The position numbers and the translations under genes are program-made. Positions 1 through 64,000 of a stretch of DNA of 64,000 nucleotides are shown piece after piece. Every line of letters begins with the position of its first letter. Position 1 is the stretch's first letter. This DNA comes from Clostridiales bacterium (GTDB lineage: Bacteria; Bacillota; Clostridia; Lachnospirales; Lachnospiraceae), in NCBI GenBank assembly GCA_012735495.1, contig JAAYHD010000026.1, positions 1 to 64,000 on the forward strand, written 5' to 3'. The notes beneath the pieces are model-generated. The model saw only the letters and a list, made by a program, of their open reading frames with translations, made no database searches and was not told the DNA's origin.

Positions 1-312
1 GGAGAGATAGAAACGAGACTGGCGGAGATTCTTGAAAAGATGCAGTCGGATATGCTTGTTCGCGCAAAAGAACATCTGGCCGCCCATACCTATACCGCCA
101 AAAACATGCTGGAGTTTGAGGACATAATAAACAGCAAGCCCGGATTTATCAAAGCCATGTGGTGTATGGACGAAGCCTGCGAGCTTGAAATAAAGGAAAG
201 GACGGGAGCTACATCCCGCTGCATGCCGTTTGAGCAGGAGCATATCGATGACAAGTGCGTATGCTGCGGTAAGCCGGCCAAGACCATGGTTTACTGGGGC
301 AAAGCATATTAA
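1..312 (+). CDS. proS: Prolyl-tRNA synthetase, C-terminal end (partial)
   Basis: This is the last 103 codons of a gene that begins before the window; the reading frame is open from base 1. The residues match the C-terminal domain of the archaeal/eukaryote-type ProRS found in many Clostridia, which charges tRNA-Pro with proline in the cytoplasm. Visible hallmarks are the tryptophan-cysteine motif MWCMDEAC, the [10 protein letters not shown] segment, a CVCC pair completing a likely four-cysteine zinc site, and the terminal VYWGKAY, the conserved end of this family. Because the start is missing, the catalytic domain cannot be inspected. The next gene, cca, is also a tRNA-maturation function. Confidence 0.93.
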
Positions 313-393
313 ACGGTCCACGGTATCCTTGTACTTAATATATCACTCTGCTATAATCTGATTAGTCGATGCATAGTATAACAGGAGGTTGCC

Positions 394-1779
394 ATGGAAT
401 TTCAGATTCCCGAAAAGGTCCAATATATTATAGATACGCTGATGAGCCACGGATATGAGGCATATGCGGTCGGAGGATGCGTGAGGGATATGATCCTTGG
501 AAAAAACCCCGAGGACTGGGACATCACAACCTCGGCCAAACCTGATGAAGTAAAGAAAATATTCCGAAGGACCGTCGATACGGGAATAGCTCATGGCACC
601 GTAACAGTACTGATAAACAGGGATCATTTCGAGGTCACCACCTTCCGCCTGGACGGCGTTTATGAGGACAACCGCCACCCCAAAGAGGTATTGTTTACTA
701 GAGACATAAAAGAGGACCTTAAGAGAAGGGATTTTACCATAAACGCAATGGCATACAACCACAGGGACGGTATTATAGATCTGTTTGGCGGCATGGAGGA
801 CCTGAAAAACGGTTTGATCCGCTGCGTGGGCAATGCCGGGGAACGGTTTGACGAAGACGCCTTAAGGATTCTTAGGGCGGTAAGGTTTTCAGCGCAGCTT
901 GATTTTCAGATAGAGGAGAAAACCAGGAAGGCAATCAGGGCAAAAGCGGCGCTGCTTAAAAACATAAGCGCCGAAAGGATAAGGATGGAGCTTACCAAGC
1001 TTTTGATCTCGGACCATCCGGACAGGCTCAGGATGCTATATGAACTTGGCATCAGCAGGGTAATTCTTCCCCAGTTTGACAGGATGATGGAAACCGAGCA
1101 CAACAATATCCATCATATATATACGGTTGGAGAGCACACCATAAAAACGGTATGCTATGTTGCCGGAAGCGCCGCGGAAAACAGGTTTTCCCCCAGGGAA
1201 AGGTGTATTCTGCGCTGGACGATGCTGCTTCATGACGTTGACAAGCCAAGCACCTTAACAGTAGGCAAGGACGGGCAGAACCATTTCTACGGGCATCCGG
1301 AAAAAGGGGCCGCCACCGCAAAACGGATTCTTAAGGACCTAAAGTTCGACAACAATACCCTGGAAGCGGTCGTGCACCTTATTAAATGGCATAACTACAA
1401 GTTTTTGCTTACACCCCAGGGAATCAGGAGGGCTGCCGCCAAAATCGGAAAGGAATACATGGAGCTGCTATTTGAAGTCATGCGCGCGGACTCATGCGGC
1501 AAAAACCCGGCTTATATCGATGATAAGCTGAAAGAGCTTGAGGAGGCAAGGCGGCTTTATGATGAAATGATTTCAAAAAACGAATGCGTCAGCCTAAAGG
1601 ACTTGAAGATAAGCGGAAGGGATCTGATTGAGGCCGGCTTTAAACCCGGAAGGGATATGGGAATAATACTTAACCGGCTGCTGGAAGCGGTTATTGAGAA
1701 CCCGGCCCTGAACAATAAGGAAACCCTGCTTGCCATGGCGAATTCCTTTATGAATGATTCCAATACTTTATCTAATTAA
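394..1779 (+). CDS. cca: CCA-adding tRNA nucleotidyltransferase with HD domain
   Basis: A 461-residue enzyme that adds or repairs the 3' CCA end of tRNAs from CTP and ATP. The N-terminal class II nucleotidyltransferase core is clear: the VGGCVRD glycine motif near residue 27 and the DWDIT catalytic aspartates soon after, then RRDFTINAMAY and the RILRAVRFSAQL segment of the neck and body. A C-terminal HD phosphohydrolase domain follows (HTIKTV and LLHDVDKPS). Length is normal for the bacterial HD-containing type. The start ATG is preceded by a strong AGGAGG at about 382-387. A hairpin at 1801-1828 ends the transcript. Confidence 0.95.
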   Translation: MEFQIPEKVQYIIDTLMSHGYEAYAVGGCVRDMILGKNPEDWDITTSAKPDEVKKIFRRTVDTGIAHGTVTVLINRDHFEVTTFRLDGVYEDNRHPKEVLFTRDIKEDLKRRDFTINAMAYNHRDGIIDLFGGMEDLKNGLIRCVGNAGERFDEDALRILRAVRFSAQLDFQIEEKTRKAIRAKAALLKNISAERIRMELTKLLISDHPDRLRMLYELGISRVILPQFDRMMETEHNNIHHIYTVGEHTIKTVCYVAGSAAENRFSPRERCILRWTMLLHDVDKPSTLTVGKDGQNHFYGHPEKGAATAKRILKDLKFDNNTLEAVVHLIKWHNYKFLLTPQGIRRAAAKIGKEYMELLFEVMRADSCGKNPAYIDDKLKELEEARRLYDEMISKNECVSLKDLKISGRDLIEAGFKPGRDMGIILNRLLEAVIENPALNNKETLLAMANSFMNDSNTLSN

Positions 1780-1800
1780 ATAAAGCATAAATAAAAATGC

Positions 1801-1828
1801 AAAGCCGGTACTGGATATGCCGGCTTTT
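1801..1828 (+). terminator. Rho-independent terminator after cca
   Basis: AAAGCCGG (1801-1808) pairs with CCGGCTTT (1820-1827) and is followed by a T-rich run. It lies 22 bases after the cca stop. An ATG at 1817 that would extend the next gene lies inside the hairpin loop, so that start is unlikely. Confidence 0.8.
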
Positions 1829-1918
1829 CTTATGTTTTTAAATCTTTTTAATCATGAATTAATAAGACATATCATATTATTAGAAGACAGATATTATCTA
1901 TTACCGGGGGTGGAAAGC

Positions 1919-3007
1919 GTGGAAGACAGATACCAGGAGGTACTAAAATGCTATCCTCTCAAGGTATATAACATATATAGGGCAAGGGGCGCTTACCTGT
2001 TGGAAACGGACTGCGGGCTCAAGCTTTTTAAATGCTTTGAAGGCTCAAGAAACCGTGCGATGTTTGAGCATAATGTAAAGGAACATTTGTATAAGCACGG
2101 ATATAATAATACGGATTTATATGTCAAGACGCTGGACAATGACATAATGGCGGAGGACCAGTCCGGATACAGGTATATCATTAAAAACTGGTTCCTGGGA
2201 GAAGAATGCAATCTAAAGGAATTGTCCCAGATAGAAAAGGCATCAGCCAACCTGGCAAGGCTGCATGTCATTTTAAGGAATGTCGAGTTTTCCGCGGAGC
2301 AAACGGCTTACAATACGGCGGACAATCTGCCGGAAACCTTTAATAAACGCAACAGGGAGCTTAAGAGGGTAAAAAGCTACATACGCGATAAGCGGCAGAA
2401 AAATGAGTTCGAAATGATATATCTTAATTTTTATGAAGAATTTTATGAGCAGGGACTGGAAGCGGCCAAAAAGCTGCAAGCCTCTGATTACATACAGCTT
2501 GCGGAGGATGCCGTGCGCAGAAAAACGGTATGCCATGGCAATTATACATATCATAACATTCTTATGCTTAAAAATAAAAATGAAGGCATGCCAAAAGCCG
2601 GCTTATTATATGGAGCAGGCGGTATGCCGGCGGTGTCCGCCGCAGACATGTCATTCGGCGGCTGGGATGCCATAGCGACCACCAATTTTGAAAAAGCCCA
2701 TATAGGACTTCAGATAACGGACTTATATCATTTTATAAGAAAGGTTATGGAAAAAAACGATTGGGATATCCTGTACGGAAGCGGCATTATCGAAGCATAT
2801 GACAGGATAAGGCCGATATCGGCCAGGGAGCTTAAAATACTGTACATACTGCTTTTATACCCTGAAAAATTCTGGAAGATCACAAACTTTTATTTTAATG
2901 GGAAAAAGGCATGGGTATCGTCGCGAAGCATTCAAAAGCTGAGCAGCATAGGAGCGCAGAACCCGAAGAGGGAGATATTTTTAAGGCGGCTGGAAAGCGT
3001 ATTGTAA
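1919..3007 (+). CDS. CotS-like spore coat protein (kinase-like fold)
   Basis: About 362 residues, similar in layout to the CotS/YutH family of spore coat proteins, which have an aminoglycoside-phosphotransferase-like fold. Seen: an opening of the type EDRYQEVL..YPLKVYNIYRARGAYLLET, a middle segment YIIKNWFLGEECNL, and VCHGNYTYHNIL, the counterpart of the phosphotransferase HGDxxxxN loop with Asp replaced by Asn, which suggests weak or no kinase activity. I chose GTG 1919 because GGGGGTGG stands just upstream; the ATG at 1817 lies inside the cca terminator. CATATCATA at 1868-1876 resembles a late sporulation sigma -10, but no matching -35 is evident. Role in the coat is inferred from family only. 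Confidence 0.75.
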   Translation: MEDRYQEVLKCYPLKVYNIYRARGAYLLETDCGLKLFKCFEGSRNRAMFEHNVKEHLYKHGYNNTDLYVKTLDNDIMAEDQSGYRYIIKNWFLGEECNLKELSQIEKASANLARLHVILRNVEFSAEQTAYNTADNLPETFNKRNRELKRVKSYIRDKRQKNEFEMIYLNFYEEFYEQGLEAAKKLQASDYIQLAEDAVRRKTVCHGNYTYHNILMLKNKNEGMPKAGLLYGAGGMPAVSAADMSFGGWDAIATTNFEKAHIGLQITDLYHFIRKVMEKNDWDILYGSGIIEAYDRIRPISARELKILYILLLYPEKFWKITNFYFNGKKAWVSSRSIQKLSSIGAQNPKREIFLRRLESVL

Positions 3008-3043
3008 AAAACCGCGGTTTTTCATTTCTAATCCGCTGATTTA

Positions 3044-3052
3044 TGTTATAAT
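3044..3052 (+). promoter_or_regulatory. Extended -10 promoter for the PEGA protein gene
   Basis: TGT followed by TATAAT (3047-3052) forms an extended -10 element 38 bases before the start codon. No good -35 hexamer stands 17 bases upstream, as is common for extended -10 promoters. A short palindrome of A5CC/GGT5 at 3006-3021 just upstream may end the preceding gene. Confidence 0.5.
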
Positions 3053-3089
3053 ATATATAAACAAGAGATAAAATCAAAAGAGGTCGTTT

Positions 3090-4541
3090 ATGGCAGCATA
3101 CACCGGTGAAAAAAGCAAACCAAGAATACACACAAGGCCGATACTGAGCCTTCTTATTGGACTGGCCTTTATTACCGTCATTCTGATTGTGGCATTATAT
3201 GAAGCGGGAAAAAGCGGAAAAACCGGCGGCGGCAGGCCCGCGCAAACTGATACCGGCAAAAATACCGGCGGAGAAACGGTTGGTATCAAGCCGGATATCA
3301 GCACAATTGCTGTCGTCCTTGGAATTGACAAGGACAACAGGACAATCCGGCTTTATGATATTGAGAATAAGACGGAAATGGTCCTGAACTATACGGGAGG
3401 ATCAAGGCTGCTGGACAAATACGGACAGGACATATCGGCAGACAGGATTGAGACAGGAATAATCGCCGATGTAAGTTATCATAGCAAAAACAGCCGGATA
3501 GCAGAGCTTAGATTTTCAAATAAGGCATGGGAATACATCGGGGTTGACGACATTATCATTAATCCTGATGATAAAATAATTAGAATAGCCAAGACGAATT
3601 ATACATACGAAAATCCGTTTGTTATAGACGGAGACAATTTTGCGGCTCTTGAGAATCTGGCCGCGCAGGACGAGCTGACCGTAAGGGGAATAAAAGAAAC
3701 CATATGGTCCATCACAGTAACCAAGGGTCATGGAACCGTCAGGTTAAAGGATTATGACGCATTCCTTGGCGGCAATATAACAATTGGCTATGAGGCTGTT
3801 GCCCAAATAACGGACGATATGGTCATAACGGTCCGCGAGGGAAATTACAATCTTACGGTGGAAAACGGGGAATACAGCGGCACAAAGAACATAACGGTAA
3901 CCAGGAACGAAGAAACCGTGGTATCCCTGGGAGATTTGGGGCCGGAGCCGATAAAGTACGGCAAAACCACTTTTGATATTTATCCCTTTGGGGCCGATTT
4001 ATTCATTGACAATGAGCTTACAAGCTATGCCGGGCCCGTTGAGCTGCCATATGGCAGGCACACCATTGAGGTGTCCCTGGGCGGATATGCCACTTACAGC
4101 GGTGAACTTACGGTGGATTATGCGAGCAAGAAAATCCAGATAATCCTTCCGGAGCTGCAGAGCAAGGAAAGCGTCACCATTACAGAATGGGATGAGATAG
4201 GCGATACAGGGACGGAGGAATACAACGATTGGGACAGCGAGGATTATGCAGAGCCTTCGGATCCGAACCACTTGGATTCCTTTGAGGGAGAGGACGATTA
4301 TGACGAGGATCCGATAGTCGATCCGAACAGCCTGATATATATACAAAACCCGGCAGGGGCTTCGGTTTATCTTAATGGTGAATTTAAAGGCATCTCCCCG
4401 GGAAGCTTTCAGAAAGTTATAGGAAGGCATGTGCTTACCTTTATAAAGCAGGGTTACAAAACCAAGAGCTATACCATAGACATTGCTGATGACGGCATGG
4501 ATGCGTACATCAATCTGCCCGACCTTGAGCTCGACCGCTGA
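3090..4541 (+). CDS. Membrane-anchored PEGA-domain surface protein
   Basis: A 483-residue protein with a basic N-terminus, one transmembrane helix at about residues 20-40 (LSLLIGLAFITVILIVAL), then an extracellular part. At least two PEGA-type repeats are visible: one around residues 290-350 (DIYPFGADLFIDNE ... PYGRHTIEVSLGGY) and one at the C-terminus (IQNPAGASVYLNGE ... GRHVLTFIKQGYKT). PEGA modules are beta-rich domains of surface-layer and other secreted proteins. An acidic Asp/Glu-rich linker of about 40 residues separates the last repeat. The ribosome site AGAGG lies 9 bases before ATG 3090. Function is unknown; a cell-envelope role is inferred. Confidence 0.75.
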   Translation: MAAYTGEKSKPRIHTRPILSLLIGLAFITVILIVALYEAGKSGKTGGGRPAQTDTGKNTGGETVGIKPDISTIAVVLGIDKDNRTIRLYDIENKTEMVLNYTGGSRLLDKYGQDISADRIETGIIADVSYHSKNSRIAELRFSNKAWEYIGVDDIIINPDDKIIRIAKTNYTYENPFVIDGDNFAALENLAAQDELTVRGIKETIWSITVTKGHGTVRLKDYDAFLGGNITIGYEAVAQITDDMVITVREGNYNLTVENGEYSGTKNITVTRNEETVVSLGDLGPEPIKYGKTTFDIYPFGADLFIDNELTSYAGPVELPYGRHTIEVSLGGYATYSGELTVDYASKKIQIILPELQSKESVTITEWDEIGDTGTEEYNDWDSEDYAEPSDPNHLDSFEGEDDYDEDPIVDPNSLIYIQNPAGASVYLNGEFKGISPGSFQKVIGRHVLTFIKQGYKTKSYTIDIADDGMDAYINLPDLELDR

Positions 4542-4594
4542 TAAACGTTGTAATATGATGTCGCGGCTTGTCTACCGATTTTGAAATCCTTCTC

Positions 4595-4623
4595 TTTTCA
4601 AAATTTACATTTCAAGCTATAAT
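4595..4623 (+). promoter_or_regulatory. Sigma-A-type promoter of the coiled-coil membrane protein gene
   Basis: TTTTCA (4595-4600), a 17-base spacer and TATAAT (4618-4623). It lies between the PEGA gene stop and the start at 4658, which gives a short leader. Confidence 0.5.
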
Positions 4624-4657
4624 GAATGTAAATATATGGAAAAGAGAGGGGTTTATT

Positions 4658-5752
4658 ATGGTTAAATTCATTTATGACAACAACATAATAATCTATACCT
4701 TTGCCGGATTATGCGGATTGGGACTGCTGGTCCGGTTTATATTGGATTTGGTATATATATATCTTGTGAGGGAAACCGATAATCTTGGGCTTACAAAGAA
4801 CAAGATGCTCAAGCATATGAAAATGAGGTTTGAAACATGTTACAGGCTTAATATCGGGGTAAAAAATGTGGATACATTTGTTGATAAAAACCTAACAAAA
4901 CACAGGTTTTGCGGAATTCTTCTTTCAACATGGGAAAATTTCAGCGGACAAGTTCTCCTTCTAAGTTTTCTTATCATTCCGATAAGCGCGATTTTTGGAG
5001 TGGTGTTTGATGTGGAAAGAGAGAAGATTTTATATACGGGGGCTGTCGGCATCTTGGCAGGAGCCGCCCTGATTCTTGCGGATAAAATGACCAATCTGTC
5101 CGTAAAAAAGCAGAGGATTCGAATAAACCTTTTGGATTATCTTGAGAATTTCTGCAAGGTCAGACTGGAGCATGAAGCCCTGCAGCCGGAGAAGCTGGAA
5201 CAGTTCAGAAAGGAGTATCTTTCAGTAATCGGAGAAAAGAATCCCGATGCGGAAGCCATGAAAAAAAGGGAAGAAAAAAAGGCCCGCCGGCTGGAAAAAA
5301 GAAAGCAGAAGGAAGAAGAAAAGAAGCTTCGGGCACTAAAGAAGCAGGAGGAGCAGAAAAGGCTTGAGCAGGCCAGGAAGGAAGCGGAATTAAAAAGGCT
5401 TGAGGAAAGAAAGAAGCTGGCTGCAAAGCGCAGGGAGGAAGAGATGAAAAGGCTCCAAAAGGAACAGGAGGAGCTAAAAACCCGCAGGGAGGAATTAAGA
5501 AGGATGGCTGAGGAAAAGCAGAGGCTGAAGGAGCTGCGGCAGCAGGAAAAAGAGGAAAAGGAAAGACTGCTTATGAAAATGGAAGAGGAGCTTTATGCCA
5601 AGAAGAAGGATGAAGAAAAGCAGGTTCTTGAGAGCATCGAGGAAGCTGCCGCGGAGCTTGAGAAAACCGGGTATAAGGGTCTTGACCTGACCGTTATGAC
5701 GCCCGAAGAGGAGAAGCTGATAGAGGATGTCCTCAGGGAGTTTTTTGCATAA
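4658..5752 (+). CDS. Membrane protein with long charged coiled coil
   Basis: About 364 residues, not assigned to a named family. ATG 4658 follows AGAGAGGGG and is preferred to an upstream ATG at 4568 that precedes the promoter. Residues about 8-33 form a first hydrophobic helix; two more hydrophobic stretches lie around residues 95-150 (LLLSFLIIPISAIFGVVF and GAVGILAGAALILA). From about residue 200 to 335 the chain is almost entirely Lys/Glu/Arg/Leu and predicts a long continuous coiled coil, ending in a short non-coiled tail. It could be a scaffold that projects into the cytoplasm. Such Lys/Glu-rich coils give misleading database matches, so function is left open. Confidence 0.65.
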   Translation: MVKFIYDNNIIIYTFAGLCGLGLLVRFILDLVYIYLVRETDNLGLTKNKMLKHMKMRFETCYRLNIGVKNVDTFVDKNLTKHRFCGILLSTWENFSGQVLLLSFLIIPISAIFGVVFDVEREKILYTGAVGILAGAALILADKMTNLSVKKQRIRINLLDYLENFCKVRLEHEALQPEKLEQFRKEYLSVIGEKNPDAEAMKKREEKKARRLEKRKQKEEEKKLRALKKQEEQKRLEQARKEAELKRLEERKKLAAKRREEEMKRLQKEQEELKTRREELRRMAEEKQRLKELRQQEKEEKERLLMKMEEELYAKKKDEEKQVLESIEEAAAELEKTGYKGLDLTVMTPEEEKLIEDVLREFFA

Positions 5753-5758
5753 ATGCAA

Positions 5759-5787
5759 TTGATTATTAAACCTTGTTTTGTTATTAT
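5759..5787 (+). promoter_or_regulatory. Promoter of pgi
   Basis: TTGATT (5759-5764), a 17-base spacer and TATTAT (5782-5787), ending 30 bases before the pgi start. It suggests that pgi is transcribed on its own. Confidence 0.5.
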
Positions 5788-5817
5788 ATAAAAAAATAAT
5801 TCAAGAGGTGCAAAAAT

Positions 5818-7173
5818 ATGACAAACAAGGTGAAATTAGACTATTCGGCTGTCGAAGGATTTATCAGGTCGTACGAGATAGACATGATGAAGCAGGCGGC
5901 GGATGGGGCCAGAAATCAGCTTGTGAATAAAACCGGAGCAGGCTCCGATTTTCTTGGATGGGTCGACCTTCCCATAAATTACGATAAGGATGAATTTGCC
6001 CGCATTAAAAAGGCGGCGCAGAAGATCCAAAAGGATTCCGAAGTCCTGCTGGTAATAGGAATAGGTGGTTCATACCTGGGAGCAAGGGCTGCCATAGAGT
6101 TTCTTAGGCACAGCTTTTACAACTGTGTTTCCGGGGATATCAGAAAAACACCGGAGATTTATTTTGCCGGAAACAATATCAGCAGCACCTATATGAAGCA
6201 TCTTATGGACGTTATTGGCGACAGGGATTTTTCCATCAATGTGATAAGCAAATCCGGCACTACAACCGAGCCGGCCATTGCTTTCCGCGTTTTCAAGAAG
6301 CTGTTGGCTGATAAATACGGCAGCAAGGAAGCGGCAAAGAGGATCTATGCCACGACCGATAAGGCCAGGGGAGCTTTAAAGAAGCTGGCTGACGAGGAAG
6401 GGTATGAATGCTTCGTTATTCCGGACGATATCGGCGGACGTTATTCAGTGCTGACCGCGGTTGGGCTGCTGCCGATAGCCGTAAGTGGAGCCGATATTGA
6501 AAAACTTATGGAAGGTGCCGCTTCCATGAGGAAGATATGCCTTGAAACACCGTATGAAAACAACGATGCGATGCTGTACGCGGCATTAAGAAACATCCTG
6601 CTCAGAAAGGGCAAATCCGTTGAGATCCTGGTTAATTATGAACCGTCGCTTCATTATATATCCGAGTGGTGGAAGCAGCTCTACGGAGAAAGCGAAGGAA
6701 AGGACCAGAAGGGCATTTATCCTGCCTCGGTTGACTTCACCACCGACCTGCATTCAATGGGCCAGTATATCCAGGACGGACAGAGAATTATATTTGAAAC
6801 CGTGGTCAATATTGAAAAATCCTCCGAGGAAATAATCCTGGAAAAAGAGGACAACGACCTGGACGGGCTTAATTACCTGGCAGGCAAGACCGTCGATTTT
6901 ATCAACAAGAGCGCGATGAAGGGCACCCTTATTGCCCATACCGACGGCAATGTGCCCAATCTCGTCATAAATGTTCCTGAGCGGAACGAGTTTTACCTGG
7001 GCCAGCTGTTCTACTTCTTTGAATTTGCATGCGGCGTCAGCGGGTACCTGCTGGGCGTCAACCCGTTTGACCAGCCCGGTGTTGAAAGCTATAAGACCAA
7101 CATGTTTGCCCTGCTTGGGAAACCGGGTTACGAGGAAAGGCGCAAACAGCTTGAACAGCGCCTGAAGGAATAA
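5818..7173 (+). CDS. pgi: Glucose-6-phosphate isomerase
   Basis: A 451-residue cytoplasmic enzyme interconverting glucose 6-phosphate and fructose 6-phosphate in glycolysis. The family signature segments are present: [29 protein letters not shown] (sugar-phosphate loop), [16 protein letters not shown] (PGI signature 1 region) and a C-terminal segment [12 protein letters not shown] with the catalytic lysine region. The length fits the shorter bacterial type of Firmicutes. Ribosome site AAGAGGTG precedes the start, and its own promoter stands upstream. It is followed by a candidate small RNA rather than by another coding gene. Confidence 0.96.
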
Positions 7174-7189
7174 AAATCTTTGGGACGAA

Positions 7190-7218
7190 GTCACAATAAG
7201 GCGGATGGAGAGTATAAT
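7190..7218 (+). promoter_or_regulatory. Promoter of candidate small RNA
   Basis: GTCACA (7190-7195), a 17-base spacer and a perfect TATAAT (7213-7218). It starts 16 bases after the pgi stop and is not followed by an open frame for about 290 bases, so it seems to drive a non-coding transcript starting near 7224-7226. Confidence 0.6.
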
Positions 7219-7223
7219 ATAGT

Positions 7224-7409
7224 AGCCGGTTAACAAGGTATGGATATCATATGGGATAGGATACATATCTTTGATTATTCGCAACCGAATCCCTTCATAC
7301 CTTTTACCGAGCTCTCACTGATTTACCGCCTTGATACCATACATGTTATATTCGGCTGCTTAACATAGATATGGCAATCCGCCCCTTTGTAAAAGGGGCG
7401 GATTTGTTA
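7224..7409 (+). ncRNA. Candidate structured RNA, 6S-like
   Basis: This 330-base gap between pgi and the next gene holds a compact transcript unit: promoter at 7190-7218, a rod-like fold and a terminator. Long-range pairs seen by eye: 7221-7228 with 7353-7360, AACA 7232-7235 with TGTT 7344-7347, GTATGG 7238-7243 with CCATAC 7337-7342, TATCA 7245-7249 with TGATA 7332-7336. The middle (7250-7331) is largely open, with an apical hairpin ATTCG/CGAAT at 7277-7290. A closing rod, a central bubble and an apical hairpin in about 185 nt is the layout of bacterial 6S RNA, which binds sigma-A RNA polymerase. The terminator is AATCCGCCCCTTT (7376-7388) with AAAGGGGCGGATT (7392-7404). Identity as 6S is inference. 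Confidence 0.5.
7376..7409 (+). terminator. Terminator of the candidate small RNA
   Basis: A perfect 13-base stem, 7376-7388 with 7392-7404, closing a 3-base loop and followed by TTGTTAT. The U-tract is short, but the stem is very stable. Confidence 0.7.
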
Positions 7410-7505
7410 TAAATGTCCGGGAGTGCAATCGTAAAGGTTTTATGGTATACTAAGGATAGCTTTTTATTATCACACACTTACAGCGTTTGGAATGAGAGGT
7501 GGGCT

Positions 7506-7703
7506 ATGGATCTTAATATCGGAGATATAATCAGGCTGAAAAAGCCTCATCCCTGCGGGAGCCATGAATGGGAAATACTGCGGGTAGGCATGGATTTCCG
7601 GTTAAAATGCCAGGGGTGCGGCCATATGATCATGATTCCAAGAAAACAGGTTGAAAAGAAGATAAAACAGGTCAAAAAGCCCCAGGACACGCAAAATAAT
7701 TAA
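7506..7703 (+). CDS. DUF951 family protein
   Basis: A 65-residue protein of the DUF951 family, small conserved proteins of Firmicutes with no firmly known function. It shows the family features: an N-terminal GDIIRLKKPHPCGSHEWEILRVGMDFRLKCQGC segment with three cysteines that could bind a metal, then a basic tail. The full family segment spans about residues 5-40. ATG 7506 follows GAGAGGTGGGCT; an upstream ATG at 7413 precedes the likely extended -10 promoter TGGTATACT (7443-7451) and is not used. It heads a three-gene run with a HAD phosphatase (14 bases downstream) and exonuclease III. Confidence 0.85.
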   Translation: MDLNIGDIIRLKKPHPCGSHEWEILRVGMDFRLKCQGCGHMIMIPRKQVEKKIKQVKKPQDTQNN

Positions 7704-7717
7704 AGGGAGAGCAACAC

Positions 7718-8362
7718 ATGGACTACGTTTTGATAGACTTGGACGGAACCATAACCAATCCTAAGGAAGGAATAACAAAATCTCTGCAATATGCCCTTAA
7801 GGCGATGAATATTCATATTGAGGACCGGGACAGCCTTACAAGGTTTATCGGGCCTCCCCTGTGGGAAAGCTTTAAAAGCTTCGGCTTTACCGATGAGGAG
7901 GTCGATATGGCCGTCGGAAAGTACAGGGAATATTATCTTGTTAAGGGTATCTATGAGAATGAGCTGTATGAAGGGATGGAAAACCTGCTCACAAGACTGA
8001 AGCAGGCCGGCAAGTACCTGATAGTTGCCACGTCAAAGCCCGAGGAAGCGGCAAAACATGTACTTGAGCATTTTCATATAGTCCATTATTTTGACGACAT
8101 ATGCGGCGCATCCGAGGACAGGAGCAGATCGACCAAGGAGGATGTGCTCAAATATGCGCTGGAAAAGAACGCTATAAGCGGCCTGGACAGGGTTGTCATG
8201 GTCGGAGACCGGAAATACGATGTCCTTGGAGCGAAGGAAATGGGCATAAAATCCATTGGGGTTCTTTACGGCTTTGGCAGCGAAGAAGAGCTGCGGAAGG
8301 CCGGAGCCGACCATATAGCGTCCACTGTTGACAGCATATATGACATTATTATGGAGATGTGA
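7718..8362 (+). CDS. HAD-superfamily phosphatase, phosphoglycolate phosphatase-like
   Basis: 214 residues of the haloacid dehalogenase family, subfamily IA. Motif I is DLDGTITNP near residue 7 (nucleophile Asp and general-acid Asp), motif II lies around ATSKP, and motif III/IV is VMVGDRKYDVLGAKEMGIKSIGVLYGFGS. A helical cap sits between motifs I and II. It probably hydrolyses a small phosphate ester such as 2-phosphoglycolate or a nucleotide; the substrate cannot be read from sequence. Ribosome site AAAGGGAGAG precedes the start. Adjacent to xth, a DNA-repair nuclease whose 3'-end cleaning yields phosphoglycolate, which would fit that substrate. Confidence 0.85.
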   Translation: MDYVLIDLDGTITNPKEGITKSLQYALKAMNIHIEDRDSLTRFIGPPLWESFKSFGFTDEEVDMAVGKYREYYLVKGIYENELYEGMENLLTRLKQAGKYLIVATSKPEEAAKHVLEHFHIVHYFDDICGASEDRSRSTKEDVLKYALEKNAISGLDRVVMVGDRKYDVLGAKEMGIKSIGVLYGFGSEEELRKAGADHIASTVDSIYDIIMEM

Positions 8363-8459
8363 GAAGCAATAGAAGCACCGGCCGAAAACAAGGCCCGCAA
8401 AACAGGCGTTGGAACAAGCCATACGGGCAGGCCGGCAAAAAAATGAAAGGAAGTATTGC

Positions 8460-9236
8460 ATGAAGCTGGTATCATGGAATGTTAACGGACTTCGGGCGTG
8501 CATAAACAAAGGCTTTAAGGATTTTTTCATAAATGTGGATGCGGACGTGTTCTGCATACAGGAGACTAAGCTGCAGCCGGAGCAGGTGGATATATCATTT
8601 GACGGTTACTACCAGTATTTCAATTCCGCAGTAAAGAAAGGGTATTCGGGAACGGCCGTATTTACCAGGACGGAGCCTTTAAATGTCAGCTTTGACCTGG
8701 GATTGGACAGGCACAATGACGAGGGAAGGGTGATAACCCTGGAATACGAAAACTACTACATGGTGACGGTGTATACGCCCAACTCCCAGCAGGAGCTTGC
8801 CAGGCTCGACTACAGGATGCAGTGGGAGGACGATTTCCGTGATTATATAAAGTCATTGGATGAAAAAAAGCCTGTAATACTGTGCGGGGACCTGAATGTG
8901 GCCCACAAGGAGATAGATCTGAAGAATCCGAAGACCAACGTAAGAAACGCGGGGTTTACCATTGAAGAACGGGAGAAGCTTACGAAACTGCTTGACAGCG
9001 GGTTTGTGGATACCTTCAGATACAAATATCCCGATGCTACAGATGCTTATACGTGGTGGTCCTATATGTTTAAAGCCAGGGAGAAAAACGTGGGATGGCG
9101 CATAGATTATTTTATCGTATCCGAAAGAATAAAGGACCGTATAATTGACAGCATCATATATTCCGATGTTATGGGAAGCGACCATTGCCCGGTGGGATTA
9201 ATACTGGACGATGCCTTTATTGGCAGATGTAAATAA
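8460..9236 (+). CDS. xth: Exodeoxyribonuclease III (AP endonuclease)
   Basis: 258 residues, Mg-dependent AP endonuclease and 3'-5' exonuclease of base-excision repair. All catalytic signatures are visible: LVSWNVNGLRA at the start, IQETKLQ (metal-binding Glu), the tyrosine motif VYTPNSQ, LCGDLNVAH, GWRIDYFIVS and the terminal GSDHCPVGL (catalytic Asp-His). ATG 8460 is chosen because AAAGGAAG stands just upstream and family members start with the motif MKLVSWNVNG; an in-frame ATG at 8409 would add 17 unconserved residues. Likely cotranscribed with the two genes before it, with a gap of about 97 bases. Confidence 0.95.
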   Translation: MKLVSWNVNGLRACINKGFKDFFINVDADVFCIQETKLQPEQVDISFDGYYQYFNSAVKKGYSGTAVFTRTEPLNVSFDLGLDRHNDEGRVITLEYENYYMVTVYTPNSQQELARLDYRMQWEDDFRDYIKSLDEKKPVILCGDLNVAHKEIDLKNPKTNVRNAGFTIEEREKLTKLLDSGFVDTFRYKYPDATDAYTWWSYMFKAREKNVGWRIDYFIVSERIKDRIIDSIIYSDVMGSDHCPVGLILDDAFIGRCK

Positions 9237-9314
9237 ATCCTTGTAATTACTGGTATAAAATTGTATACTTATGTTAGAATACCGTGTAGATAAATGTCGG
9301 GGGGGGGCAAGCAA

Positions 9315-10388
9315 ATGGAAGCAATTAGGGTACGAACGGACGAGGCAAAAGTCGGCATGGTGGTGGCGGCCGATGTATACTCAGCCAATGACCAGTTGAT
9401 TCTCACCAAGGGGACCAGGCTCGATGAACGGATGATATCAAAGCTCCGTTTCTATAATATTTATGGGTTGTATGTTTACAACGGAGATCCGGACGCTGAA
9501 CCGTCAAAGGAAGAATCATATATAGAAATGGTCAGAAGCACTCCGGAGTTCAGGAAATTCAACCGCAGGCACGTACAGTCCGTAAACAGGCTTGAGAACA
9601 GCTTTCAGAGCATGATCAGCGGTGAAGGCGAAGTAGACCTGGATTCGTTGATGGAGGAAACGGACCGTCTCCTTAAGGAAGGAAGAACCGGAATACATAT
9701 TTTCGAAATGCTCCATGGAATCAGGGATTACGATGACATGACATATGTCCACAGCCTCAATGTATCATTGATTTGCAGCATATTTGCAAAATGGCTTAAG
9801 ATGTCCAAGGAAGAAACCAAAATTCTCACCCAGGCAGGCCTGCTTCATGATATAGGAAAGATGCTTGTCCCGAAGAATATTATCTCAAAACCGTCCAAGC
9901 TTAGCCCGGAAGAATATGAAGAGATGAAGATGCACACGGTTAAAGGATACCAGGTGTTAAAGGACATGAACCTGGATATCAGGGTTAAGTATGCGGCACT
10001 AATGCACCATGAAAGATGTGACGGATCGGGTTATCCGAACGGTTTTAAAGCCAACCAGATAGAGGAATTCTCAAAAATTGTCGCCATAGCGGATGTCTAC
10101 GATGCAATGACATCCAACCGGAGCTACAGGCAGGCCATATGCCCGTTTGATGTGGTGGAGAACTTTGAGAGGGACGGATTCTTAAAGTTCGATCCGGCAT
10201 ACCTGTTAGTGTTCCTTGAAAGAATTATCGAATCCTACCTGCATAACGTGGTTCGGCTAAATGACGGCCGTGAAGGAGAGGTCGTGATGATTAACAAGCT
10301 CTCATTGTCCAGACCGGTTATCCGCTGCGGCTCAACATTCATAGACTTGTCGAAGGAGCCAAAACTTACGATTGAAGCGATTGTATAG
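9315..10388 (+). CDS. HD-GYP domain protein, probable c-di-GMP phosphodiesterase
   Basis: 357 residues. The N-terminal about 100 residues form a DUF3391-like or PilZ-like sensory part without clear motif; residues about 125-310 form an HD-GYP domain with HDIGKMLVP, the second histidine cluster (HTVKGYQVL), HHERCDGSGYPNG (the GYP motif) and IADVYDAMTSNRSYR. These domains hydrolyse cyclic di-GMP. The start at 9315 has a nine-G tract (9299-9307) in the ribosome-site position; an upstream ATG at 9294 would lie before that tract. Length change in the G tract would alter ribosome spacing. A hairpin at 10423-10456 lies after the stop. Confidence 0.88.
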   Translation: MEAIRVRTDEAKVGMVVAADVYSANDQLILTKGTRLDERMISKLRFYNIYGLYVYNGDPDAEPSKEESYIEMVRSTPEFRKFNRRHVQSVNRLENSFQSMISGEGEVDLDSLMEETDRLLKEGRTGIHIFEMLHGIRDYDDMTYVHSLNVSLICSIFAKWLKMSKEETKILTQAGLLHDIGKMLVPKNIISKPSKLSPEEYEEMKMHTVKGYQVLKDMNLDIRVKYAALMHHERCDGSGYPNGFKANQIEEFSKIVAIADVYDAMTSNRSYRQAICPFDVVENFERDGFLKFDPAYLLVFLERIIESYLHNVVRLNDGREGEVVMINKLSLSRPVIRCGSTFIDLSKEPKLTIEAIV

Positions 10389-10422
10389 ATTTATGGCTGT
10401 TGCATATTAGGAAATCACGGAA

Positions 10423-10456
10423 GGCAGCATCAAAATCTTCGTATTTTGGTGCTGCC
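10423..10456 (+). terminator. Hairpin after the HD-GYP gene
   Basis: GGCAGCATCAAAAT (10423-10436) pairs with ATTTTGGTGCTGCC (10443-10456), one G-T pair, six-base loop. No run of T follows, so it may be a weak terminator or a leader structure of the glycosidase gene 40 bases downstream. Confidence 0.55.
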
Positions 10457-10495
10457 TGTATTAAAATGTAACCAGATATGAACGAGGTGCAAATA

Positions 10496-13297
10496 ATGTT
10501 GAACAGGATAGATTTAAGTGGCACATGGAGGCTTTTGCTTGATGAGAAAAAAGAGGGCTTGAAGCGGCCGTTTACGGACGAAATAATGCTTCCGGGAACA
10601 ACATCCCACGCAAAAAAGGGAAGGAAAAATGAAAAGGCGGAAACAGGCTGCCTGACCGACGAGTATTTATTTGAGGGCTATGCATGGTATGAGAGGGAGT
10701 TCGAAGTGACCCCGCAGGCTGCCGGAGATGTATATTATCTTTACCTCGAAAGGACCAGAAAGACCCGGGTATGGGTGGGCGGTACGGAGGTTGGAAGCCA
10801 TGACAGCCTGTGTACACCCCATATTTATGATATAACCGGGTATGTTTCAACCGGAAAGCACACAATAACCATATTGGTTGACAATACGGACTATCCTACC
10901 AGGGGAGGTCATATGACATCTCCCGACACCCAGACTAACTGGAACGGCATTACGGGGAGGATGGAAATACAGGTATATGCCGGGGAGCATATACAGGATG
11001 TGCAGTTGTATCCGAATATTCACGCAAAATCGGTCCGAATCAGGACGGCCTTGCATGGTACGGATAAGGCAAGGCTTGCGGTCAGGGCGGAGAGCTATAA
11101 TTCCAGGGTGCTTCACAAGGTCGGGCAGCGGGAGTTTTTTATACGGGAAAACGACTGTGTTGATTACCATATGGGAGATGACGCCCTGTTATGGAGTGAA
11201 TTTGAGCCGAACCTTTATAAGCTTTTTCTTGAGCTGTATGTCGGCGGTAAGCTGGCGGACCGCAGGGAAATGAGCTTTGGATTAAGGGAGTTTAAAGCGG
11301 ACAGGAATAAATTCAGCATTAACGGAACGAAAACATTTCTAAGGGGCAAGCATGAGGGCATGATATTTCCGCTTACGGGCTTTGCTCCGACATCAGTACA
11401 GGAATGGATAAGAGTAATGCAAATTGCAAAAAATTATGGCATAAACCATTACCGCTTCCATACCTGCTGCCCGCCGGAAGCGGCATTTGAGGCGGCGGAC
11501 ATCCTGGGCATATATATGGAACCGGAGCTTCCCTTCTGGGGCACGGTTACAGACGAGGATAATCCGGGCCATAACGGAACCGAGCAGGAATATCTTATCA
11601 GGGAAGGGTATGAAATACTTAAGCATTACGGCAACCATCCTTCGTTTGTCATGATGTCCCTTGGCAACGAGCTGTGGGGCAGTGACAGGAAATTGAATGA
11701 AATACTGAAAAAATACAAGGAGTATGACAACAGGCGCCTTTACACCCAGGGCTCCAACAATTTTCAATTTGTACCCCGGATTTTAGAAAATGAGGACTTC
11801 TTCTGCGGAGTCAGGTTTTCAAAACACCGCCTAATCAGGGGTTCATATGCGATGTGTGACGCGCCTCTCGGCCATGTGCAGACGGATAAGCCGGGTACCA
11901 TGAAGGACTACGACCTTATGATCAGGCCTTCAATTATTGAAGGGAATACCGGAGAAGACTGCTGCGGCACCAGGGAAATCCAGTACGGAACCGGTGTTAA
12001 GAAAGTGGAGGTATCGGGAGGGGAATATAACCTGATACCGGAGATACCTGTGGTTTCCCACGAAATCGGGCAGTACGCCATGTATCCGAACTTTAAGGAG
12101 ATAGGGAAATATACCGGGTCGCTTAAGGCGAAGAATTTCGAGATATTCAGGAATCGTCTTGAAGCCAGGGGCCTTGCCGGACTGGCCGATAAATTCTTTT
12201 ACTGTTCCGGGAAGCTTGCAGCGGAATGCTACAGGGAGGAGCTGGAAGCGGCATTCAGGTCAAAAGAGCTGGCTGGTTTTCAGCTTCTGGACCTGCAGGA
12301 TTTCAGCGGGCAGGGAACCGCGCTGGTGGGAATGCTGGACGCATTTATGGATTCAAAGGGTTTGATCAGTGTGGATGAATGGAGGAGCTTCTGTTCAGAC
12401 GCTGTGCTCCTGGCAAGGTTTGAGAAATATAATTACGAATCAGGTGAGATATTTACGGCGGGTATTGAGTTAAGCTATTACCGCGATACCTGGCCCGACA
12501 GGTTTGAGCTTGCCTGTTCGCTCCGGGATGGGGATGTGGTATATTATCAGGGGGAGAATACCGTTATTCCGGGTGGAAGGCACAATCATTTCAAGCTTTA
12601 TGAAATCAATACCGTGATACCCGAAACCTACAGGATGAAAAAGCTGACCCTGGACCTTAAAATCAAGGGTACGGATATTTTCAAGACCTATGATATATGG
12701 ATATACCCTGCCGAAATTAAATACCGGCTCGAAGATGTATGCATTTGTGGCAGCCTGACCGAAGAAGTTATATCACTTCTTGCGGAAGGGGAAAGGGTGG
12801 TAATGTTTCCGGATTTGTCCCGGTTGAAAAACAGCTTACAGGGCTTTTACTGCACCGACTTCTGGTGTTACCCGATGTTCCGGTCAATCTCCGAATCCAT
12901 GAACAAGGAGGTTCCGGTCGGAACCCTGGGCTTGATGATAGACAGCAAGCATCCCGTATTCGGCGATTTTGAATGTGAGGAGTATTCAACATACCCCTGG
13001 TGGAGCATAGTAACCAATTCAAGGGCAATGATTCTCGACAACGCGCCGAAGGACCTGCGGATTATGGTCCGGACCATAGACAACTTTGAGCGGAACCATA
13101 ATCTTGGGATGATGTTTGAATGCAGGGTGCTGGACGGAAAACTGCTGGTCTGCTCGTTTGATTATGAGAAGGCGGCCGGCTGTCCCGAGGGCAGGATGCT
13201 GCTGAAGAGCATAGCAAATTATGTGTCATCGGACCGGTTTAACCCGGACTGCATTGTTGACGTTGATTTTATTCGGAATCTTATCAGTGATAATTGA
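10496..13297 (+). CDS. Glycoside hydrolase family 2 protein
   Basis: 933 residues with a GH2 layout: an N-terminal jelly-roll sugar-binding domain (residues about 1-170, with YAWYEREFEV and DNTDYPTRGGHMTSP), an immunoglobulin-like domain, then a TIM barrel from about 270. Catalytic acid/base Glu is E392 in SLGNELWG; the nucleophile is probably E523 in VSHEIGQY. No signal peptide, so it acts in the cytoplasm on imported oligosaccharide. The C-terminal 150 residues resemble an amidotransferase-like fold sometimes appended to GH2 proteins. Could be a beta-galactosidase, glucuronidase or mannosidase; not resolvable here. ATG 10496 follows GAGGTG by six bases; ATG 10478 precedes that site. ChrA genes follow 11 bases later. 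Confidence 0.85.
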   Translation: MLNRIDLSGTWRLLLDEKKEGLKRPFTDEIMLPGTTSHAKKGRKNEKAETGCLTDEYLFEGYAWYEREFEVTPQAAGDVYYLYLERTRKTRVWVGGTEVGSHDSLCTPHIYDITGYVSTGKHTITILVDNTDYPTRGGHMTSPDTQTNWNGITGRMEIQVYAGEHIQDVQLYPNIHAKSVRIRTALHGTDKARLAVRAESYNSRVLHKVGQREFFIRENDCVDYHMGDDALLWSEFEPNLYKLFLELYVGGKLADRREMSFGLREFKADRNKFSINGTKTFLRGKHEGMIFPLTGFAPTSVQEWIRVMQIAKNYGINHYRFHTCCPPEAAFEAADILGIYMEPELPFWGTVTDEDNPGHNGTEQEYLIREGYEILKHYGNHPSFVMMSLGNELWGSDRKLNEILKKYKEYDNRRLYTQGSNNFQFVPRILENEDFFCGVRFSKHRLIRGSYAMCDAPLGHVQTDKPGTMKDYDLMIRPSIIEGNTGEDCCGTREIQYGTGVKKVEVSGGEYNLIPEIPVVSHEIGQYAMYPNFKEIGKYTGSLKAKNFEIFRNRLEARGLAGLADKFFYCSGKLAAECYREELEAAFRSKELAGFQLLDLQDFSGQGTALVGMLDAFMDSKGLISVDEWRSFCSDAVLLARFEKYNYESGEIFTAGIELSYYRDTWPDRFELACSLRDGDVVYYQGENTVIPGGRHNHFKLYEINTVIPETYRMKKLTLDLKIKGTDIFKTYDIWIYPAEIKYRLEDVCICGSLTEEVISLLAEGERVVMFPDLSRLKNSLQGFYCTDFWCYPMFRSISESMNKEVPVGTLGLMIDSKHPVFGDFECEEYSTYPWWSIVTNSRAMILDNAPKDLRIMVRTIDNFERNHNLGMMFECRVLDGKLLVCSFDYEKAAGCPEGRMLLKSIANYVSSDRFNPDCIVDVDFIRNLISDN

Positions 13298-13308
13298 AGG
13301 GGACCAAG

Positions 13309-13878
13309 ATGAAGAAAGATCTGAAATTTTACCGGACATTGTTTATTTCAACCTTCAGCCTGAGTGCGTTCACATTCGGCGGGGGATACGTCATTGTACC
13401 CCTGATGAGGAAGAAATTCGTCGAGAAGCTGAAATGGATCGACGAGGAGGAGATGATAAACCTTATTGCCATTTCCCAATCCTCCCCCGGGGCAATAGCG
13501 GTGAACACATCGATTCTTGTGGGCTATAAGCTTGCGGGTATCCCGGGTGCATTGATTTCAACCCTGGGTACCGTGCTTCCTCCGCTTATAATACTTACCG
13601 CAATATCCTTTGTATACAACCAATTCAAGGATAATGCGGTGGTCAATGCGGCGTTAAAGGGAATGCAGGCAGGAATCGCCGCGGTTATAATTGATGTCGT
13701 TTACGACCTGGCAGCAGGAATTATAAAGAAGAAAAGGGCCGTATCGGCCATAATCATGCTGGGGGCCTTCATAGCGGCTTTTTGGCTGGATATAAATGTG
13801 GCGTTTATCATATTGGCCAGCGGAGCAATAGGCGCCGCCATGGTCATATACCGTGAAAGAAAGAGAAGGAGAGTCTGA
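13309..13878 (+). CDS. Chromate transporter, first half
   Basis: 189 residues of the CHR family (short type), one of two adjacent half-length proteins that together make a chromate or other oxyanion antiporter. Conserved SAFTFGGGYVIVPLM and SQSSPGAIAVNTSILVG motifs are visible, followed by four or five hydrophobic helices. ATG 13309 follows AAGGGGA; a start at 13294 overlaps the GH2 stop and is less likely. The second half begins two bases after its stop, so the pair is translationally coupled. Short-type CHR pairs are often present without known chromate resistance, so the physiological substrate is uncertain. Confidence 0.88.
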   Translation: MKKDLKFYRTLFISTFSLSAFTFGGGYVIVPLMRKKFVEKLKWIDEEEMINLIAISQSSPGAIAVNTSILVGYKLAGIPGALISTLGTVLPPLIILTAISFVYNQFKDNAVVNAALKGMQAGIAAVIIDVVYDLAAGIIKKKRAVSAIIMLGAFIAAFWLDINVAFIILASGAIGAAMVIYRERKRRRV

Positions 13879-13880
13879 CG

Positions 13881-14441
13881 GTGATATATCTTAAACTTTT
13901 TCTAAGCTTTTTCCAGGTGGGGTTATTCAGTATCGGCGGAGGTTATGCAGCCCTGCCCCTGATTCAAAACCAGGTGGTGGAAATCAACGGATGGCTTACC
14001 ATGAAGGAATTTTCCGACCTGATAACGATAGCGGAGATGACGCCGGGCCCCATTGCGATAAATTCCGCATCATTTGTAGGAAACCGCATCGGAGGGATAG
14101 CCGGATCGCTGGCGGCAACCTTCGGATGTGTCCTTCCGTCGTTTATAATCGTGCTGACATTGGCATACCTGTATCAAAGGTACAGGAAACTGACCGTAGT
14201 TCAAGGTGTTCTGGAAGGACTTAGGCCTGCGGTTGTTGCCCTGATAGCTTCAGCCGGATTAAGTATCCTGACCCTGGCATTATGGGGGGAGAAGGGCATA
14301 TCGGATATAGGAAGTATCAACCTTATTGCCGTTGCCCTGGTTGCGCTGAGCCTGTTCGTGCTAAGAAAATGGAGGCCGAATCCCATATTTGTGATTCTTG
14401 GAACGGGAGCCGCGGGAATTCTCATATACCTTAATATTTAG
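13881..14441 (+). CDS. Chromate transporter, second half
   Basis: 186 residues, paralogous to the preceding gene and in the expected inverse-topology partner position. It shows SIGGGYAALPLIQNQVV and AEMTPGPIAINSASFVGNRIGG, then hydrophobic helices to the C-terminus. It starts at GTG 13881 with GAAGGAGAG overlapping the end of the first half. Both proteins should sit in the cytoplasmic membrane as a heterodimer. Transcription seems to end before the copper operon, whose own promoter begins nine bases after this stop, though no terminator hairpin is evident between them. Confidence 0.88.
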   Translation: MIYLKLFLSFFQVGLFSIGGGYAALPLIQNQVVEINGWLTMKEFSDLITIAEMTPGPIAINSASFVGNRIGGIAGSLAATFGCVLPSFIIVLTLAYLYQRYRKLTVVQGVLEGLRPAVVALIASAGLSILTLALWGEKGISDIGSINLIAVALVALSLFVLRKWRPNPIFVILGTGAAGILIYLNI

Positions 14442-14449
14442 GAAGCTTA

Positions 14450-14509
14450 TTGACAAAAGAGGGGCAAAGATTTATACTTTATATGCCCCCTCCCTATAGG
14501 GAGGGGGCA
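14450..14509 (+). promoter_or_regulatory. Promoter and CsoR-type operator of the copper operon
   Basis: A textbook sigma-A promoter: TTGACA (14450-14455), 17 bases, TATACT (14473-14478). Starting six bases after the -10, an 11-base perfect inverted repeat, TGCCCCCTCCC (14484-14494) and GGGAGGGGGCA (14499-14509), around TATA. CsoR regulators bind G/C-tract palindromes of this type, and the site covers the expected transcription start, so copper-free CsoR should block initiation. The assignment rests on the G/C-tract palindrome, its place and the adjacent csoR gene. Confidence 0.8.
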
Positions 14510-14544
14510 GAAAGAGCATAATCATGCCATGGAAAGGTGAAAAT

Positions 14545-14811
14545 ATGAACAAGGAACAGAAAAACGCCGTACTGACGCTTAAGACGGCAAAAGGACAGAT
14601 AGAGGCTGCCATAAGCATGATTGAAGAGGGCAGGTATTGCGTGGATGTCTCCAACCAGATTATTGCCGCCTTGGGGCTGCTTAAAAGGGCAAACCTTCTA
14701 ATCCTCAGGCAGCATATGGAGCATTGTGTCAAGGAAGCCTTTGAGAATAACAGGGGCAGCGAAAAAATTGACGAGATTATTGATATCTTATCCAAAATGA
14801 CAGGAAAATAA
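14545..14811 (+). CDS. csoR: Copper-sensing repressor CsoR
   Basis: 88 residues, the DUF156/CsoR family of all-helical metal-sensing repressors. The Cu(I)-binding triad Cys-His-Cys is present at C32 (GRYCVD), H57 and C61 (RQHMEHC), which separates it from nickel- or formaldehyde-sensing relatives. Copper binding releases the protein from DNA. ATG 14545 follows AAAGGTG; an ATG at 14524 is earlier but has no ribosome site. It lies first in an operon with copA (69 bases downstream) and copZ, and should repress itself through the palindrome at 14484-14509. Confidence 0.93.
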   Translation: MNKEQKNAVLTLKTAKGQIEAAISMIEEGRYCVDVSNQIIAALGLLKRANLLILRQHMEHCVKEAFENNRGSEKIDEIIDILSKMTGK

Positions 14812-14880
14812 GCGACGCAAAAAATCATGATTGCGATATTGATTATAAACATAATGTTAACAAGCATAAGGAGGTGAACC

Positions 14881-17112
14881 ATGGTTAATAAAACCTTTAA
14901 GATAGAAGGCATGACCTGCGCGTCCTGTGCCAGGGCGGTGGAGCGGGCCACCCGCAGGTTGGAGGGTGTAGCGAGCGCAAACGTAAATCTGGCGACCGAA
15001 AAGCTTGCTATAACCTTCGAGCCGTCGGTACTGAGCGTATCGGACATAAAGAAGGCGGTTAAAAATGCGGGATACAAAGCCGTGGAGGAAGACGGCGGAA
15101 AGAGCGGGGACAGCAATGAAAAAGAAAGAAGGCTCCTGTGGAGAAGATTTATTATATCTGTCATTGTTACGGTGCCTTTGCTTTATATTTCCATGGGACA
15201 TATGGCGGGGCTTCCGCTTCCCGGATTTATCGACCCGATGATGAACCCGCGGGCATATGCAATAACCCAGCTCATTCTAACCCTTCCGGTGGTGGCAGCG
15301 GGATACAGGTATTATATTGTGGGGTTTAAAACCCTGCTTAAGAGAAGCCCGAATATGGATTCCCTGGTTGCCATAGGAACAGGGGCGGCCGTGGTATACG
15401 GAATATATGCGATAGGCCGGATTTTCATGGGCGATACGGACTATGCCATGAACCTGTACTTTGAGTCTGCGGCGGTTATACTTACATTGATAACCCTGGG
15501 TAAATATTTTGAAACCGTATCAAAGGGAAAGACGTCGGACGCCATTAAAAAGCTAATGGGTCTTGCGCCCAAGACGGCAACGGTCATAAAAGACGATAAA
15601 GAAGTTGAGATACCGGTGGAAGAAGTCATGGTCGGGGATATTATTATCGTAAGACCCGGCGAAAGAATTCCCGTTGACGGGATTGTAATAAGCGGCGTCA
15701 CTTCCGTGGACGAATCCATGCTGACCGGTGAAAGCATTCCGGTTGAAAAGCATGAAGGGGACATTGTAACCGGGGCAAGCTTAAACAAAAACGGCAGTAT
15801 CCGGTATAAGGCGACCCGGGTGGGCAAGGATACGACCCTGGCTCAGATTATCAAGCTGGTCGAGGATGCCCAGGGCTCGAAAGCACCCATTGCAAAGCTG
15901 GCCGATATCATATCCGGGTATTTTGTTCCGATTGTCATGATTTTAGCGGTCCTTTCGGGCCTGGCCTGGTATGTTATCGGCGGGGAAAGCATAACCTTTT
16001 CATTGACAATTTTTATATCGGTACTGGTAATTGCATGTCCCTGTGCGCTTGGCCTGGCCACTCCCACGGCCATTATGGTCGGTACGGGGAAGGGAGCGGA
16101 GAACGGCGTGCTCATTAAAAGCGGCGAAGCCTTGGAAACTGCCCATAAGGTGGATACCGTCGTATTGGACAAGACCGGCACCATTACGGAGGGCAAACCA
16201 AAGGTGACGGATGTAATTGCAGCAGGGGGCATATCCGGGGAGACGCTGGTTATGCTGGCCGCTTCCGCCGAGATCGGCTCGGAGCATCCGCTTGGCGAAG
16301 CAATAGTGGAGCATGCAAAAAAAATGGGGCTTGATATTAAGGATGCCACGGAGTTTAAAGCAATCCCCGGACACGGCATTGAAGTAACCATAGAAGGCAG
16401 GCATGTGCTTCTCGGCAACCGAAAGCTTATGGACGACAGGAATATCTCCCTGGAAGAACTTGCGGAAGCATCCGACAGGCTTGCGAATGAAGGGAAAACC
16501 CCGATGTATGCCGCAATAGACAGTATGGCGGCAGGCATAATAGCCGTTGCCGATACTGTAAAGGCTACCAGCAAAAAAGCAATTGAAACCCTTCATAAGA
16601 TGGGAATAAAGGTTGTTATGATTACCGGGGACAACAGCAGGACCGCGCAGGCCATCGCAAGGCAGGTTGGAATAGACAGGGTGCTGTCCGAGGTGCTGCC
16701 GGAGGATAAATCCAACGAGATTAAGAAGCTTCAATCGGAAGGAAGCAAAGTGGCCATGGTCGGAGACGGCATCAATGACGCTCCCGCTCTTGCGCAGGCC
16801 GATATCGGCATAGCCATAGGCTCGGGAACGGATGTGGCCATGGAATCGGCGGACATTGTCCTTATGAGAAGCGATCTGATGGATGTATCCAAAGCAATAC
16901 AGTTGAGCAGAAGCACCATTCGCATTATAAAGCAAAACCTTTTTTGGGCTTTTGCCTATAATACGGTCGGAATACCCGTTGCCATGGGGATTCTTCATAT
17001 CTTTGGCGGACCCCTGCTTAATCCGATGATTGCGGGAGCGGCCATGAGCTTAAGTTCGGTTTCCGTGGTATCAAATGCCCTGCGCTTAAAGAGGTTTAAG
17101 CCAACCGTCTAG
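14881..17112 (+). CDS. copA: Copper-exporting P1B-type ATPase
   Basis: 743 residues, a membrane pump that exports Cu(I) using ATP. One N-terminal heavy-metal-associated domain has GMTCASC (C13, C16). Eight hydrophobic helices are expected; the sixth bears the copper-transport motif C386-P-C388 ([13 protein letters not shown]). The phosphorylation site is D430 in [12 protein letters not shown] and the hinge [22 protein letters not shown] follow. The CPC motif and the CsoR partner support copper rather than zinc or cadmium. Strong ribosome site AAGGAGGTG at about 14869. Only one HMA domain is present, where some relatives have two. Confidence 0.96.
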
Positions 17113-17253
17113 CCGGCCGCCCGTTGCGGCAGGCCTGTCTGCAGCGGTTTATTGGTGCGCAAAAGACTAATGAGGCCGGATACGGGAGATATCTTGATGA
17201 TAGAGTAAAGAAAGGGATAGAGCAAAGAAAAGAATGGATTGGAGGAATTGAAC

Positions 17254-17469
17254 ATGAAAAAAAAGATACTTATTGAAGGAATGACATGCTCCCACTGTGT
17301 CAGGCATGTGGAGGACGCATTGAAAGAGTTGGACGGAATTAAATCCGCCAAAGCTGATTTAAAAGAAAAGTGCGCGGTTGTAAAGCTCGGCAAGGATGTT
17401 GCTGATGACAGAATCAGGGAAGCCATAGAGGAAATGGGCTATGAGGTTGTGGATATTCTTTCCGAGTAA
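17254..17469 (+). CDS. copZ: Copper chaperone CopZ
   Basis: A 71-residue heavy-metal-associated domain protein that carries Cu(I) in the cytoplasm to CopA. The metal loop is GMTCSHC (C12, C15); the histidine between the cysteines is typical of CopZ. The beta-alpha-beta pattern ends with EEMGYEVVDILSE. ATG 17254 lies 6 bases after TTGGAGGAAT; ATG 17239 upstream lacks a site. It follows copA by about 140 bases, a stretch in which I see no convincing promoter or terminator, so it is probably in the same operon. Confidence 0.93.
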   Translation: MKKKILIEGMTCSHCVRHVEDALKELDGIKSAKADLKEKCAVVKLGKDVADDRIREAIEEMGYEVVDILSE

Positions 17470-17520
17470 TATCATAAGGCACACGGATTAACTATAAAGG
17501 GGAGCTAAGCAAAATGGAGT

Positions 17521-17730
17521 ATGAAATCATTCATATTCCGAAAGAAAGCTGACGGCAGGAATTATGATGCCTTTATGGGCATTGAACTGATAAAGGACGG
17601 CATGAAGGGTATAAGAGGCAAGTTTTATGAATCCGAGGTCTATAACAACCTGCCCAAGGAAGAGGCGGAGGAATTCATCAAGAAGTTCCCGCCCCTTAAA
17701 AAGCTGAAATTCCCATGTTATTGGGATTAG
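17521..17730 (+). CDS. Small protein of unknown function, possible frameshift at its start
   Basis: 69 residues from ATG 17521, not recognised. The chain has NYDAFMGIELIKDGMKG, several aromatic residues and ends PCYWD. The ribosome site AGGGGAG (17498-17504) is spaced ideally not for this ATG but for ATG 17514 in another frame, which reads twelve codons (MEYEIIHIPKES) to a stop at 17550. One inserted or deleted base near the A-rich stretch 17541-17547 would join the two frames. It may therefore be a longer gene with a frameshift, or a coupled leader peptide. It lies 51 bases after copZ and ends directly against the convergent sortase gene. Confidence 0.5.
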   Translation: MKSFIFRKKADGRNYDAFMGIELIKDGMKGIRGKFYESEVYNNLPKEEAEEFIKKFPPLKKLKFPCYWD

Positions 17731-18978
17731 TTAATCTGCAGGCTTATACCAGTTGATATATCCTTTTTCCAATGCTTCTTCAAAGGTGGCGGGCAGCTTC
17801 GGCGGCTTGCCGCCGTATTCTATATAATAATCATCGCAGTAAAGGGGCTTTTTATTTACTTTTACTGTCTTTAAATCCACCTTCGGATTTTCCCCCTCCC
17901 TGATTTTACGCGCAAAAACCACGGTCCTGTAGTCATTGTCAACCTCATAGGAACAGGTTGCAAGGGTAAGAAGGGTGTCGTTTTCGTTTATGTCCACATC
18001 ATCCACAATAATCAGGGAACGAATCCGTACCTGGTATACGAAGTTTAAAAACTTCGAAGCATCCTTGAAGGTGGACTGCCTGAACTCAAAGAAATAATCC
18101 TCCTTGACCTTGGGAGTGGTCTTGATTATGGCAAAAACCTTGTAATCCGCTTCTTCATAGATTGTGTCAAAGGTTATGACCGGATGCTTTTTGTAGTAGC
18201 TGACATCCGCATAGAACTTGATATAATGAAACATTTTCTCGGGAGTCGAGATCATGTTATGGCCGTGAATAACAAAATTCTGCGTAGGTGTTTCCACCGA
18301 CGACCTGGGATCAAGGAACAGGGAACCGGCCTTGTAATATTCACCGAAGAAATTCCTGTTCAGGTAGAATTCCGGATCGTTCTTGGAGGACTGGAGCACC
18401 GGGTAATCTATGTTGTGGCCTTTTATCCAGCCCTTAACATCCCCATTGGCTTCAAGAAGGTCTGCAAACTTAAGCAGCCTTCCCTGTTCGTCCCGTTTGC
18501 CCTTGGCATTGGATATAAGACCGGGTATCTTCTTTTTTGATACCGAACCGGCTGAGGATGACGGTGCGGGTGCAGGGGTCGGTGAAGGGGCCGGTTCCGG
18601 CGAGGGTTCGGGTTCCGGTGTTGGAGTTGGTATGGGAGTCGGTGTTAATTCCGGCTCCTGTGCGGGAACCAGCGTCGAAGAAGAAGGGGTGTCCGGAGCC
18701 GGCTTGGCCGTAACGGACGGCTTCGTATCAATGGGCTCAATAACCTTATTATCTATGAACGTGCCGCTAATGAGCGTATTGCTCATGTGCATGCCCAATG
18801 ACGGATTACCGGGGATAGAGGCCGCGCCGGAATAATTCCCCTTATCGGAATACAGCAAAAAAATTGCCGTTGAACCGAATATAACGGCAAAAAATAATAA
18901 CATTATTATTGATGTATACAGCATAACCAACTTTTTTCTGCTGTGCTTATCGGCCGGCATTCTGTTGTTGTCGGTCAT
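17731..18978 (-). CDS. Sortase, class B-like
   Basis: 415 residues. A short cytoplasmic N-terminus, a transmembrane helix at about residues 16-42, then a long Pro/Thr/Glu-rich linker (about residues 85-145, with many PTP/PEP repeats) that would hold the domain away from the membrane or within the wall. The C-terminal sortase domain has the catalytic His in VIHGHN (H240), Cys in TLATCSYE (C342) and Arg in DYRTVVFAR (R351). Sortases cleave a C-terminal sorting motif of secreted proteins and join them to peptidoglycan. No LPxTG-like substrate was seen in the window. The 415-residue length is greater than usual because of the linker. Confidence 0.88.
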   Translation of the reverse strand: MTDNNRMPADKHSRKKLVMLYTSIIMLLFFAVIFGSTAIFLLYSDKGNYSGAASIPGNPSLGMHMSNTLISGTFIDNKVIEPIDTKPSVTAKPAPDTPSSSTLVPAQEPELTPTPIPTPTPEPEPSPEPAPSPTPAPAPSSSAGSVSKKKIPGLISNAKGKRDEQGRLLKFADLLEANGDVKGWIKGHNIDYPVLQSSKNDPEFYLNRNFFGEYYKAGSLFLDPRSSVETPTQNFVIHGHNMISTPEKMFHYIKFYADVSYYKKHPVITFDTIYEEADYKVFAIIKTTPKVKEDYFFEFRQSTFKDASKFLNFVYQVRIRSLIIVDDVDINENDTLLTLATCSYEVDNDYRTVVFARKIREGENPKVDLKTVKVNKKPLYCDDYYIEYGGKPPKLPATFEEALEKGYINWYKPAD

Positions 18979-19075
18979 AACCGGATGCTCCTTCTTGGAA
19001 AACGTTATATTGTCATGAAATCATTGTTATTGTAGCACGAAAGAAATATATCGTAAAGAAACAGGATGAAAATAC

Positions 19076-19104
19076 TTGAAATACATTGATATATGTGTTA
19101 TAGT
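19076..19104 (+). promoter_or_regulatory. Promoter of clpB
   Basis: TTGAAA (19076-19081), 17 bases, TATAGT (19099-19104). It lies 36 bases before the clpB start. No CIRCE or CtsR-type repeat (GGTCAAA heptads) was seen around it. Confidence 0.65.
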
Positions 19105-19140
19105 TGTAATAGAACAAGCAATAAAAAGGAGATGTTACGA

Positions 19141-21732
19141 ATGAATATAAATAAATTTACCCAAAATTCCATTCAAGCCATAAACAACTGTGAAAAGCTA
19201 GCCTATGAATACGGGCATCAGGAAATTGATACCGAGCACCTGGTATACAGCCTGATTACTATTGACGACAGCCTGATAAAGAGGTTGCTTCAAAAAATGG
19301 GCATCAATACGGACGTATTTCTGGCCCAGGTTAAAGGAATATTAAACAAGCGCACCAAGGTGTCGGGCGGTCAGGTATATATAAGCGATAATTTGAACCG
19401 GGTACTGCTGTACGCCGAGGATGAAGCAAAAAGCATGGGGGATGCTTATGTTTCTGTAGAGCACCTGTTCCTTAGCGTTTTAAGACAGCCCGGAAGAAAT
19501 ATGGGTGAACTGCTCAGGGAGTTCGGTATTACAAGGGAAGAGTTTCTTAAAGCATTGCAGGGGGTCAGGGGCAATCAAAGGGTTCTTACCGACAATCCCG
19601 AGGTTACTTATGAAACCCTGGAAAAGTACGGTCATGATCTCGTGGCCCGGGCAAGGGAACAGAAGCTGGACCCCGTAATAGGAAGAGATTATGAAATCCG
19701 TAATGTGATACGGATTTTGTCGCGCAAGACTAAGAATAATCCGGTTCTAATAGGAGAGCCCGGGGTCGGCAAGACCGCCGTGGTGGAAGGGCTTGCGCAG
19801 AGGATAGTCAAGGGGGATGTGCCCCATTCACTGAAGGACAAGCGTATCTTTGCGCTGGATATGGGAGCGCTGATAGCGGGCGCGAAATACAGGGGCGAAT
19901 TTGAAGAAAGACTGAAAGCCGTCCTGGAGGAGATAAAGAAAAGCGAGGGACGGATAATCCTATTCATAGACGAGCTGCATACGATTGTCGGCGCGGGAAG
20001 AACCGACGGGGCCTTGGACGCGGGAAACATGCTCAAGCCCATGCTGGCAAGAGGAGAGCTCCACTGCATAGGAGCAACAACCTTGAACGAGTACAGGCTG
20101 TATATTGAAAAGGACGCGGCCCTGGAAAGAAGGTTCCAGCCGGTCATGGTTGATGAGCCCACCGTGGAGGATACCATATCGATTTTAAGAGGGCTTAAAG
20201 AACGGTATGAAGTGTACCATGGGGTCAGGATTACGGACGGAGCATTGGTCAGCGCCGCCACCCTTTCTGCCAGGTATATATCCGACAGATTCCTTCCCGA
20301 CAAGGCTATCGACTTGGTGGATGAGGCCTGCGCGCTCATTAAGACGGAGCTTGATTCCATGCCCACCGAGCTTGACGATATGCAGAGAAGAATAATGCAG
20401 ATGGAGATAGAAGAAGCCGCCCTTAAGAAGGAGACCGACCGCCAGAGCCAGGAAAGACTTGCGGAGCTTGACAGGGAACTGGCGCAGCTTAAGGAGGAAT
20501 TTGCTTCGGCCAAGGCAAGATGGGATAACGAGAAGCAGTCCATAGAAAAAATACACAAACTCCGTGAGGAGATGGAGAATATCAACAAGCAGATTGAGGT
20601 TGCGGAGCGCAATTACGATCTTGAAAAGGCGGCGGAACTAAAGTATGGAAGGCTTCCCGAACTGCAAAAAATGATTCAGGCAGAGGAAGAAAGGCTTAAG
20701 AAGGAGGAAATGCAGCTGGTTCATGAGAATGTCACCGAGGAGGAGATAGCCAAAATCGTGGCCAGATGGACGGGAATACCGGTAACAAAGCTTTCTGAAA
20801 GCGAAAGGACCAAGGCGCTTAACCTCCCCGCTCACCTTCATAAACGAATCGTAGGGCAGGATGATGCTGTTGCCAGGGTATCGGATGCAATACTAAGGTC
20901 GAAGGCCGGAATCAAGGATCCCGGGAAACCCATAGGTTCATTCCTGTTTTTGGGCCCTACGGGAGTCGGCAAGACCGAGCTTGCGAAGGCATTGGCCGAG
21001 AGCCTGTTTGACGATGAACAGAACATGGTAAGAATCGATATGAGTGAATACATGGAGAAGCATTCCGTTGCCAGGCTCATAGGCGCGCCTCCGGGATATG
21101 TCGGATATGAAGAAGGAGGCCAGCTTACCGAGGCGGTAAGAAGAAAGCCTTACAGTGTCATTCTCTTTGATGAGGTGGAGAAAGCCCACCATGACGTGTT
21201 CAACGTGCTGCTCCAGGTCCTTGATGACGGAAGAATCACCGATTCCCAGGGAAGGACGGTAGACTTCAAGAACACAATAATTATCATGACATCCAATATC
21301 GGATCGAGATACCTGTTGGAGGGTGTTAACGACAAGGGAGATATCAGCGAAGAGTGCGAGAGAATGGTCATGTCCGAGCTGCAGTCCGTGTTCCGCCCGG
21401 AATTCCTTAACAGGCTGGATGAAATCATAATCTTCAAGCCGCTGACCAGGGAGAATATCGGAGATATAATCAATCTGATGATTGCCGACCTTAACCGGCG
21501 GCTTAAGGACAGGGACATAACAGTAAGCGTTACGGACAGGGCGAAGGAATATATCGTTCAAATGGCATATGACCCGGTATACGGGGCAAGGCCGCTTAGG
21601 CGATATCTTCAGAAAAACGTCGAGACCCTAAGCGCAAGGCTTATACTGGGCGATGAGGTCCGTGCCGGCGACACCATAGTAATTGACGAGGAAGGCCGCG
21701 GCCTTTATGCAAGAGTTAATCGGCAGGAATGA
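19141..21732 (+). CDS. clpB: Disaggregating chaperone ClpB
   Basis: 863 residues, the usual ClpB length. Order: Clp N-domain repeats (about 1-145, starting MNINKFTQ), AAA+ domain 1 with Walker [14 protein letters not shown] and Walker B ILFIDELH, a coiled-coil middle domain (about 395-525, Glu/Lys/Leu-rich) that docks DnaK, AAA+ domain 2 with [14 protein letters not shown] and [11 protein letters not shown], and a C-terminal domain. The long middle domain separates it from ClpC or ClpA. It rescues aggregated proteins with DnaK. ATG 19141 follows AAAAGGAG; an upstream in-frame ATG at 19093 lies inside the promoter. Confidence 0.95.
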
Positions 21733-21790
21733 ATTATTTTGACAGACGCCTCATAATATTAAATGAATAAAGACCAATTTGGAGGAATTA

Positions 21791-22207
21791 ATGAAGAGGC
21801 TGAAAAACATTGCTGCGCTTCTTTTAATAGCTTCAATCCTGCCGATGCTTGCAGGCTGCAAAAAAGATGAAAAGGAAATCAAAAAAATAAGGGACCTGGA
21901 GTTTACCGTCGTGGAGGATGCGGATCTGCCGGGAGAACTAAAGGAAATAATTGATGAAAAGAAGGAAAAGCCGTTCAGGCTGCATTATTCCAATGATGAA
22001 GCGCTTTACATTGTGGTCGGTTATGGAAAACAGAACAGCGGCGGCTACAGTATAGCAGTGGAAGACCTTTATCTGACAAAGAACGCAATCTACATAGACA
22101 CCAACCTGATAGGGCCATCACAGGACGAACTGGTAACACAGGGAGCGACTTATCCATATATTGTGGTAAAATTGGAATACATGGATAAAAAGATAGTTTT
22201 TGAGTAA
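21791..22207 (+). CDS. Lipoprotein with PrcB-like C-terminal domain
   Basis: 138 residues. A signal peptide with lipobox LAGC (cysteine at about residue 22) marks it as membrane-anchored on the outer face. The mature part has a Lys/Glu-rich segment and then about 80 residues resembling the PrcB C-terminal domain (YIVVGYGKQNSGGYSIAVEDLY ... TQGATYPYIVVKLE), a small module in protease-complex and other secreted proteins. ATG 21791 follows TTGGAGGAATTA. A TTGACA lies at 21739-21744 but no good -10 matches it. It is followed by a 430-base AT-rich region. Confidence 0.7.
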   Translation: MKRLKNIAALLLIASILPMLAGCKKDEKEIKKIRDLEFTVVEDADLPGELKEIIDEKKEKPFRLHYSNDEALYIVVGYGKQNSGGYSIAVEDLYLTKNAIYIDTNLIGPSQDELVTQGATYPYIVVKLEYMDKKIVFE

Positions 22208-22641
22208 TAATATAAAATGACGGCATCGACGGCGGGACGGACCGGCATATACACCTGGATCCATGCTGTTTTTTTCATATATTATATACAATATTTAGTA
22301 TACGGGAGTTAAATTGTGTCCATATATTGTATATAATTTCGGTAAAATGACGTTTTTATATGGGACAAATGCTGCATGTTTTGTGCAACTTTTTATTATG
22401 GCTGGATATATGTTACAGAAAATAATAAATAACCCATAAAAACCAACAAAAAATCAGATATTTACTGTGCACATTTATGTATAAAATATTTTGAATGTTA
22501 CTGAATTGTCAGAAAATTGTTTGACAAATATTAGAATTTTATGCTATAATGACCGTGATATATATATTATGCAGTCAATGCGCCTATCCATGCTAAGCAC
22601 AAGATCAGCATCGGAAAAAATATTGTTGGTAAGGAGTAAAC
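22208..22641. other. AT-rich intergenic region with a 14-base inverted repeat
   Basis: No credible open frame. ATTATATACAATAT (22281-22294) is repeated in inverse orientation as ATATTGTATATAAT (22324-22337), 29 bases apart. The region then carries the strong veg promoter (22521-22550) and a leader of about 85 bases before veg. The inverted repeat has no T run and is probably not a terminator; it could be an operator pair or a long hairpin. Confidence 0.5.
22521..22550 (+). promoter_or_regulatory. Strong promoter of veg
   Basis: TTGACA (22521-22526), 18 bases, TATAAT (22545-22550) preceded by TGC, giving both full consensus hexamers and an extended -10. High-strength vegetative promoters are the hallmark of the veg locus in Bacillus. 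Confidence 0.85.
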
Positions 22642-22887
22642 ATGATGAAGCATATGGATGTAAATGAAGTACGAAATGCTGTAAAGAGCCATATGGGGAA
22701 GAAAGTAAAGGTGAGAATTAACAGGGGCAGGCACAGAGTTGACGAAACGGTGGGAATTATATCAGAAACATATCCGAGCATTTTTCTAATCAGGACACAA
22801 GGTGACAATGACTTGCCGTCAAGAACAATGTCGTATAGCTATACGGATGTGCTAACAAAGGATGTTGAGCTTATCTTGTGCAGATAA
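22642..22887 (+). CDS. veg: Veg protein
   Basis: 81 residues of the Veg family, a small beta-barrel protein very highly expressed in vegetative Firmicutes and linked in Bacillus subtilis to biofilm formation and to germination. The conserved core VNEVRNAVKSHMGKKVKVRINRGR and the end of the family (TYPSIFLIR ... SYSYTDVLTKDVEL) are visible. Start ATG-ATG follows TAAGGAG. Monocistronic: own strong promoter, and a long hairpin terminator at 22904-22943. The start could equally be the second ATG. Confidence 0.93.
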   Translation: MMKHMDVNEVRNAVKSHMGKKVKVRINRGRHRVDETVGIISETYPSIFLIRTQGDNDLPSRTMSYSYTDVLTKDVELILCR

Positions 22888-22903
22888 AAATCAAATGCAG
22901 CAC

Positions 22904-22943
22904 AGGCCAAAATCGTAAGGAATTACGGTTTTGGCCTTTTTTT
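22904..22943 (+). terminator. Terminator of veg
   Basis: AGGCCAAAATCGTAA (22904-22918) pairs with TTACGGTTTTGGCCT (22923-22937), one G-T pair, followed by a run of seven T. Strong intrinsic terminator. Confidence 0.9.
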
Positions 22944-23026
22944 ATTCCGAAAATCATAAATCCCTTCCTGTATGAATAAGATATGTCAGAAGCATGTTAT
23001 TGTATGTCCGTATTCAAGGAGGGATA

Positions 23027-24598
23027 ATGTTGGAGCTTATAAAAAAGAATATTCATATGAATAGAGTAAAATGTAAGAGCTCCCTGCAGCTTACGCTGGA
23101 TGACGACTTTAATGTTCCGGACGCCAAACCGGATATTGACCGGATTATAACCCGGCAAGGGGATATAAAAATTAATGAAATAAAGGCCGCTAACGGCAAG
23201 CTTCTTGTAAAGGGAGAGCTTGATTTTAATGTCCTGTATTTCAGCAGGGAGGACGCAAGGCCGATTAACAATATCTCCGGGAAAATACCGTTCGATGAGG
23301 TAATAAACATGGATTCCGCATGTGCCGATGACAATCCGTTTGTAACCTGGGAGCTTGAAGACCTGTCGGCAGGGATCATCAACTCAAGGAAGCTGAGCAT
23401 CAAGTCAGTTGTAGGCTTAAAGGTCGCAATCGAAGAGCTGTACGATGAGGAAACGGGAGTAATGGTGGAAGGCCCCGAGGACGTCCAGTTCATAAGCAAG
23501 AAAATCGAGATTACCGACATAAGCGTTGACAAAAGGGACACGTTCCGGATAAAGGACGAAATAATCCTTCCTTCGAACAAGAGCAATATCGAATCGCTCC
23601 TGTTTTATGCCCTTAGGATAAGCAACCTGGAGGTAAGGCTCCTCGAGGATAAAATATCAATAAAGGGGGAAATGCCCGTCTTCATTCTTTATGCCGCGGA
23701 AAACGAGGAAAATCCAATCGAGTATTATGAGACGGAAATTCCCTTCAGCGGAACCGTCGACTGCAGCGGCTGCCGCGAGGATATGATTGAAGACATCACG
23801 TTTAGAATAACCAGCAGGAATATAGAGGTTAAGCCCGATATGGACGGAGAGGCAAGGGTGATCGATATTGAAGTCATCCTGGAGATGATTATCAAGGTCT
23901 ATGAAACCCAGGAGCCGGAGATCCTATGTGACGTGTACAGCTTAAGCAAGGAAATCACACCGGTGTTCCGCAATGCCGAATATGAGAACCTGGTAATCAA
24001 AAACAACAGCAAGCACAGGATAGCTGACCGTCTCAGAGTTCCTGAAAACCAGCCCAAAATTCTTCAGATATGCCACTCCGACGGTGTAATCCGGATTGAC
24101 GATATAATTCAAAACGGCTCCGAGCTGCAGGTGGAGGGAGTCATAGACCTGGATATCCTGTACATATCGGAAAATGATGCTATGCCCCTGGCATCCTTAA
24201 GGGGAGCTATACCATTTACGCAAACCATTGAAGTAAAAGGAATAACCCCCAACAGCAGCTTTGAGGTAAGGCCCGGCATCGACCAATTAAGCGTTATTAT
24301 GCTTGACGGGGACGAGATTGAGGTCAAGGCGGTTATAAGCCTTAATACCATAGTTTTTGACAGGATTACCGAGGCAATTATTACGGATCTGGAAGTGGCG
24401 GACCTGGATATCGAAAAGCTTCAGGCAATGCCGGGAATAATCGGCTATGTCGTTAAAAAGGGCGACAGCCTCTGGAGCATTGCAAAGAAATACTATACAT
24501 CGGTGGATTCCATCATGGAAATTAACGACATGGAGAATGACAGCATTAAAGAGGGAGATAAGCTGATTATTGTAAAGAAGGCGGATGCGGCCGTATAA
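23027..24598 (+). CDS. SipL-like spore morphogenetic protein (DUF3794 + LysM)
   Basis: 523 residues, close to the length of Clostridioides difficile SipL (about 520), which binds the coat-basement protein SpoIVA and is needed to encase the forespore. Three DUF3794 (SPOCS) beta-domains are seen, starting near residues 40, 190 and 335, each with the IDVLYIS/FNVLYFS-type strand. The C-terminal LysM domain (about residues 473-520: YVVKKGDSLWSIAKKYY) is the part that contacts SpoIVA in the characterised protein. No signal peptide, as expected for a mother-cell protein. ATG 23027 follows AAGGAGGG; an upstream ATG at 22994 lacks a site. A sigma-E promoter was looked for and not convincingly found. 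Confidence 0.85.
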   Translation: MLELIKKNIHMNRVKCKSSLQLTLDDDFNVPDAKPDIDRIITRQGDIKINEIKAANGKLLVKGELDFNVLYFSREDARPINNISGKIPFDEVINMDSACADDNPFVTWELEDLSAGIINSRKLSIKSVVGLKVAIEELYDEETGVMVEGPEDVQFISKKIEITDISVDKRDTFRIKDEIILPSNKSNIESLLFYALRISNLEVRLLEDKISIKGEMPVFILYAAENEENPIEYYETEIPFSGTVDCSGCREDMIEDITFRITSRNIEVKPDMDGEARVIDIEVILEMIIKVYETQEPEILCDVYSLSKEITPVFRNAEYENLVIKNNSKHRIADRLRVPENQPKILQICHSDGVIRIDDIIQNGSELQVEGVIDLDILYISENDAMPLASLRGAIPFTQTIEVKGITPNSSFEVRPGIDQLSVIMLDGDEIEVKAVISLNTIVFDRITEAIITDLEVADLDIEKLQAMPGIIGYVVKKGDSLWSIAKKYYTSVDSIMEINDMENDSIKEGDKLIIVKKADAAV

Positions 24599-24725
24599 AT
24601 ATTTTATGACAATATTGAAAACTATTGTTAAGGCATCAGCCAAAACCTCCGATATATAAGGTAAAGGACAGTATTGTCCGGTACCTGCCAAGGACGGCGG
24701 GATTATATATCAAGGAGGAAAAGAT

Positions 24726-25298
24726 ATGACAATACAGCAGATAGCAAGTTATAGCAGCAATAATGTTAAGTATACAAACAACGGGCAGAATAAAGCCAGG
24801 GAAGATATATCGGCACCGGATGCCGGACAGGCGGCGGTATATGAACCGGCCGCCGGTACGGAAAAGGTCTATAAAAGAGACCAGGCAACAATAGACCGCC
24901 TGCTTGCCGAAGCCGAGACAAGCGCAAGAAAGATGAGAGAGCTTGTTGAAAGGATGCTTTTAAAGCAGGGTAAAACCTTGAAGAACGCCGAAGATATCTA
25001 TGGGCTGCTCAGGGAAGGCAAGGTTCCGGTTGACGAAGCAACAAGGCTTCAGGCCCAAAAGGATATAGCTGAGGATGGCTACTGGGGAGTGGAGCAGACC
25101 TCCGAAAGGCTCGTGTCCTTTGCCAAGGCTTTGTCCGGTGGGGATCCTGCAAAGGCAGACATCATGATAGATGCCGTAAAGAAAGGCTTTGAGCAAGCCA
25201 CCAAGGCATGGGGAGGAGAACTCCCGCAAATCTGCAGGGATACCGTTGACCGCACCATCAGCAAGCTTGAAAGCTGGAGGGATTCGATTCGGCAATAA
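24726..25298 (+). CDS. Conserved helical protein of unknown function
   Basis: 190 residues, no signal peptide or membrane helix. The first 50 residues are rich in Gln, Asn, Ser and Ala and look disordered; residues about 55-190 predict as amphipathic helices, with VEQTSERLVSFAKALSGGD and a motif KKGFEQATKAWGG. That segment vaguely resembles DUF5610-type proteins found in flagellar regions of other bacteria, but the match is weak. Ribosome site CAAGGAGG, own start clear. A bidirectional terminator at 25306-25333 separates it from the convergent fucosidase gene. I give no function. Confidence 0.6.
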   Translation: MTIQQIASYSSNNVKYTNNGQNKAREDISAPDAGQAAVYEPAAGTEKVYKRDQATIDRLLAEAETSARKMRELVERMLLKQGKTLKNAEDIYGLLREGKVPVDEATRLQAQKDIAEDGYWGVEQTSERLVSFAKALSGGDPAKADIMIDAVKKGFEQATKAWGGELPQICRDTVDRTISKLESWRDSIRQ

Positions 25299-25305
25299 AA
25301 TATTT

Positions 25306-25333
25306 AAAGCCCGCCATTATGGCGGGCTTTTTT
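25306..25333. terminator. Bidirectional terminator
   Basis: AAAGCCCGCC (25306-25315), loop ATTAT, GGCGGGCTTT (25321-25330), then TTT. It can end both the rightward unknown gene and the leftward fucosidase gene, whose stop codons flank it. Confidence 0.88.
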
Positions 25334-25341
25334 ATTAACCT

Positions 25342-27015
25342 TTATACATACAAAACCTTTATATCGCGGTCCTTTTGCTTGTCGCCGTAAAACAGTATTT
25401 TCATCTTGTAAGAGCCCTCGACGGTTTTAAAAGAACACACTTCGTCTTTTGTTCCGTTTACATTAAAGTATATTTGTTTATACTGGGTGCCGTTAAAGGC
25501 AAATATTTCGAAAGCACCGCATTCGGACGCATCACAGATAACGGTGTTAAAAGCGTAAATGCCTCCGAAATCAACTTCATATCCGTTTTCAACCGGGGTA
25601 ATTTTTGCCGTGGGCAAATCCGTCAGCACGGTGACCTTGCCCCTGCTTTCAAAATCCTCATGAATCGCTTCCCTGGGCGCAAGGTAGAGCCCAAAATGCC
25701 TTAAAAGCGGCTTTTCCCAGGCTTCAGTAACAACCAGCCGGACCGCATTTGTGGTGATGGTATCAACCAAATCACTTCTGCAAAAGCCGACGCATTCCTT
25801 TTCCACAAGTATGTTCCATCCGTTTTCACCCAAGTAATCTATGCGGAATTTGCCGATCCGATGACCAAGCTCTATTACTTCCTGCAATTTATAGCAATTG
25901 AATGTGACCGGTTCATCAAATCTGAATATTATTTCAGGATTCCTGGAATCTGCCGCGAAAACCGCATCGGGATCTTCATTGATCAGGTTTTCAGCCGGGT
26001 AATTGCTGATAAAACCTCCGTTTAACTGAACATGGCTGCCCATTAATAAATTGGTTTTAAAAATTTCATTAAGATTATTGTTCCATTCGACTAAATGCTT
26101 TGCGTCTATTTCATGAATCAAACCGCGGGTATCCGGCGGAATGTTGAGCAGTATCCCGGTGTTCTTCCCGGCAGAGGAAAACCAGTACCTGGTGAGGGCA
26201 ACAGGGGATTTGACATAATCGTTCTGATCCGAATGGAAGAACCAGCCGGGCCTGATGGACGTATTGCTCTCCGCGGGGATGAACCGTTCGCCGTCAGGTT
26301 TCCCTCTGTTTAATTCACCGTTGTTTTCTACAAGAATGGAGTATTCGTCAATTGTAGCCCAGCAGGGGTCCCCTGCCCGGCCCAATTCATTTCCGTTCCA
26401 GCGGACATCCACATAGGGCGCGGCTCCAAAAGCACCGAAAATTACGCAGTTTGGCTGGTATTTTCGAACAATGCCGGCCCATCCGCCCCAATCATATTTT
26501 GCTTCCTTGCTCCCGGCGCCATCCCACCAGCATTCATATATTTCTCCGTATTGAGTCATTAATTCCGTCAGTTGGTTAGCGTAATATGTATTATACTCCT
26601 CGGTACCCCACTGCGGGTGGTTTCTGTCCCAAGGAGACAGGTAAACTCCCGGTTTTATGCCGTATTTCCGGCAGGCATCAACAAACTCCTTTACAATATC
26701 CCCTTTCCCATCCCTATAAGGGCTGTATTTTACAGAATGCCCGGTATATTTGCTGGGCCACAGGCAAAAACCGTCATGATGCTTTACAGTAAGAATTGCC
26801 GCGGTAAAACCTGCTTCCTTTAAAACCGACATCCATTGTTCACAGTCCAGTTCGGTAGGATTGAACAATTCGGGATTTTCGGTTCCGTCACCCCATTCCT
26901 GGTTTGTAAATGTATTCATTCCAAAGTGAATAAAAGCGGTTTTACCCCGATTGTACCATTCCATATGGCGGTGGTTCGGAGCGGGGCCGTATGGTTTAAA
27001 ATCATTAAAAATCAA
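25342..27015 (-). CDS. Alpha-L-fucosidase, glycoside hydrolase family 29
   Basis: About 557 residues, a retaining alpha-L-fucosidase of GH29. The opening (KPYGPAPNHRHMEWYNR ... FIHFGMNTFTNQEWG) and HHDGFCLWPSK are family features; the nucleophile is probably the Asp of CWWDGAG. Residues about 340-480 form a discoidin-like beta-sandwich (NLINEDPDAVFAADSRNPEIIF) that binds sugar, followed by a short beta-rich tail. No signal peptide, so it works on imported fucosylated sugar. Start: TTG 27015 sits eight bases after GAGGAGG, and matches where the family begins; ATG 27033 lies inside that ribosome site. Cotranscribed with the MFS gene before it (56-base gap). Confidence 0.88.
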   Translation of the reverse strand: MIFNDFKPYGPAPNHRHMEWYNRGKTAFIHFGMNTFTNQEWGDGTENPELFNPTELDCEQWMSVLKEAGFTAAILTVKHHDGFCLWPSKYTGHSVKYSPYRDGKGDIVKEFVDACRKYGIKPGVYLSPWDRNHPQWGTEEYNTYYANQLTELMTQYGEIYECWWDGAGSKEAKYDWGGWAGIVRKYQPNCVIFGAFGAAPYVDVRWNGNELGRAGDPCWATIDEYSILVENNGELNRGKPDGERFIPAESNTSIRPGWFFHSDQNDYVKSPVALTRYWFSSAGKNTGILLNIPPDTRGLIHEIDAKHLVEWNNNLNEIFKTNLLMGSHVQLNGGFISNYPAENLINEDPDAVFAADSRNPEIIFRFDEPVTFNCYKLQEVIELGHRIGKFRIDYLGENGWNILVEKECVGFCRSDLVDTITTNAVRLVVTEAWEKPLLRHFGLYLAPREAIHEDFESRGKVTVLTDLPTAKITPVENGYEVDFGGIYAFNTVICDASECGAFEIFAFNGTQYKQIYFNVNGTKDEVCSFKTVEGSYKMKILFYGDKQKDRDIKVLYV

Positions 27016-27071
27016 ATATCTCCCTCCTCTCATAACTTGATAAAAGCATACAGGAGAAAATATTCAATTAA

Positions 27072-28331
27072 TTATTTTATCCTGTTCATGTGTTTTCTTG
27101 TGAAAACGCGATAAAGAAGCAACGAGGCAAGCATTATCAGCGGAAAAGCCACGGCCACAAGCAGCCCCATATGTATTGCGTGCTGTTCGATATCCATATT
27201 TTTGTCAGGCAGGAAATTCATAAAGCGATTGCCTCTTACAATATAGCCCGAAATCATGCCGGTTATCCATGGCCCTGCGGAGCACCCTATATCGCCGCAG
27301 ATGGCAAGTATGCCGAACATCAGGGTTCCGCCCCTTGGAAACGTGGCTGAAGAAAGGGAAAATGTCCCGGGCCACATCAAGGAAACGGTAATGCCGGTAA
27401 AGCTGCAGGAGATTAAAGAAAGAAGCGGCATAGGGCTGAAGACCGTTATTAAGTATGATATAACGCAAAGTGCGCTGCATACCATCAGTGCCTTTCTTAT
27501 CGGTATGCGGTTTCCCCATATGCCGTAAATGAATCTTCCTAAAGCCATGTAGAGCGCGAACAGCCCCGGGCCCAGGAGATCACCGAAAAGCTTTGAAACG
27601 CCCAGGCCTTTTTCCGCAAAGAAAGAGGACCATTGCGACATGGTAAGCTCCGACGCACCGGCACAGATCATCAGCAGAATAAAAAGATAAAAGGAGGGGT
27701 GCCTGAATAATTCCCTCATTTTTATTTCTTTCCCCTTTTCTACAAGGGGAAGGATTGGAACATTAAGAAAATAAAAAAGGTTAAATAGGGGAAGCAGAGA
27801 CCATACCAGGGGTATGACATGCCATCTGCCGGACCCGATAACCCGTAATAAAGCCGTGCTTATAAGGACCACAAGCATCTGGCCCCAGCAGTAAAAGGAA
27901 TGGAGAAGGCTCATGGAGCCTGCCTTGTTGTCGCTTGGAAGAGCTTCAACAATAGGGCTTACTACGACCTCGATCAGGCCGCCTCCGGCGGCATATAAAA
28001 TAACCGAAATAATCAGACCCGCATACACATTGCCAAGCAGAAACGGCAGTGTGCCCAACGATACCAGCCCTATAAAGCTGAAGAAATGCGCCGCCGCCAT
28101 GCACTTCCTGTAGCCAACCCGGTCCGCATACCGGGTAGCCCAGATATCCGCGGCAATCTGTGTAACAAAATTGGCGATGATAAGGAAGCCCAGCTGTTCA
28201 TAATCAATGCCGTAGGATACATGAAAGATATAAAAGAATAACGGGGCAAGATTATTTATGATCGCCTGGGTGACATATCCAAGATAACATGCGTATGTAG
28301 TGTGCTTGTAGGTATATTTTTTCTTTATCAT
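27072..28331 (-). CDS. MFS transporter, probable sugar importer
   Basis: About 419 residues with twelve hydrophobic segments, major facilitator superfamily. Visible landmarks: the loop motif ATRYADRVGYRK between helices 2 and 3, related to the MFS GxxxDRxGRR signature, and CGAGASELTMSQWSSFF in the second half. The weak match to nucleoside- and FucP-like proton symporters together with the downstream fucosidase suggests uptake of a fucosyl sugar. Start ATG 28331 is preferred (AAAGG seven bases upstream, before MIKKKYTYK); ATG 28370 would add 13 residues without a site. Confidence 0.75.
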   Translation of the reverse strand: MIKKKYTYKHTTYACYLGYVTQAIINNLAPLFFYIFHVSYGIDYEQLGFLIIANFVTQIAADIWATRYADRVGYRKCMAAAHFFSFIGLVSLGTLPFLLGNVYAGLIISVILYAAGGGLIEVVVSPIVEALPSDNKAGSMSLLHSFYCWGQMLVVLISTALLRVIGSGRWHVIPLVWSLLPLFNLFYFLNVPILPLVEKGKEIKMRELFRHPSFYLFILLMICAGASELTMSQWSSFFAEKGLGVSKLFGDLLGPGLFALYMALGRFIYGIWGNRIPIRKALMVCSALCVISYLITVFSPMPLLSLISCSFTGITVSLMWPGTFSLSSATFPRGGTLMFGILAICGDIGCSAGPWITGMISGYIVRGNRFMNFLPDKNMDIEQHAIHMGLLVAVAFPLIMLASLLLYRVFTRKHMNRIK

Positions 28332-28419
28332 ATATGTGCCTTTCATTGTTCCCGCCATCACAAAGATCATTTATTACATAAACTCATATCTATTGAGATA
28401 ATCCATGTGCTTATGCTTA

Positions 28420-29298
28420 TCAGTTCATATTGCCCGGGAAATATGGTTTCGTCAGTATTGCCTGCATGCCGGAATCCATGGATTTAAAGAACCTGTACGC
28501 GTTCTCGGCCTTCTGCCGGCTGTCGAAAATACCGAAAACCGTAGGGCCGCTGCCGCTCATAACAGAGGCAAGGGCATTCAAGTCTTTCATTTTTTCCTTT
28601 ATCCCGCCGATAATAGGGTATTCCTTTATGGTTATCGTTTCAAGGATGTTTTCCATTAAGGATGCGAGCCTGTATAAATCGCTTTCTTCAATGGCCTCTA
28701 TCATGGCGGGGATATCCGGGTGCCTAATGCTGTCATTAAGCCGGAGATTTTCATAAACATATTTCGTTGATACGCTGATATTCGGCTTTACAAGGAGGAT
28801 ATGGCAGTCCGGCAGGGGCTTTATGGGCTTAAGAATTTCGCCTATTCCCTCCGAAAGGGCGGTTCCCATAAGCAGGCAGTACGGAACGTCGGCACCAATC
28901 CGCACTCCAAGCTTCATCAGTTCTTCCGCAGACAATCCGGCCTGAAACATCTTATTAAGGCCGGTCAATACGGCGGCAGCATCGGTGCTTCCGCCCGCAA
29001 GGCCCGCTGCCACGGGAATGCGCTTGTTTATAAATATATTCAGGCCGCACCGAATGGGATGGTGCCCGTCAAATACCTCAACGGCCTTATATGCCAGGTT
29101 CCTTCTGTCCGTAGGCAGAAAATAAAGATTTGTATCTACGGTTATGGATTTAAACCGGGTTTTCCTTATAGTGACCGTATCATGCAAATCGACGGACTGC
29201 ATGATCATGCTTACATCATGGTAGCCGTCGGGACGCTTTCCCAGCACGTCCAGGCCGATATTAATCTTTGCGTAGGCTTTCACTGTTATGGAATTCAT
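28420..29298 (-). CDS. ispE: 4-diphosphocytidyl-2-C-methyl-D-erythritol kinase
   Basis: 292 residues, GHMP-kinase family, phosphorylates CDP-methylerythritol in the MEP isoprenoid pathway. Motifs: AYAKINIGLDVLGKRPDGYHDV at the N-terminus, the ATP loop PVAAGLAGGSTDAAAVL, and the C-terminal MSGSGPTVFGIF. Start ATG 29298 follows GGGAGG by six bases; an upstream ATG at 29346 would add 16 residues. Transcribed after spoIIR (99-base gap). The presence of the MEP pathway agrees with Clostridia. Confidence 0.94.
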   Translation of the reverse strand: MNSITVKAYAKINIGLDVLGKRPDGYHDVSMIMQSVDLHDTVTIRKTRFKSITVDTNLYFLPTDRRNLAYKAVEVFDGHHPIRCGLNIFINKRIPVAAGLAGGSTDAAAVLTGLNKMFQAGLSAEELMKLGVRIGADVPYCLLMGTALSEGIGEILKPIKPLPDCHILLVKPNISVSTKYVYENLRLNDSIRHPDIPAMIEAIEESDLYRLASLMENILETITIKEYPIIGGIKEKMKDLNALASVMSGSGPTVFGIFDSRQKAENAYRFFKSMDSGMQAILTKPYFPGNMN

Positions 29299-29396
29299 GG
29301 TATTCCTCCCGATTATACAGCCAATAACGCAGGTGCCGCTAACCACCCGGTTAAGGGTATTCTATCATATCGGGCAAGCCTTTACAAATGGTAATC

Positions 29397-30080
29397 CTAA
29401 TCGAACAGCTTCCTGATAAGGGAGAACAGCTTGAACCTAATTTTAACCGGCATTTTTTTGGTTTTAAGCATTTCCAGTTCTTCTTCGGTTAGAAGAAATT
29501 CAAGTTTTTCCTCACCGTCTTCATCAATTATGCAGTAGGTTTCATCAATGAAACACAGGGGCGGGAACATGACGCACCACCAGTTTTTGCCCTCGGCATC
29601 CCCGATTCTTACCTGCAGGGCTTCATAATTCCCCGGAGGAAATGTATAGTCCCCGTAAACCTTCATGGGGAAATAGGATGATGCCAGGGAGGCTGTAACC
29701 GGGTAGTCATAGCCGTTTTCAGATATAACCCGTTCCGCGGTTTCCCGTATGGCGGGCAGCATCTCCCCAATTATGGCACGGGCTTCGTCAACATCCCGGG
29801 CATGGCCGAGACAGGGCTTTAAAAGCTTTACCAGGGCATCCTTAACCTCATATTTAAGCTGCTGGTCGTCTTTGCTGTCGCTGTTTGCAATAACATGAAA
29901 CCGTATGATATCGGGATTACTCCGGCCGGCGTCATTAATGCGCAATGACCGGGTAAACACCCAGGTTAAGGCCAGAACTGACAGCAGAAGCAGCGCGCAT
30001 ATCCGGCTCTTGTTCTGCAGGATATCTTTAATCAGGGCATGAATTAAATCAAGACAGGGTTTTAATTTAGATTTACGCAT
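29397..30080 (-). CDS. spoIIR: Stage II sporulation protein R
   Basis: 227 residues, the forespore-secreted signal that triggers processing of pro-sigma-E by SpoIIGA in the mother cell. An N-terminal hydrophobic helix (about 28-45, ICALLLLSVLALTWV) would act as an export signal or anchor. The family core is present: RFHVIANSDSKDDQQLKYEVKDAL, then SYFPMKVYGDYTFPPGNYEALQVRIG and GKNWWCVMFPPLCFI. Ribosome site AGGAGGATA before ATG 30080. A near-perfect sigma-F promoter at 30134-30163 drives it, which fits its known forespore expression. Confidence 0.93.
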   Translation of the reverse strand: MRKSKLKPCLDLIHALIKDILQNKSRICALLLLSVLALTWVFTRSLRINDAGRSNPDIIRFHVIANSDSKDDQQLKYEVKDALVKLLKPCLGHARDVDEARAIIGEMLPAIRETAERVISENGYDYPVTASLASSYFPMKVYGDYTFPPGNYEALQVRIGDAEGKNWWCVMFPPLCFIDETYCIIDEDGEEKLEFLLTEEELEMLKTKKMPVKIRFKLFSLIRKLFD

Positions 30081-30133
30081 ATATTATCCTCCTGTGATAA
30101 TGGGAACCCATTATATGTAAAACAATGGTATCT

Positions 30134-30163
30134 TATTATTGCCGGAAGGCCGCTTAATTATAC
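30134..30163 (-). promoter_or_regulatory. Sigma-F promoter of spoIIR
   Basis: On the minus strand: GTATA (-35, 30163-30159), exactly 15 bases, GGCAATAATA (-10, 30143-30134). This matches the forespore consensus GYATA-N15-GGNNANANTR at every fixed position. About 50 bases before the spoIIR start. Confidence 0.85.
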
Positions 30164-30185
30164 AGGAAAGAAAGCGCAAAATCAC

Positions 30186-30214
30186 TTGAACTAAACTATA
30201 AATAATAGTAAAAT
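30186..30214 (+). promoter_or_regulatory. Promoter of murI
   Basis: TTGAAC (30186-30191), 17 bases, TAAAAT (30209-30214), pointing right and lying back to back with the spoIIR sigma-F promoter. Confidence 0.6.
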
Positions 30215-30270
30215 GAATAGGCACAATTAAATGACAAACAGCTATATTCACATATAGCGGGAGGCTTATT

Positions 30271-31083
30271 ATGATAAACAAGGCGCCGATAGGCGTATTC
30301 GATTCGGGTGTCGGCGGGCTTACGGTCGTCAAGGAGATAATGAACCAGATACCCGGGGAAACAATAATTTATTTTGGAGACACGGCAAGGCTTCCTTATG
30401 GCAGCAAGTCGAAGGAAACCGTTATTACCTATACAAGGCAGATAGTAAGGTTTTTGATGAGCAAGGGTGTCAAGGCGATTGTAATTGCCTGCAATACGGC
30501 CAGTGCGTTAGCCCTTGATACCGTAGAATCGGAGATTAACATACCCGTTGTCGGAGTGGTAAAACCGGGCGCCAAGGTGGCGGCAGAAACCACAAGAAAC
30601 GGACGGATAGGCGTAATCGGTACCGTGGCCACAATCCAAAGCGGGATATATAACGAGATTCTAAACAAAAGCAATTCCCATGTTAAGGTTTTCGGCAAGG
30701 CTTGCCCGCTTTTTGTACCGTTGGTTGAAGAAGGATTGGTTGATGACCCGGTTACATTTGAAATGGCAAAAAGGTATATCGGCGAACTGCTTGAGAAGCA
30801 GATTGACACGCTGGTATTGGGCTGCACCCATTATCCGCTTATCAGAGAAACCATAAGAAAAGTTGCCGGAGAGGGCATTACGCTTGTTAATCCCGCATAC
30901 GAAACCGCAAAGTGCCTGGCGGAGGTTCTTGAGGATAAGGGCTTAAAGAATGACGACACACCAAAGTCCGACCATATCTTCTATGTAAGCGACGGCGCGG
31001 AGAAGTTCAGGCAGTTTGCCAACACAATACTGCCCTGTGAGGTTGTGGAAACTAAAGATATCAATATAGAAGAGCTCGTATGA
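30271..31083 (+). CDS. murI: Glutamate racemase
   Basis: 270 residues, converts L- to D-glutamate for peptidoglycan. The two catalytic cysteines lie in IACNTASALA (C74) and GCTHYPL (C185), with FDSGVGGLTVVKEI near the start and YGSKSKETV. Length is normal. Ribosome site GGGAGG before ATG 30271. The stop TGA overlaps an ATG at 31080 but the next gene more likely starts at 31098, so the two genes are coupled by 14 bases. Confidence 0.96.
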   Translation: MINKAPIGVFDSGVGGLTVVKEIMNQIPGETIIYFGDTARLPYGSKSKETVITYTRQIVRFLMSKGVKAIVIACNTASALALDTVESEINIPVVGVVKPGAKVAAETTRNGRIGVIGTVATIQSGIYNEILNKSNSHVKVFGKACPLFVPLVEEGLVDDPVTFEMAKRYIGELLEKQIDTLVLGCTHYPLIRETIRKVAGEGITLVNPAYETAKCLAEVLEDKGLKNDDTPKSDHIFYVSDGAEKFRQFANTILPCEVVETKDINIEELV

Positions 31084-31097
31084 GCAGGAGAAGGAAA

Positions 31098-31526
31098 ATG
31101 AATGAAAACGCCCATATAATTATTGACGGCACGGTCGTCGGGGATGACGAAAGCAGGATAACGGCCAAGGCAAAAGGGCATTACCAAAAGCTTGATGACG
31201 TTCATGTCCTCAGGTATTTTGAGCAGGCTGACAGCGGTGAGGGACCGGGATTAAGGGATACGGCCAGCACAATAAGAATTGCCCCCGGCCTGGTGGAAAT
31301 GATTAAAAGGGGAGAGGATAGCACCCACATGGTTTTTGATTTAAGCTGTCCTACGCAGTCGGTGTATGATACACCTTACGGAAGCCTGTATTTTCAGATT
31401 AAGACCCAAAGAATCGATATCAGTGAGGGCACAGACAGGGTCGCCGTTCATCTTGAATATTCACTGTTCCATGACGAAAGCCACATATCGGATAACAGGG
31501 TGGACATAACAATAGATAAAATCTGA
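31098..31526 (+). CDS. DUF1934 family protein
   Basis: 142 residues, calycin-like beta-barrel family DUF1934 (YwiB-type in Bacillus), function not established. The pattern is visible: RYFEQ, TIRIAPGLVEMIKRGEDSTHMVFD, TPYGSLYFQIKTQRIDI and the alternating strand VHLEYSLFHD. Start ATG 31098 follows GCAGGAGAAGG; ATG 31080 precedes the site. Tightly linked to murI, which suggests a shared transcript. Terminated at 31566-31597. Confidence 0.8.
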   Translation: MNENAHIIIDGTVVGDDESRITAKAKGHYQKLDDVHVLRYFEQADSGEGPGLRDTASTIRIAPGLVEMIKRGEDSTHMVFDLSCPTQSVYDTPYGSLYFQIKTQRIDISEGTDRVAVHLEYSLFHDESHISDNRVDITIDKI

Positions 31527-31565
31527 TACTAATACTGGGTGTTACCGGGTAATTAAAACACAGCA

Positions 31566-31600
31566 AAAAATCCGTGCGCGGAAGACGCACGGATTTTATA
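31566..31600. terminator. Bidirectional terminator between DUF1934 and capA genes
   Basis: AAAATCCGTGCG (31567-31578) pairs with CGCACGGATTTT (31586-31597), seven-base loop, with A/T tracts on both sides. Serves the converging genes. Confidence 0.85.
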
Positions 31601-31694
31601 TAAATCGTAATGATATTAGTCAGCTTTTACGTCGTATGCCACATTATATCTATAATAATAATATACTAACTTCATATCTTTTATATATGGTATC

Positions 31695-32963
31695 CTACCT
31701 GGGTGAAACGTATCCTTCTTCATCGAAGGTGACATCAAAGGATATGCTCTCCATAAACTCGAAATACGCCCTGCGCGCATCCTCATCCGTTATCTGGTAG
31801 GTATAGGTGTTCTCGTTCATAACGGGAAGCAGCTGGACATCGGTTGACCCGTCGGGGTTAAGGTACAGCTTAAGAAGGCCGGACTCCCTTTTTGATGAAT
31901 TGAACCAGTAATTCCCAAGGCTGTAGGCGATAACCTTTCCGTTGTAGAATTCGATGCCCTGCATAACATGGGGGTGGCAGCCGATTATGGCATCGGCTCC
32001 CGCATCTATATATTTCCTGGCCAGCTCTTTCTGGTATTCCACGGGTTCATGGACACGCTCAACACCCCAATGTACGTATGCCACGACGAAATCGCTGTTT
32101 TCCCTGGCCTCCTTTATGGAGGTTATAAACAGGGCGGGATCGTAGGTTCCAATCATTCCAGGGCGTGTATCCGTCGCATACCAGTCCATGGCATATATGA
32201 CACGGGAGGCGGCGACAAATGCGATCGTGGTGTCGCCGATGGTATAATAAACCGGGGCTTTTGCCCGGTCCATATTAATGCCCGCTCCCACATAATCTAT
32301 TCCTGCCTCTTCAAGGGTTGTGAAGGTGTCAAGAAGCGCCTCAACGCCAAAATCCAGGGCGTGGTTGTTGGCCAGGGACACAATATCCGTTCCCATCTCC
32401 TTAAGAATATCCACCCGTTTCGGATGGGCCCTGAAGGTATAGGATTTCTCAACAATTTCGGTGCCCCGCGTGCTGAATGCGAATTCATTGTTTAACATGA
32501 AGATATCCGCAGAATTCATTTCATACACCAGGTCTTCGGATATACAGCCAAGGATGCCCTTGTTTTCCCTGTCGTACCGGGCCACGGGCCTTGAATCCTC
32601 ATCCAGGTTTACATCACCGGCAAAGGCAAGGATGATGGGCTTGTTGAAGGAGGGCTCATCTTCATTTTGAGCACTTTCGCCGCCCGGTTCGTTGTCCGCC
32701 GTGTCGGCTTCTTCCGTACCGGCTTCCGCCGTATCGGGTTTTTTGGGTTCGTCCGTAGGCAAGGCGGGAACTGTTGGAGTCGGTATAGGACTGCCCTCGT
32801 CATTCAGGCTGCCGGTTAACCCGGAGGATTTGCCGTCATTCTTATTATCTGATGAACTCCTGTTGTCAATATAGATAATGATAACAAGCACCACGAGCAA
32901 CGCGGTCATAAAAAGCAGTATCATATTCAGTTTTCTGTTTATAGTGCTTTTCCTTCTGCTCAT
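31695..32963 (-). CDS. CapA-like (PGA synthesis/metallophosphatase-type) surface protein
   Basis: 422 residues: a basic start, one transmembrane helix (about 10-30), a Ser/Asp/Glu/Pro-rich linker to about residue 105, then a CapA-family domain of the calcineurin-like phosphatase fold. Signatures: LAFAGDVNLDED (metal-binding Asp), IFMLNNEFAFSTRG, DIVSLANNHALDFG (metal-binding Asn-His) and AIIGCHPHVMQG (His pair). In Bacillus, the related PgsA/CapA serves poly-gamma-glutamate capsule synthesis, but there is no capB or capC here, so the true substrate is unknown. Ribosome site GGAGGGAAT. Terminated at 31567-31597. Confidence 0.8.
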   Translation of the reverse strand: MSRRKSTINRKLNMILLFMTALLVVLVIIIYIDNRSSSDNKNDGKSSGLTGSLNDEGSPIPTPTVPALPTDEPKKPDTAEAGTEEADTADNEPGGESAQNEDEPSFNKPIILAFAGDVNLDEDSRPVARYDRENKGILGCISEDLVYEMNSADIFMLNNEFAFSTRGTEIVEKSYTFRAHPKRVDILKEMGTDIVSLANNHALDFGVEALLDTFTTLEEAGIDYVGAGINMDRAKAPVYYTIGDTTIAFVAASRVIYAMDWYATDTRPGMIGTYDPALFITSIKEARENSDFVVAYVHWGVERVHEPVEYQKELARKYIDAGADAIIGCHPHVMQGIEFYNGKVIAYSLGNYWFNSSKRESGLLKLYLNPDGSTDVQLLPVMNENTYTYQITDEDARRAYFEFMESISFDVTFDEEGYVSPR

Positions 32964-32993
32964 ATTCCCTCCGGCTGAATTAAAGTTATATTT

Positions 32994-33037
32994 AAAATCC
33001 TCTTACCCCGTCATGCTTAAGCTAGAGTAAGAGGATT
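32994..33037 (-). terminator. Terminator of the 33060-33515 gene
   Basis: On the minus strand AATCCTCTTAC (33037-33027) pairs with GTAAGAGGATT (33006-32996) and is followed by a T-rich run. It lies between that gene and capA, so capA is transcribed from its own promoter. Confidence 0.75.
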
Positions 33038-33059
33038 ATTTCGGTTGGATTAGTTGGGC

Positions 33060-33515
33060 TTATTTCTTTTTGGAAAGCTTTTCTTTTATCTTTCCAATAA
33101 AGTCTTTCTTCGGTTTTTTCGTTTCTAAGGTGCTTCTTAATCCCTTGACATCCGTAATGTATATGCCGCTTATAACAGCTTTAACCTCTTTCTTAACAGG
33201 TATGAGGTCAAAAATCTTGGCGTCGCAAATAAGGGACATGATCTTTGGCCCAATTTTCGCCTTTACAATGGGAACCTTTGAGCGGCGGAGGTACTTGGGT
33301 GTCTGGTCAATAACCACCTTGGGAAGATTGGCTTCCGTCAGCTTCATTTTCTTTTTGTCTATAACAAGTATGGAAAATGTCTGGGCCGCAGCCTTCAGCT
33401 GTTCCTCGGTTTCAGCCTGTTTCTTCTGAAGCTTCCTTCCGATGAAGTATAAGGCCACAAATACGGCTATAGCAACAGCCAGAACTATTAATATCACGAT
33501 TAATACGGTATCCAT
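33060..33515 (-). CDS. Small membrane protein of unknown function
   Basis: 151 residues from ATG 33515, which follows ACCAGGAGG; a longer in-frame start at 33611 has no site. A single N-terminal membrane helix (about 3-25, TVLIVILIVLAVAIAVFVALYF), a short coiled segment, then a soluble domain of about 90 residues (FSILVIDKKKMKL ... VVIDQTPKYLRRSKVPIVKAKIGPKI) and a Lys-rich end. Topology would place the domain in the cytoplasm. It resembles unnamed conserved proteins of Lachnospiraceae; no function can be given. Confidence 0.65.
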   Translation of the reverse strand: MDTVLIVILIVLAVAIAVFVALYFIGRKLQKKQAETEEQLKAAAQTFSILVIDKKKMKLTEANLPKVVIDQTPKYLRRSKVPIVKAKIGPKIMSLICDAKIFDLIPVKKEVKAVISGIYITDVKGLRSTLETKKPKKDFIGKIKEKLSKKK

Positions 33516-33635
33516 GCAGCTTTGTACCTCCTGGTTATGTGTTTCATAAGCTTTTTCTGTTAGATGGACAACGATTATTGTATCATCAAATGCTGAAAAA
33601 ATAAATAGCAAGATTTAAAATATCCTGAAAATCGG

Positions 33636-34364
33636 CTATATTAAAGCCTGGTTCTTATCGAGCATTTCCTTTATTATGCCCTGGACATAAGAACCCAGGT
33701 GCTTAAGCTGTTCCTTGTCAAGCCGGTTGGGGTATATGGGCTTTCCAAATTCGATAACCACCTTGGTTGATTTAATCCAGGGGATATGATTTTCAAAAAT
33801 CTCGTCCGTATTGGTCAGGGCTACGGGAACAATCGCGCAGCCTGTTTTTTCGGCAATCTTAAAGCTGCCCTCCTTGAAGGGAAGCATTTCTTTGCCGTGA
33901 TTGCGGGTGCCTTCCGGTGAAATAAATATGGAATATCCCTTTTTTATCTGTTCTATAGCCTGCAGTATCGTCTTCATGCCCTGCTTTATATCGCTTCTGT
34001 CGAGAAACAGGCATTGTATAAAATGCATCCAAACCCGAAGGAAGGGTATCCTGCGGATCTCTTTCTTGGCTATAAAGCCTGTCATCGTCGGCAGGCTTAC
34101 ATAGGATATGGGTATATCAAAATAGCTTCTGTGGTTGGACACGTATAATATCGGCTCGTCCCTGGGTATGTTCTCCGTGCCGATTACGGTCCGTTTGACT
34201 CCTGCAAGGAACAGCAGCACTTTAAAGGCTGCCGCTACGATTATCTGCGAGCTTTTCGCCCGGGCATGAAGGCTGAACAGACCGATAATCAATTCAACAA
34301 GAAACAGCGGAATGCTGATTATAAAGAACACAACCAAATACAGCAGGACAAGAATAAGCCGCAT
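33636..34364 (-). CDS. plsC: 1-acyl-sn-glycerol-3-phosphate acyltransferase
   Basis: 242 residues, membrane enzyme that acylates lysophosphatidic acid in phospholipid synthesis. N-terminal hydrophobic helix (1-24), then the catalytic NHRSYFDIP (the HX4D motif), the phosphate-binding loop ISPEGTRNHG and the C-terminal IVPVALTNTDEIF. Length and motif spacing are normal. Ribosome site GGAGGAAAAT before ATG 34364. The gene lies between two membrane-associated genes on the same strand. Confidence 0.9.
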   Translation of the reverse strand: MRLILVLLYLVVFFIISIPLFLVELIIGLFSLHARAKSSQIIVAAAFKVLLFLAGVKRTVIGTENIPRDEPILYVSNHRSYFDIPISYVSLPTMTGFIAKKEIRRIPFLRVWMHFIQCLFLDRSDIKQGMKTILQAIEQIKKGYSIFISPEGTRNHGKEMLPFKEGSFKIAEKTGCAIVPVALTNTDEIFENHIPWIKSTKVVIEFGKPIYPNRLDKEQLKHLGSYVQGIIKEMLDKNQALI

Positions 34365-34426
34365 ATTTTCCTCCGTAATGAGAGAGCTTATCTTAGATGT
34401 TATTTGCTAATAATATTTCAGCTTCA

Positions 34427-35812
34427 TTAATCATTTCTTATGACCAAGGGCTCATCAAGAAAATTAAACGTGTCAGCGTCAGGCGCTACAGGCCCGGTTT
34501 CATCAGCATTGTCCCCCTGAGTATTATCGGAACCGCCGTCATCCTGCCCGCTGTTCCCGTTTATATCGGGGTTTTCAGTCCCGGGATTTTCAGTATCCGG
34601 CGGGATATCCTCCGGAGCACCGGTATCATGACCGGAATCCGGGGTTTCATCCGAAGAATTGTCAAACTCATCATCCCCGGGAGACCCGGTTTCAGGATTG
34701 ACATCCTCCAGGTCATAACCGGCCTCTTCTTCATCAATAAAATCATCACCGAATTCATCATCTTCCGGATCAAGATCCCACTCGTCAAGCTCTTCACCGG
34801 TAAGCTCGTCAATCGGAACCGGCTCTTCAAGCTCATCCTCAGGAATTGGAGTAGGAGTTATCGGAGGAGTGTAATTAATCAGGTCGGCATATTTTTCTTC
34901 GTAGTTGAAGTCCTTGCTCGGCACATAATTATAATACTCTTCCATGGTCATATTGTTGGTATATAAATAGTGAGCCAGATCAACCCCGACATACCTGATA
35001 TGCCAGGGTTCATATGCATAACCGGTTATTTCATACTGATCCTTAGGATACCGTATTATAAAGCCGAATTTATAAGCATTTTCAGCCAGCCATTTGCCCT
35101 CTTTTGATTTGGCAAATGCGGCAACAAGCTTGTAACTGACGGACTTGGCCGATACGTCCATGGCCAGACCCGTCTGGTGCTCGCTGGTTCCCGGTGCGGC
35201 GGAATATTTCAGGGTGTGTGCCTTTCCCTTATGTACGATATTGTTCAGGAATATTTCTTTCTGGCGTTCATATGACCTGTACCCGGAAATGCCGTACAGG
35301 ACATGCCCTTCTTCCAACGCGGCCGCAAAAAGCTTTTCTATAGCCTCCGCGGCTTCCCTGCGCATGTGCTTTTTCTCGCTCTCACCGTCGATCTGAAATG
35401 GTATGTTCGGAACTACAAGGTCCTTCGGCACATAATCTTCCGGCAGGCAGTATTCCTTGTTTACAAATACGGTGATACTGTTCGGATCCAGGTCCATCTT
35501 CGTGGCCGGGGTCCATGGGGCTTTGGTCGGTTCATTGGCAGTCATTTGACCCTCTTCATTATTTTGATCATTATCATCATATTCATAAGTGGGAGGAATA
35601 TATGTATAACTGCCGGATTTGCCCGAGGCCTTTCCGGACGTGTCCGCATCGGAGGGAGATTTCGTTGTTACGGATGCTTCCACCGTATCGCGGCCTTTAT
35701 GCCCGGTGCTGCTGTCAGCCAACGAATCCCTACGGGATAAAAAGCATCCTGTCATAAAGACCATCAGCAGGACACATAATGCAATTAGTATTGGCATTTT
35801 GGATTTTCCCAT
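34427..35812 (-). CDS. VanY-type D,D-carboxypeptidase lipoprotein with acidic tail
   Basis: 461 residues. A lipobox (MVFMTGC, cysteine about 22) anchors it outside. A Ser/Thr/Asp-rich linker leads to a peptidase M15B domain at about residues 125-280: GYRSYERQKEIF, SEHQTGLAMDV (zinc His and Asp) and YEPWHIRYVG (third zinc ligand). It should remove the terminal D-Ala of peptidoglycan stems. The last about 150 residues are unusually acidic and Pro/Gly/Asn-rich, without known domain, and end LDEPLVIRND. That tail is unusual for the family and may hold the enzyme in the wall. Confidence 0.85.
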   Translation of the reverse strand: MGKSKMPILIALCVLLMVFMTGCFLSRRDSLADSSTGHKGRDTVEASVTTKSPSDADTSGKASGKSGSYTYIPPTYEYDDNDQNNEEGQMTANEPTKAPWTPATKMDLDPNSITVFVNKEYCLPEDYVPKDLVVPNIPFQIDGESEKKHMRREAAEAIEKLFAAALEEGHVLYGISGYRSYERQKEIFLNNIVHKGKAHTLKYSAAPGTSEHQTGLAMDVSAKSVSYKLVAAFAKSKEGKWLAENAYKFGFIIRYPKDQYEITGYAYEPWHIRYVGVDLAHYLYTNNMTMEEYYNYVPSKDFNYEEKYADLINYTPPITPTPIPEDELEEPVPIDELTGEELDEWDLDPEDDEFGDDFIDEEEAGYDLEDVNPETGSPGDDEFDNSSDETPDSGHDTGAPEDIPPDTENPGTENPDINGNSGQDDGGSDNTQGDNADETGPVAPDADTFNFLDEPLVIRND

Positions 35813-35902
35813 AAGGATCTCCCTTCAAATCTGATATACCTATCTTTATTCGCGTAGATTATACCATAAATTATATCATAAATAAAATAAAATATTTGGC
35901 AT

Positions 35903-37354
35903 TTAAATGCCGTTGAAGTAGCTGTTTAACAGGTTTGTCTTAAGGTCATAAAGCTTCTGGGACAGGTCCACATAAACATTATGAGGATTTGTGAGCCTTC
36001 TGCATTCATCCCAGAGGGTGTTCTGCTCCCTGGCGCAGTACTCGCGGATTTCCATGACAGAAGGAGAAGTATACACGCATTCACCCTTTAGGAATACCGG
36101 GACCAAAAGCTCCCTTAAGACGTAGGTATTAGGCTTAAGGTATGTTTTCTTCCAGGTAGCCAGCGGATCGAACAGCAGCAGCGGCTTGTCCGATGTGAAA
36201 GTTTCATCCGCCAGGGTTATCAGGTCGGCCTTGATCTTGCCGCTTTCCTTTTCATATACCCTGTATATCTTTTTATTGCCCGGGTTGGTAACCTTCCATT
36301 GGTTGTCGGACAGCTTCATGCGAGGTTGGAATACTCCGTCCTTTTGGATCGCGGACAGTTTATAAACACCGCCGAAGGAAGGACAGTCAAGTGAGGTTAT
36401 AAGCCTTGTGCCCACACCCCAGGAATCTATTTTTGCCTCCTGTGTTATCAGGGATGAGATTATATATTCATCCAAATCGCCGGAAGCGGTTATGGTCGCC
36501 TCCGTAAAGCCTGCTTCGTCCAGCATCTTTCTTGCCATTTTCGACAGGTATGCCAAGTCGCCGCTGTCTAGGCGGATACCGTACTTCTTAGGCATCCTGC
36601 CGCTTTCGCGAAGCTCCGTAAACACCTTTATCGCATTGGGAAGACCGCTGCGCAGGGTATCATAGGTGTCAACAAGGAGGGTGGTATTATTGGGATAAAG
36701 CTCGGCATACTTGCGGAACGCGGTCAGCTCGTCATCAAAGCTCATAATCCAGCTATGAGCGTGAGTTCCGAGGGCGGGCATATCGTACAGCTTGGCTGAC
36801 AGCACGTTGCTTGTGCCGATACAGCCGCCAATAACCGCAGCCCTGGCACCCAGGGTTCCGGCATCCGGTCCCTGTGCCCTTCTTAAGCCGAATTCCATGA
36901 CGGGAGCGCCGCCGGCGGCATAGACCACGCGGGATGCCTTGGTGGCAATAAGGCTCTGGTGGTTGACGAAATTCAGAATCGCTGTTTCAACCAGTTGGGC
37001 CTCCATAATGGGGGCAATGACTTTTATTAAGGGTTCCATCGGAAATACGACCGTTCCCTCGGGAATGGCATAGATATCCCCGGTAAAGCGGAAGTCTTTC
37101 AGATATGAAAGGAAACCTTCATCAAATATCTTCAACGAGCGCAGATACTCGATATCGTCCTCTTTAAATCTTAGGTTTTTAATATAATCGATTACCTGTT
37201 CCAGGCCGGCACAAATGGCATAGCCGCTGCCGCAGGGGTTGTCCCTGTAAAACATGTCGAATATAACGACATCATTGTTTTTATTTTTATAATAGCCCTG
37301 CATCATGGTCAGCTCATAAAAGTCCGTCAGCAAAGTTAAGTTTTGAACGCTCAT
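35903..37354 (-). CDS. pncB: Nicotinate phosphoribosyltransferase
   Basis: 483 residues, converts nicotinate and PRPP to nicotinate mononucleotide in NAD salvage. Motifs: LTDFYELTMMQGYY at the start, FGLRRAQGPDAG (substrate pocket), THAHSWIMSF (phosphorylated-histidine region) and VGTRLITSLDCPSFGGVYKL. Length matches the Firmicute type. Ribosome site GGGTGGAG before ATG 37354; a plausible promoter TTGTAC-N17-TATACA lies on the minus strand at 37415-37387. Confidence 0.94.
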   Translation of the reverse strand: MSVQNLTLLTDFYELTMMQGYYKNKNNDVVIFDMFYRDNPCGSGYAICAGLEQVIDYIKNLRFKEDDIEYLRSLKIFDEGFLSYLKDFRFTGDIYAIPEGTVVFPMEPLIKVIAPIMEAQLVETAILNFVNHQSLIATKASRVVYAAGGAPVMEFGLRRAQGPDAGTLGARAAVIGGCIGTSNVLSAKLYDMPALGTHAHSWIMSFDDELTAFRKYAELYPNNTTLLVDTYDTLRSGLPNAIKVFTELRESGRMPKKYGIRLDSGDLAYLSKMARKMLDEAGFTEATITASGDLDEYIISSLITQEAKIDSWGVGTRLITSLDCPSFGGVYKLSAIQKDGVFQPRMKLSDNQWKVTNPGNKKIYRVYEKESGKIKADLITLADETFTSDKPLLLFDPLATWKKTYLKPNTYVLRELLVPVFLKGECVYTSPSVMEIREYCAREQNTLWDECRRLTNPHNVYVDLSQKLYDLKTNLLNSYFNGI

Positions 37355-37601
37355 TTACTCCACCCTCGATTCGAATTAATTTACCGTGTATAAATTATTG
37401 TAACACATTGTACAAAATAAAAAAGCCCAAGTTTATAATATTTGCTTATAAATATATAAAACAAATCATAATCTGTCAGATATTATCGGGATTTTATAGC
37501 GGAAGTTATACTTTGAAATCAGGAATAAAAATGGTAAGATAATATGGCAAACAATAAGAATTATAAAAGCACGAAAAAAGCAAAGGAGAAAGAGACAGAA
37601 A

Positions 37602-38084
37602 ATGATAGAGTTTCGCAAAATAACCTGGGATAATTTTGACGAGTGCATTAATCTGCAGCTTACGGAGGAGCAAAGAGGTTTTCTTGCGTCTAACGTATAC
37701 AGCCTGGCGCAATCGTATGTCGCCTTGCTTAATGACGAGCTGCCCCCCCCCATGACATTCGCAATATATGACGATGATGTAATGATTGGCTTTATCATGA
37801 TGTATCATGATACGGCTGAAGAGAATGAATATGGTGACGAGGAAGCCTATGGCATCCTGCGTTTTATGATTGATGTGAAGTACCAGAACAAGGGGTACGG
37901 GACGAAGGCCATGGAGAAAGCCCTTGAGTATATCAGGACGTTTCCCCAGGGGGAGGCGAAGGCGGTTTACATATCATATGCCCCGGAAAATGAAGCAGCC
38001 AGGCGGCTTTACAGGAAATTCGGCTTTATAGAGATAGGCTTTAATGAAGAAGCGCAGGAAACGGTGGCCAGGTTGGAGCTATAG
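37602..38084 (+). CDS. GNAT-family N-acetyltransferase
   Basis: 160 residues, polyamine or small amine acetyltransferase like SpeG/BltD. The acetyl-CoA loop is LRFMIDVKYQNKGYGTKAMEKAL, and APENEAARRLYRKFGF is the usual C-terminal signature. Ribosome site AAAGGAG. The codons for residues 47-50 contain a run of nine C (37743-37751), prone to slippage. The flanking terminator at 38126-38164 closes the gene. Confidence 0.85.
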   Translation: MIEFRKITWDNFDECINLQLTEEQRGFLASNVYSLAQSYVALLNDELPPPMTFAIYDDDVMIGFIMMYHDTAEENEYGDEEAYGILRFMIDVKYQNKGYGTKAMEKALEYIRTFPQGEAKAVYISYAPENEAARRLYRKFGFIEIGFNEEAQETVARLEL

Positions 38085-38125
38085 GATTGTTTGTATCAGT
38101 AAAGTTCTCATATTATATATAAAAC

Positions 38126-38164
38126 AAAAAGTGTAAAAACACTTAATGTGTTTTTACACTTTTT
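38126..38164. terminator. Bidirectional terminator ending the big leftward operon
   Basis: A perfect 17-base stem (38126-38142 with 38148-38164), loop TTAAT, with A and T tracts at both outer ends. Serves the acetyltransferase gene from the left and the nine-gene leftward operon from the right. Confidence 0.93.
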
Positions 38165-38229
38165 GCTTTGTCTTTTCTCTTTTTCTCATTATTATATGGT
38201 CATGCGCTTTTAAGAGCTAATATATCCAA

Positions 38230-39684
38230 TTACTTGCTTATAACAACACCGATGTTCTTGGCTCTGAAGGTTAAGCCGCCTGCTTCCGGATAAAGAGCGG
38301 GCCTGTCCTGCTTAACCAGTGATCCGTCATCTACAACGGATGCAACTTCCTTGCCGTCGATCTTAACGGTTATGGTAACCTTTGAATTATCCTCGCTGTT
38401 CTGCAGGGTGATTTCAAAGTCATGGGGCTGTCCGTCGCCCAAAGGCCATTCGTATTTGCCGAAAGCATCATCATAACCTGAGCGGCCAAGATAGAAGGTG
38501 TTCATGTCACCCCATGAAGTAAGGGAATATCCTCTCTGCCCGTCGGTCCAGCCTTTGTCTGCAAGGGCGGAACGAAGCAGGCACAAGAACTCGGAATCCC
38601 ACCAGGTTCCCTCTTCCTCGGACAGGTCGGTCTTGATGTCAGTAAGCTTAAGCGTAAACTTGAATACAGCATTCTGGACCTCTTTATTCAGTCTTACGGC
38701 AACCTTGTCTCCGCCGGGATTCAATGTAAGTCCGTCCGCTGTCAGGGTATAAGCGTCGCCGTTGTTTTCCCAGGCGGCAGGATCACCGAAATAATCTCCA
38801 GCCTGGACCACTTCAAGCTCGGCGCCGGAGGTGCTGCCTGTGGCTGATGGAGCATATGCTTCGTCATATCCGTAAATCTTTGCGCCCAGGTATTTAACCC
38901 TAAAGTTAATACCGCCGGCATCAGGGTATAATGAAGGCCTTTCTTTCTTAACCAGTGAGCCATCATCAACTACGGATGCCAGTTCGACCCCGTCAACAAC
39001 CACCTTAAGGTAAACCTTGGTGTTGTCTGCATTGTTGGTTACGGTGAATTCAACCTTGTGGGGCTGTCCGTCCGCCAAAGGCCAGCTGAATTCGCCAAAA
39101 GCATCGTCATAGCCCGAACGGCCAAGATAAAAGGTTTTCATGTCGCCCCAGGATGTGATGCAGTAACCTGCCTGAGGATCGGATTCCCTGAAAGCCGGTC
39201 CCGGATAATTTGCCCTGACAAGCAACAGGAACTCGGAATCCCACCATGTACCTGCTTCCTTATCCAGATCCGTAGCTATATCCGTCAGCTGAGCTGTAAA
39301 TTTTACATTTACGTTCTGGAAATCACCGGGAAGCATTACAGCGCAGAAGTCGCCGTAATAAGCATTATCAAAGATGAGCGTGTTATTCTTGATGGAGTAC
39401 TCTCCTCCGTCATCTTCCCACTGGGTTGAGCCGTCAAGATAAGCTCCCAGGTCTACATCTGTTGGCTCCGCAAATTCACCGGCATTAACATCGGTTGCTG
39501 GTTCCTGGGCCGGCTCCTGCTGATCCGGTTTCTCTTCACCGGCATCTTCAACAGGTGCGGTTGTAGGAGCCTTGGTAGGCTCGGGGGTGGTATCTTCTTT
39601 ATCATCCTTGGATTTGCATGCCGTCAGGGAAAGAACCAATGTCAGGACGATTAAAGCTGATACTAATTTCTTGAAAATCTTCAT
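38230..39684 (-). CDS. Lipoprotein with two tandem lectin-like modules
   Basis: 484 residues. Signal peptide with lipobox LTAC (cysteine about 23), a Pro/Glu/Thr-rich linker to residue about 70, then two copies of a module of about 190 residues. Each copy has GTWWDSEFL, SWGDMxTFYLGRSGYDDAFG, DGQPH and VASVVDDGSLV, ending in a RPSLYPDAGG-type segment. The fold pattern suggests concanavalin/LamG-like beta sandwiches, which bind polysaccharide. It may hold the glycan at the cell surface. It is the last gene of the leftward operon; a repeat of its DNA makes the gene prone to recombination. Confidence 0.72.
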   Translation of the reverse strand: MKIFKKLVSALIVLTLVLSLTACKSKDDKEDTTPEPTKAPTTAPVEDAGEEKPDQQEPAQEPATDVNAGEFAEPTDVDLGAYLDGSTQWEDDGGEYSIKNNTLIFDNAYYGDFCAVMLPGDFQNVNVKFTAQLTDIATDLDKEAGTWWDSEFLLLVRANYPGPAFRESDPQAGYCITSWGDMKTFYLGRSGYDDAFGEFSWPLADGQPHKVEFTVTNNADNTKVYLKVVVDGVELASVVDDGSLVKKERPSLYPDAGGINFRVKYLGAKIYGYDEAYAPSATGSTSGAELEVVQAGDYFGDPAAWENNGDAYTLTADGLTLNPGGDKVAVRLNKEVQNAVFKFTLKLTDIKTDLSEEEGTWWDSEFLCLLRSALADKGWTDGQRGYSLTSWGDMNTFYLGRSGYDDAFGKYEWPLGDGQPHDFEITLQNSEDNSKVTITVKIDGKEVASVVDDGSLVKQDRPALYPEAGGLTFRAKNIGVVISK

Positions 39685-39734
39685 AACCTTTCCTCCTTAT
39701 TATTGTTTTATTGTTGTACATGGATATATGTAAA

Positions 39735-41855
39735 TTATTTTATCCTGTCGATTCCCTTGCTTTCACCGGTCCAAACGTTCATCCGGCCGGTCGAGAAGCT
39801 GCCTGCTTCCTCCTGGTAAAATCCGGTCATTCCGTATTCGAAGGTGGAGTCCTCAACGCTAAGGACCTCCTCGTCATTGACAGCAAGGGTTAATTTGTTT
39901 CCGATTGCGCTTGCCTTAAGCTGGTAAGTGCTGCCGATACGCCAGTTGTAACCGGCTTTGGCAAGAACCCTGGTTCCGAAATTCTTAAGTGAAATAACAA
40001 CCTCACCCTGTTTTCCGAAGCCGAGAAGGTATGCGCATTCGGCGCCCTTGCCCCGGACTATAAGTCCCTTGTTTTCACCGGAAAGCGGTGTAATATCGGC
40101 TTCCACAATAGTGTCCCTTGCATAGAAGTTGCCGGTATATACCTGGCATTCCTGCTCGGATGTCACCACAAGCTTTCCGTCAATTATTTCGCCCTTGCAC
40201 TGGTTCAGCGAGAATGGTGTTACCTGGGCGAATTCGCACGCCTGCAGGGACATGTCTATGGAGTACCTGGCCTCGCCTGTCACAGTAAAATCGTCAAGGA
40301 ATAACCGGCCAAATACTCGGTTTGCCGTTTCAGCAGGGGTGAGGATCTTAAAGCCTAATTCCGCAATCTGGTCTCCACCGGTGTCCGGTATGGTAAAGTC
40401 TATGGAATTCCATTCACCGGCTTTAAGCTCTATTTCTTCGATTTCAATAAATGTATCTCTCATGGCCGTCCGGATGTACGGGATTACATGTACAGCCCCC
40501 TCCAGCCAGACTTCATAAAACAGCTTGAATGATGCCTTCTGGCCGCTGAATACCGTCGGGGAGAATACCGGTTTATATCTTTCGTCGTCAAAGTCAGCCC
40601 GGCGGTAGAAGGGCTTGTAATAAACCCTGCACTGATCGGCATGAAGTATGCGGTCGACGATTATCTCAAGGCTTCCCTTCCCGCTGTAGGCTTTTTCATA
40701 TGAATGGCGCTTCATGAACCGGATTTCATTGGACAGCCTTATTCCATGGGTGGAACCCGGAAGCTCAAAGTCGAAGAGAATGTCTCCGTCATTGGGCCTT
40801 TTGATTTCTTCGGGCATCTTTTCATCGGCAAGCATATAGGCAATCTGGGCAAGATCCTTTACATAAGTGGGAACATCCATGATGTTCAGATAGCCGGATA
40901 TTCCTGACGTAATAATGACGTCGTTGATCGGATCCCTGTATGCCTTTTTGATATTGTCCAGCCCGTAGAATACTCCCGCTATGCTTCCGACGCTGCCGGC
41001 ATTGCAGTCGGTGTCCCAGCCGCACATTGTGGCTATTTCCACGGTCCGGTTGAAATCCTTGCCGTAGAGCAAAGCCAGTACGCATACACCCGCGTTGGGA
41101 ATTACATGGCATGCGCCGGGATATTTGTCATATCCCCAGTTGTCTATCAGATACCGCATGCAGCTTCTGAAATCGTCGGGGTTTTTCCTGTAAAAATCAC
41201 GGACGGCGTTTACCACCTGTGCATATGTACAGTCTTCGGGTATCTGGCGTAATCCGGCATCAATTATTTCGTCAATGGTTTCAGCTGTAAATGCCTGGGC
41301 AATGCAGGCTGCTATGAAGCCTCCGCCGTATACGGCGTTTCCGTCGTGGGAAACATGAGCCGCCTTCATGGCATACTCGGCTGCCTTTTCGGGATTTCCG
41401 GGCCAGATGAATCCCCATGTATCAACGAATATCTGGCCGCCTATCTGCTCTGACAGGACTTTTCCGTTGGTTTCCATGCTTCCCGACAGAGGAGCAGGGA
41501 TGCCCTTTTTTAGATTCAGGTAGGTGGTATGGCAGGTGCTTATGCCTTCACCGCCCCACCAGAACATGCCGATGCCGTTCCTGGCATAATTAAGCCATGC
41601 CCTGGCAACCAGCCCGGAAGACATTTCGCTTTTAACGCCGCTGTCAATAAGCCCCCTGAGGAAATATACCGGACCGTTGATGTCGTCATCGGCGGCGAAA
41701 TTCCTGTAGCGCTTTATGTATTCGGTTATATCTCCGTATACGGAAGCTATCCTGTCAAAATCCCAGGGAGCGGGCTCAACCGGTGCGCCCAGCCTTATCC
41801 CGACATTCTTTCCGAGAAAACCGGCATAAAGCTTGTTTATATAATCCTTTACCAT
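39735..41855 (-). CDS. ADP-ribosylglycohydrolase-family protein with C-terminal sugar-binding-like extension
   Basis: 706 residues. The N-terminal about 340 residues follow the ADP-ribosylglycohydrolase (DraG) fold: LGKNVGIRLGAPVE, a first metal motif ADDDING where the family has TDDT, and a second motif GWDTDCNAGSVGSIAGV that keeps the metal-binding aspartates. The remaining about 360 residues are beta-rich with no clear family and resemble two lectin-like modules. No signal peptide. Members of this family in carbohydrate operons may cleave other glycosides than ADP-ribose. Follows its shorter paralogue by 13 bases. Confidence 0.75.
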   Translation of the reverse strand: MVKDYINKLYAGFLGKNVGIRLGAPVEPAPWDFDRIASVYGDITEYIKRYRNFAADDDINGPVYFLRGLIDSGVKSEMSSGLVARAWLNYARNGIGMFWWGGEGISTCHTTYLNLKKGIPAPLSGSMETNGKVLSEQIGGQIFVDTWGFIWPGNPEKAAEYAMKAAHVSHDGNAVYGGGFIAACIAQAFTAETIDEIIDAGLRQIPEDCTYAQVVNAVRDFYRKNPDDFRSCMRYLIDNWGYDKYPGACHVIPNAGVCVLALLYGKDFNRTVEIATMCGWDTDCNAGSVGSIAGVFYGLDNIKKAYRDPINDVIITSGISGYLNIMDVPTYVKDLAQIAYMLADEKMPEEIKRPNDGDILFDFELPGSTHGIRLSNEIRFMKRHSYEKAYSGKGSLEIIVDRILHADQCRVYYKPFYRRADFDDERYKPVFSPTVFSGQKASFKLFYEVWLEGAVHVIPYIRTAMRDTFIEIEEIELKAGEWNSIDFTIPDTGGDQIAELGFKILTPAETANRVFGRLFLDDFTVTGEARYSIDMSLQACEFAQVTPFSLNQCKGEIIDGKLVVTSEQECQVYTGNFYARDTIVEADITPLSGENKGLIVRGKGAECAYLLGFGKQGEVVISLKNFGTRVLAKAGYNWRIGSTYQLKASAIGNKLTLAVNDEEVLSVEDSTFEYGMTGFYQEEAGSFSTGRMNVWTGESKGIDRIK

Positions 41856-41868
41856 TTGGTTACCTCCG

Positions 41869-42855
41869 TTATCTGATAAGGTCGCTCAGGCTTTCAGCGA
41901 CTGTTCTGATAGTCAAATCCTTAGTAAAACGCAAACAGGTTCCGGTCGGATAATTTGTTTTTTCAATCCATGCCGCAGGGATGCATTTTGCGCCTCCCCT
42001 GGCACCAAGGATTGCTCCCACAATTGCTGAAACCGTATCCGCATCCCTGCCGGAATTTCCGCTTAGGAATATACCGTAACGGAAGTCTCCCTTTGCCATG
42101 AGGAAATATGCAAAGGCCGATACTACGGCTTCCGCAACCGCCGCCTTGTACTGGCAGCGCAGTTCGTCATGCAGAGGCATCCAGCACTTGAAGAAATCAT
42201 AACCGCCTTGTTCCAGGATACCCAGCATTACATCGAAGTTATGTCTGAGCCATGTTCCTTCCGGTATGCATTTTAATGCTTCCTGAAGGATCTCTTCGTC
42301 GGTCGCATCCACCATGGCAGCAGCGACCGCTACAGCCACGGCCTGCGCCGCCCAGATTCCTTCACCGCAGTGACTGATTTCCGCGTCTCTCCTGGCCAGC
42401 TCCTTTGCCCGTTCGAAATCGCCGGCGCATACTATTCCGATGGGGGATATCCTCATGGCAGCGCCGTCACTGTTGGCATATGCGTTATACATGCCGGTAT
42501 AGGGTGCATGAAGCCCTTTTTTCAGATTCTCCGCCGCTTCCTTTTCGCTGGCGCCTCCTCTCGGAAATTCATCCTGGGTTATGATATATTTCTTCCAGCC
42601 TTCTTCAAAATCCTTTGTACCGGGATTGCCTCCATGGTCAATAAGCATCTTTGCCGTAAACAAGGCGAACTCGGTGTCGTCCGTACTCCATGCTGCCCCC
42701 TTGCTTAAGTCAACCATCATGCCGTAGTCCTGGTGGTTTTCGGGCTTGCGGCATGCGTCCCCGAAGGAATCGCCTATTGCCAGCCCGGCAAGGGCGCCCA
42801 GTGCCTTGTCATCCCTAAGTTCCTTGTTATTTATCAAATCATTCCTGGTAAGCAT
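41869..42855 (-). CDS. ADP-ribosylglycohydrolase-family protein
   Basis: 328 residues, one-domain ADP-ribosylglycohydrolase family. The metal-binding signature WSTDDTEFALFTA (first pair of Asp) and SGNSGRDADTVSAIVGAILGARGG (second set) are both intact, so it is probably an active binuclear-magnesium hydrolase. No signal peptide. Substrate may be ADP-ribosyl-amino acid or another N- or O-glycoside. Lies between an esterase and its larger paralogue in the leftward operon. Confidence 0.82.
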   Translation of the reverse strand: MLTRNDLINNKELRDDKALGALAGLAIGDSFGDACRKPENHQDYGMMVDLSKGAAWSTDDTEFALFTAKMLIDHGGNPGTKDFEEGWKKYIITQDEFPRGGASEKEAAENLKKGLHAPYTGMYNAYANSDGAAMRISPIGIVCAGDFERAKELARRDAEISHCGEGIWAAQAVAVAVAAAMVDATDEEILQEALKCIPEGTWLRHNFDVMLGILEQGGYDFFKCWMPLHDELRCQYKAAVAEAVVSAFAYFLMAKGDFRYGIFLSGNSGRDADTVSAIVGAILGARGGAKCIPAAWIEKTNYPTGTCLRFTKDLTIRTVAESLSDLIR

Positions 42856-42875
42856 TCATATACCTCTCTGATAGG

Positions 42876-44006
42876 TTATTTTCTGTTCTGAAGATTCTGC
42901 GTAAAAAGCCATTCGTACAGGTCGGGCCTGGAATAAGCGGGTGTCCAGGTATCATGGGAGAGGAAAGGATAAACCGTCAGCTTGAAATATTCATGTCCCT
43001 GGCCGCACAGCTTCTCCACAATCAGGTTGACATTCTTGAAGGGTACGGTATCATCAATTGCTCCGTGGAACATCCAAATCGGCATATCCAGGATGCCTGA
43101 AAAATCATAGCTGTTTGTTCTGCCGCATACAACTGCAATTGCAGCAAACGTATCGGGCATTGCCAGTGCCTGCTTCCATGTGCCTCTGCCGCCCATGGAT
43201 AAGCCCGTAAGGTACATCCTGTCCGGATCAATATTGTATTTTTCAAGGTTCTTTTCTATAAATGCCTTCAGCTTGGGCTCCTCGTCGTTGGTGTCGGCCC
43301 AGTGGGAATTGCCGGGACACTGGGGAGCTATCATTATGGCGTCAAGGGAGCCGGTTTCCATGATGTACTTGGGAACGCCGTAGCTTAAGAGCTCGTTCAG
43401 GTCGTCGCCCCTTTCGCCTATGCCATGAAGGAAGTAAATAACCGGCCATTTTGTTTCCTTGTCATCTGGGTCATAACCCTCGGGAAGATACAGAACATAG
43501 TTGTAATACTCGCTGTCGCCGTATAAAAGCTGGAACACTTCTTTTCCCACAGGGTTCTTGATCTGCTGTATGTCGCGGTTTCCAACCAGCATTTCCATTG
43601 AGATCTTGGAGCCCTTAAAGGTGTAAGTTATTTCGGAAAGCCTTCCCTGGACATTTTCCGTAAGCTGCTTTGCCAGTTCGTTGTACTCCGCTCCGGTCAG
43701 TATGGCTCCGGTGTCCTTGTTGGGATAGAACTTTGCAAACAAGTCATCAACTGCCGGCTCGTCCTGGCTGTCCGGTTCATCCTGTTGGTTATCGGATGTT
43801 GGCGTTTCATCGGATGGGGATACGGTATCGGGGGTCTGATTTTCATTGGCTGTCTCATCATTCTTGCCGTTTTCATCGGTTATAACTTCCTGCTGATTTT
43901 CAGGTTCCTTTACCATATCTTCACCTTCTTTCTTGTCTGATGCTTTTTTGCCGCATCCGGTCAGGAAAATGACCAGGCATAGCATACATATCAATATTTT
44001 TTTCAT
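42876..44006 (-). CDS. Secreted lipoprotein esterase (alpha/beta hydrolase)
   Basis: 376 residues. Lipobox LTGC (cysteine about 18), an acidic linker to residue about 95, then an alpha/beta-hydrolase domain. The nucleophile is in TGLSMGGRGTW; the acid is probably D of HGAIDDTVPF and the histidine is in LSHDTWTPAY. LHGIGERGDD is the oxyanion region. This resembles carbohydrate or feruloyl esterases of PHB-depolymerase type. It probably removes acyl groups from a polysaccharide or small glycoside outside the cell before uptake. Follows the binding protein gene by 26 bases. Confidence 0.82.
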   Translation of the reverse strand: MKKILICMLCLVIFLTGCGKKASDKKEGEDMVKEPENQQEVITDENGKNDETANENQTPDTVSPSDETPTSDNQQDEPDSQDEPAVDDLFAKFYPNKDTGAILTGAEYNELAKQLTENVQGRLSEITYTFKGSKISMEMLVGNRDIQQIKNPVGKEVFQLLYGDSEYYNYVLYLPEGYDPDDKETKWPVIYFLHGIGERGDDLNELLSYGVPKYIMETGSLDAIMIAPQCPGNSHWADTNDEEPKLKAFIEKNLEKYNIDPDRMYLTGLSMGGRGTWKQALAMPDTFAAIAVVCGRTNSYDFSGILDMPIWMFHGAIDDTVPFKNVNLIVEKLCGQGHEYFKLTVYPFLSHDTWTPAYSRPDLYEWLFTQNLQNRK

Positions 44007-44032
44007 TTTAAGCTCCTTTCATTTTGCCGCTT

Positions 44033-45754
44033 TTACCGTTTTGCCTTAATCTGCCTGTTGACTTCTTCTTCCCAGGCCTCTATGCCGTAAGCATTGACCT
44101 TATCCACAGCCTCTTTGTAAAGGCGTATGCACTCTTCCTCGGAAGAAGCCATTATTATGCGGTTAATTTCGTCTTTTATAATGGCCGCGCATTTTGAGCT
44201 GGCTATAGCTGCTTCAGTTTCAGCCTGCATTACTATATCAATCTCGGAATAGTCCTTCCAGAAGGTTCCCTTCCAGTCTTCATGCCAGTTGAATACAGGA
44301 TCCTGCTTAATGATTAAATCTCTCGGGTCTGCTCCGGCATCGGTGGAGTAGTACGGCGCAAATCTTGCGAATGCCGGCTGTCCGTCGGTTGTGTATGTCG
44401 GGAAGTTAATTACGCCGTATAAGGAACGGATGCCGCGTTTTACGTTGTATTCGGGATTAGCCTTGATCTTTGCGTCTATTTCCGCGTTTATGTCCCTCTT
44501 GCCGTCGGCATTGATGATATAGTCCTCGCCTTCAATGCCCCAGCCGTGAAGCACGAGACCTTCATCGGAGTATAAGAACTCCAGCAGGCGTGCGATGCGG
44601 TTTGCATGGGGAGAGGTCTTCATTATCATGAATGCCTTGCTTCCCGTATAAGCCGAGTTGTACTGCCAGACGTGATCAACCCCGTCAGCCCTTAACTGCT
44701 GTGGAATGTAGATGATATGGGAGGTCTTTTCATTGTTCAGCAAAGCCTTGTTGGCTTCATAGATGTAATAGTAATTGCCTATGAAGGAGAATACCTTTGC
44801 CTTGTTCAACTGTCTTATAAACTGGTCGGAGGTTTGTACCGGCGCGTCCTCATATATATATCCCTCACGGTACAGTTCGTTCATGAACAGCAGCCAGGGC
44901 AGGGCATGTTCGGCTTTTAAGCCGTAAGTATAATTCTCGCCGTCCAGGGTTACGAACAAGCCGCCCCTGTAATTGCATTTATAACCGTACATTGAAAGTC
45001 CTGCCCAAAGGATGTCACCGGCGCTTCCCTTATCCATGGATATTGCGTAATATCCGTCCTCTGTCGAGTATTTTGCTCTGAAATTGTCCAGGGCCTCCTT
45101 GTAAGCGTCGAAGGATGTTATCTTGTTATTATAAATTTCCTTTACAAGAGGATACTGGACATAAAGTGTGCTGTGCCACGGAAGCTCTTCCTGGGCACGG
45201 TTGGGATCGCTGGAATCCTCGGGATGAACCTCGCCCTCACGAAGCAGGTCTTTGTTCTCCGTTAAGTACAGGAGCTGACCGTTTTCGTTTTTGAATATTT
45301 CGATCAGGGATGAGTTCATCTCATAAACGGTAGGAGCGTATTTCTTAAGCAGCGGCTCAAGGTCAACCAGGTCCCCGGTATCCAGGTAATCATAGAAGGT
45401 ACCGTCTCTTTTCATAACCAGCACGTCGGGATAATCCCTGGAAGCCATGAGCATCTGGAGCTGGTCGGATTCAATTCCCTGGATCTCAATTGTGGTTCCC
45501 GTGATTTCCGCTATCTTTTTCAGAACCGCGCTGTCACTGGGTGAAGGATTCTGCATGTCTGCGACCATAATCTTGATTGTTATGGGGTTTTGCCTGTCCA
45601 GCTCCTGCAGTTCTTCAAAGGTCATGTTTTCTTCGTTTTCATATGTAGTACCGGTATTTTCATCCGTTTTTTTCTTGCATCCCGAAAGTACCGATGCTGC
45701 TGTTATCAGTATGATTATTAATGTAAAGAAGCCTGTTATGCGTCTCTTGTGCAT
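44033..45754 (-). CDS. ABC transporter solute-binding lipoprotein, LipO-type
   Basis: About 573 residues with a lipobox (SVLSGC, cysteine about 26), the large type of family-1 binding protein that works with LplB/YtcP-like permeases. The rest is a two-lobe periplasmic-binding fold with DSAVLKKIAEITGT and AFMIMKTSPHANRIARLLEFLYSDEG. ATG 45754 follows GGGAGGTG; ATG 45781 does not. The gene lies 114 bases after the second permease; a possible internal promoter (TTGATA-N16-TAAAAT at 45864-45837) and a short ACAGGA/TCCTGT hairpin there may raise its expression. Ligand unknown. Confidence 0.88.
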   Translation of the reverse strand: MHKRRITGFFTLIIILITAASVLSGCKKKTDENTGTTYENEENMTFEELQELDRQNPITIKIMVADMQNPSPSDSAVLKKIAEITGTTIEIQGIESDQLQMLMASRDYPDVLVMKRDGTFYDYLDTGDLVDLEPLLKKYAPTVYEMNSSLIEIFKNENGQLLYLTENKDLLREGEVHPEDSSDPNRAQEELPWHSTLYVQYPLVKEIYNNKITSFDAYKEALDNFRAKYSTEDGYYAISMDKGSAGDILWAGLSMYGYKCNYRGGLFVTLDGENYTYGLKAEHALPWLLFMNELYREGYIYEDAPVQTSDQFIRQLNKAKVFSFIGNYYYIYEANKALLNNEKTSHIIYIPQQLRADGVDHVWQYNSAYTGSKAFMIMKTSPHANRIARLLEFLYSDEGLVLHGWGIEGEDYIINADGKRDINAEIDAKIKANPEYNVKRGIRSLYGVINFPTYTTDGQPAFARFAPYYSTDAGADPRDLIIKQDPVFNWHEDWKGTFWKDYSEIDIVMQAETEAAIASSKCAAIIKDEINRIIMASSEEECIRLYKEAVDKVNAYGIEAWEEEVNRQIKAKR

Positions 45755-45868
45755 TAAATACACCTCCCGATATATTTCCACGTCTGAGTGGCATGTTTTT
45801 TAATTTGTGTTGATTTATAACGCTATATAAACAGGAATTTTATTTGCGTCCTGTTATTTATCAATTAT

Positions 45869-46798
45869 TTAACCCTTCATCGAACCTACCATGATGCCCT
45901 TGACAAAGTATTTCTGCAGGAAAGGATATACGCATATGATAGGAACAACAGTAACAACCGTTATAGCCATTCGAAGGGACAGGGGATCGGCAGTAACCGC
46001 CTCACCGTGGAATATCTCAAACATTGTCGCCCTGTCAATCATTTTTTCACCTTCGGCCTTCTTGATCATCTGCATGCATATGTACTGCAGGGTTCTCAGT
46101 TTGGGATCGGTGGTGTAGTACAGGGTGTCACGGTACGAGTTCCACTGCATAACCGCCGAGTAAAGGGCAACGGTGGCGTAAATAGGTTTTGATACCGGCA
46201 TCAGGATCTTGAAGAACACCTTCAAATCGTGGGCACCGTCTATTTTTGCCGCTTCAAGCAGGTCCGCCGGTACGGATTTGAAATACGTCCTGAACAGCAC
46301 CACATACCAGAGGTTGATTATGTGCGGTATGATATAAACCCAAAAGGTGTCGTACAGGTTAAGGTTAAGGTACAGCATGTAGGTCGGAATAAGGCCGCCG
46401 CCTCCGAAGAACATGGCAAAGAAGAAGAATGCCTTAAGGGGCTTGTACAGCAGGAAATCGCTCCTTGTGAACAGGTAGGCAAACATGGAGGAGCATAATA
46501 CCGTCAGAAAAGTGCCCAGTACTGTTCTTGACACGCTTAGGAGAGTGGCGCGGAAGAGGTCTTTCTCCATGAATATAAGCCGGTATGCCTCCGTGGAGAA
46601 TACGCGGGGATAAAGCCATATTCCGCCCAGCTCGGTATCCGCCGGGTGATTGAATGATACGGCCAGTACATAAATGAAAGGATATAACATTGATATTCCG
46701 ATTATGCCGAGGATAATGGCCAGTATCGTATCAAATATTATGTCGCCGGTTTTCTTCTTTTTCTTTTTCCGGATTATTTCATTTTCGTTCTTTCCCAT
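45869..46798 (-). CDS. ABC carbohydrate permease, YtcP/LplC-like
   Basis: 309 residues, six hydrophobic helices, MalG-type. The cytoplasmic EAA loop, EAAKIDGAHDLKVFFKILMP, contacts an ATPase. No ATPase gene is present in the operon, so a shared MsmK-type ATPase from elsewhere must serve it, which is common in Firmicutes. The start of the gene lies 12 bases after the other permease. Confidence 0.9.
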   Translation of the reverse strand: MGKNENEIIRKKKKKKTGDIIFDTILAIILGIIGISMLYPFIYVLAVSFNHPADTELGGIWLYPRVFSTEAYRLIFMEKDLFRATLLSVSRTVLGTFLTVLCSSMFAYLFTRSDFLLYKPLKAFFFFAMFFGGGGLIPTYMLYLNLNLYDTFWVYIIPHIINLWYVVLFRTYFKSVPADLLEAAKIDGAHDLKVFFKILMPVSKPIYATVALYSAVMQWNSYRDTLYYTTDPKLRTLQYICMQMIKKAEGEKMIDRATMFEIFHGEAVTADPLSLRMAITVVTVVPIICVYPFLQKYFVKGIMVGSMKG

Positions 46799-46810
46799 AG
46801 TCCGCCTCCA

Positions 46811-47764
46811 TTACCACAGTGAGTATTCTGTCGTCTTTTGCGCGATCTTATTGGTAATATATACCAGAATGAAACCCAGCACGGTCTGAATCAGGCTGAC
46901 GGCAGTCGAATATGAATACATTCCCATTGATATACCTATCTTGTAGGTATATGTTTCTATGACTTCGGCTACATGGCTTGTAACCGCATTTCCGAGCATG
47001 TAAGACGCGTCAAAGCTTGCGGAGAACAAGCCGGACATATTGGTTATCCAAAGTATCATGGCTGTGGGCAGAAGGTTCGGTATTGTAATGTATATAATCC
47101 GCTTGATTCTTCCGCAGCCGTCAATTGCCGCGGCTTCATATTGCTCCTGGTCTATTCCTGCCAGTGTTGCCAGGTAAATGATAGCGCCCCAGCCGACTTC
47201 CTTCCATACTCTTACGAATGTTGCGAGGAACCAGAACAGGTAGGGCTTCTGCCAGAACTTATAAGGCTGGTCGACAATACCCATGTTCTGAAGCAAGTCG
47301 TTTATCGGGCCGTTGGTTCCCAGAAGCTCCAGGAATATGTTGGCCACAACGACGAAGGATACAAAGTGCGGCAAATATGTAAGGGTCTGAATGGTCCTTT
47401 TGAACACCTTGTGAGATATTTCGTTTATCATGAGCGCCAATATAATCGGCAGGGTGTTGATGGCCAGCAGGTTTAAGGAGCTCATTGCAAGGGTATTGCG
47501 TATAATCTTCCCCAGGTCGGGGTCGGTGAAGAACTCCTTGAAGTAGTGCAGCCCGACAAATTCGCTGCCAAAAACCCCTCTTGCAGGCTTGTATCTTACG
47601 AAAGCCATCAGCCATCCGTATAAGGGCCCGTAAAAGAAGATGCCGATGTATATAATACAGGGTATGGCTATGAGAAACAGGTAGCGCTGGTTTTTCATTA
47701 TCTGCCATTTTCTTGCTCTGGCTGCCGTCCTGTCGGACGTTTTAGCATGATTTTTGCCAATCAT
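46811..47764 (-). CDS. ABC carbohydrate permease, LplB-like
   Basis: 317 residues, MalF-type half of the permease heterodimer. The EAA loop is YEAAAIDGCGRIKRIIYITIPNLLP. A Lys/Arg-rich cytoplasmic N-terminus precedes the first helix (FLIAIPCIIYIGIFFYGPLY). Starts 29 bases after the DUF4387 gene, so it is in the same operon. Named by similarity to the lipopolysaccharide/oligosaccharide-type permease of Bacillus; the substrate is not inferred from this. Confidence 0.9.
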   Translation of the reverse strand: MIGKNHAKTSDRTAARARKWQIMKNQRYLFLIAIPCIIYIGIFFYGPLYGWLMAFVRYKPARGVFGSEFVGLHYFKEFFTDPDLGKIIRNTLAMSSLNLLAINTLPIILALMINEISHKVFKRTIQTLTYLPHFVSFVVVANIFLELLGTNGPINDLLQNMGIVDQPYKFWQKPYLFWFLATFVRVWKEVGWGAIIYLATLAGIDQEQYEAAAIDGCGRIKRIIYITIPNLLPTAMILWITNMSGLFSASFDASYMLGNAVTSHVAEVIETYTYKIGISMGMYSYSTAVSLIQTVLGFILVYITNKIAQKTTEYSLW

Positions 47765-47793
47765 TATATACTCCTTTCAGATCCCATAGAGTA

Positions 47794-48120
47794 TTATTCC
47801 AATATGGATTCGTCAAACTCTATTGAAAGCAGCGGCGCATGCTGCTGCGCTCCGTATACGTCCCGGTCCCCCGATGTGCCGGAGGAAACCTTCCTGTTAT
47901 ATGTAATCTTTATGCCCATTGCCTGGTCGAAATAAACCAACTCCGTTATGTCGGCAACATTTATATTATACGCTTTGGCAATGGATTCTCTAGTGATAAT
48001 ATTTGCCTTTTTTACTGCCTCATATTCTTTTCTGTCGGAGAAGAGAATATCCAGGGTAATTGAGAAAGGGCCGGCATTTTTGCTTCTTATAACCTTTGCG
48101 ACGTCATATAATTTTTTCAT
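47794..48120 (-). CDS. DUF4387 family protein
   Basis: 108 residues of the DUF4387 family, which in genomes regularly accompanies an AtuA-family gene. The pattern LYDVAKVIRSKNAGPFSITLDILF is characteristic. Its start overlaps the AtuA stop by four bases (ATGA), so the two are translationally coupled and may form a complex. Function is unknown; the AtuA partner suggests a hydratase or lyase-like activity on an acid. Confidence 0.85.
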   Translation of the reverse strand: MKKLYDVAKVIRSKNAGPFSITLDILFSDRKEYEAVKKANIITRESIAKAYNINVADITELVYFDQAMGIKITYNRKVSSGTSGDRDVYGAQQHAPLLSIEFDESILE

Positions 48121-49514
48121 TCATTTTCACCAGCCTTCTTCGTTTTCTTACCCTTGGCATAGGTTTCGTATGTTACGGGGAACATGGATTTTCCGTCCGG
48201 TATCTGCAGCAGATGGTAAACTGAAAATTCGTATACCGGGCCAAACGGGATATCACTGGGGGCAAACGGAAAAGCCAGGTTGCCGGCCGTGGTCTTGCGG
48301 CCTTCGAAGTCGCAGTGCAAAAACGTGGAGCGGACATTTGCGCAGATCGCGTTGGCCATCTCCTGGGTCTTTGCCAGGGCTTCAAACAGGACCGCCACTT
48401 CATGTCCCCTAAACTCCTGGAGCTCCTGGTCCCCCATTACACCGTTGATGCCGTAGTTGTAGAAGTTAATCCGGTAATCCTCTTCCGGTATCTCGCGGAT
48501 GTATTCCTTTACGCTTTTTGCAACCTTTTCCTCAATCTCCTCAAGCCTTGATATTAAAATCGGATCTCTTACGGCTCCTATGACAAATGTCCTGTAAGCT
48601 ACCTGCCTGGATCCTTCAAGCTTTATTATGTACTTTTCATCCGGTATGTAGCGGCTTCCCTTTACTCTTACCGATTCCCCGTCATCCATGGTGAAGGTGC
48701 ACTCCGAAAGATCCAGGATGAAGCCGGGGCCGTGGAATACGCAGGGATTTTCCTTTTCATAGAATGTATGGGCCGCCACACTGGTTATATTGCAGTGGCG
48801 GACAGGATTAAGAGTGCATATGGTAAATGAGTCTTCATATAATGTGCCCAGTACACTGTCTTTTGTCGTTCCCGGTTCGGCGCACAACGCTCCGCACTCA
48901 AGGATTTTCCCCATATGATAGGATAGTCCGGGGTCAAAGCCCTTATAAATGCCGACAGCCGCAAAAATGGACGGATCATAGGTCCTTCCGCAGACAATAA
49001 TATCCGCTCCGCCTTTCAGCGCTTCTATAACAGGTTCATGGCCTATCTGTGCCACGATTGATCCGGTGCTGTCCACTGTTTCTTCCGTAAGATCCGGGAT
49101 GTTTGACCCCATGGAGAAGATGCGGTTGTTGGCAATGGCATCCTTAATTATCGATTTATCAACATCGGTATATATGACCGCAAGCTTCGCATCCAGCCTG
49201 TGTTCCTTAAGGATATCCTCCACAATTTCCAGTGTCCAATTGACGTGGATCCTGGAACCTGCTCCGCCGGCCGATCCTATGATAACCGGTATATGTCTTT
49301 TTAGTCCCTCGGGTATGATTAGGGACAGGTCTTTTCTGACCGCCATACGGCTTACTATGCTGACACCTGCTCCAAGCTTATGTGGCCCGGCATCGGTTGA
49401 ACCCGCGTCAACAACAATCGCGTCCGGATTCATAGCCAATCCGTTTCGGAACGACTGCTCGGGAAAACCGTAGCCCAACATGCCGCATGGAGATAAAATA
49501 CTGCATTTGTTCAC
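48117..49514 (-). CDS. AtuA family protein (acyclic terpene utilisation-type, DUF1446)
   Basis: 465 residues of the AtuA family, in Pseudomonas part of acyclic terpene degradation and elsewhere found with unknown substrates. Landmarks: SPCGMLGYGFPEQSF and VVDAGSTDAGPHKLGAG near the start, IGSAGGAGSRIHVNWTLEIV, GADIIVCGRTYDPSIFAAV, and a C-terminal half with GHEVAVLFEALAKTQEMANAICANVRSTFLH. The absence of other atu genes means terpenes are unlikely. It is the first gene of the leftward operon, controlled by the promoter/operator at 49542-49588. I propose it modifies an intermediate released by the operon's hydrolases; this is inference. Confidence 0.85.
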   Translation of the reverse strand: MNKCSILSPCGMLGYGFPEQSFRNGLAMNPDAIVVDAGSTDAGPHKLGAGVSIVSRMAVRKDLSLIIPEGLKRHIPVIIGSAGGAGSRIHVNWTLEIVEDILKEHRLDAKLAVIYTDVDKSIIKDAIANNRIFSMGSNIPDLTEETVDSTGSIVAQIGHEPVIEALKGGADIIVCGRTYDPSIFAAVGIYKGFDPGLSYHMGKILECGALCAEPGTTKDSVLGTLYEDSFTICTLNPVRHCNITSVAAHTFYEKENPCVFHGPGFILDLSECTFTMDDGESVRVKGSRYIPDEKYIIKLEGSRQVAYRTFVIGAVRDPILISRLEEIEEKVAKSVKEYIREIPEEDYRINFYNYGINGVMGDQELQEFRGHEVAVLFEALAKTQEMANAICANVRSTFLHCDFEGRKTTAGNLAFPFAPSDIPFGPVYEFSVYHLLQIPDGKSMFPVTYETYAKGKKTKKAGENE

Positions 49515-49541
49515 TTTACATCAGCCCTTGTATTATAGTCT

Positions 49542-49588
49542 ATTTGTTTAACAATTAGAATTATATCACGGTAAAAGACAGGTGTCAA
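49542..49588 (-). promoter_or_regulatory. Promoter and FadR-type operator of the leftward operon
   Basis: On the minus strand TTGACA (49588-49583), 17 bases, TATAAT (49565-49560): full consensus. The operator TTGTTTAACAA (49544-49554), which matches TNGTNNNACNA, starts five bases past the -10 and covers the start point. About 30 bases before the AtuA start. Confidence 0.82.
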
Positions 49589-49708
49589 TATGTATGATTG
49601 ACATTTTGCACAATACAAGCGTCTCATTTTATATAAATTTATTTTATTGTTAAAAAACAAATATTTCATTAGGATTTATCATGTATTAAACTGGATTTTG
49701 AAATTAAT

Positions 49709-49754
49709 TTGACAACGGCTTGAAATAAATGTATAATCTATTTGTCTAACAAAT
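49709..49754 (+). promoter_or_regulatory. Promoter and FadR-type operator of the gntR gene
   Basis: TTGACA (49709-49714), 17 bases, TATAAT (49732-49737): full consensus, pointing right. The operator ATTTGT-CTA-ACAAAT (49740-49754) is a perfect 6-base inverted repeat, TNGTNNNACNA type, at the transcription start. It implies that the regulator represses itself as well as the operon. Confidence 0.85.
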
Positions 49755-49796
49755 GTGATATATTTTGTAAAATATTTTCTTTGCACGGAGGTTAAT

Positions 49797-50489
49797 GTGA
49801 GATTTCCAACCATAGTTAATGAGCGATTATCCGATAAGGTGGTCAACGTAATAACGGAAAAAATTAAAACGGGAGAATTGAAACCGGGTGACAAGCTTCC
49901 CAGCGAACCGGAGCTTGCCAATGCTTTGCAGGTAAGCCGCGGGGTCCTGCGTGAGGCCCTGACAGCCCTGCAGGCCAGGGGTATTATTTACAGGAAACCG
50001 AAGGAAGGCACTTTCATCAACTCGGATGCGCTTGCGGAACTGAATGACAGCTGGGAAATTTCAATGAAGCAGGCCACATACCTGGACCTGATCGAGGTAA
50101 GGGAATGTCTTGAGATACGCATGGTGGAGAAGGTTATAGACCTGGCGACCGATGAGCAGATAGATGAGCTTTATGAGCTTATTGGTTCGGATGAGGCAGC
50201 CGAGGGGGACCGCTCTACGGACTACTATTTCCACTATCGCCTTGCGGAATTTTCCCGCAACATTATCTTTGTGAGCTTTATTGATACCTATTATGAGATA
50301 TTTAAGGAAATTTCAAAAATAACATCCCAGTATATATCCAGAAAAGAGGGTATATACAATGAGCATTTGGCCATTGTGGAAGCCATCAAGGCGAGGGACA
50401 AGGAACTGGCAAAGAACAGGATCCGCCACCACCTGCACATGGTCAAGGATTTTCTTCAAACCCATGACCTGGCAAATATTAAGGATTAA
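49797..50489 (+). CDS. GntR-family (FadR subfamily) transcriptional regulator
   Basis: 230 residues. The N-terminal winged helix has LKPGDKLPSEPELANALQVSRGVLREALTALQARGIIYRKPKEGTFI, then an all-helical FCD/FadR-type ligand domain from about residue 85 (DLIEVRECLEIRMVEKV) with likely metal-binding His residues in the HLAIVEAIKARDKELAKNRIRHHLHMV region. It starts at GTG 49797 with GGAGG six bases upstream. The ligand, by family, would be an organic acid. The two operators around it suit repression of the AtuA operon and itself. Confidence 0.9.
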   Translation: MRFPTIVNERLSDKVVNVITEKIKTGELKPGDKLPSEPELANALQVSRGVLREALTALQARGIIYRKPKEGTFINSDALAELNDSWEISMKQATYLDLIEVRECLEIRMVEKVIDLATDEQIDELYELIGSDEAAEGDRSTDYYFHYRLAEFSRNIIFVSFIDTYYEIFKEISKITSQYISRKEGIYNEHLAIVEAIKARDKELAKNRIRHHLHMVKDFLQTHDLANIKD

Positions 50490-50528
50490 ATATGCCGGGC
50501 CCGTATATGCTTTTACATCGGAGACCAT

Positions 50529-51398
50529 ATGAAAAACCAGAGTAAGAAAACAGTTATTATAAAAGAATATTTTTATATAACGATAGGTGCCCTGCTGGTA
50601 ACCGTCGGCGTATATTACTTCAAATTCCCGAACAATTTCAGTATAGGCGGCGTAACAGGCGTCGGCATCCTGTTAAGCAGTGTCCTGGGCGGCAGGATTT
50701 CATCCGGCACGATAGTGCTGGTCATTAACATGGCCCTGCTGGTCCTGGGATATATTATGTTCGGAAGAAGCTTCGGAATAAAAACCGCATACGGAAGCCT
50801 GATTCTTTCCGTCGGGCTCAAGGTGCTGGAGATAGTAAACCCGTTGGAGCATCCGCTGACCAACGAGCCCGTCATTGAGCTGTTTTTCGCGGTGGCCCTT
50901 CCCGGAATCGGCGCGGCCATACTGTTTAACCTGGGAAGCTCGACAGGCGGCACGGATATCATAGCAATGATTTTAAAGAGGAAGACCAACATCAATATAG
51001 GGCAGGCCCTTTTAGTAACCGATATTATACTGACTTTATTGACCTTCCCCATATTCGGCATGCTGACGGGACTGTTGTCCGTGGCGGGACTGTTTACCAA
51101 GTCCGTTGTGGTCGACAATATCGTGGAAGCGCTGAACCTGTGCAAATACCTTACGGTCATATGCGACGATGCGGAAGATATCTGTGACTTCATCATAAAG
51201 AAATTGAACAGGAGCGCCACAATTTACGACGCCAAGGGGGCGTTCACGAACCACAAAAAGAAGATAGTCCTTACTGTAATGTCCCGTTCGGAAGCATTGC
51301 AGCTGCAGCATTATATTAAAAGGAACCATCCCGAGGCGTTCATCCTCATTACGAACACCAGTGAAATAATCGGCCGGGGATTCAGGGGATATTTATAA
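50529..51398 (+). CDS. YitT-family membrane protein
   Basis: 289 residues, six hydrophobic segments and a C-terminal DUF2179 domain of about 80 residues (RSATIYDAKGAFTNHKKKIVLTVMSRSEALQLQHYIK). The helices include the glycine-rich GGVTGVGILLS and LGSSTGGTDIIAMIL. Members are annotated as YitT proteins; their transport role is unproven. Begins 39 bases after gntR, in the same direction, so it may be cotranscribed with the regulator. Ribosome site CGGAGA. Confidence 0.85.
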   Translation: MKNQSKKTVIIKEYFYITIGALLVTVGVYYFKFPNNFSIGGVTGVGILLSSVLGGRISSGTIVLVINMALLVLGYIMFGRSFGIKTAYGSLILSVGLKVLEIVNPLEHPLTNEPVIELFFAVALPGIGAAILFNLGSSTGGTDIIAMILKRKTNINIGQALLVTDIILTLLTFPIFGMLTGLLSVAGLFTKSVVVDNIVEALNLCKYLTVICDDAEDICDFIIKKLNRSATIYDAKGAFTNHKKKIVLTVMSRSEALQLQHYIKRNHPEAFILITNTSEIIGRGFRGYL

Positions 51399-51480
51399 TA
51401 TAGGAAGCAACAGGTGATATTTATAATTAATATAGGAAGTAATATAAAATGGAATAACGGCTCAGGACAATCGGAACCTC

Positions 51481-51509
51481 TTGACATTCCGGAGCATTTA
51501 TTATATCAT
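51481..51509 (+). promoter_or_regulatory. Promoter of the ileS T-box leader
   Basis: TTGACA (51481-51486), 17 bases, TATCAT (51504-51509). It starts the T-box transcript near 51516. Confidence 0.7.
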
Positions 51510-51529
51510 GTATAAAATTAATAAACTCA

Positions 51530-51783
51530 AAAACGATGACGGAGAGAGTAAGCTCCTTGCAAAAATCACAGCGAGCCGGGGACAGGTGCAAGCCCGGTAT
51601 GAGTAGCGGATGTCCGAAGATCACTCCATAGTTGCCAGGCCCAAAGATGGGGGTTCCCGTTCAGTAGGTCGAGCCGGTGTCCACCGTTATATGGATAGTG
51701 TATGAATGCCGCAAGGCAGTGTATACGAAAAGGTGGTTAATGAGAATGCATTGCTCTCATCCTGTTTCGGATGGGAGCTTTTT
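51530..51783 (+). promoter_or_regulatory. T-box riboswitch, isoleucine-specific
   Basis: The 250-base leader before ileS has the T-box layout. Stem I begins GATGACGGAG...AGAGAGTA; its basal arm GGAG (about 51541) closes with CTCC (51624-51627). The specifier is ATC (51620-51622), an isoleucine codon followed by A. The T-box bulge is in AGGTGGTTAA (TGGT at 51734-51737), which binds the uncharged tRNA 3' end. The terminator pairs GCTCTCATCC (51753-51762) with GGATGGGAGC (51769-51778) and is followed by TTTTT. Uncharged tRNA-Ile should favour the antiterminator and raise ileS. Confidence 0.9.
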
Positions 51784-51815
51784 AATTAATGATGTTGATA
51801 TATGAGGAGGAAGAC

Positions 51816-54800
51816 ATGTATAACAAAGTATCAACAGATTTGAATTTTGTTGAGAGAGAGAAGAAGATCCTGGAGTTCTGGAACAGGAACAAGATTTTTG
51901 AAAAAAGCGTTGAGGCAAGCAAGGGCAAACCAAGCTTTACCTTTTATGACGGGCCTCCGACGGCCAACGGCACGCCCCACATAGGCCATGTGCTCACCCG
52001 TGTGGTTAAGGACATTATCCCCAGATACCGCACGATGAAGGGATACAATGTCCTGCGCAAGGCGGGATGGGACACCCACGGGCTTCCGGTTGAGCTTGAG
52101 GTGGAGAGGGAGCTTGGAATAAACGGTAAGGAGCAGATCGAGGCATACGGCCTTGAGCCCTTCATCAACAGGTGCAAGGAAAGCGTGTGGAAATACAAGG
52201 GTATGTGGGAGGAGTTCTCCGGCATAGTAGGATACTGGGTCGACATGGAGAACCCCTATATTACCTATGAAAATTACTATATAGAATCCATATGGTGGTC
52301 TTTAAAGCAGATATGGGATAAAGGATTGCTTTACAAGGGCTTCAAGATCGTCCCTTATTGCCCGAGATGCGGGACGCCGCTGTCAAGCCATGAGGTGGCC
52401 CAGGGATACAAGGATGTCAAGGAAAAATCCCTGATCGCGAAGTTCAGGGTAAAAGGAAAACAGGATGAGTATATCCTGGCTTGGACCACCACGCCGTGGA
52501 CCCTGCCGTCCAACGTGGCCCTTTGCGTAAATCCTGATGAAAGCTATGTAAAGGTCAGGGTGCAGGTGGACGAGAAAGGCAACCTGGTAAGCAGCAAGGG
52601 CTGCAGCTGCCACCACGACCATGATGATGAAATGCATGAAGAGCCCAAAGCCGTCAGGACCGAGAAATACATTCTTGCGGAAGCGCTGGTCGGCAGCGTA
52701 ATAGACGGCGATTACGAGATAGAGGAACGCTGGCTTGGCAAGGAGCTCGAATATACGGAATATGAGCCGTTGTTCGACTATGCCAGGGTGGATAAAAAAG
52801 CATACTATGTAACCTGCGACGGTTATGTTACATTGACGGACGGTACCGGCGTGGTTCACACCGCACCGGCTTTCGGTGAGGACGACTACAGGGTCGGCCA
52901 AAACTACGGCCTGCCGTTTGTCCAGTTGGTGGACGGCAAGGGAGAGTTCAAGCCGGAGGCCACCGACATAGCAGGCCTGTTCTGCAAGGACGCCGACGAG
53001 CCCATCATGAAGATGCTTTATGAGAAAGGCCTGCTCTTTAAAGTTCTTAAATACGAGCACAGCTACCCGTTCTGCTGGAGATGCGACACCCCGCTGATTT
53101 ATTATGCGCGGGAATCCTGGTTCATCAAGATGACCGCCGTCAAGGATAAGATGATTGAGAACAACAATACAATCAACTGGATGCCTGAAAGCATAGGCCA
53201 GGGCAGGTTCGGGGACTGGCTGAACAACCTGCAGGATTGGGGCCTGTCGAGAGACCGCTACTGGGGTACCCCGCTTCCCATCTGGGAATGCGAGGAAGGC
53301 CACAGGCATTGTATCGGAAGCATTGCGGAGCTTAAAGCCATGTCGGATAACTGTCCGGATGACATAGAGCTTCATCGTCCGTACATTGATGCCGTTACCA
53401 TAAAATGCCCCGAGTGCGGAAAAGAGATGACCAGGGTCAAGCCCGTTATCGACTGCTGGTACGATTCCGGAGCCATGCCTTTTGCGCAGTGGCATTATCC
53501 GTTTGAGAACAAGGAAGTGTTTGAGGAAAGGTTCCCGGCCGACTTCATAAGCGAAGCCGTGGATCAGACCAGGGGATGGTTCTATTCGCTGCTTGCAATA
53601 GCCACCCTGATATTCGGGGAGACCTCCTTTAAGAACTGCATAGTGCTTGGCCATGTACAGGATGAGAACGGACAGAAGATGTCCAAATCCAAGGGCAATG
53701 CCATAGAGCCGATGGACGCGCTGGCCCAATACGGCGCGGACGCAATCCGTTGGTATTTCTCAATAAACTCAGCCTTGTGGCTTCCGAACCGCTTCCACGG
53801 CGGCGCCGTCATAGAAGGCCAGAGAAAATTCATGGGCACGCTTTGGAACACCTATGCATTCTACGTTTTGTATGCCAATATAGATAAGTTTGACCCTACA
53901 AAATACAGGCTGGAATACGACAAGCTGTCGGTTATGGACAAATGGCTGCTGTCACGGTTGAACAGCCTTATCAAGGCGGTGGACGGCAATCTTGAGAATT
54001 ACAGGATTACGGAATCCGCAAGGCTTATGTCCGATTTTGTGGATGAGCTGTCCAACTGGTATGTAAGAAGAAGCAGGGAACGCTTCTGGGCAAAGGGAAT
54101 GCTGCAGGACAAGATAAACGCCTACATGACCCTTTATACCGCGCTTGTTGAGTTCAGCAAGCTGGCGGCTCCGTACATCCCGTTCATGACGGAGGACATT
54201 TACCAGAACCTTGTTGTCAACCTTGACAAGAACGCGCCGGAAAGCATCCACCTGTGCTCATACCCGGCGTACAACGAGGATTATATTGATAAAGAGCTTG
54301 AGGAGAACATGAACGAGGTTCTTGAGATCGTCGTCCTGGGACGCTCCTGCAGGAACGCCGCCAATATCAAGAACCGCCAGCCTATCGGGAAGATGTATGT
54401 AAAGGCAAATATCGCCCTTTCCGAGTACTACAGGGACATAATAGCCGATGAGCTTAATGTCAAGGAAGTAATATTCACCGACGACGTAAGGGCGTTCACC
54501 TCCTACAGCTTCAAGCCCCAGCTTAAGACCCTGGGACCGAAGTTCGGAAAGCAGATTGGAGCCGTAAGGCAGATACTGGCCGAGGTTAACGGCAATGAAG
54601 CCATGGATGAGATCAATGCCACAGGAAAGCTTGGCATTACCCTGGATGGCACCACGGTATATATTGACAAGGAAGACCTGCTTATCGAGGCAATGCAGAC
54701 CGAGGGCTATATATCCGATTCCGACCATGGTATAACCGTGATACTGGACACCCACCTGACCGACGAGCTTATAGAAGAAGGCTTTGTCCGCGAGATTATA

Positions 54801-55028
54801 AGCAAGCTTCAAACCATGCGCAAGGATGCCGGCTTTGAGGTCACTGACCATATCCGTGTAACCGCGGAGGGCAATGACAGGATAAAGGCAATCCTGGAGC
54901 GCAATGCCGATGAGATCAAATCCGAGGTACTGGCCGACGAGCTTGAGTACGGCAGGACACAGGGTTATACGGCCCAATGGAACATTAACGGTGAAAATGT
55001 CACCTTCGGAGTGGAAAGACTCGTCTAA
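51816..55028 (+). CDS. ileS: Isoleucyl-tRNA synthetase
   Basis: 1071 residues, charges tRNA-Ile. The class I motifs are PPTANGTPHIGHVLTR and KMSKSKGNA; the editing domain lies between. An eukaryote/archaeal-like C-terminal half and PYCPRCGTPLSSHE suggest the IleRS2 type, found with low mupirocin sensitivity in other organisms. In the editing region residues 263-274 contain C, C, H, H, H and H (CSCHHDHDDEMH), an insert not seen in typical enzymes, perhaps a metal site. Start ATG 51816 with GAGGAGG upstream; ATG 51789 lies before it. Controlled by the T-box. Confidence 0.95.
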   Translation: MYNKVSTDLNFVEREKKILEFWNRNKIFEKSVEASKGKPSFTFYDGPPTANGTPHIGHVLTRVVKDIIPRYRTMKGYNVLRKAGWDTHGLPVELEVERELGINGKEQIEAYGLEPFINRCKESVWKYKGMWEEFSGIVGYWVDMENPYITYENYYIESIWWSLKQIWDKGLLYKGFKIVPYCPRCGTPLSSHEVAQGYKDVKEKSLIAKFRVKGKQDEYILAWTTTPWTLPSNVALCVNPDESYVKVRVQVDEKGNLVSSKGCSCHHDHDDEMHEEPKAVRTEKYILAEALVGSVIDGDYEIEERWLGKELEYTEYEPLFDYARVDKKAYYVTCDGYVTLTDGTGVVHTAPAFGEDDYRVGQNYGLPFVQLVDGKGEFKPEATDIAGLFCKDADEPIMKMLYEKGLLFKVLKYEHSYPFCWRCDTPLIYYARESWFIKMTAVKDKMIENNNTINWMPESIGQGRFGDWLNNLQDWGLSRDRYWGTPLPIWECEEGHRHCIGSIAELKAMSDNCPDDIELHRPYIDAVTIKCPECGKEMTRVKPVIDCWYDSGAMPFAQWHYPFENKEVFEERFPADFISEAVDQTRGWFYSLLAIATLIFGETSFKNCIVLGHVQDENGQKMSKSKGNAIEPMDALAQYGADAIRWYFSINSALWLPNRFHGGAVIEGQRKFMGTLWNTYAFYVLYANIDKFDPTKYRLEYDKLSVMDKWLLSRLNSLIKAVDGNLENYRITESARLMSDFVDELSNWYVRRSRERFWAKGMLQDKINAYMTLYTALVEFSKLAAPYIPFMTEDIYQNLVVNLDKNAPESIHLCSYPAYNEDYIDKELEENMNEVLEIVVLGRSCRNAANIKNRQPIGKMYVKANIALSEYYRDIIADELNVKEVIFTDDVRAFTSYSFKPQLKTLGPKFGKQIGAVRQILAEVNGNEAMDEINATGKLGITLDGTTVYIDKEDLLIEAMQTEGYISDSDHGITVILDTHLTDELIEEGFVREIISKLQTMRKDAGFEVTDHIRVTAEGNDRIKAILERNADEIKSEVLADELEYGRTQGYTAQWNINGENVTFGVERLV

Positions 55029-55115
55029 CTTTCATTTACTTTTCATAAACTCTAATATATAATAAAGATACAGTAAATCCTGTTCTGATTGGATTTTTGA
55101 AAGGCGGGTGATTCC

Positions 55116-55433
55116 ATGAAGCTTATCTATGCGATCGTACGCAGCATTGACAGCGGAGATGTGATATCTGCGCTGAACAAGGAAGGATACTACGTTACGA
55201 AGATTGCTTCAACAGGCGGGTTTTTGCGGGAAGGCAATACGACACTGATGATAGGAACCGACGAAGACAAGGTGGATGATGTCATAAACATCATAAAGAG
55301 GGTCTGCGGCCCGAGAAAGCAGATAATAGCCAATCCGGTCGGAACGGGAGAGTATACGTCCATGAACATGGTGGTCAATGTCGGAGGGGCAACCATATTT
55401 GTAATGGATGTAGACCGGTTCGAAAAGATTTAA
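55116..55433 (+). CDS. darA: PII-like c-di-AMP receptor DarA
   Basis: 105 residues of the DarA/PstA family (formerly DUF970, YaaQ). It is a PII-like trimer that binds cyclic di-AMP, but its output is not known. Motifs: MKLIYAIVRSIDSGDVISALNKEGYYVTKIASTGGFLREGNTTLMIG and the C-terminal YTSMNMVVNVGGATIFVMDVDRF. Its length is typical. The ribosome site is GGCGGGTG, and it has a terminator of its own at 55456-55493. Confidence 0.92.
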   Translation: MKLIYAIVRSIDSGDVISALNKEGYYVTKIASTGGFLREGNTTLMIGTDEDKVDDVINIIKRVCGPRKQIIANPVGTGEYTSMNMVVNVGGATIFVMDVDRFEKI

Positions 55434-55455
55434 GTCTTGCAAGTTTTGTATTTAT

Positions 55456-55493
55456 GGAGAGCAAAGTTGAGGGACTTGGCTCTCCCTTTTTTT
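55456..55493 (+). terminator. Terminator of darA
   Basis: GGAGAGC (55456-55462) pairs with GCTCTCC (55479-55485), with a further AGT/ACT pair inside, and is followed by seven T. Confidence 0.9.
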
Positions 55494-55567
55494 GAAATTT
55501 ACTTTATTTTTCAGTCGAAATATGTTATAAATGAATGAGTCCAATGTGAAAGGAAAGGTATGAGTTA

Positions 55568-56707
55568 ATGAAAAAATTTCTGGTTCTGTTAATCTTATGC
55601 TTGGGTATGGCCGGCATTTTCGCGGGCTGTTCCGGCAAAAACGGTGATTCAAATGACAACAATGAGACAACTCCGACACCTGAAGCAACGAATGATGAGG
55701 ATACGGATGATACGGAAGGCGTCTTTGTACCGGTTGAAAACCCGGTTGTTAAGGAAGACTACGATATCAATGACTATATAAAGCTGGGCAAATACAAGGG
55801 AATTGAGGTTGAGGTCAAAAAAAGGGAAGTAACGGATGAGGATATCGACATTGCCATCCAGATGGACCTTTATGACTACGGCGCAGCGCCTGTTGAAGTA
55901 ACCGACAGGGCGGTTAAGCTTGGAGATACCGTTGTAATGGACTTCGTTGGTTACCATAATGGCGAAACCTTCACAGGGGGAAGCGCGGAGGATTACGAGA
56001 TTACGGTTGGCTCACGGGTGTTTGTTGACGGGTTCGAGGACCAGCTGGTAGGCGCAGAGCTTAACAAGGAATTTGAGGTTAACGTGACATTCCCCAAGAA
56101 TTACAGCAATACGGATCTTGCAGGAGAACCCGTAGTATTCAAAGTTATCATCAAAAACATCATGTATTTTGAGCTTACTGAGGAATTTGTAAAAGACACA
56201 TTGGGATTCGAATCCGAAGAAGCATACAGGGAGAGCCTGCGTTCGCAGCTTGAGGAAGAATATGCGGAGCTTGCGGCCAGCCAGAAGGAAAGCGACGTAT
56301 ATTACGCGGTCATAAACGGATCCGAGATAACACTGCCCGAGAATCTGCTGGAATACTACGCTTCGGAGTTTAAGACACTGTATACCAATCTGGCGGGAAG
56401 CTACGGTATGGATTTGGAGACACTGGTTAGCCTTTATGGTACCACTATGGAGGAATTCGAGCTTGGCTCCCGGACTTACGCCGAGAATATGGCAACGAGG
56501 GAACTGATCGTCAAGGCAATATGTGCGGCCGAAGGGCTGGAGCTGACCGAGGAAGAGTTTCAGCAGTATGCTTCGGAATATGCCGAGCAATTCGGCTATG
56601 AATCCAACGAGGAATTTTTGTCCAACACCGATGCGGAAGCGTTGAAAGAGGATATTTTATTCAACAAAATAATCGACTTCCTTGTTGCCGAAGCCATAGA
56701 AAAATAA
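55568..56707 (+). CDS. Lipoprotein trigger-factor-like peptidyl-prolyl isomerase
   Basis: 379 residues. Signal peptide with lipobox IFAGC (cysteine about 21) and an acidic Thr/Asp/Glu linker. Residues about 60-90 are like the end of a trigger-factor N-domain (LGKYKGIEVEVKKREVTDEDID), residues about 110-205 are an FKBP-type isomerase domain (GDTVVMDFVGYHNGETFTGG, VGSRVFVDGFEDQLVGA), and the rest is the trigger-factor C-terminal helical arm (FKTLYTNLAGSYGM). It lacks the ribosome-binding GFRxGKxP tail. So it is probably a surface folding factor for exported proteins, not the cytoplasmic trigger factor. Confidence 0.85.
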   Translation: MKKFLVLLILCLGMAGIFAGCSGKNGDSNDNNETTPTPEATNDEDTDDTEGVFVPVENPVVKEDYDINDYIKLGKYKGIEVEVKKREVTDEDIDIAIQMDLYDYGAAPVEVTDRAVKLGDTVVMDFVGYHNGETFTGGSAEDYEITVGSRVFVDGFEDQLVGAELNKEFEVNVTFPKNYSNTDLAGEPVVFKVIIKNIMYFELTEEFVKDTLGFESEEAYRESLRSQLEEEYAELAASQKESDVYYAVINGSEITLPENLLEYYASEFKTLYTNLAGSYGMDLETLVSLYGTTMEEFELGSRTYAENMATRELIVKAICAAEGLELTEEEFQQYASEYAEQFGYESNEEFLSNTDAEALKEDILFNKIIDFLVAEAIEK

Positions 56708-56744
56708 TTTGACCGATTACCTACCATAATCATTTTACTAGAAC

Positions 56745-56789
56745 TTGACTTGCAGTAAGAAAATGTTTATAATAATAACTACTATTATT
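56745..56789 (+). promoter_or_regulatory. Promoter and palindromic operator of the Fur/PerR gene
   Basis: TTGACT (56745-56750), 17 bases, TATAAT (56768-56773). AATAATA (56771-56777) and TATTATT (56783-56789) form a perfect inverted repeat around ACTAC, overlapping the -10 and the start point. It resembles the A/T-rich boxes of Fur and PerR, so autoregulation is likely. Confidence 0.7.
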
Positions 56790-56819
56790 GTATTTATTAT
56801 TTAAATGGAGTTGATGATT

Positions 56820-57197
56820 ATGGCAATAAAGTACAGTCGGCAAAGAGAAGCCATAAAAGAATATCTGATGCATACAAAAGATCACCCGACAGCGGATACC
56901 ATATACATGAATATCAGGGAAGAATACCCGAACATCAGCCTGGGAACCGTGTACAGGAACCTTAACCTCCTGGTGGATACCGGTGAGATTATCAGGATTA
57001 GCGGCATGGACGGAAGCGACAGGTACGACGGCAATATTGAACGGCATTATCATTTCCTGTGCAGGAAATGCCACAGGGTACTGGACCTGGACATGGATTC
57101 CATCGAACAGATAAATGAGATTGCAAACAGGAACTTCCCGGGCAAAGTGGAAGGGCATGTGGTTCACTTTTATGGCGTTTGCGATGAATGCATGTAA
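56820..57197 (+). CDS. Fur-family regulator, probably PerR-like
   Basis: 125 residues, ferric-uptake-regulator family. The DNA-binding helices include [36 protein letters not shown]. The structural zinc site has CRKC and CDEC. The metal-sensing ligands are in SDRYDGNIERHYHFLC. PerR and Fur are hard to separate; the short C-terminus ending CDECM and the upstream ATA-rich box are compatible with peroxide-sensing PerR. ATG 56820 is picked because GGAG stands at 56807; two earlier ATGs (56805, 56814) would add up to five residues. Confidence 0.85.
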   Translation: MAIKYSRQREAIKEYLMHTKDHPTADTIYMNIREEYPNISLGTVYRNLNLLVDTGEIIRISGMDGSDRYDGNIERHYHFLCRKCHRVLDLDMDSIEQINEIANRNFPGKVEGHVVHFYGVCDECM

Positions 57198-57226
57198 CGA
57201 ATGGCATATAAGAAGTATACAAAAAA

Positions 57227-57266
57227 ACAGATACCTTGATTCCGTGAATTCAAGGTATCTGTTTTT
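57227..57266. terminator. Terminator between the Fur gene and the broken gene
   Basis: ACAGATACCTTGAAT-type arm (57227-57240) pairs with ATTCAAGGTATCTGT (57248-57262) and is followed by TTTTT on the plus strand, with A7 before it for the minus strand. Works in both directions. Confidence 0.85.
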
Positions 57267-57303
57267 TAGGTGTTTATGGTAAGAATTCTGATACTGGCTG
57301 AAT

Positions 57304-57684
57304 TTACTTGGTCCTGGTCACATGCACGCAATATACATATATATTCTGTATTTTCTTTGCCTCAATATCGCCTACGCGGATAATCGGCTGGGTCTCGGAC
57401 GGGGTGGTGTATACCTTGAAAATAATTCCGTCCTGGTTAACGTGCATGTTTCGGATTTGCTTGTACTCGTAGTCCTTTTTTGGTATGCCTATATAGTTGA
57501 AAATTATGTCGTATGTATCCGGGTGCGAGAAGCATAATATGATTTCATCCTTATCATACATGCCTATGATTTCTCTGGCTTATTCGAAAGTCATATTGGT
57601 ACACCTGAATTCACCTTCGTTGAAGAGAGTGTTCATATTGCTGTTGTCAAGCAGCAATAATGGATGTCTTGTTGCTTTTGCCAT
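57304..57684 (-). pseudogene. Small gene of unknown function interrupted by an in-frame stop
   Basis: The minus strand opens at ATG 57684 with the site AGAAGGAGC and reads MAKATRHPLLLLDNSNM..., then meets TAA at codon 35 (57582-57580). The same frame continues without a further stop to TAA at 57304-57306, in total 126 codons with stop 35. The 85 codons from the ATG at 57561 are thus the rest of the original frame. A CAA-to-TAA change (Gln to stop) fits best (TFEQAREIIGM). The pattern LLDNSN ... GEFRC ... AREI ... FSHPDTYDIIFNYIGI recalls the DUF1874 layout, weakly. Either a dead gene, a sequencing error, or a readthrough case. Confidence 0.75.
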
Positions 57685-57829
57685 GGTAATCCGCTCCTTC
57701 TCTCTTAACCGCTGATACGGTGTTTTTTCTTATACCCCAATCATATTACGGATATATAAAATATATCCATATATTAAGTATAAGGGAATACTATGGCAAA
57801 AGTCAATAATATGAGAAGGAGCATGGATA

Positions 57830-59578
57830 TTAATAAGGGTTGACGGCTCTCTTCACATAGCTTGTATGGAGAATCTCATGGGCCACATGACTTCCGGGAG
57901 CCTCAAGGAACTCCTCGTAAAGCTGCCTGACGGCAGGGTTTTCATGAGATTTTCTTATCTTCATGGCAGTGTCCTGGTCATAAAGCGCCTTGGCACGCAG
58001 AGCCCTGATGTCCACGCTGTTTCTGACGCTTGCCGGCTGCTGGGGCTGTCCGCCGCCGTTTACGCAGCCACCGGGGCATGCCATAATCTCAATAAAGTGA
58101 TAAGGTGAATTGCCTTCTTTAATCTCGTCCAGCAGCTTTCTTGCGTTGCCAAGACCGGAAGCTACCGCTACATTTATATCCATTCCCGCCACATTGTAGG
58201 TTGCGGTCTTGATTCCGGCTGTTCCTCTTACCTCGGAGAATACGGGATCAGGAAGCTCCTCGCCGGTCAAGGTTTCGACCGCGGTTCTGAGAGCGGCTTC
58301 CATAACACCGCCGGTTGCGCCGAATATAACTGCGGCACCGGTTGAACGGCCCAGGGGATCGTCGAATTCCTCGTCAGGAAGGGCCAGGAAGTTGATGCCT
58401 ACCCTTTCAATCATTCTGGCCAGTTCTCTTGTGGTTATGGCAATATCCACATCGGGTACGCCGGCTGCATTCTGATGATCGCGTGTAATCTCAAACTTCT
58501 TAGCCGTACAAGGCATTACGCTGACCATTACGATGTTCTTCGGGTCAAGGCCCATTTTCTTTGCATAATAGGTCTTGGTTACAGCGCCGAACATCTGCTG
58601 GGGCGACTTGCAGCTTGACAGGTTGTCAAGCAGGTCGGGATAATAATGCTCACAGAATTTAATCCATCCGGGTGAGCAGGAGGTTATAAGAGGAAGTGTT
58701 CCTCCGCTCTGCAGGCGGTCAATTAATTCGTGGGCCTCTTCCATGATGGTCAGGTCCGCGGCAAAATCGGTATCGAATACCTTGTCAAAGCCCAGGCGCC
58801 TTAATGCTGCCACCATCTTTCCCTGGACATTCGTGCCGATGGGAAGGCCGAAGGCTTCACCCAAAGCCGCACGGACAGCCGGGGCTGTCTGAACGATAAC
58901 ATATTTATCGGGATCATTTATGGCTGCAAATACCTCATTGGTATAGTCCTTTTCATAAAGCGCGCCGGTAGGGCATACGGCTATGCACTGGCCGCAGGAA
59001 ACACAGCTTGTTTCGCCAAGGTCCATGTCAAACGCACAGCCAATATTGGTTTTAAAGCCTCTTTCGTTTGCGCCAATAACGCCAATGCCCTGTACATGGT
59101 CGCAGACCGCGGAGCAGCGGCGGCACAGGATGCACTTGTTGTTATCCCTTACCATATGAGGTGAAGAGTCGTCCGGCTCGTAGTGGTTGCGTTCACCTGC
59201 GTATATGGTTTCGTCATCTATTCCAAGGTCCTTGCACAGCTTCTGAAGCTCGCAGTGTCCGCTTCTTACGCAGGACAGGCACTTCCTGTCGTGGTCGGAC
59301 AGGATAAGCTCCAGGGTTTTCTTGCGGGATGCCAGTATCTTGGGCGAATCGGTCCTGATTTCCATGCCGTCCGAAACGGGATATACGCATGATGCCACGA
59401 GGGATCTGGCGCCCTTTACTTCTACAACACAGATCCGGCATGCGCCGATCTCATTGATTTCCTTAAGGAAGCACAGGGTCGGGATATCGATGTGTGCCAT
59501 TTTAGCTGCTTCCAGAATAGTGATTCCGGCAGGAACCTCAAGTGGTATGCCATTTATTTTAATATTAACCTTATCCAT
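57830..59578 (-). CDS. hydA: [FeFe]-hydrogenase catalytic subunit HydA
   Basis: 582 residues. A 2Fe-2S domain at the N-terminus (CFLKEINEIGACRICVVEV), a His-ligated cluster region (CLSCVRSGHCELQKLC), two 4Fe-4S clusters (CILCRRCSAVC and CVSCGQCIAVCPTGALY), then the H-cluster domain with SCSPGW, MPCTAKK and ACPGGCVNGGGQP. It reduces protons to H2 with electrons from NADH and ferredoxin. ATG 59578 follows GGGAGGTTAAT; ATG 59623 lies inside the hydB gene. Last gene of hydC-Fd-hydB-hydA. The gene is 14 bases after hydB. Codon use is like its neighbours. Confidence 0.95.
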   Translation of the reverse strand: MDKVNIKINGIPLEVPAGITILEAAKMAHIDIPTLCFLKEINEIGACRICVVEVKGARSLVASCVYPVSDGMEIRTDSPKILASRKKTLELILSDHDRKCLSCVRSGHCELQKLCKDLGIDDETIYAGERNHYEPDDSSPHMVRDNNKCILCRRCSAVCDHVQGIGVIGANERGFKTNIGCAFDMDLGETSCVSCGQCIAVCPTGALYEKDYTNEVFAAINDPDKYVIVQTAPAVRAALGEAFGLPIGTNVQGKMVAALRRLGFDKVFDTDFAADLTIMEEAHELIDRLQSGGTLPLITSCSPGWIKFCEHYYPDLLDNLSSCKSPQQMFGAVTKTYYAKKMGLDPKNIVMVSVMPCTAKKFEITRDHQNAAGVPDVDIAITTRELARMIERVGINFLALPDEEFDDPLGRSTGAAVIFGATGGVMEAALRTAVETLTGEELPDPVFSEVRGTAGIKTATYNVAGMDINVAVASGLGNARKLLDEIKEGNSPYHFIEIMACPGGCVNGGGQPQQPASVRNSVDIRALRAKALYDQDTAMKIRKSHENPAVRQLYEEFLEAPGSHVAHEILHTSYVKRAVNPY

Positions 59579-59592
59579 ATTAACCTCCCATT

Positions 59593-61380
59593 CTAGCGTA
59601 TCAGTATAGCGCCAAAGCGGCATTTTTCTTTACATACACCACACTTGACACACTTGTCTTGATCAATGACATGAGCTTCCTTAACCTTACCGGAGATGGC
59701 ATTGTTCGGGCAGCTCCTTGCACACAATGTACAGCCGCGGCATGCGTTCGGGTCGATTACGTAAGACAGAAGGGCCTTGCATACAGCAGCAGGACATTTC
59801 TTATCCTTAACATGGGCTATGTACTCATCCCTGAAGTAGCGGAGAGTAGAAAGCACCGGGTTGGGTGCGCTCTGGCCAAGGCCGCACAGGGCGTTTTCCT
59901 TGATGTAAACGCACAGCTCCTCCAGCTTGTCGAGATCTTCCATGGTTCCGTTGCCCTTGGTGATCTTGTCGAGAATCTCGTACAGACGCTTTGTTCCTAC
60001 ACGGCAAGGGGTGCATTTTCCGCAGGATTCGTCCACGGTGAACTCAAGGAAGAACTTGGCTATGTCAACCATGCAGTTGTCCTCGTCCATGACGATAAGT
60101 CCGCCGGATCCCATCATTGAGCCGATTCCTACAAGGTTGTCATAGTCAATCGGAATATCGTACTTGCTTGCAGGAATGCATCCGCCGGACGGACCGCCTG
60201 TCTGGGCCGCCTTGAATTTCTTGTTGTTCGGTATTCCCCCTCCGATATCTTCCACAACTTCGCGGAGGGTGGTACCCATAGGTATCTCTACAAGGCCGGT
60301 GTTCCTGATCTTGCCGCCCAGGGCAAATACCTTGGTACCCTTGGATTTCTCGGTACCCATGGAGCTGAACCATTCGGGTCCGTTAAGTATGATCTGAGGT
60401 ATATTGGCATAGGTTTCAACGTTATTAAGCAGGGTAGGCTTCTGGAACAAACCCTTTTGTGCGGGGAACGGAGGACGCGGACGGGGTTCGCCGCGGTTGC
60501 CCTCAATGGATGTCATAAGGGCGGTTTCCTCACCGCATACGAAGGCGCCTGCTCCAAGCCTGAGCTCTATATCAAAATTAAAACCGGTTCCGAAAATATC
60601 CTTTCCAAGCAGACCGTACTCCCTGGCCTGGGCTATTGCCTTGTTCAGGCGTTCAATTGCAAGGGGATATTCGGCACGGATATAAATGTATCCCTGGGAC
60701 GCGCCGATTGCGTATCCTGCAATTGTCATGGCTTCCAATACCACATGGGGATCGCCCTCAAGAACCGAACGGTCCATGAATGCGCCGGGGTCGCCCTCGT
60801 CGGCATTGCAGCATACGTATTTCTGGTCGGCATCATTGGCCCTGGCAAGCTTCCACTTGATTCCCGTAGGGAATCCGCCGCCGCCTCTGCCCCTGAGTCC
60901 GCTGTCTATAATAATCTGGATAACCTGTTCGGGTGTATACTGGGTAAGTACCCTTCCTAAAGCCTCATAACCTCCGGTTGCTATATATTCTTCTATGTTC
61001 TCCGGATTTATGATGCCGCAGTTGCGAAGGGCAATCCTGTACTGCTTCTTATAAAAATCGGTCTCGTTGATGGATTTGATGCCTTCGTCGGTTATCTCCG
61101 CGTTATGAACCAGCCTGGATACAACCTGACCGTTTACGAGATGCTCATTTACGATTTCGGGAATATCCTCAGGCCTTACCTTGGAATAGAAGGTGGGTCC
61201 CGGATACACAACGACGATCGGGCCGTAATCACATAATCCGTGACAGCCGGTCTCTACAACGGATACTTCATTTTTAATTCCGGCCTTTGCAATTTCCTTA
61301 TTCAAGACTTCCAGTATCTTTGGCGCTCCGGCGGAAGTACACCCGGATCCACCGCAGACTAATACATGTGAGCGATACAT
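59593..61380 (-). CDS. hydB: HydB, NuoF-like NADH-binding subunit of bifurcating hydrogenase
   Basis: 595 residues. A thioredoxin-like 2Fe-2S domain at the N-terminus (CGGSGCTSAGAP ... GCHGLCDYGP), the NuoF core with FMN and NADH binding (GRGGGGFPTGIKWKLAR, NADEGDPGAFMDR, GAGAFVCGEETALMTSIEG), a 4Fe-4S cluster (SCGKCTPCRVGTKR), and a C-terminal pair of 4Fe-4S sites (CRGCTLCARSCP, CVKCGVCKEKC). It oxidises or reduces NADH for the electron-bifurcating [FeFe]-hydrogenase complex. Starts 17 bases after the ferredoxin gene. Confidence 0.95.
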   Translation of the reverse strand: MYRSHVLVCGGSGCTSAGAPKILEVLNKEIAKAGIKNEVSVVETGCHGLCDYGPIVVVYPGPTFYSKVRPEDIPEIVNEHLVNGQVVSRLVHNAEITDEGIKSINETDFYKKQYRIALRNCGIINPENIEEYIATGGYEALGRVLTQYTPEQVIQIIIDSGLRGRGGGGFPTGIKWKLARANDADQKYVCCNADEGDPGAFMDRSVLEGDPHVVLEAMTIAGYAIGASQGYIYIRAEYPLAIERLNKAIAQAREYGLLGKDIFGTGFNFDIELRLGAGAFVCGEETALMTSIEGNRGEPRPRPPFPAQKGLFQKPTLLNNVETYANIPQIILNGPEWFSSMGTEKSKGTKVFALGGKIRNTGLVEIPMGTTLREVVEDIGGGIPNNKKFKAAQTGGPSGGCIPASKYDIPIDYDNLVGIGSMMGSGGLIVMDEDNCMVDIAKFFLEFTVDESCGKCTPCRVGTKRLYEILDKITKGNGTMEDLDKLEELCVYIKENALCGLGQSAPNPVLSTLRYFRDEYIAHVKDKKCPAAVCKALLSYVIDPNACRGCTLCARSCPNNAISGKVKEAHVIDQDKCVKCGVCKEKCRFGAILIR

Positions 61381-61397
61381 AATGTGACCTCCTTTGG

Positions 61398-61769
61398 TTA
61401 ACCGACCATCTCGGATATGGTGTATTTTCTGACTATATTACCGCGTACCAAATGCTGGTCCACGATCTCCAGCACTTTTTCCGGCGTCATTTTTATATAG
61501 GTTACCTTGTCCTTGCCGGGTTCAATGACTTCAACGATCGGCTCGTATTGGCACAGCCCGATGCATCCGGTCGGAACCACCGATACATTCGTCAGGCCTT
61601 TTTCATTTACCATATTGCTAAGGGCATCAAATACGGGCTTTGCGCCGCTGGCAAGACCGCAGGTTGCCATACCGACTACGACGCGGGTCTTGTTGAACCT
61701 ATCCTTGTCCAGACCTATCTCGGCCCGCATTCTTTCCCGAATTTCTCTCAATTCTTCAAGAGACTTCAT
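61398..61769 (-). CDS. Thioredoxin-like (2Fe-2S) ferredoxin of the hydrogenase operon
   Basis: 123 residues, with a [2Fe-2S] site in GMATCGLASGAKP and PTGCIGLCQYEP. The first 28 residues form a charged helix. It resembles the N-terminal domain of HydB and is a frequent partner in hydABC operons of Clostridia, but its exact role (electron relay or spare carrier) is not settled. Neighbour gaps are 17 bases before hydB and 52 after hydC. Confidence 0.85.
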   Translation of the reverse strand: MKSLEELREIRERMRAEIGLDKDRFNKTRVVVGMATCGLASGAKPVFDALSNMVNEKGLTNVSVVPTGCIGLCQYEPIVEVIEPGKDKVTYIKMTPEKVLEIVDQHLVRGNIVRKYTISEMVG

Positions 61770-61821
61770 TTGTCTTCCTCCTTGTAATCAAATATTCCGT
61801 ACTCATATCTATTTCAAGGGA

Positions 61822-62316
61822 TTATTCATATTTTGCCAGGATTTCCTCAACGTCGTCCGGTGTAATCTTCCCGTAGACATCACCGTTAATCATCATAACC
61901 GGTGCCAGTCCGCAGGCTCCGACACAGCGGCAGCAGTCCAATGAGAATTTTCCGTCCGGAGTGCACTCGCCGTCGGATATGTTCAGCAGCTCCTTAAGCT
62001 TAAGAAGAATGTCGCCAGAACCCTTGACATAGCATGCCGTACCTAGACATACCGAGATCTGATACTTTCCCTTGGGGTTTAACGCGAATTGGGAATAGAA
62101 GGTTGCAATACCATATATCTTTTCAAGCGGAACGTTCAGCTCATTAGATATTATGGATTGAACTTCAATAGGCAGATAACCGTAGATTTCCTGGGCTTTC
62201 TGCATTATGGGCATCAATGCGCCTTTCTGGTCCTTGAGTTCTGCAATTACAGCAAGCAGCTTCTCATGTTGTTCCTTGGTTCCCGCAAATGGAACCGTAC
62301 AGTGTTTCACACCCAT
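61822..62316 (-). CDS. hydC: HydC, NuoE-like 2Fe-2S subunit
   Basis: 164 residues from ATG 62316 (GGAGG seven bases upstream); the longer start at 62349 precedes that site. NuoE family: CLGTACYVKG and CRCVGACGLAP give the four cysteines of a [2Fe-2S] cluster; the N-terminal helical part is GALMPIMQKAQEIYGYLPIEVQSIIS. It passes electrons between the NADH-binding HydB and HydA. First gene of the operon, preceded by a leader with a stem-loop and a Rex-like site. Confidence 0.93.
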   Translation of the reverse strand: MGVKHCTVPFAGTKEQHEKLLAVIAELKDQKGALMPIMQKAQEIYGYLPIEVQSIISNELNVPLEKIYGIATFYSQFALNPKGKYQISVCLGTACYVKGSGDILLKLKELLNISDGECTPDGKFSLDCCRCVGACGLAPVMMINGDVYGKITPDDVEEILAKYE

Positions 62317-62374
62317 GACATAACCTCCATCGTTTAATTTATCGTGCATTTGGCTGTATATATTAAAGCAAGCA

Positions 62375-62428
62375 AATTACCATATTTTACTGTGACTTTT
62401 TTAACATTCACAATAAAATATGGTAATT
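62375..62428 (-). repeat. Perfect inverted repeat in the hyd leader
   Basis: AATTACCATATTTTA (62375-62389) and TAAAATATGGTAATT (62414-62428) are perfect 15-base inverses; an inner TGTGA/TCACA pair (62391-62395, 62408-62412) extends the stem. Lies 60-110 bases before the hydC start. There is no run of T after it in the operon's direction that would make it a clear terminator. Confidence 0.7.
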
Positions 62429-62568
62429 ACCGCAGACAGATCGTTGTAATTTGTGCTTTTTTCAATTATGTGTTTTGACCATGCATATAAGCGAAACGGG
62501 CTGAAAAATAGCATATTTCGCCTATTCTACGGTAATTTGCAGTATCCGGTTATGAACACTCATGGTAC

Positions 62569-62600
62569 ATTATATCACGGGATTGTTAAAATATCTACAA
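62569..62600 (-). promoter_or_regulatory. Candidate hyd promoter overlapped by a Rex-like site
   Basis: TTGTTAA-AATA-TCTACAA (62583-62600) matches 12 of 14 fixed bases of the Rex operator TTGTTAA-N4-TTAACAA. On the minus strand the same stretch holds TAGATA as a weak -35 (62597-62592), 17 bases, then TATAAT (62574-62569). Rex senses NADH/NAD+ and commonly controls clostridial hydrogenase and fermentation genes. The leader would be about 245 bases. Confidence 0.5.
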
Positions 62601-62743
62601 TAATATTTCACAAGGAAAATCAATTTTTTTGGCTTGTTATATGCAATATGTATAAATAAGCACAACCTTTTTTCGCCATATTCCTGATATTTCAATATTG
62701 GTCCGGAATTTATGCTATTTAACGCGCGCCTTTCTCTCTGCAA

Positions 62744-62772
62744 TTGTATTTGAAATTGATATGTATTATAAT
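62744..62772 (+). promoter_or_regulatory. Promoter of the PAS/GGDEF gene
   Basis: TTGTAT (62744-62749), 17 bases, TATAAT (62767-62772). Start codon at 62839. Confidence 0.5.
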
Positions 62773-62838
62773 AAATTATGTGAATTATGCGTTTATTTGA
62801 TAAAAACTGCGGAAGAATATATGGAAAGGTGCAGAAAA

Positions 62839-64000
62839 ATGAGCGAAAACATCAATACAAGCATGGATATGATGACAAGCGGACTGCCCGGCGGGCAGTT
62901 AAGGATTGCTCTGGATGACGAGCTTACCGTTTTATATGCCTCCGATTCATTCTATGAGCTGATTGAAATGAATGAAAGCAAACAGGCAAAGCCTGTCAAA
63001 TCCATATTTAAAACGGTCTATTCGGCAGACATAATATTCTATACACAGCAAATTGCGGCACACAAGCAAAAGAACAGCGACAACTTCATGCTGTTTTACA
63101 GGGTGCTTCAAAAGAACGGCAGCCTGAAATGGATTATGATTAACGGGAAAAAGACGGACGAGGTATACCAGAAGCAGAGCAAAACCTATCCCGTATTCTC
63201 ATGCGTCGCCCTGGATATGTCCGATCACATGGCCGCTTTCAGAAGGATTGAGCAGGAGCTGGATTATCACCGCACAATCATGGAGCTTTCAAGGGAACTG
63301 TTTTTTGAATATTTAATCGCAGCTGATACGCTTACATTTACCGAGCTGTTCCGCGAGGTATTGGGCAAGGAATCACAGATCAAGGATTTCAGCAAACGGC
63401 TGGAAAAAACGAAGGTGATTCATCCCGAAGACCTCCCCGGCGTCTTAAAGGTATACAAGAGCATTATGGGAGGAAAGAAGCAGGCCATACTGGAATTGCG
63501 CTTAAAGACAAAGGACGGAGACATTGCGTCGTATATATGCTATGCTTCCATCATATATGATGAGAACAAGAACCCGTTCAAGGTTGTCGGAAAACTGACA
63601 CAGGTACATACAAAGCAGGAAAACAGGAAAGAAATCCCACAGGCGGAACTGGACGCCCTGACCCGGGTATATACCAAGGAAAGCGCGGAGACCATGATAA
63701 CAAACAGCCTCCGTAACCAGGATCCCGGAGACGTGTCCGCCCTCTTCATATGTGAAGTCCGCAATTACAAGGGCATAAATGAGGTTGTAAAAATCGTGGA
63801 AGGGGAAAATGTCCTCGTTGCCGTATCCCGGATTCTTCAGGGCATGTTCAGAACGAACGATGTAATAGGAAGGGTTGGCCACGGCGATTTCGTCATATTT
63901 ATAAACAACATCAGGTCGGACAGGATACTTTATGAAAAAGCCGAAACAATCTGCAGGGAAGTGGACAAGCTGTTCTCATTCGACTACAATAAGAACAGCG
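62839..64000 (+). CDS. PAS and degenerate GGDEF signalling protein (partial)
   Basis: Opens at ATG 62839 (GAAAGGTG upstream) and runs without stop through the end of the window, 387 codons. Two PAS-like modules lie at about residues 15-140 (IALDDELTVLYASDSFYELI ... FMLFYRVLQKNGSLKWIMI) and 150-255 (KVIHPEDLPGVLKVYKSIM ... VVGKLTQVH). From about residue 275 a GGDEF domain starts (LDALTRVYTKESAETMI) with the signature changed to GHGDF (GRVGHGDFVIF). The missing Gly-Gly-Asp-Glu residues suggest no cyclase activity; c-di-GMP binding or a further EAL or second cyclase domain may follow beyond the window. Confidence 0.8.
   Translation, partial: MSENINTSMDMMTSGLPGGQLRIALDDELTVLYASDSFYELIEMNESKQAKPVKSIFKTVYSADIIFYTQQIAAHKQKNSDNFMLFYRVLQKNGSLKWIMINGKKTDEVYQKQSKTYPVFSCVALDMSDHMAAFRRIEQELDYHRTIMELSRELFFEYLIAADTLTFTELFREVLGKESQIKDFSKRLEKTKVIHPEDLPGVLKVYKSIMGGKKQAILELRLKTKDGDIASYICYASIIYDENKNPFKVVGKLTQVHTKQENRKEIPQAELDALTRVYTKESAETMITNSLRNQDPGDVSALFICEVRNYKGINEVVKIVEGENVLVAVSRILQGMFRTNDVIGRVGHGDFVIFINNIRSDRILYEKAETICREVDKLFSFDYNKNS

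Follow-up and report, generated by a model that had tools for sequence, protein, structure and literature searches.

A conserved nine-gene AtuA/DUF4387, ABC permease and ADP-ribosylglycohydrolase operon predicted to import and degrade a riboside of a citramalate- or citrate-type acid

A stretch of 64,000 nucleotides from a Clostridiales bacterium (contig JAAYHD010000026.1, hereafter the window) harbours a nine-gene operon whose products probably import and degrade a riboside of a citramalate/citrate-type acid. Its existence is confirmed: all nine ORFs proposed by an earlier sequence-only reading are present on the minus strand (38230-49514), and their order, AtuA-DUF4387-LplB-YtcP-SBP-EST-ARH1-ARH2-lipoprotein, recurs in four other loci (L002, L003, L009 and L010). 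ARH denotes ADP-ribosylglycohydrolase-family proteins, and the permease names LplB and YtcP come from the earlier reading. That reading held that the gene mix matched nothing known, which did not stand, as its core recurs in many Paenibacillus and Bacillaceae loci. Within the one literature library searched, we found no description of the cluster, nor any paper on AtuA with DUF4387, on citramalate lyase with AtuA, on a cluster of ARH, ribokinase and ABC genes or on a glycoside in connection with citramalate.

Table 1. Coordinates of the operon genes, the divergent regulator and the associated signals in the window.
Feature	Position	Strand	Remarks
AtuA-family large lyase subunit, CmlA homologue, 465 aa	48117..49514	-	PF07287
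DUF4387 small lyase subunit, CmlB homologue, 108 aa	47794..48120	-	PF14330, E 1.3e-39
LplB/UgpA-type ABC permease	46811..47764	-	PF00528; UgpA-like NCBIfam matches below cut-off
YtcP/UgpE-type ABC permease	45869..46798	-	PF00528; GlcU/UgpE-like NCBIfam matches below cut-off
Solute-binding lipoprotein (SBP), GTG start	44033..45781	-	PF01547, E 2.8e-7; lipobox-like LSGC
Secreted lipoprotein esterase (EST; alpha/beta hydrolase)	42876..44006	-	PF00756/PF02230
ARH1, ADP-ribosylglycohydrolase-family hydrolase, 328 aa	41869..42855	-	PF03747, E 2.2e-47
ARH2, ARH domain (~1-345) and beta-sandwich modules, last CBM66-like	39735..41855	-	PF03747, E 2.2e-53
Surface lipoprotein, two tandem lectin-like domains	38230..39684	-	lipobox-like LTAC
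Divergent GntR/FCD regulator	49755..50489	+	PF00392 and PF07729
Operon promoter TTGACA-17-TATAAT (12/12)	49560..49588	-	
Regulator promoter TTGACA-17-TATAAT (12/12)	49709..49737	+	precedes divergent regulator
Putative operator TTTGTTTAACAATT	49543..49556	.	directly downstream of operon -10 box
Putative operator TTTGTCTAACAAAT	49741..49754	.	directly downstream of regulator -10 box
Terminator-like stem, 20 pairs and T-rich tail	38123..38167		called on both strands

Pfam recognizes AtuA, DUF4387, two BPD_transp_1 permeases, SBP_bac_1, an alpha/beta-hydrolase esterase and two ADP_ribosyl_GH proteins among the nine ORFs, the ninth having no match at E 0.001. The intergenic distances, previously given as 12-114 bases, range on recomputation from -4 (the overlap of AtuA and DUF4387) to 87; the value of 114 fits if the binding-protein gene starts at a possible internal ATG 27 bases further on. 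The single consensus promoter at the head of the operon and the strong terminator at its end were both recovered, the latter as the longest terminator-like stem. The region contains 33 promoter-like sites against 22.8 (sd 4.6) in shuffles and 17 terminator-like sites against 15.2 (sd 4.1), so that only the perfect promoter matches and the long stem carry weight.

The divergent gene, read earlier as a FadR regulator, belongs to the GntR/FCD type according to Pfam, and its top NCBIfam match, NanR, is below the cut-off. The motif TTGTNNAACAA is found 36-72 bases upstream of AtuA in L002, L003, L009, L010, L011, L074, L127 and L128, L009 and L011 being near-copies of each other. The two sites in Table 1 are the only exact ones in the assembly; with one mismatch allowed there are 4 matches against 7 for a backward control, hence weaker sites mean nothing. 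The regulator might repress from these sites, just downstream of both -10 boxes, and release the unit upon arrival of the ligand.

AtuA and DUF4387 each have a homologous chain in PDB entries 9erq and 9evf, deposited as citramalate lyase CmlA/CmlB. AtuA matches 9erq_A, deposited as citramalate lyase subunit A, with 441 bits (E 3.1e-131; identity at 203 of the 434 residues aligned with the printed stretch of the chain), and DUF4387 matches 9erq_B, deposited as cmlB, with an E-value of 1.6e-29. The two-subunit organization is that of CmlAB, yet the pair of this operon belongs to a separate clade, lacks glm, mal or fumarase neighbours and is embedded in an ABC/ARH operon. The ARH/ABC-linked AtuA clade has a support of 100 in both trees. 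AtuA sequences with a glm/mal/fumarase context group at 93 in one tree and are unresolved in the other, and the 9erq chain falls beside the AtuA of an E. coli record adjoining glmS-glmL-glmE-mal. The AtuA described here lies outside the clade of copies found beside methylaspartate or mesaconase genes. Among 101 loci scanned, glm, mal and fumarase genes were found in L082, L129, L130 and L131 only and in no ARH-type locus, for which reason membership of the methylaspartate pathway was rejected; nor were any found among the window proteins scanned (ten of the region and ten flanking). According to a published account, AtuA adjoins methylaspartate ammonia-lyase in Prevotella intermedia, whose ARH gene belongs to a distinct hemin locus.

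Ninety-seven AtuA positions are conserved in both sets compared. The 14 clade-specific changes from CmlA, including lysines K46 and K218, indicate that citramalate itself may not be the substrate. In the speculative case of a tricarboxylic aglycone (see below), the two lysines would perhaps hold its extra carboxylate. Their value as a sign of citrate is weakened by a second, deep AtuA lineage devoid of both (L137 and L191), and by L081, which has lysine at both places on an 8.9-kb contig showing no ARH gene.

The acid chemistry is constrained by the exchange of lyases in related operons. AtuA and DUF4387 co-occur with DraG-family genes and permeases over many genomes. ARH proteins scoring at least 200 bits occur in 90 of 108 loci, of which 78 have AtuA, two CitF, none both and ten neither, in a collection of which 80 loci were found through AtuA and from which L188, L191, L193 and the plasmid loci are excluded. 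An ARH1-seeded search matched 5 of 396 genomes of the phylum, including this one, and in all five the ARH run also includes a lyase, which is AtuA/DUF4387 in three and CitF/CitE in two. In L143, L167 and L188, CitC, CitD, CitE, CitF and CitXG stand in a single run with ARH genes, the CitE of L143 being below the citE cut-off, and L193 combines CitF and a CitE/carrier fusion with ARH genes. This citrate/citramalate lyase stands in the slot that AtuA/DUF4387 occupies here, next to ARH and permease genes; it belongs to other Pfam families, has an acyl-carrier subunit and is missing from the present operon. CitE is present in 1 of 32 genomes in the family of G1050, where it belongs to the ARH operon, and in 4 of 38 in the order of G275, two of them in ARH operons (G275 and G1203) and two not.

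On rhizobial plasmids, a CoA-transferase and a CoA-ester lyase, identified by family-level matches that reach no specific cut-off, follow ARH-ARH2-UgpC in 6 of the 14 loci fetched (in pieces in one, L204). The transferase stands alone in a seventh; the other seven have no gene of this route, and five of these also lack a ribokinase. Such a CoA-transferase and citramalyl-CoA-lyase route differs in being CoA-dependent and is likewise missing here. In addition to CitCDEF-XG or CitF/CitE and the CoA-route genes, the slot can hold the deep AtuA lineage. Because of the homology between CitE and the CoA-ester lyase, the families exchanged number two rather than three, one AtuA-type and the other CitE-type. 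The slot lyases are predicted to share one type of chemistry, in which a citramalate/citrate-type acid is split to give an acetyl unit and a 2-oxoacid. Both a CitDEF-type citramalate lyase and a CoA-transferase/citramalyl-CoA-lyase pair are named as routes leading from citramalate in PMC4682846.

The sugar moiety is suggested by the kinases of the relatives. A PfkB ribokinase-like gene is present in 61 of the 90 ARH-bearing loci. Of 15 cluster kinases tested, 13 score above the ribokinase cut-off, L039 falling short by 0.4 bits and L195 by 20. The kinases point to ribose rather than to an oligosaccharide cargo. The present operon has no ribokinase; outside it, the top-scoring homologue in the genome reaches 242.8, below the cut-off of 299.65.

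ARH-family proteins are two-metal hydrolases, and characterized members act on ribosyl bonds. The pair scores 182 and 162 bits against PF03747 (cut-off 26.2). ARH1 aligns with MJ1187 and DraG and has the acidic motifs TDDTE and GRDADT; those of ARH2 are AADDDIN and GWDTDCNAG, and we take all of them to bind metal. A model of ARH2 (mean pLDDT 91), from which the fold is taken, matches MJ1187, ARH3 and CBM66 in Foldseek, with 1t5j among the entries matched. Fold and metal motifs are thus shared with the DraG/ARH1/ARH3 enzymes, from which the present proteins differ by their nutrient-uptake context and, for ARH2, by extra sugar-binding-like modules and the DTDCNAG motif. Relatives of ARH2 also have GH2, GH32 or a mandelate-racemase-family enzyme as neighbours, or no informative gene at all; ten of the 90 loci have neither AtuA nor CitF and seven of the 14 plasmid loci no CoA-route gene, and therefore ARH2 is not tied to one substrate. 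An ARH-family protein also occurs in E. coli yegTUVW, with a PfkB sugar kinase, a transporter and a GntR regulator; unlike the present operon, that cluster has neither a lyase nor a binding-protein-dependent ABC system.

CUT1 systems of the LplB/YtcP type share an MsmX-type ATPase. The two BPD_transp_1 permeases and the large binding lipoprotein conform to this type, the predicted acidic riboside cargo being the difference. As proposed before, the operon encodes no ATPase of its own, and CUT1-like uptake without one is backed by the comparison. The MalK OB-fold family has a single match in the assembly, a lone ATPase gene flanked by genes for a YitT protein and a PucR-type regulator, whose product might energize the importer. 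The esterase has a lipobox-like LTGC, a PHB-depolymerase-like match below cut-off and the motifs GLSMGG, GAIDDT and SHDTW at residues 268, 315 and 350, which we infer to be catalytic. The halves of the surface lipoprotein (63-270 and 281-482) are identical at 109 of 208 aligned columns, single-copy forms exist in L003, L009 and L010, and its folds appear lectin- and CBM66-like in a model with a mean pLDDT of 72 built on five sequences.

Together, these features suggest the following scenario. Outside the cell, the esterase would deacylate the glycoside and the lectin-like lipoprotein would capture it. The binding lipoprotein and the two permeases, driven by the stand-alone ATPase, would take it up. 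ARH1 and ARH2, acting as nutritional ribosidases, would then free ribose for a ribokinase, encoded within the cluster in many relatives and presumably elsewhere here. From the freed beta-hydroxy acid, AtuA/DUF4387 would produce acetate and a 2-oxoacid, which is pyruvate in the case of citramalate. The sequence-only reading had arrived at the same logic of import, ARH hydrolysis and acid processing by AtuA/DUF4387. The comparisons back it, and they refine the last step to a relative of CmlAB.

That the acid is linked to another sugar, such as a hexosyl, fructosyl or amino sugar, in a glycoside or oligosaccharide is rather unlikely. The ARH proteins would then be general glycosidases and the kinase linkage incidental. 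The lack of a ribokinase here would fit, as would the GH32, GH2 or fucosidase-like genes adjoining ARH2 relatives, the resemblance, weak by sequence, of the last ARH2 domain to the CBM66 of levanase, and a PIG-L deacetylase gene after ARH1 in L071, but the proportion of cluster kinases passing the ribokinase cut-off and the ribosyl bonds generally known to be cut by this family argue against it. The PIG-L gene also prompted us to consider bacillithiol/malyl-glucosaminide breakdown, which was rejected because only one locus is concerned and malate needs no such lyase; a methanopterin-type hydroxyglutarate riboside was dropped on chemical grounds. The family name and metal motifs would agree with removal of ADP-ribose or nucleotide-sugar salvage by ARH1 and ARH2, the other genes being incidental. 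We regard this as very improbable, given that permeases, a binding protein and a lyase accompany ARH genes across many genomes, that these two proteins are the sole PF03747 matches of the assembly and that the ribokinase linkage implies free ribose.

Scarcely credible is a terpenoid substrate for AtuA/DUF4387, for which only the name of PF07287 speaks. Acyclic terpene utilization (Atu) involves geranyl-CoA carboxylase and acyl-CoA genes nearby, and neither family was found in the ten region and ten flanking proteins scanned; moreover, the match to CmlA is strong and glm/mal-linked copies are near relatives. As for the integrity of the operon, a promoter-like site (10/12) at 45864-45837 makes a second start ahead of the binding-protein gene possible. 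With the 87-base gap, it could mean several transcription units, the lyase-permease and esterase-ARH parts serving partly different substrates. This is quite improbable in view of the gene order kept in four loci, the lyase, transport and ARH genes forming one run in many Bacillales and the frequency of such sites in shuffles.

Within the preferred reading of an acid riboside, it is tempting to speculate on the natural substrate. No riboside of citramalate is known to us from nature. Our boldest candidate is ribocitrin, which is produced by Streptomyces, inhibits dextransucrase and is a ribofuranoside of citric or hydroxycitric acid. One source also calls it a dextransucrase inhibitor and cites a 1982 structure paper. 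It is a doubtful proposition that the operon serves specifically to degrade alpha-D-ribofuranosides of citric-type acids, with ribocitrin the first known, ARH proteins acting as nutritional alpha-ribofuranosidases and the AtuA/DUF4387 clade as a new tricarboxylic-aglycone lyase. If it does, glycosides of this kind would be common in soils and in the guts of herbivores, and the slot would have recruited two lyase families for three forms of the acid, free, carrier-bound and CoA-bound.

Our study proposes a testable role for a widespread, unexplained set of genes, in which a transporter is combined with a lyase whose name refers to terpenes and with hydrolases whose name refers to ADP-ribose. 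Even in advance of an assay, the acid chemistry is narrowed down by the different lyase systems that occupy one slot, and the sugar is suggested by the linkage to ribokinase; more generally, lyase exchange among relatives hints at what gene families with guessed names do. If the proposed role is correct, ARH-family proteins would also be food enzymes, and bacteria would eat a class of acid ribosides of which we found no description in the literature searched.

The nine genes form a real, conserved operon. For these genes and their divergent regulator, as for the promoter at the head and the terminator, the positions given in the sequence-only reading agree with our recomputed ORFs and sites; the AtuA and DUF4387 genes overlap by 4 bases, and the remaining intergenic gaps measure 12 to 87 bases. 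The assembly carrying the operon comprises 2.24 Mb in 69 contigs, and its bacterial family is large (sampled as 397 genomes from 334 genera). This family is likely Lachnospiraceae, as the assembly's isoleucyl-tRNA synthetase shares 64-76% identity with the enzyme of a Lachnospiraceae MAG and 66% with part of the one from a Blautia MAG. AtuA is patchily distributed in this family, as only 10 of the 397 genomes, including the window's own, have a match at E 1e-50, and the sole same-genus genome in the sample (G654) has none. Horizontal transfer of AtuA would be our guess. Of the related loci compared, L002 comes from a record entitled Anaerolineaceae bacterium MAG4, but its label or bin looks wrong, since the isoleucyl-tRNA synthetase of that genome is 87% identical to the window's.

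The lyase step of the proposed pathway is well supported by comparison. The operon's AtuA matches PDB chain 9erq_A at 441 bits and its DUF4387 protein matches 9erq_B, which the depositors named citramalate lyase subunits A and B, respectively. The contexts of AtuA elsewhere agree with this naming: the gene pair follows glmS-glmL-glmE-mal in Prevotella, with fumarase genes, it is accompanied by fumarase in Klebsiella and Neorhizobium, and AtuA is flanked by glm and mal genes in an E. coli record. The window's own family harbours AtuA next to glmS-glmL-glmE-mal (L130), a mal-AtuA-DUF4387 run (L129) and fumarase subunits beside AtuA (L131). An earlier report already describes a DUF1446 gene adjoining mal and leaves open the fate of citramalate (PMC4682846).

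In a 96-row tree, AtuA proteins linked to ARH and ABC genes group together in an 81-row clade (support 100), made up of 78 rows so labelled plus L029, L052 and L068, in which ARH genes were also seen. The AtuA of L137 lies outside this clade and has a very long branch; rows linked to glm, mal or fumarase genes cluster with L080 (support 93). A 30-row tree recovers the ARH/ABC-linked clade at 100/100, and there the glm/mal/fumarase rows do not resolve. Between the 81 clade rows and 8 CmlA-type rows, of which 9erq_A and L082 are near-copies of each other, 14 positions switch and 97 are conserved; this count leaves out L137, L079, L080 and L081. Both switched lysines are also present in the AtuA of L081.

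Other lyases occupy the same slot in related operons. L167, which has no AtuA, harbours an RbsK-ARH2-ARH384-CitD-CitE-CitF-CitC-CitXG run (successive gaps of 69, 20, 32, 0, -4, 38 and 157 bases), divergent from LacI-LplB-YtcP-SBP. L143 and L188 combine a kinase, two permeases, four ARH genes and CitC-D-E-F-XG, with a protein of 431-435 residues without family assignment at the binding-protein position, and L193 has CitF and a CitE/carrier fusion with four ARH genes, two permeases and a binding protein. CitF exceeds its curated cut-off of 501 in L167 (759) and L143 (595), and CitE exceeds its own in L167 only of these two; in L188 and L193, the naming of the Cit genes relies on comparison with L167, supplemented by Pfam for CitF (both loci) and CitE (L193). 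In comparable operons of L191 and L137, the AtuA that accompanies DUF4387 belongs to a second, deep lineage. On rhizobial plasmids, a LacI-permeases-SBP-ARH-ARH2-UgpC run is followed by CoA-transferase and CoA-ester lyase genes in 6 of the 14 loci fetched (L194, L197, L200, L201, L202 and, in pieces, L204). These 14, some of them near-copies, were selected from 26 ARH2-matching records. L199 has the CoA-transferase alone, without the CoA-ester lyase, L195 has a ribokinase and L205 a ribokinase between ARH genes; none of the three genes was found in L196, L198, L203, L206 and L207. The CoA-ester lyase and CitE share one family, and AtuA belongs to another. The chemistry common to all these systems is the cleavage of citramalate or citrate, either as the free acid or bound as a thioester to a carrier or to CoA.

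Since AtuA searches supplied 80 of the 108 loci, counts of AtuA runs and of ARH/lyase loci lean towards it, and the ARH1 and ARH2 searches serve as a check on this sampling. The least biased count of lyase linkage comes from ARH1, which matches in 5 of 396 genomes; the same run has AtuA/DUF4387 in three, including the window, and CitF/CitE in two. The ARH2 searches give a less clean picture: the close relatives they returned carry a lyase, yet 10 of 90 loci lack one, and ARH2 by itself is not tied to the riboside/lyase pathway. Because our ORF picking can miss or truncate genes, all gene-presence counts are lower bounds.

ARH proteins are known to act on ribosyl bonds, which fits ribose as the sugar. 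A PfkB kinase scoring at least 120 bits is present in 64 of the 108 loci, and in 61 of the 90 that have an ARH protein of at least 200 bits. Thirteen of 15 cluster kinases tested pass the ribokinase model TIGR02152, including that of L142, a locus that has no lyase; the L039 kinase misses by 0.4 bits, and an Agrobacterium plasmid kinase scores 279 against the cut-off of 299.65. The window's operon has no kinase gene, and the best homologue elsewhere in its genome scores 242.8 bits. Near the head of Paenibacillus clusters, proteins of 650-660 residues resemble fusions of a LacI-type regulator with a ribokinase (see table). Such a fusion may be a regulator that binds or modifies its own inducer.

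The ARH1 protein has the motifs TDDTE and GRDADT, and ARH2 has AADDDIN and GWDTDCNAG, the latter exact in 70 of 76 ARH2 proteins. In a structural model of ARH2 (mean pLDDT 91), the ARH domain is followed by beta-sandwich modules, the last of them CBM66-like. GH32 and mandelate-racemase/muconate-lactonizing neighbours hint that the ARH2 subfamily has wider roles. The esterase, with homologues in 6 of 90 AtuA runs, plausibly retains a Ser-Asp-His set, as judged from its sequence. The lectin-like domain of the end lipoprotein is duplicated in tandem, and three of four relatives have a single copy.

Coordinates of fusion-like proteins and other neighbouring features
Locus	Coordinates	Feature	Remarks
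L055	2992-4953	LacI-type/ribokinase fusion-like protein	
L057	7950-9902	LacI-type/ribokinase fusion-like protein	
L059	8012-9973	LacI-type/ribokinase fusion-like protein	
L068	7984-9966	LacI-type/ribokinase fusion-like protein	
L072	8018-9973	LacI-type/ribokinase fusion-like protein	ribokinase part, residues 357-647
L071	13211-14491	PIG-L-type de-N-acetylase	long N-terminal part; 3' of AtuA-DUF4387-ARH1
L074	14201-16039	612-aa protein of a Blautia cluster	glycoside hydrolase-like by eye; no Pfam match at E 1e-5
L172	2337-3959	ARH2 relative beside GH32 protein	
L169	12287-13405	ARH2 relative beside mandelate-racemase/muconate-lactonizing-family protein	
Window	50529-51398	YitT-family membrane protein gene	adjoins the operon's regulator gene
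L192	7149-8093	YitT-family membrane protein gene	adjoins lone MalK-type ATPase gene

Each of the two divergent 12-of-12 promoters has a near-palindromic sequence, TTTGTTTAACAATT or TTTGTCTAACAAAT, just downstream of its -10 box; both are putative operators. The assembly has no other exact site, and when one mismatch is allowed the pattern matches 4 times, versus 7 for a backward control. Eight related loci, including two near-copies, have TTGTNNAACAA at 36-72 bases 5' of AtuA, and a looser operator pattern is found upstream in 14 of 95 loci versus 3.85% of 2000 random pieces. The simplest reading is that the GntR/FCD protein would be a local repressor also controlling its own gene.

The AtuA proteins of L130 and L129 provide a same-family comparison enzyme ready for the ARH-linked pair. 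We infer, as in all statements on the substrate, that the operon most likely serves an acidic riboside.
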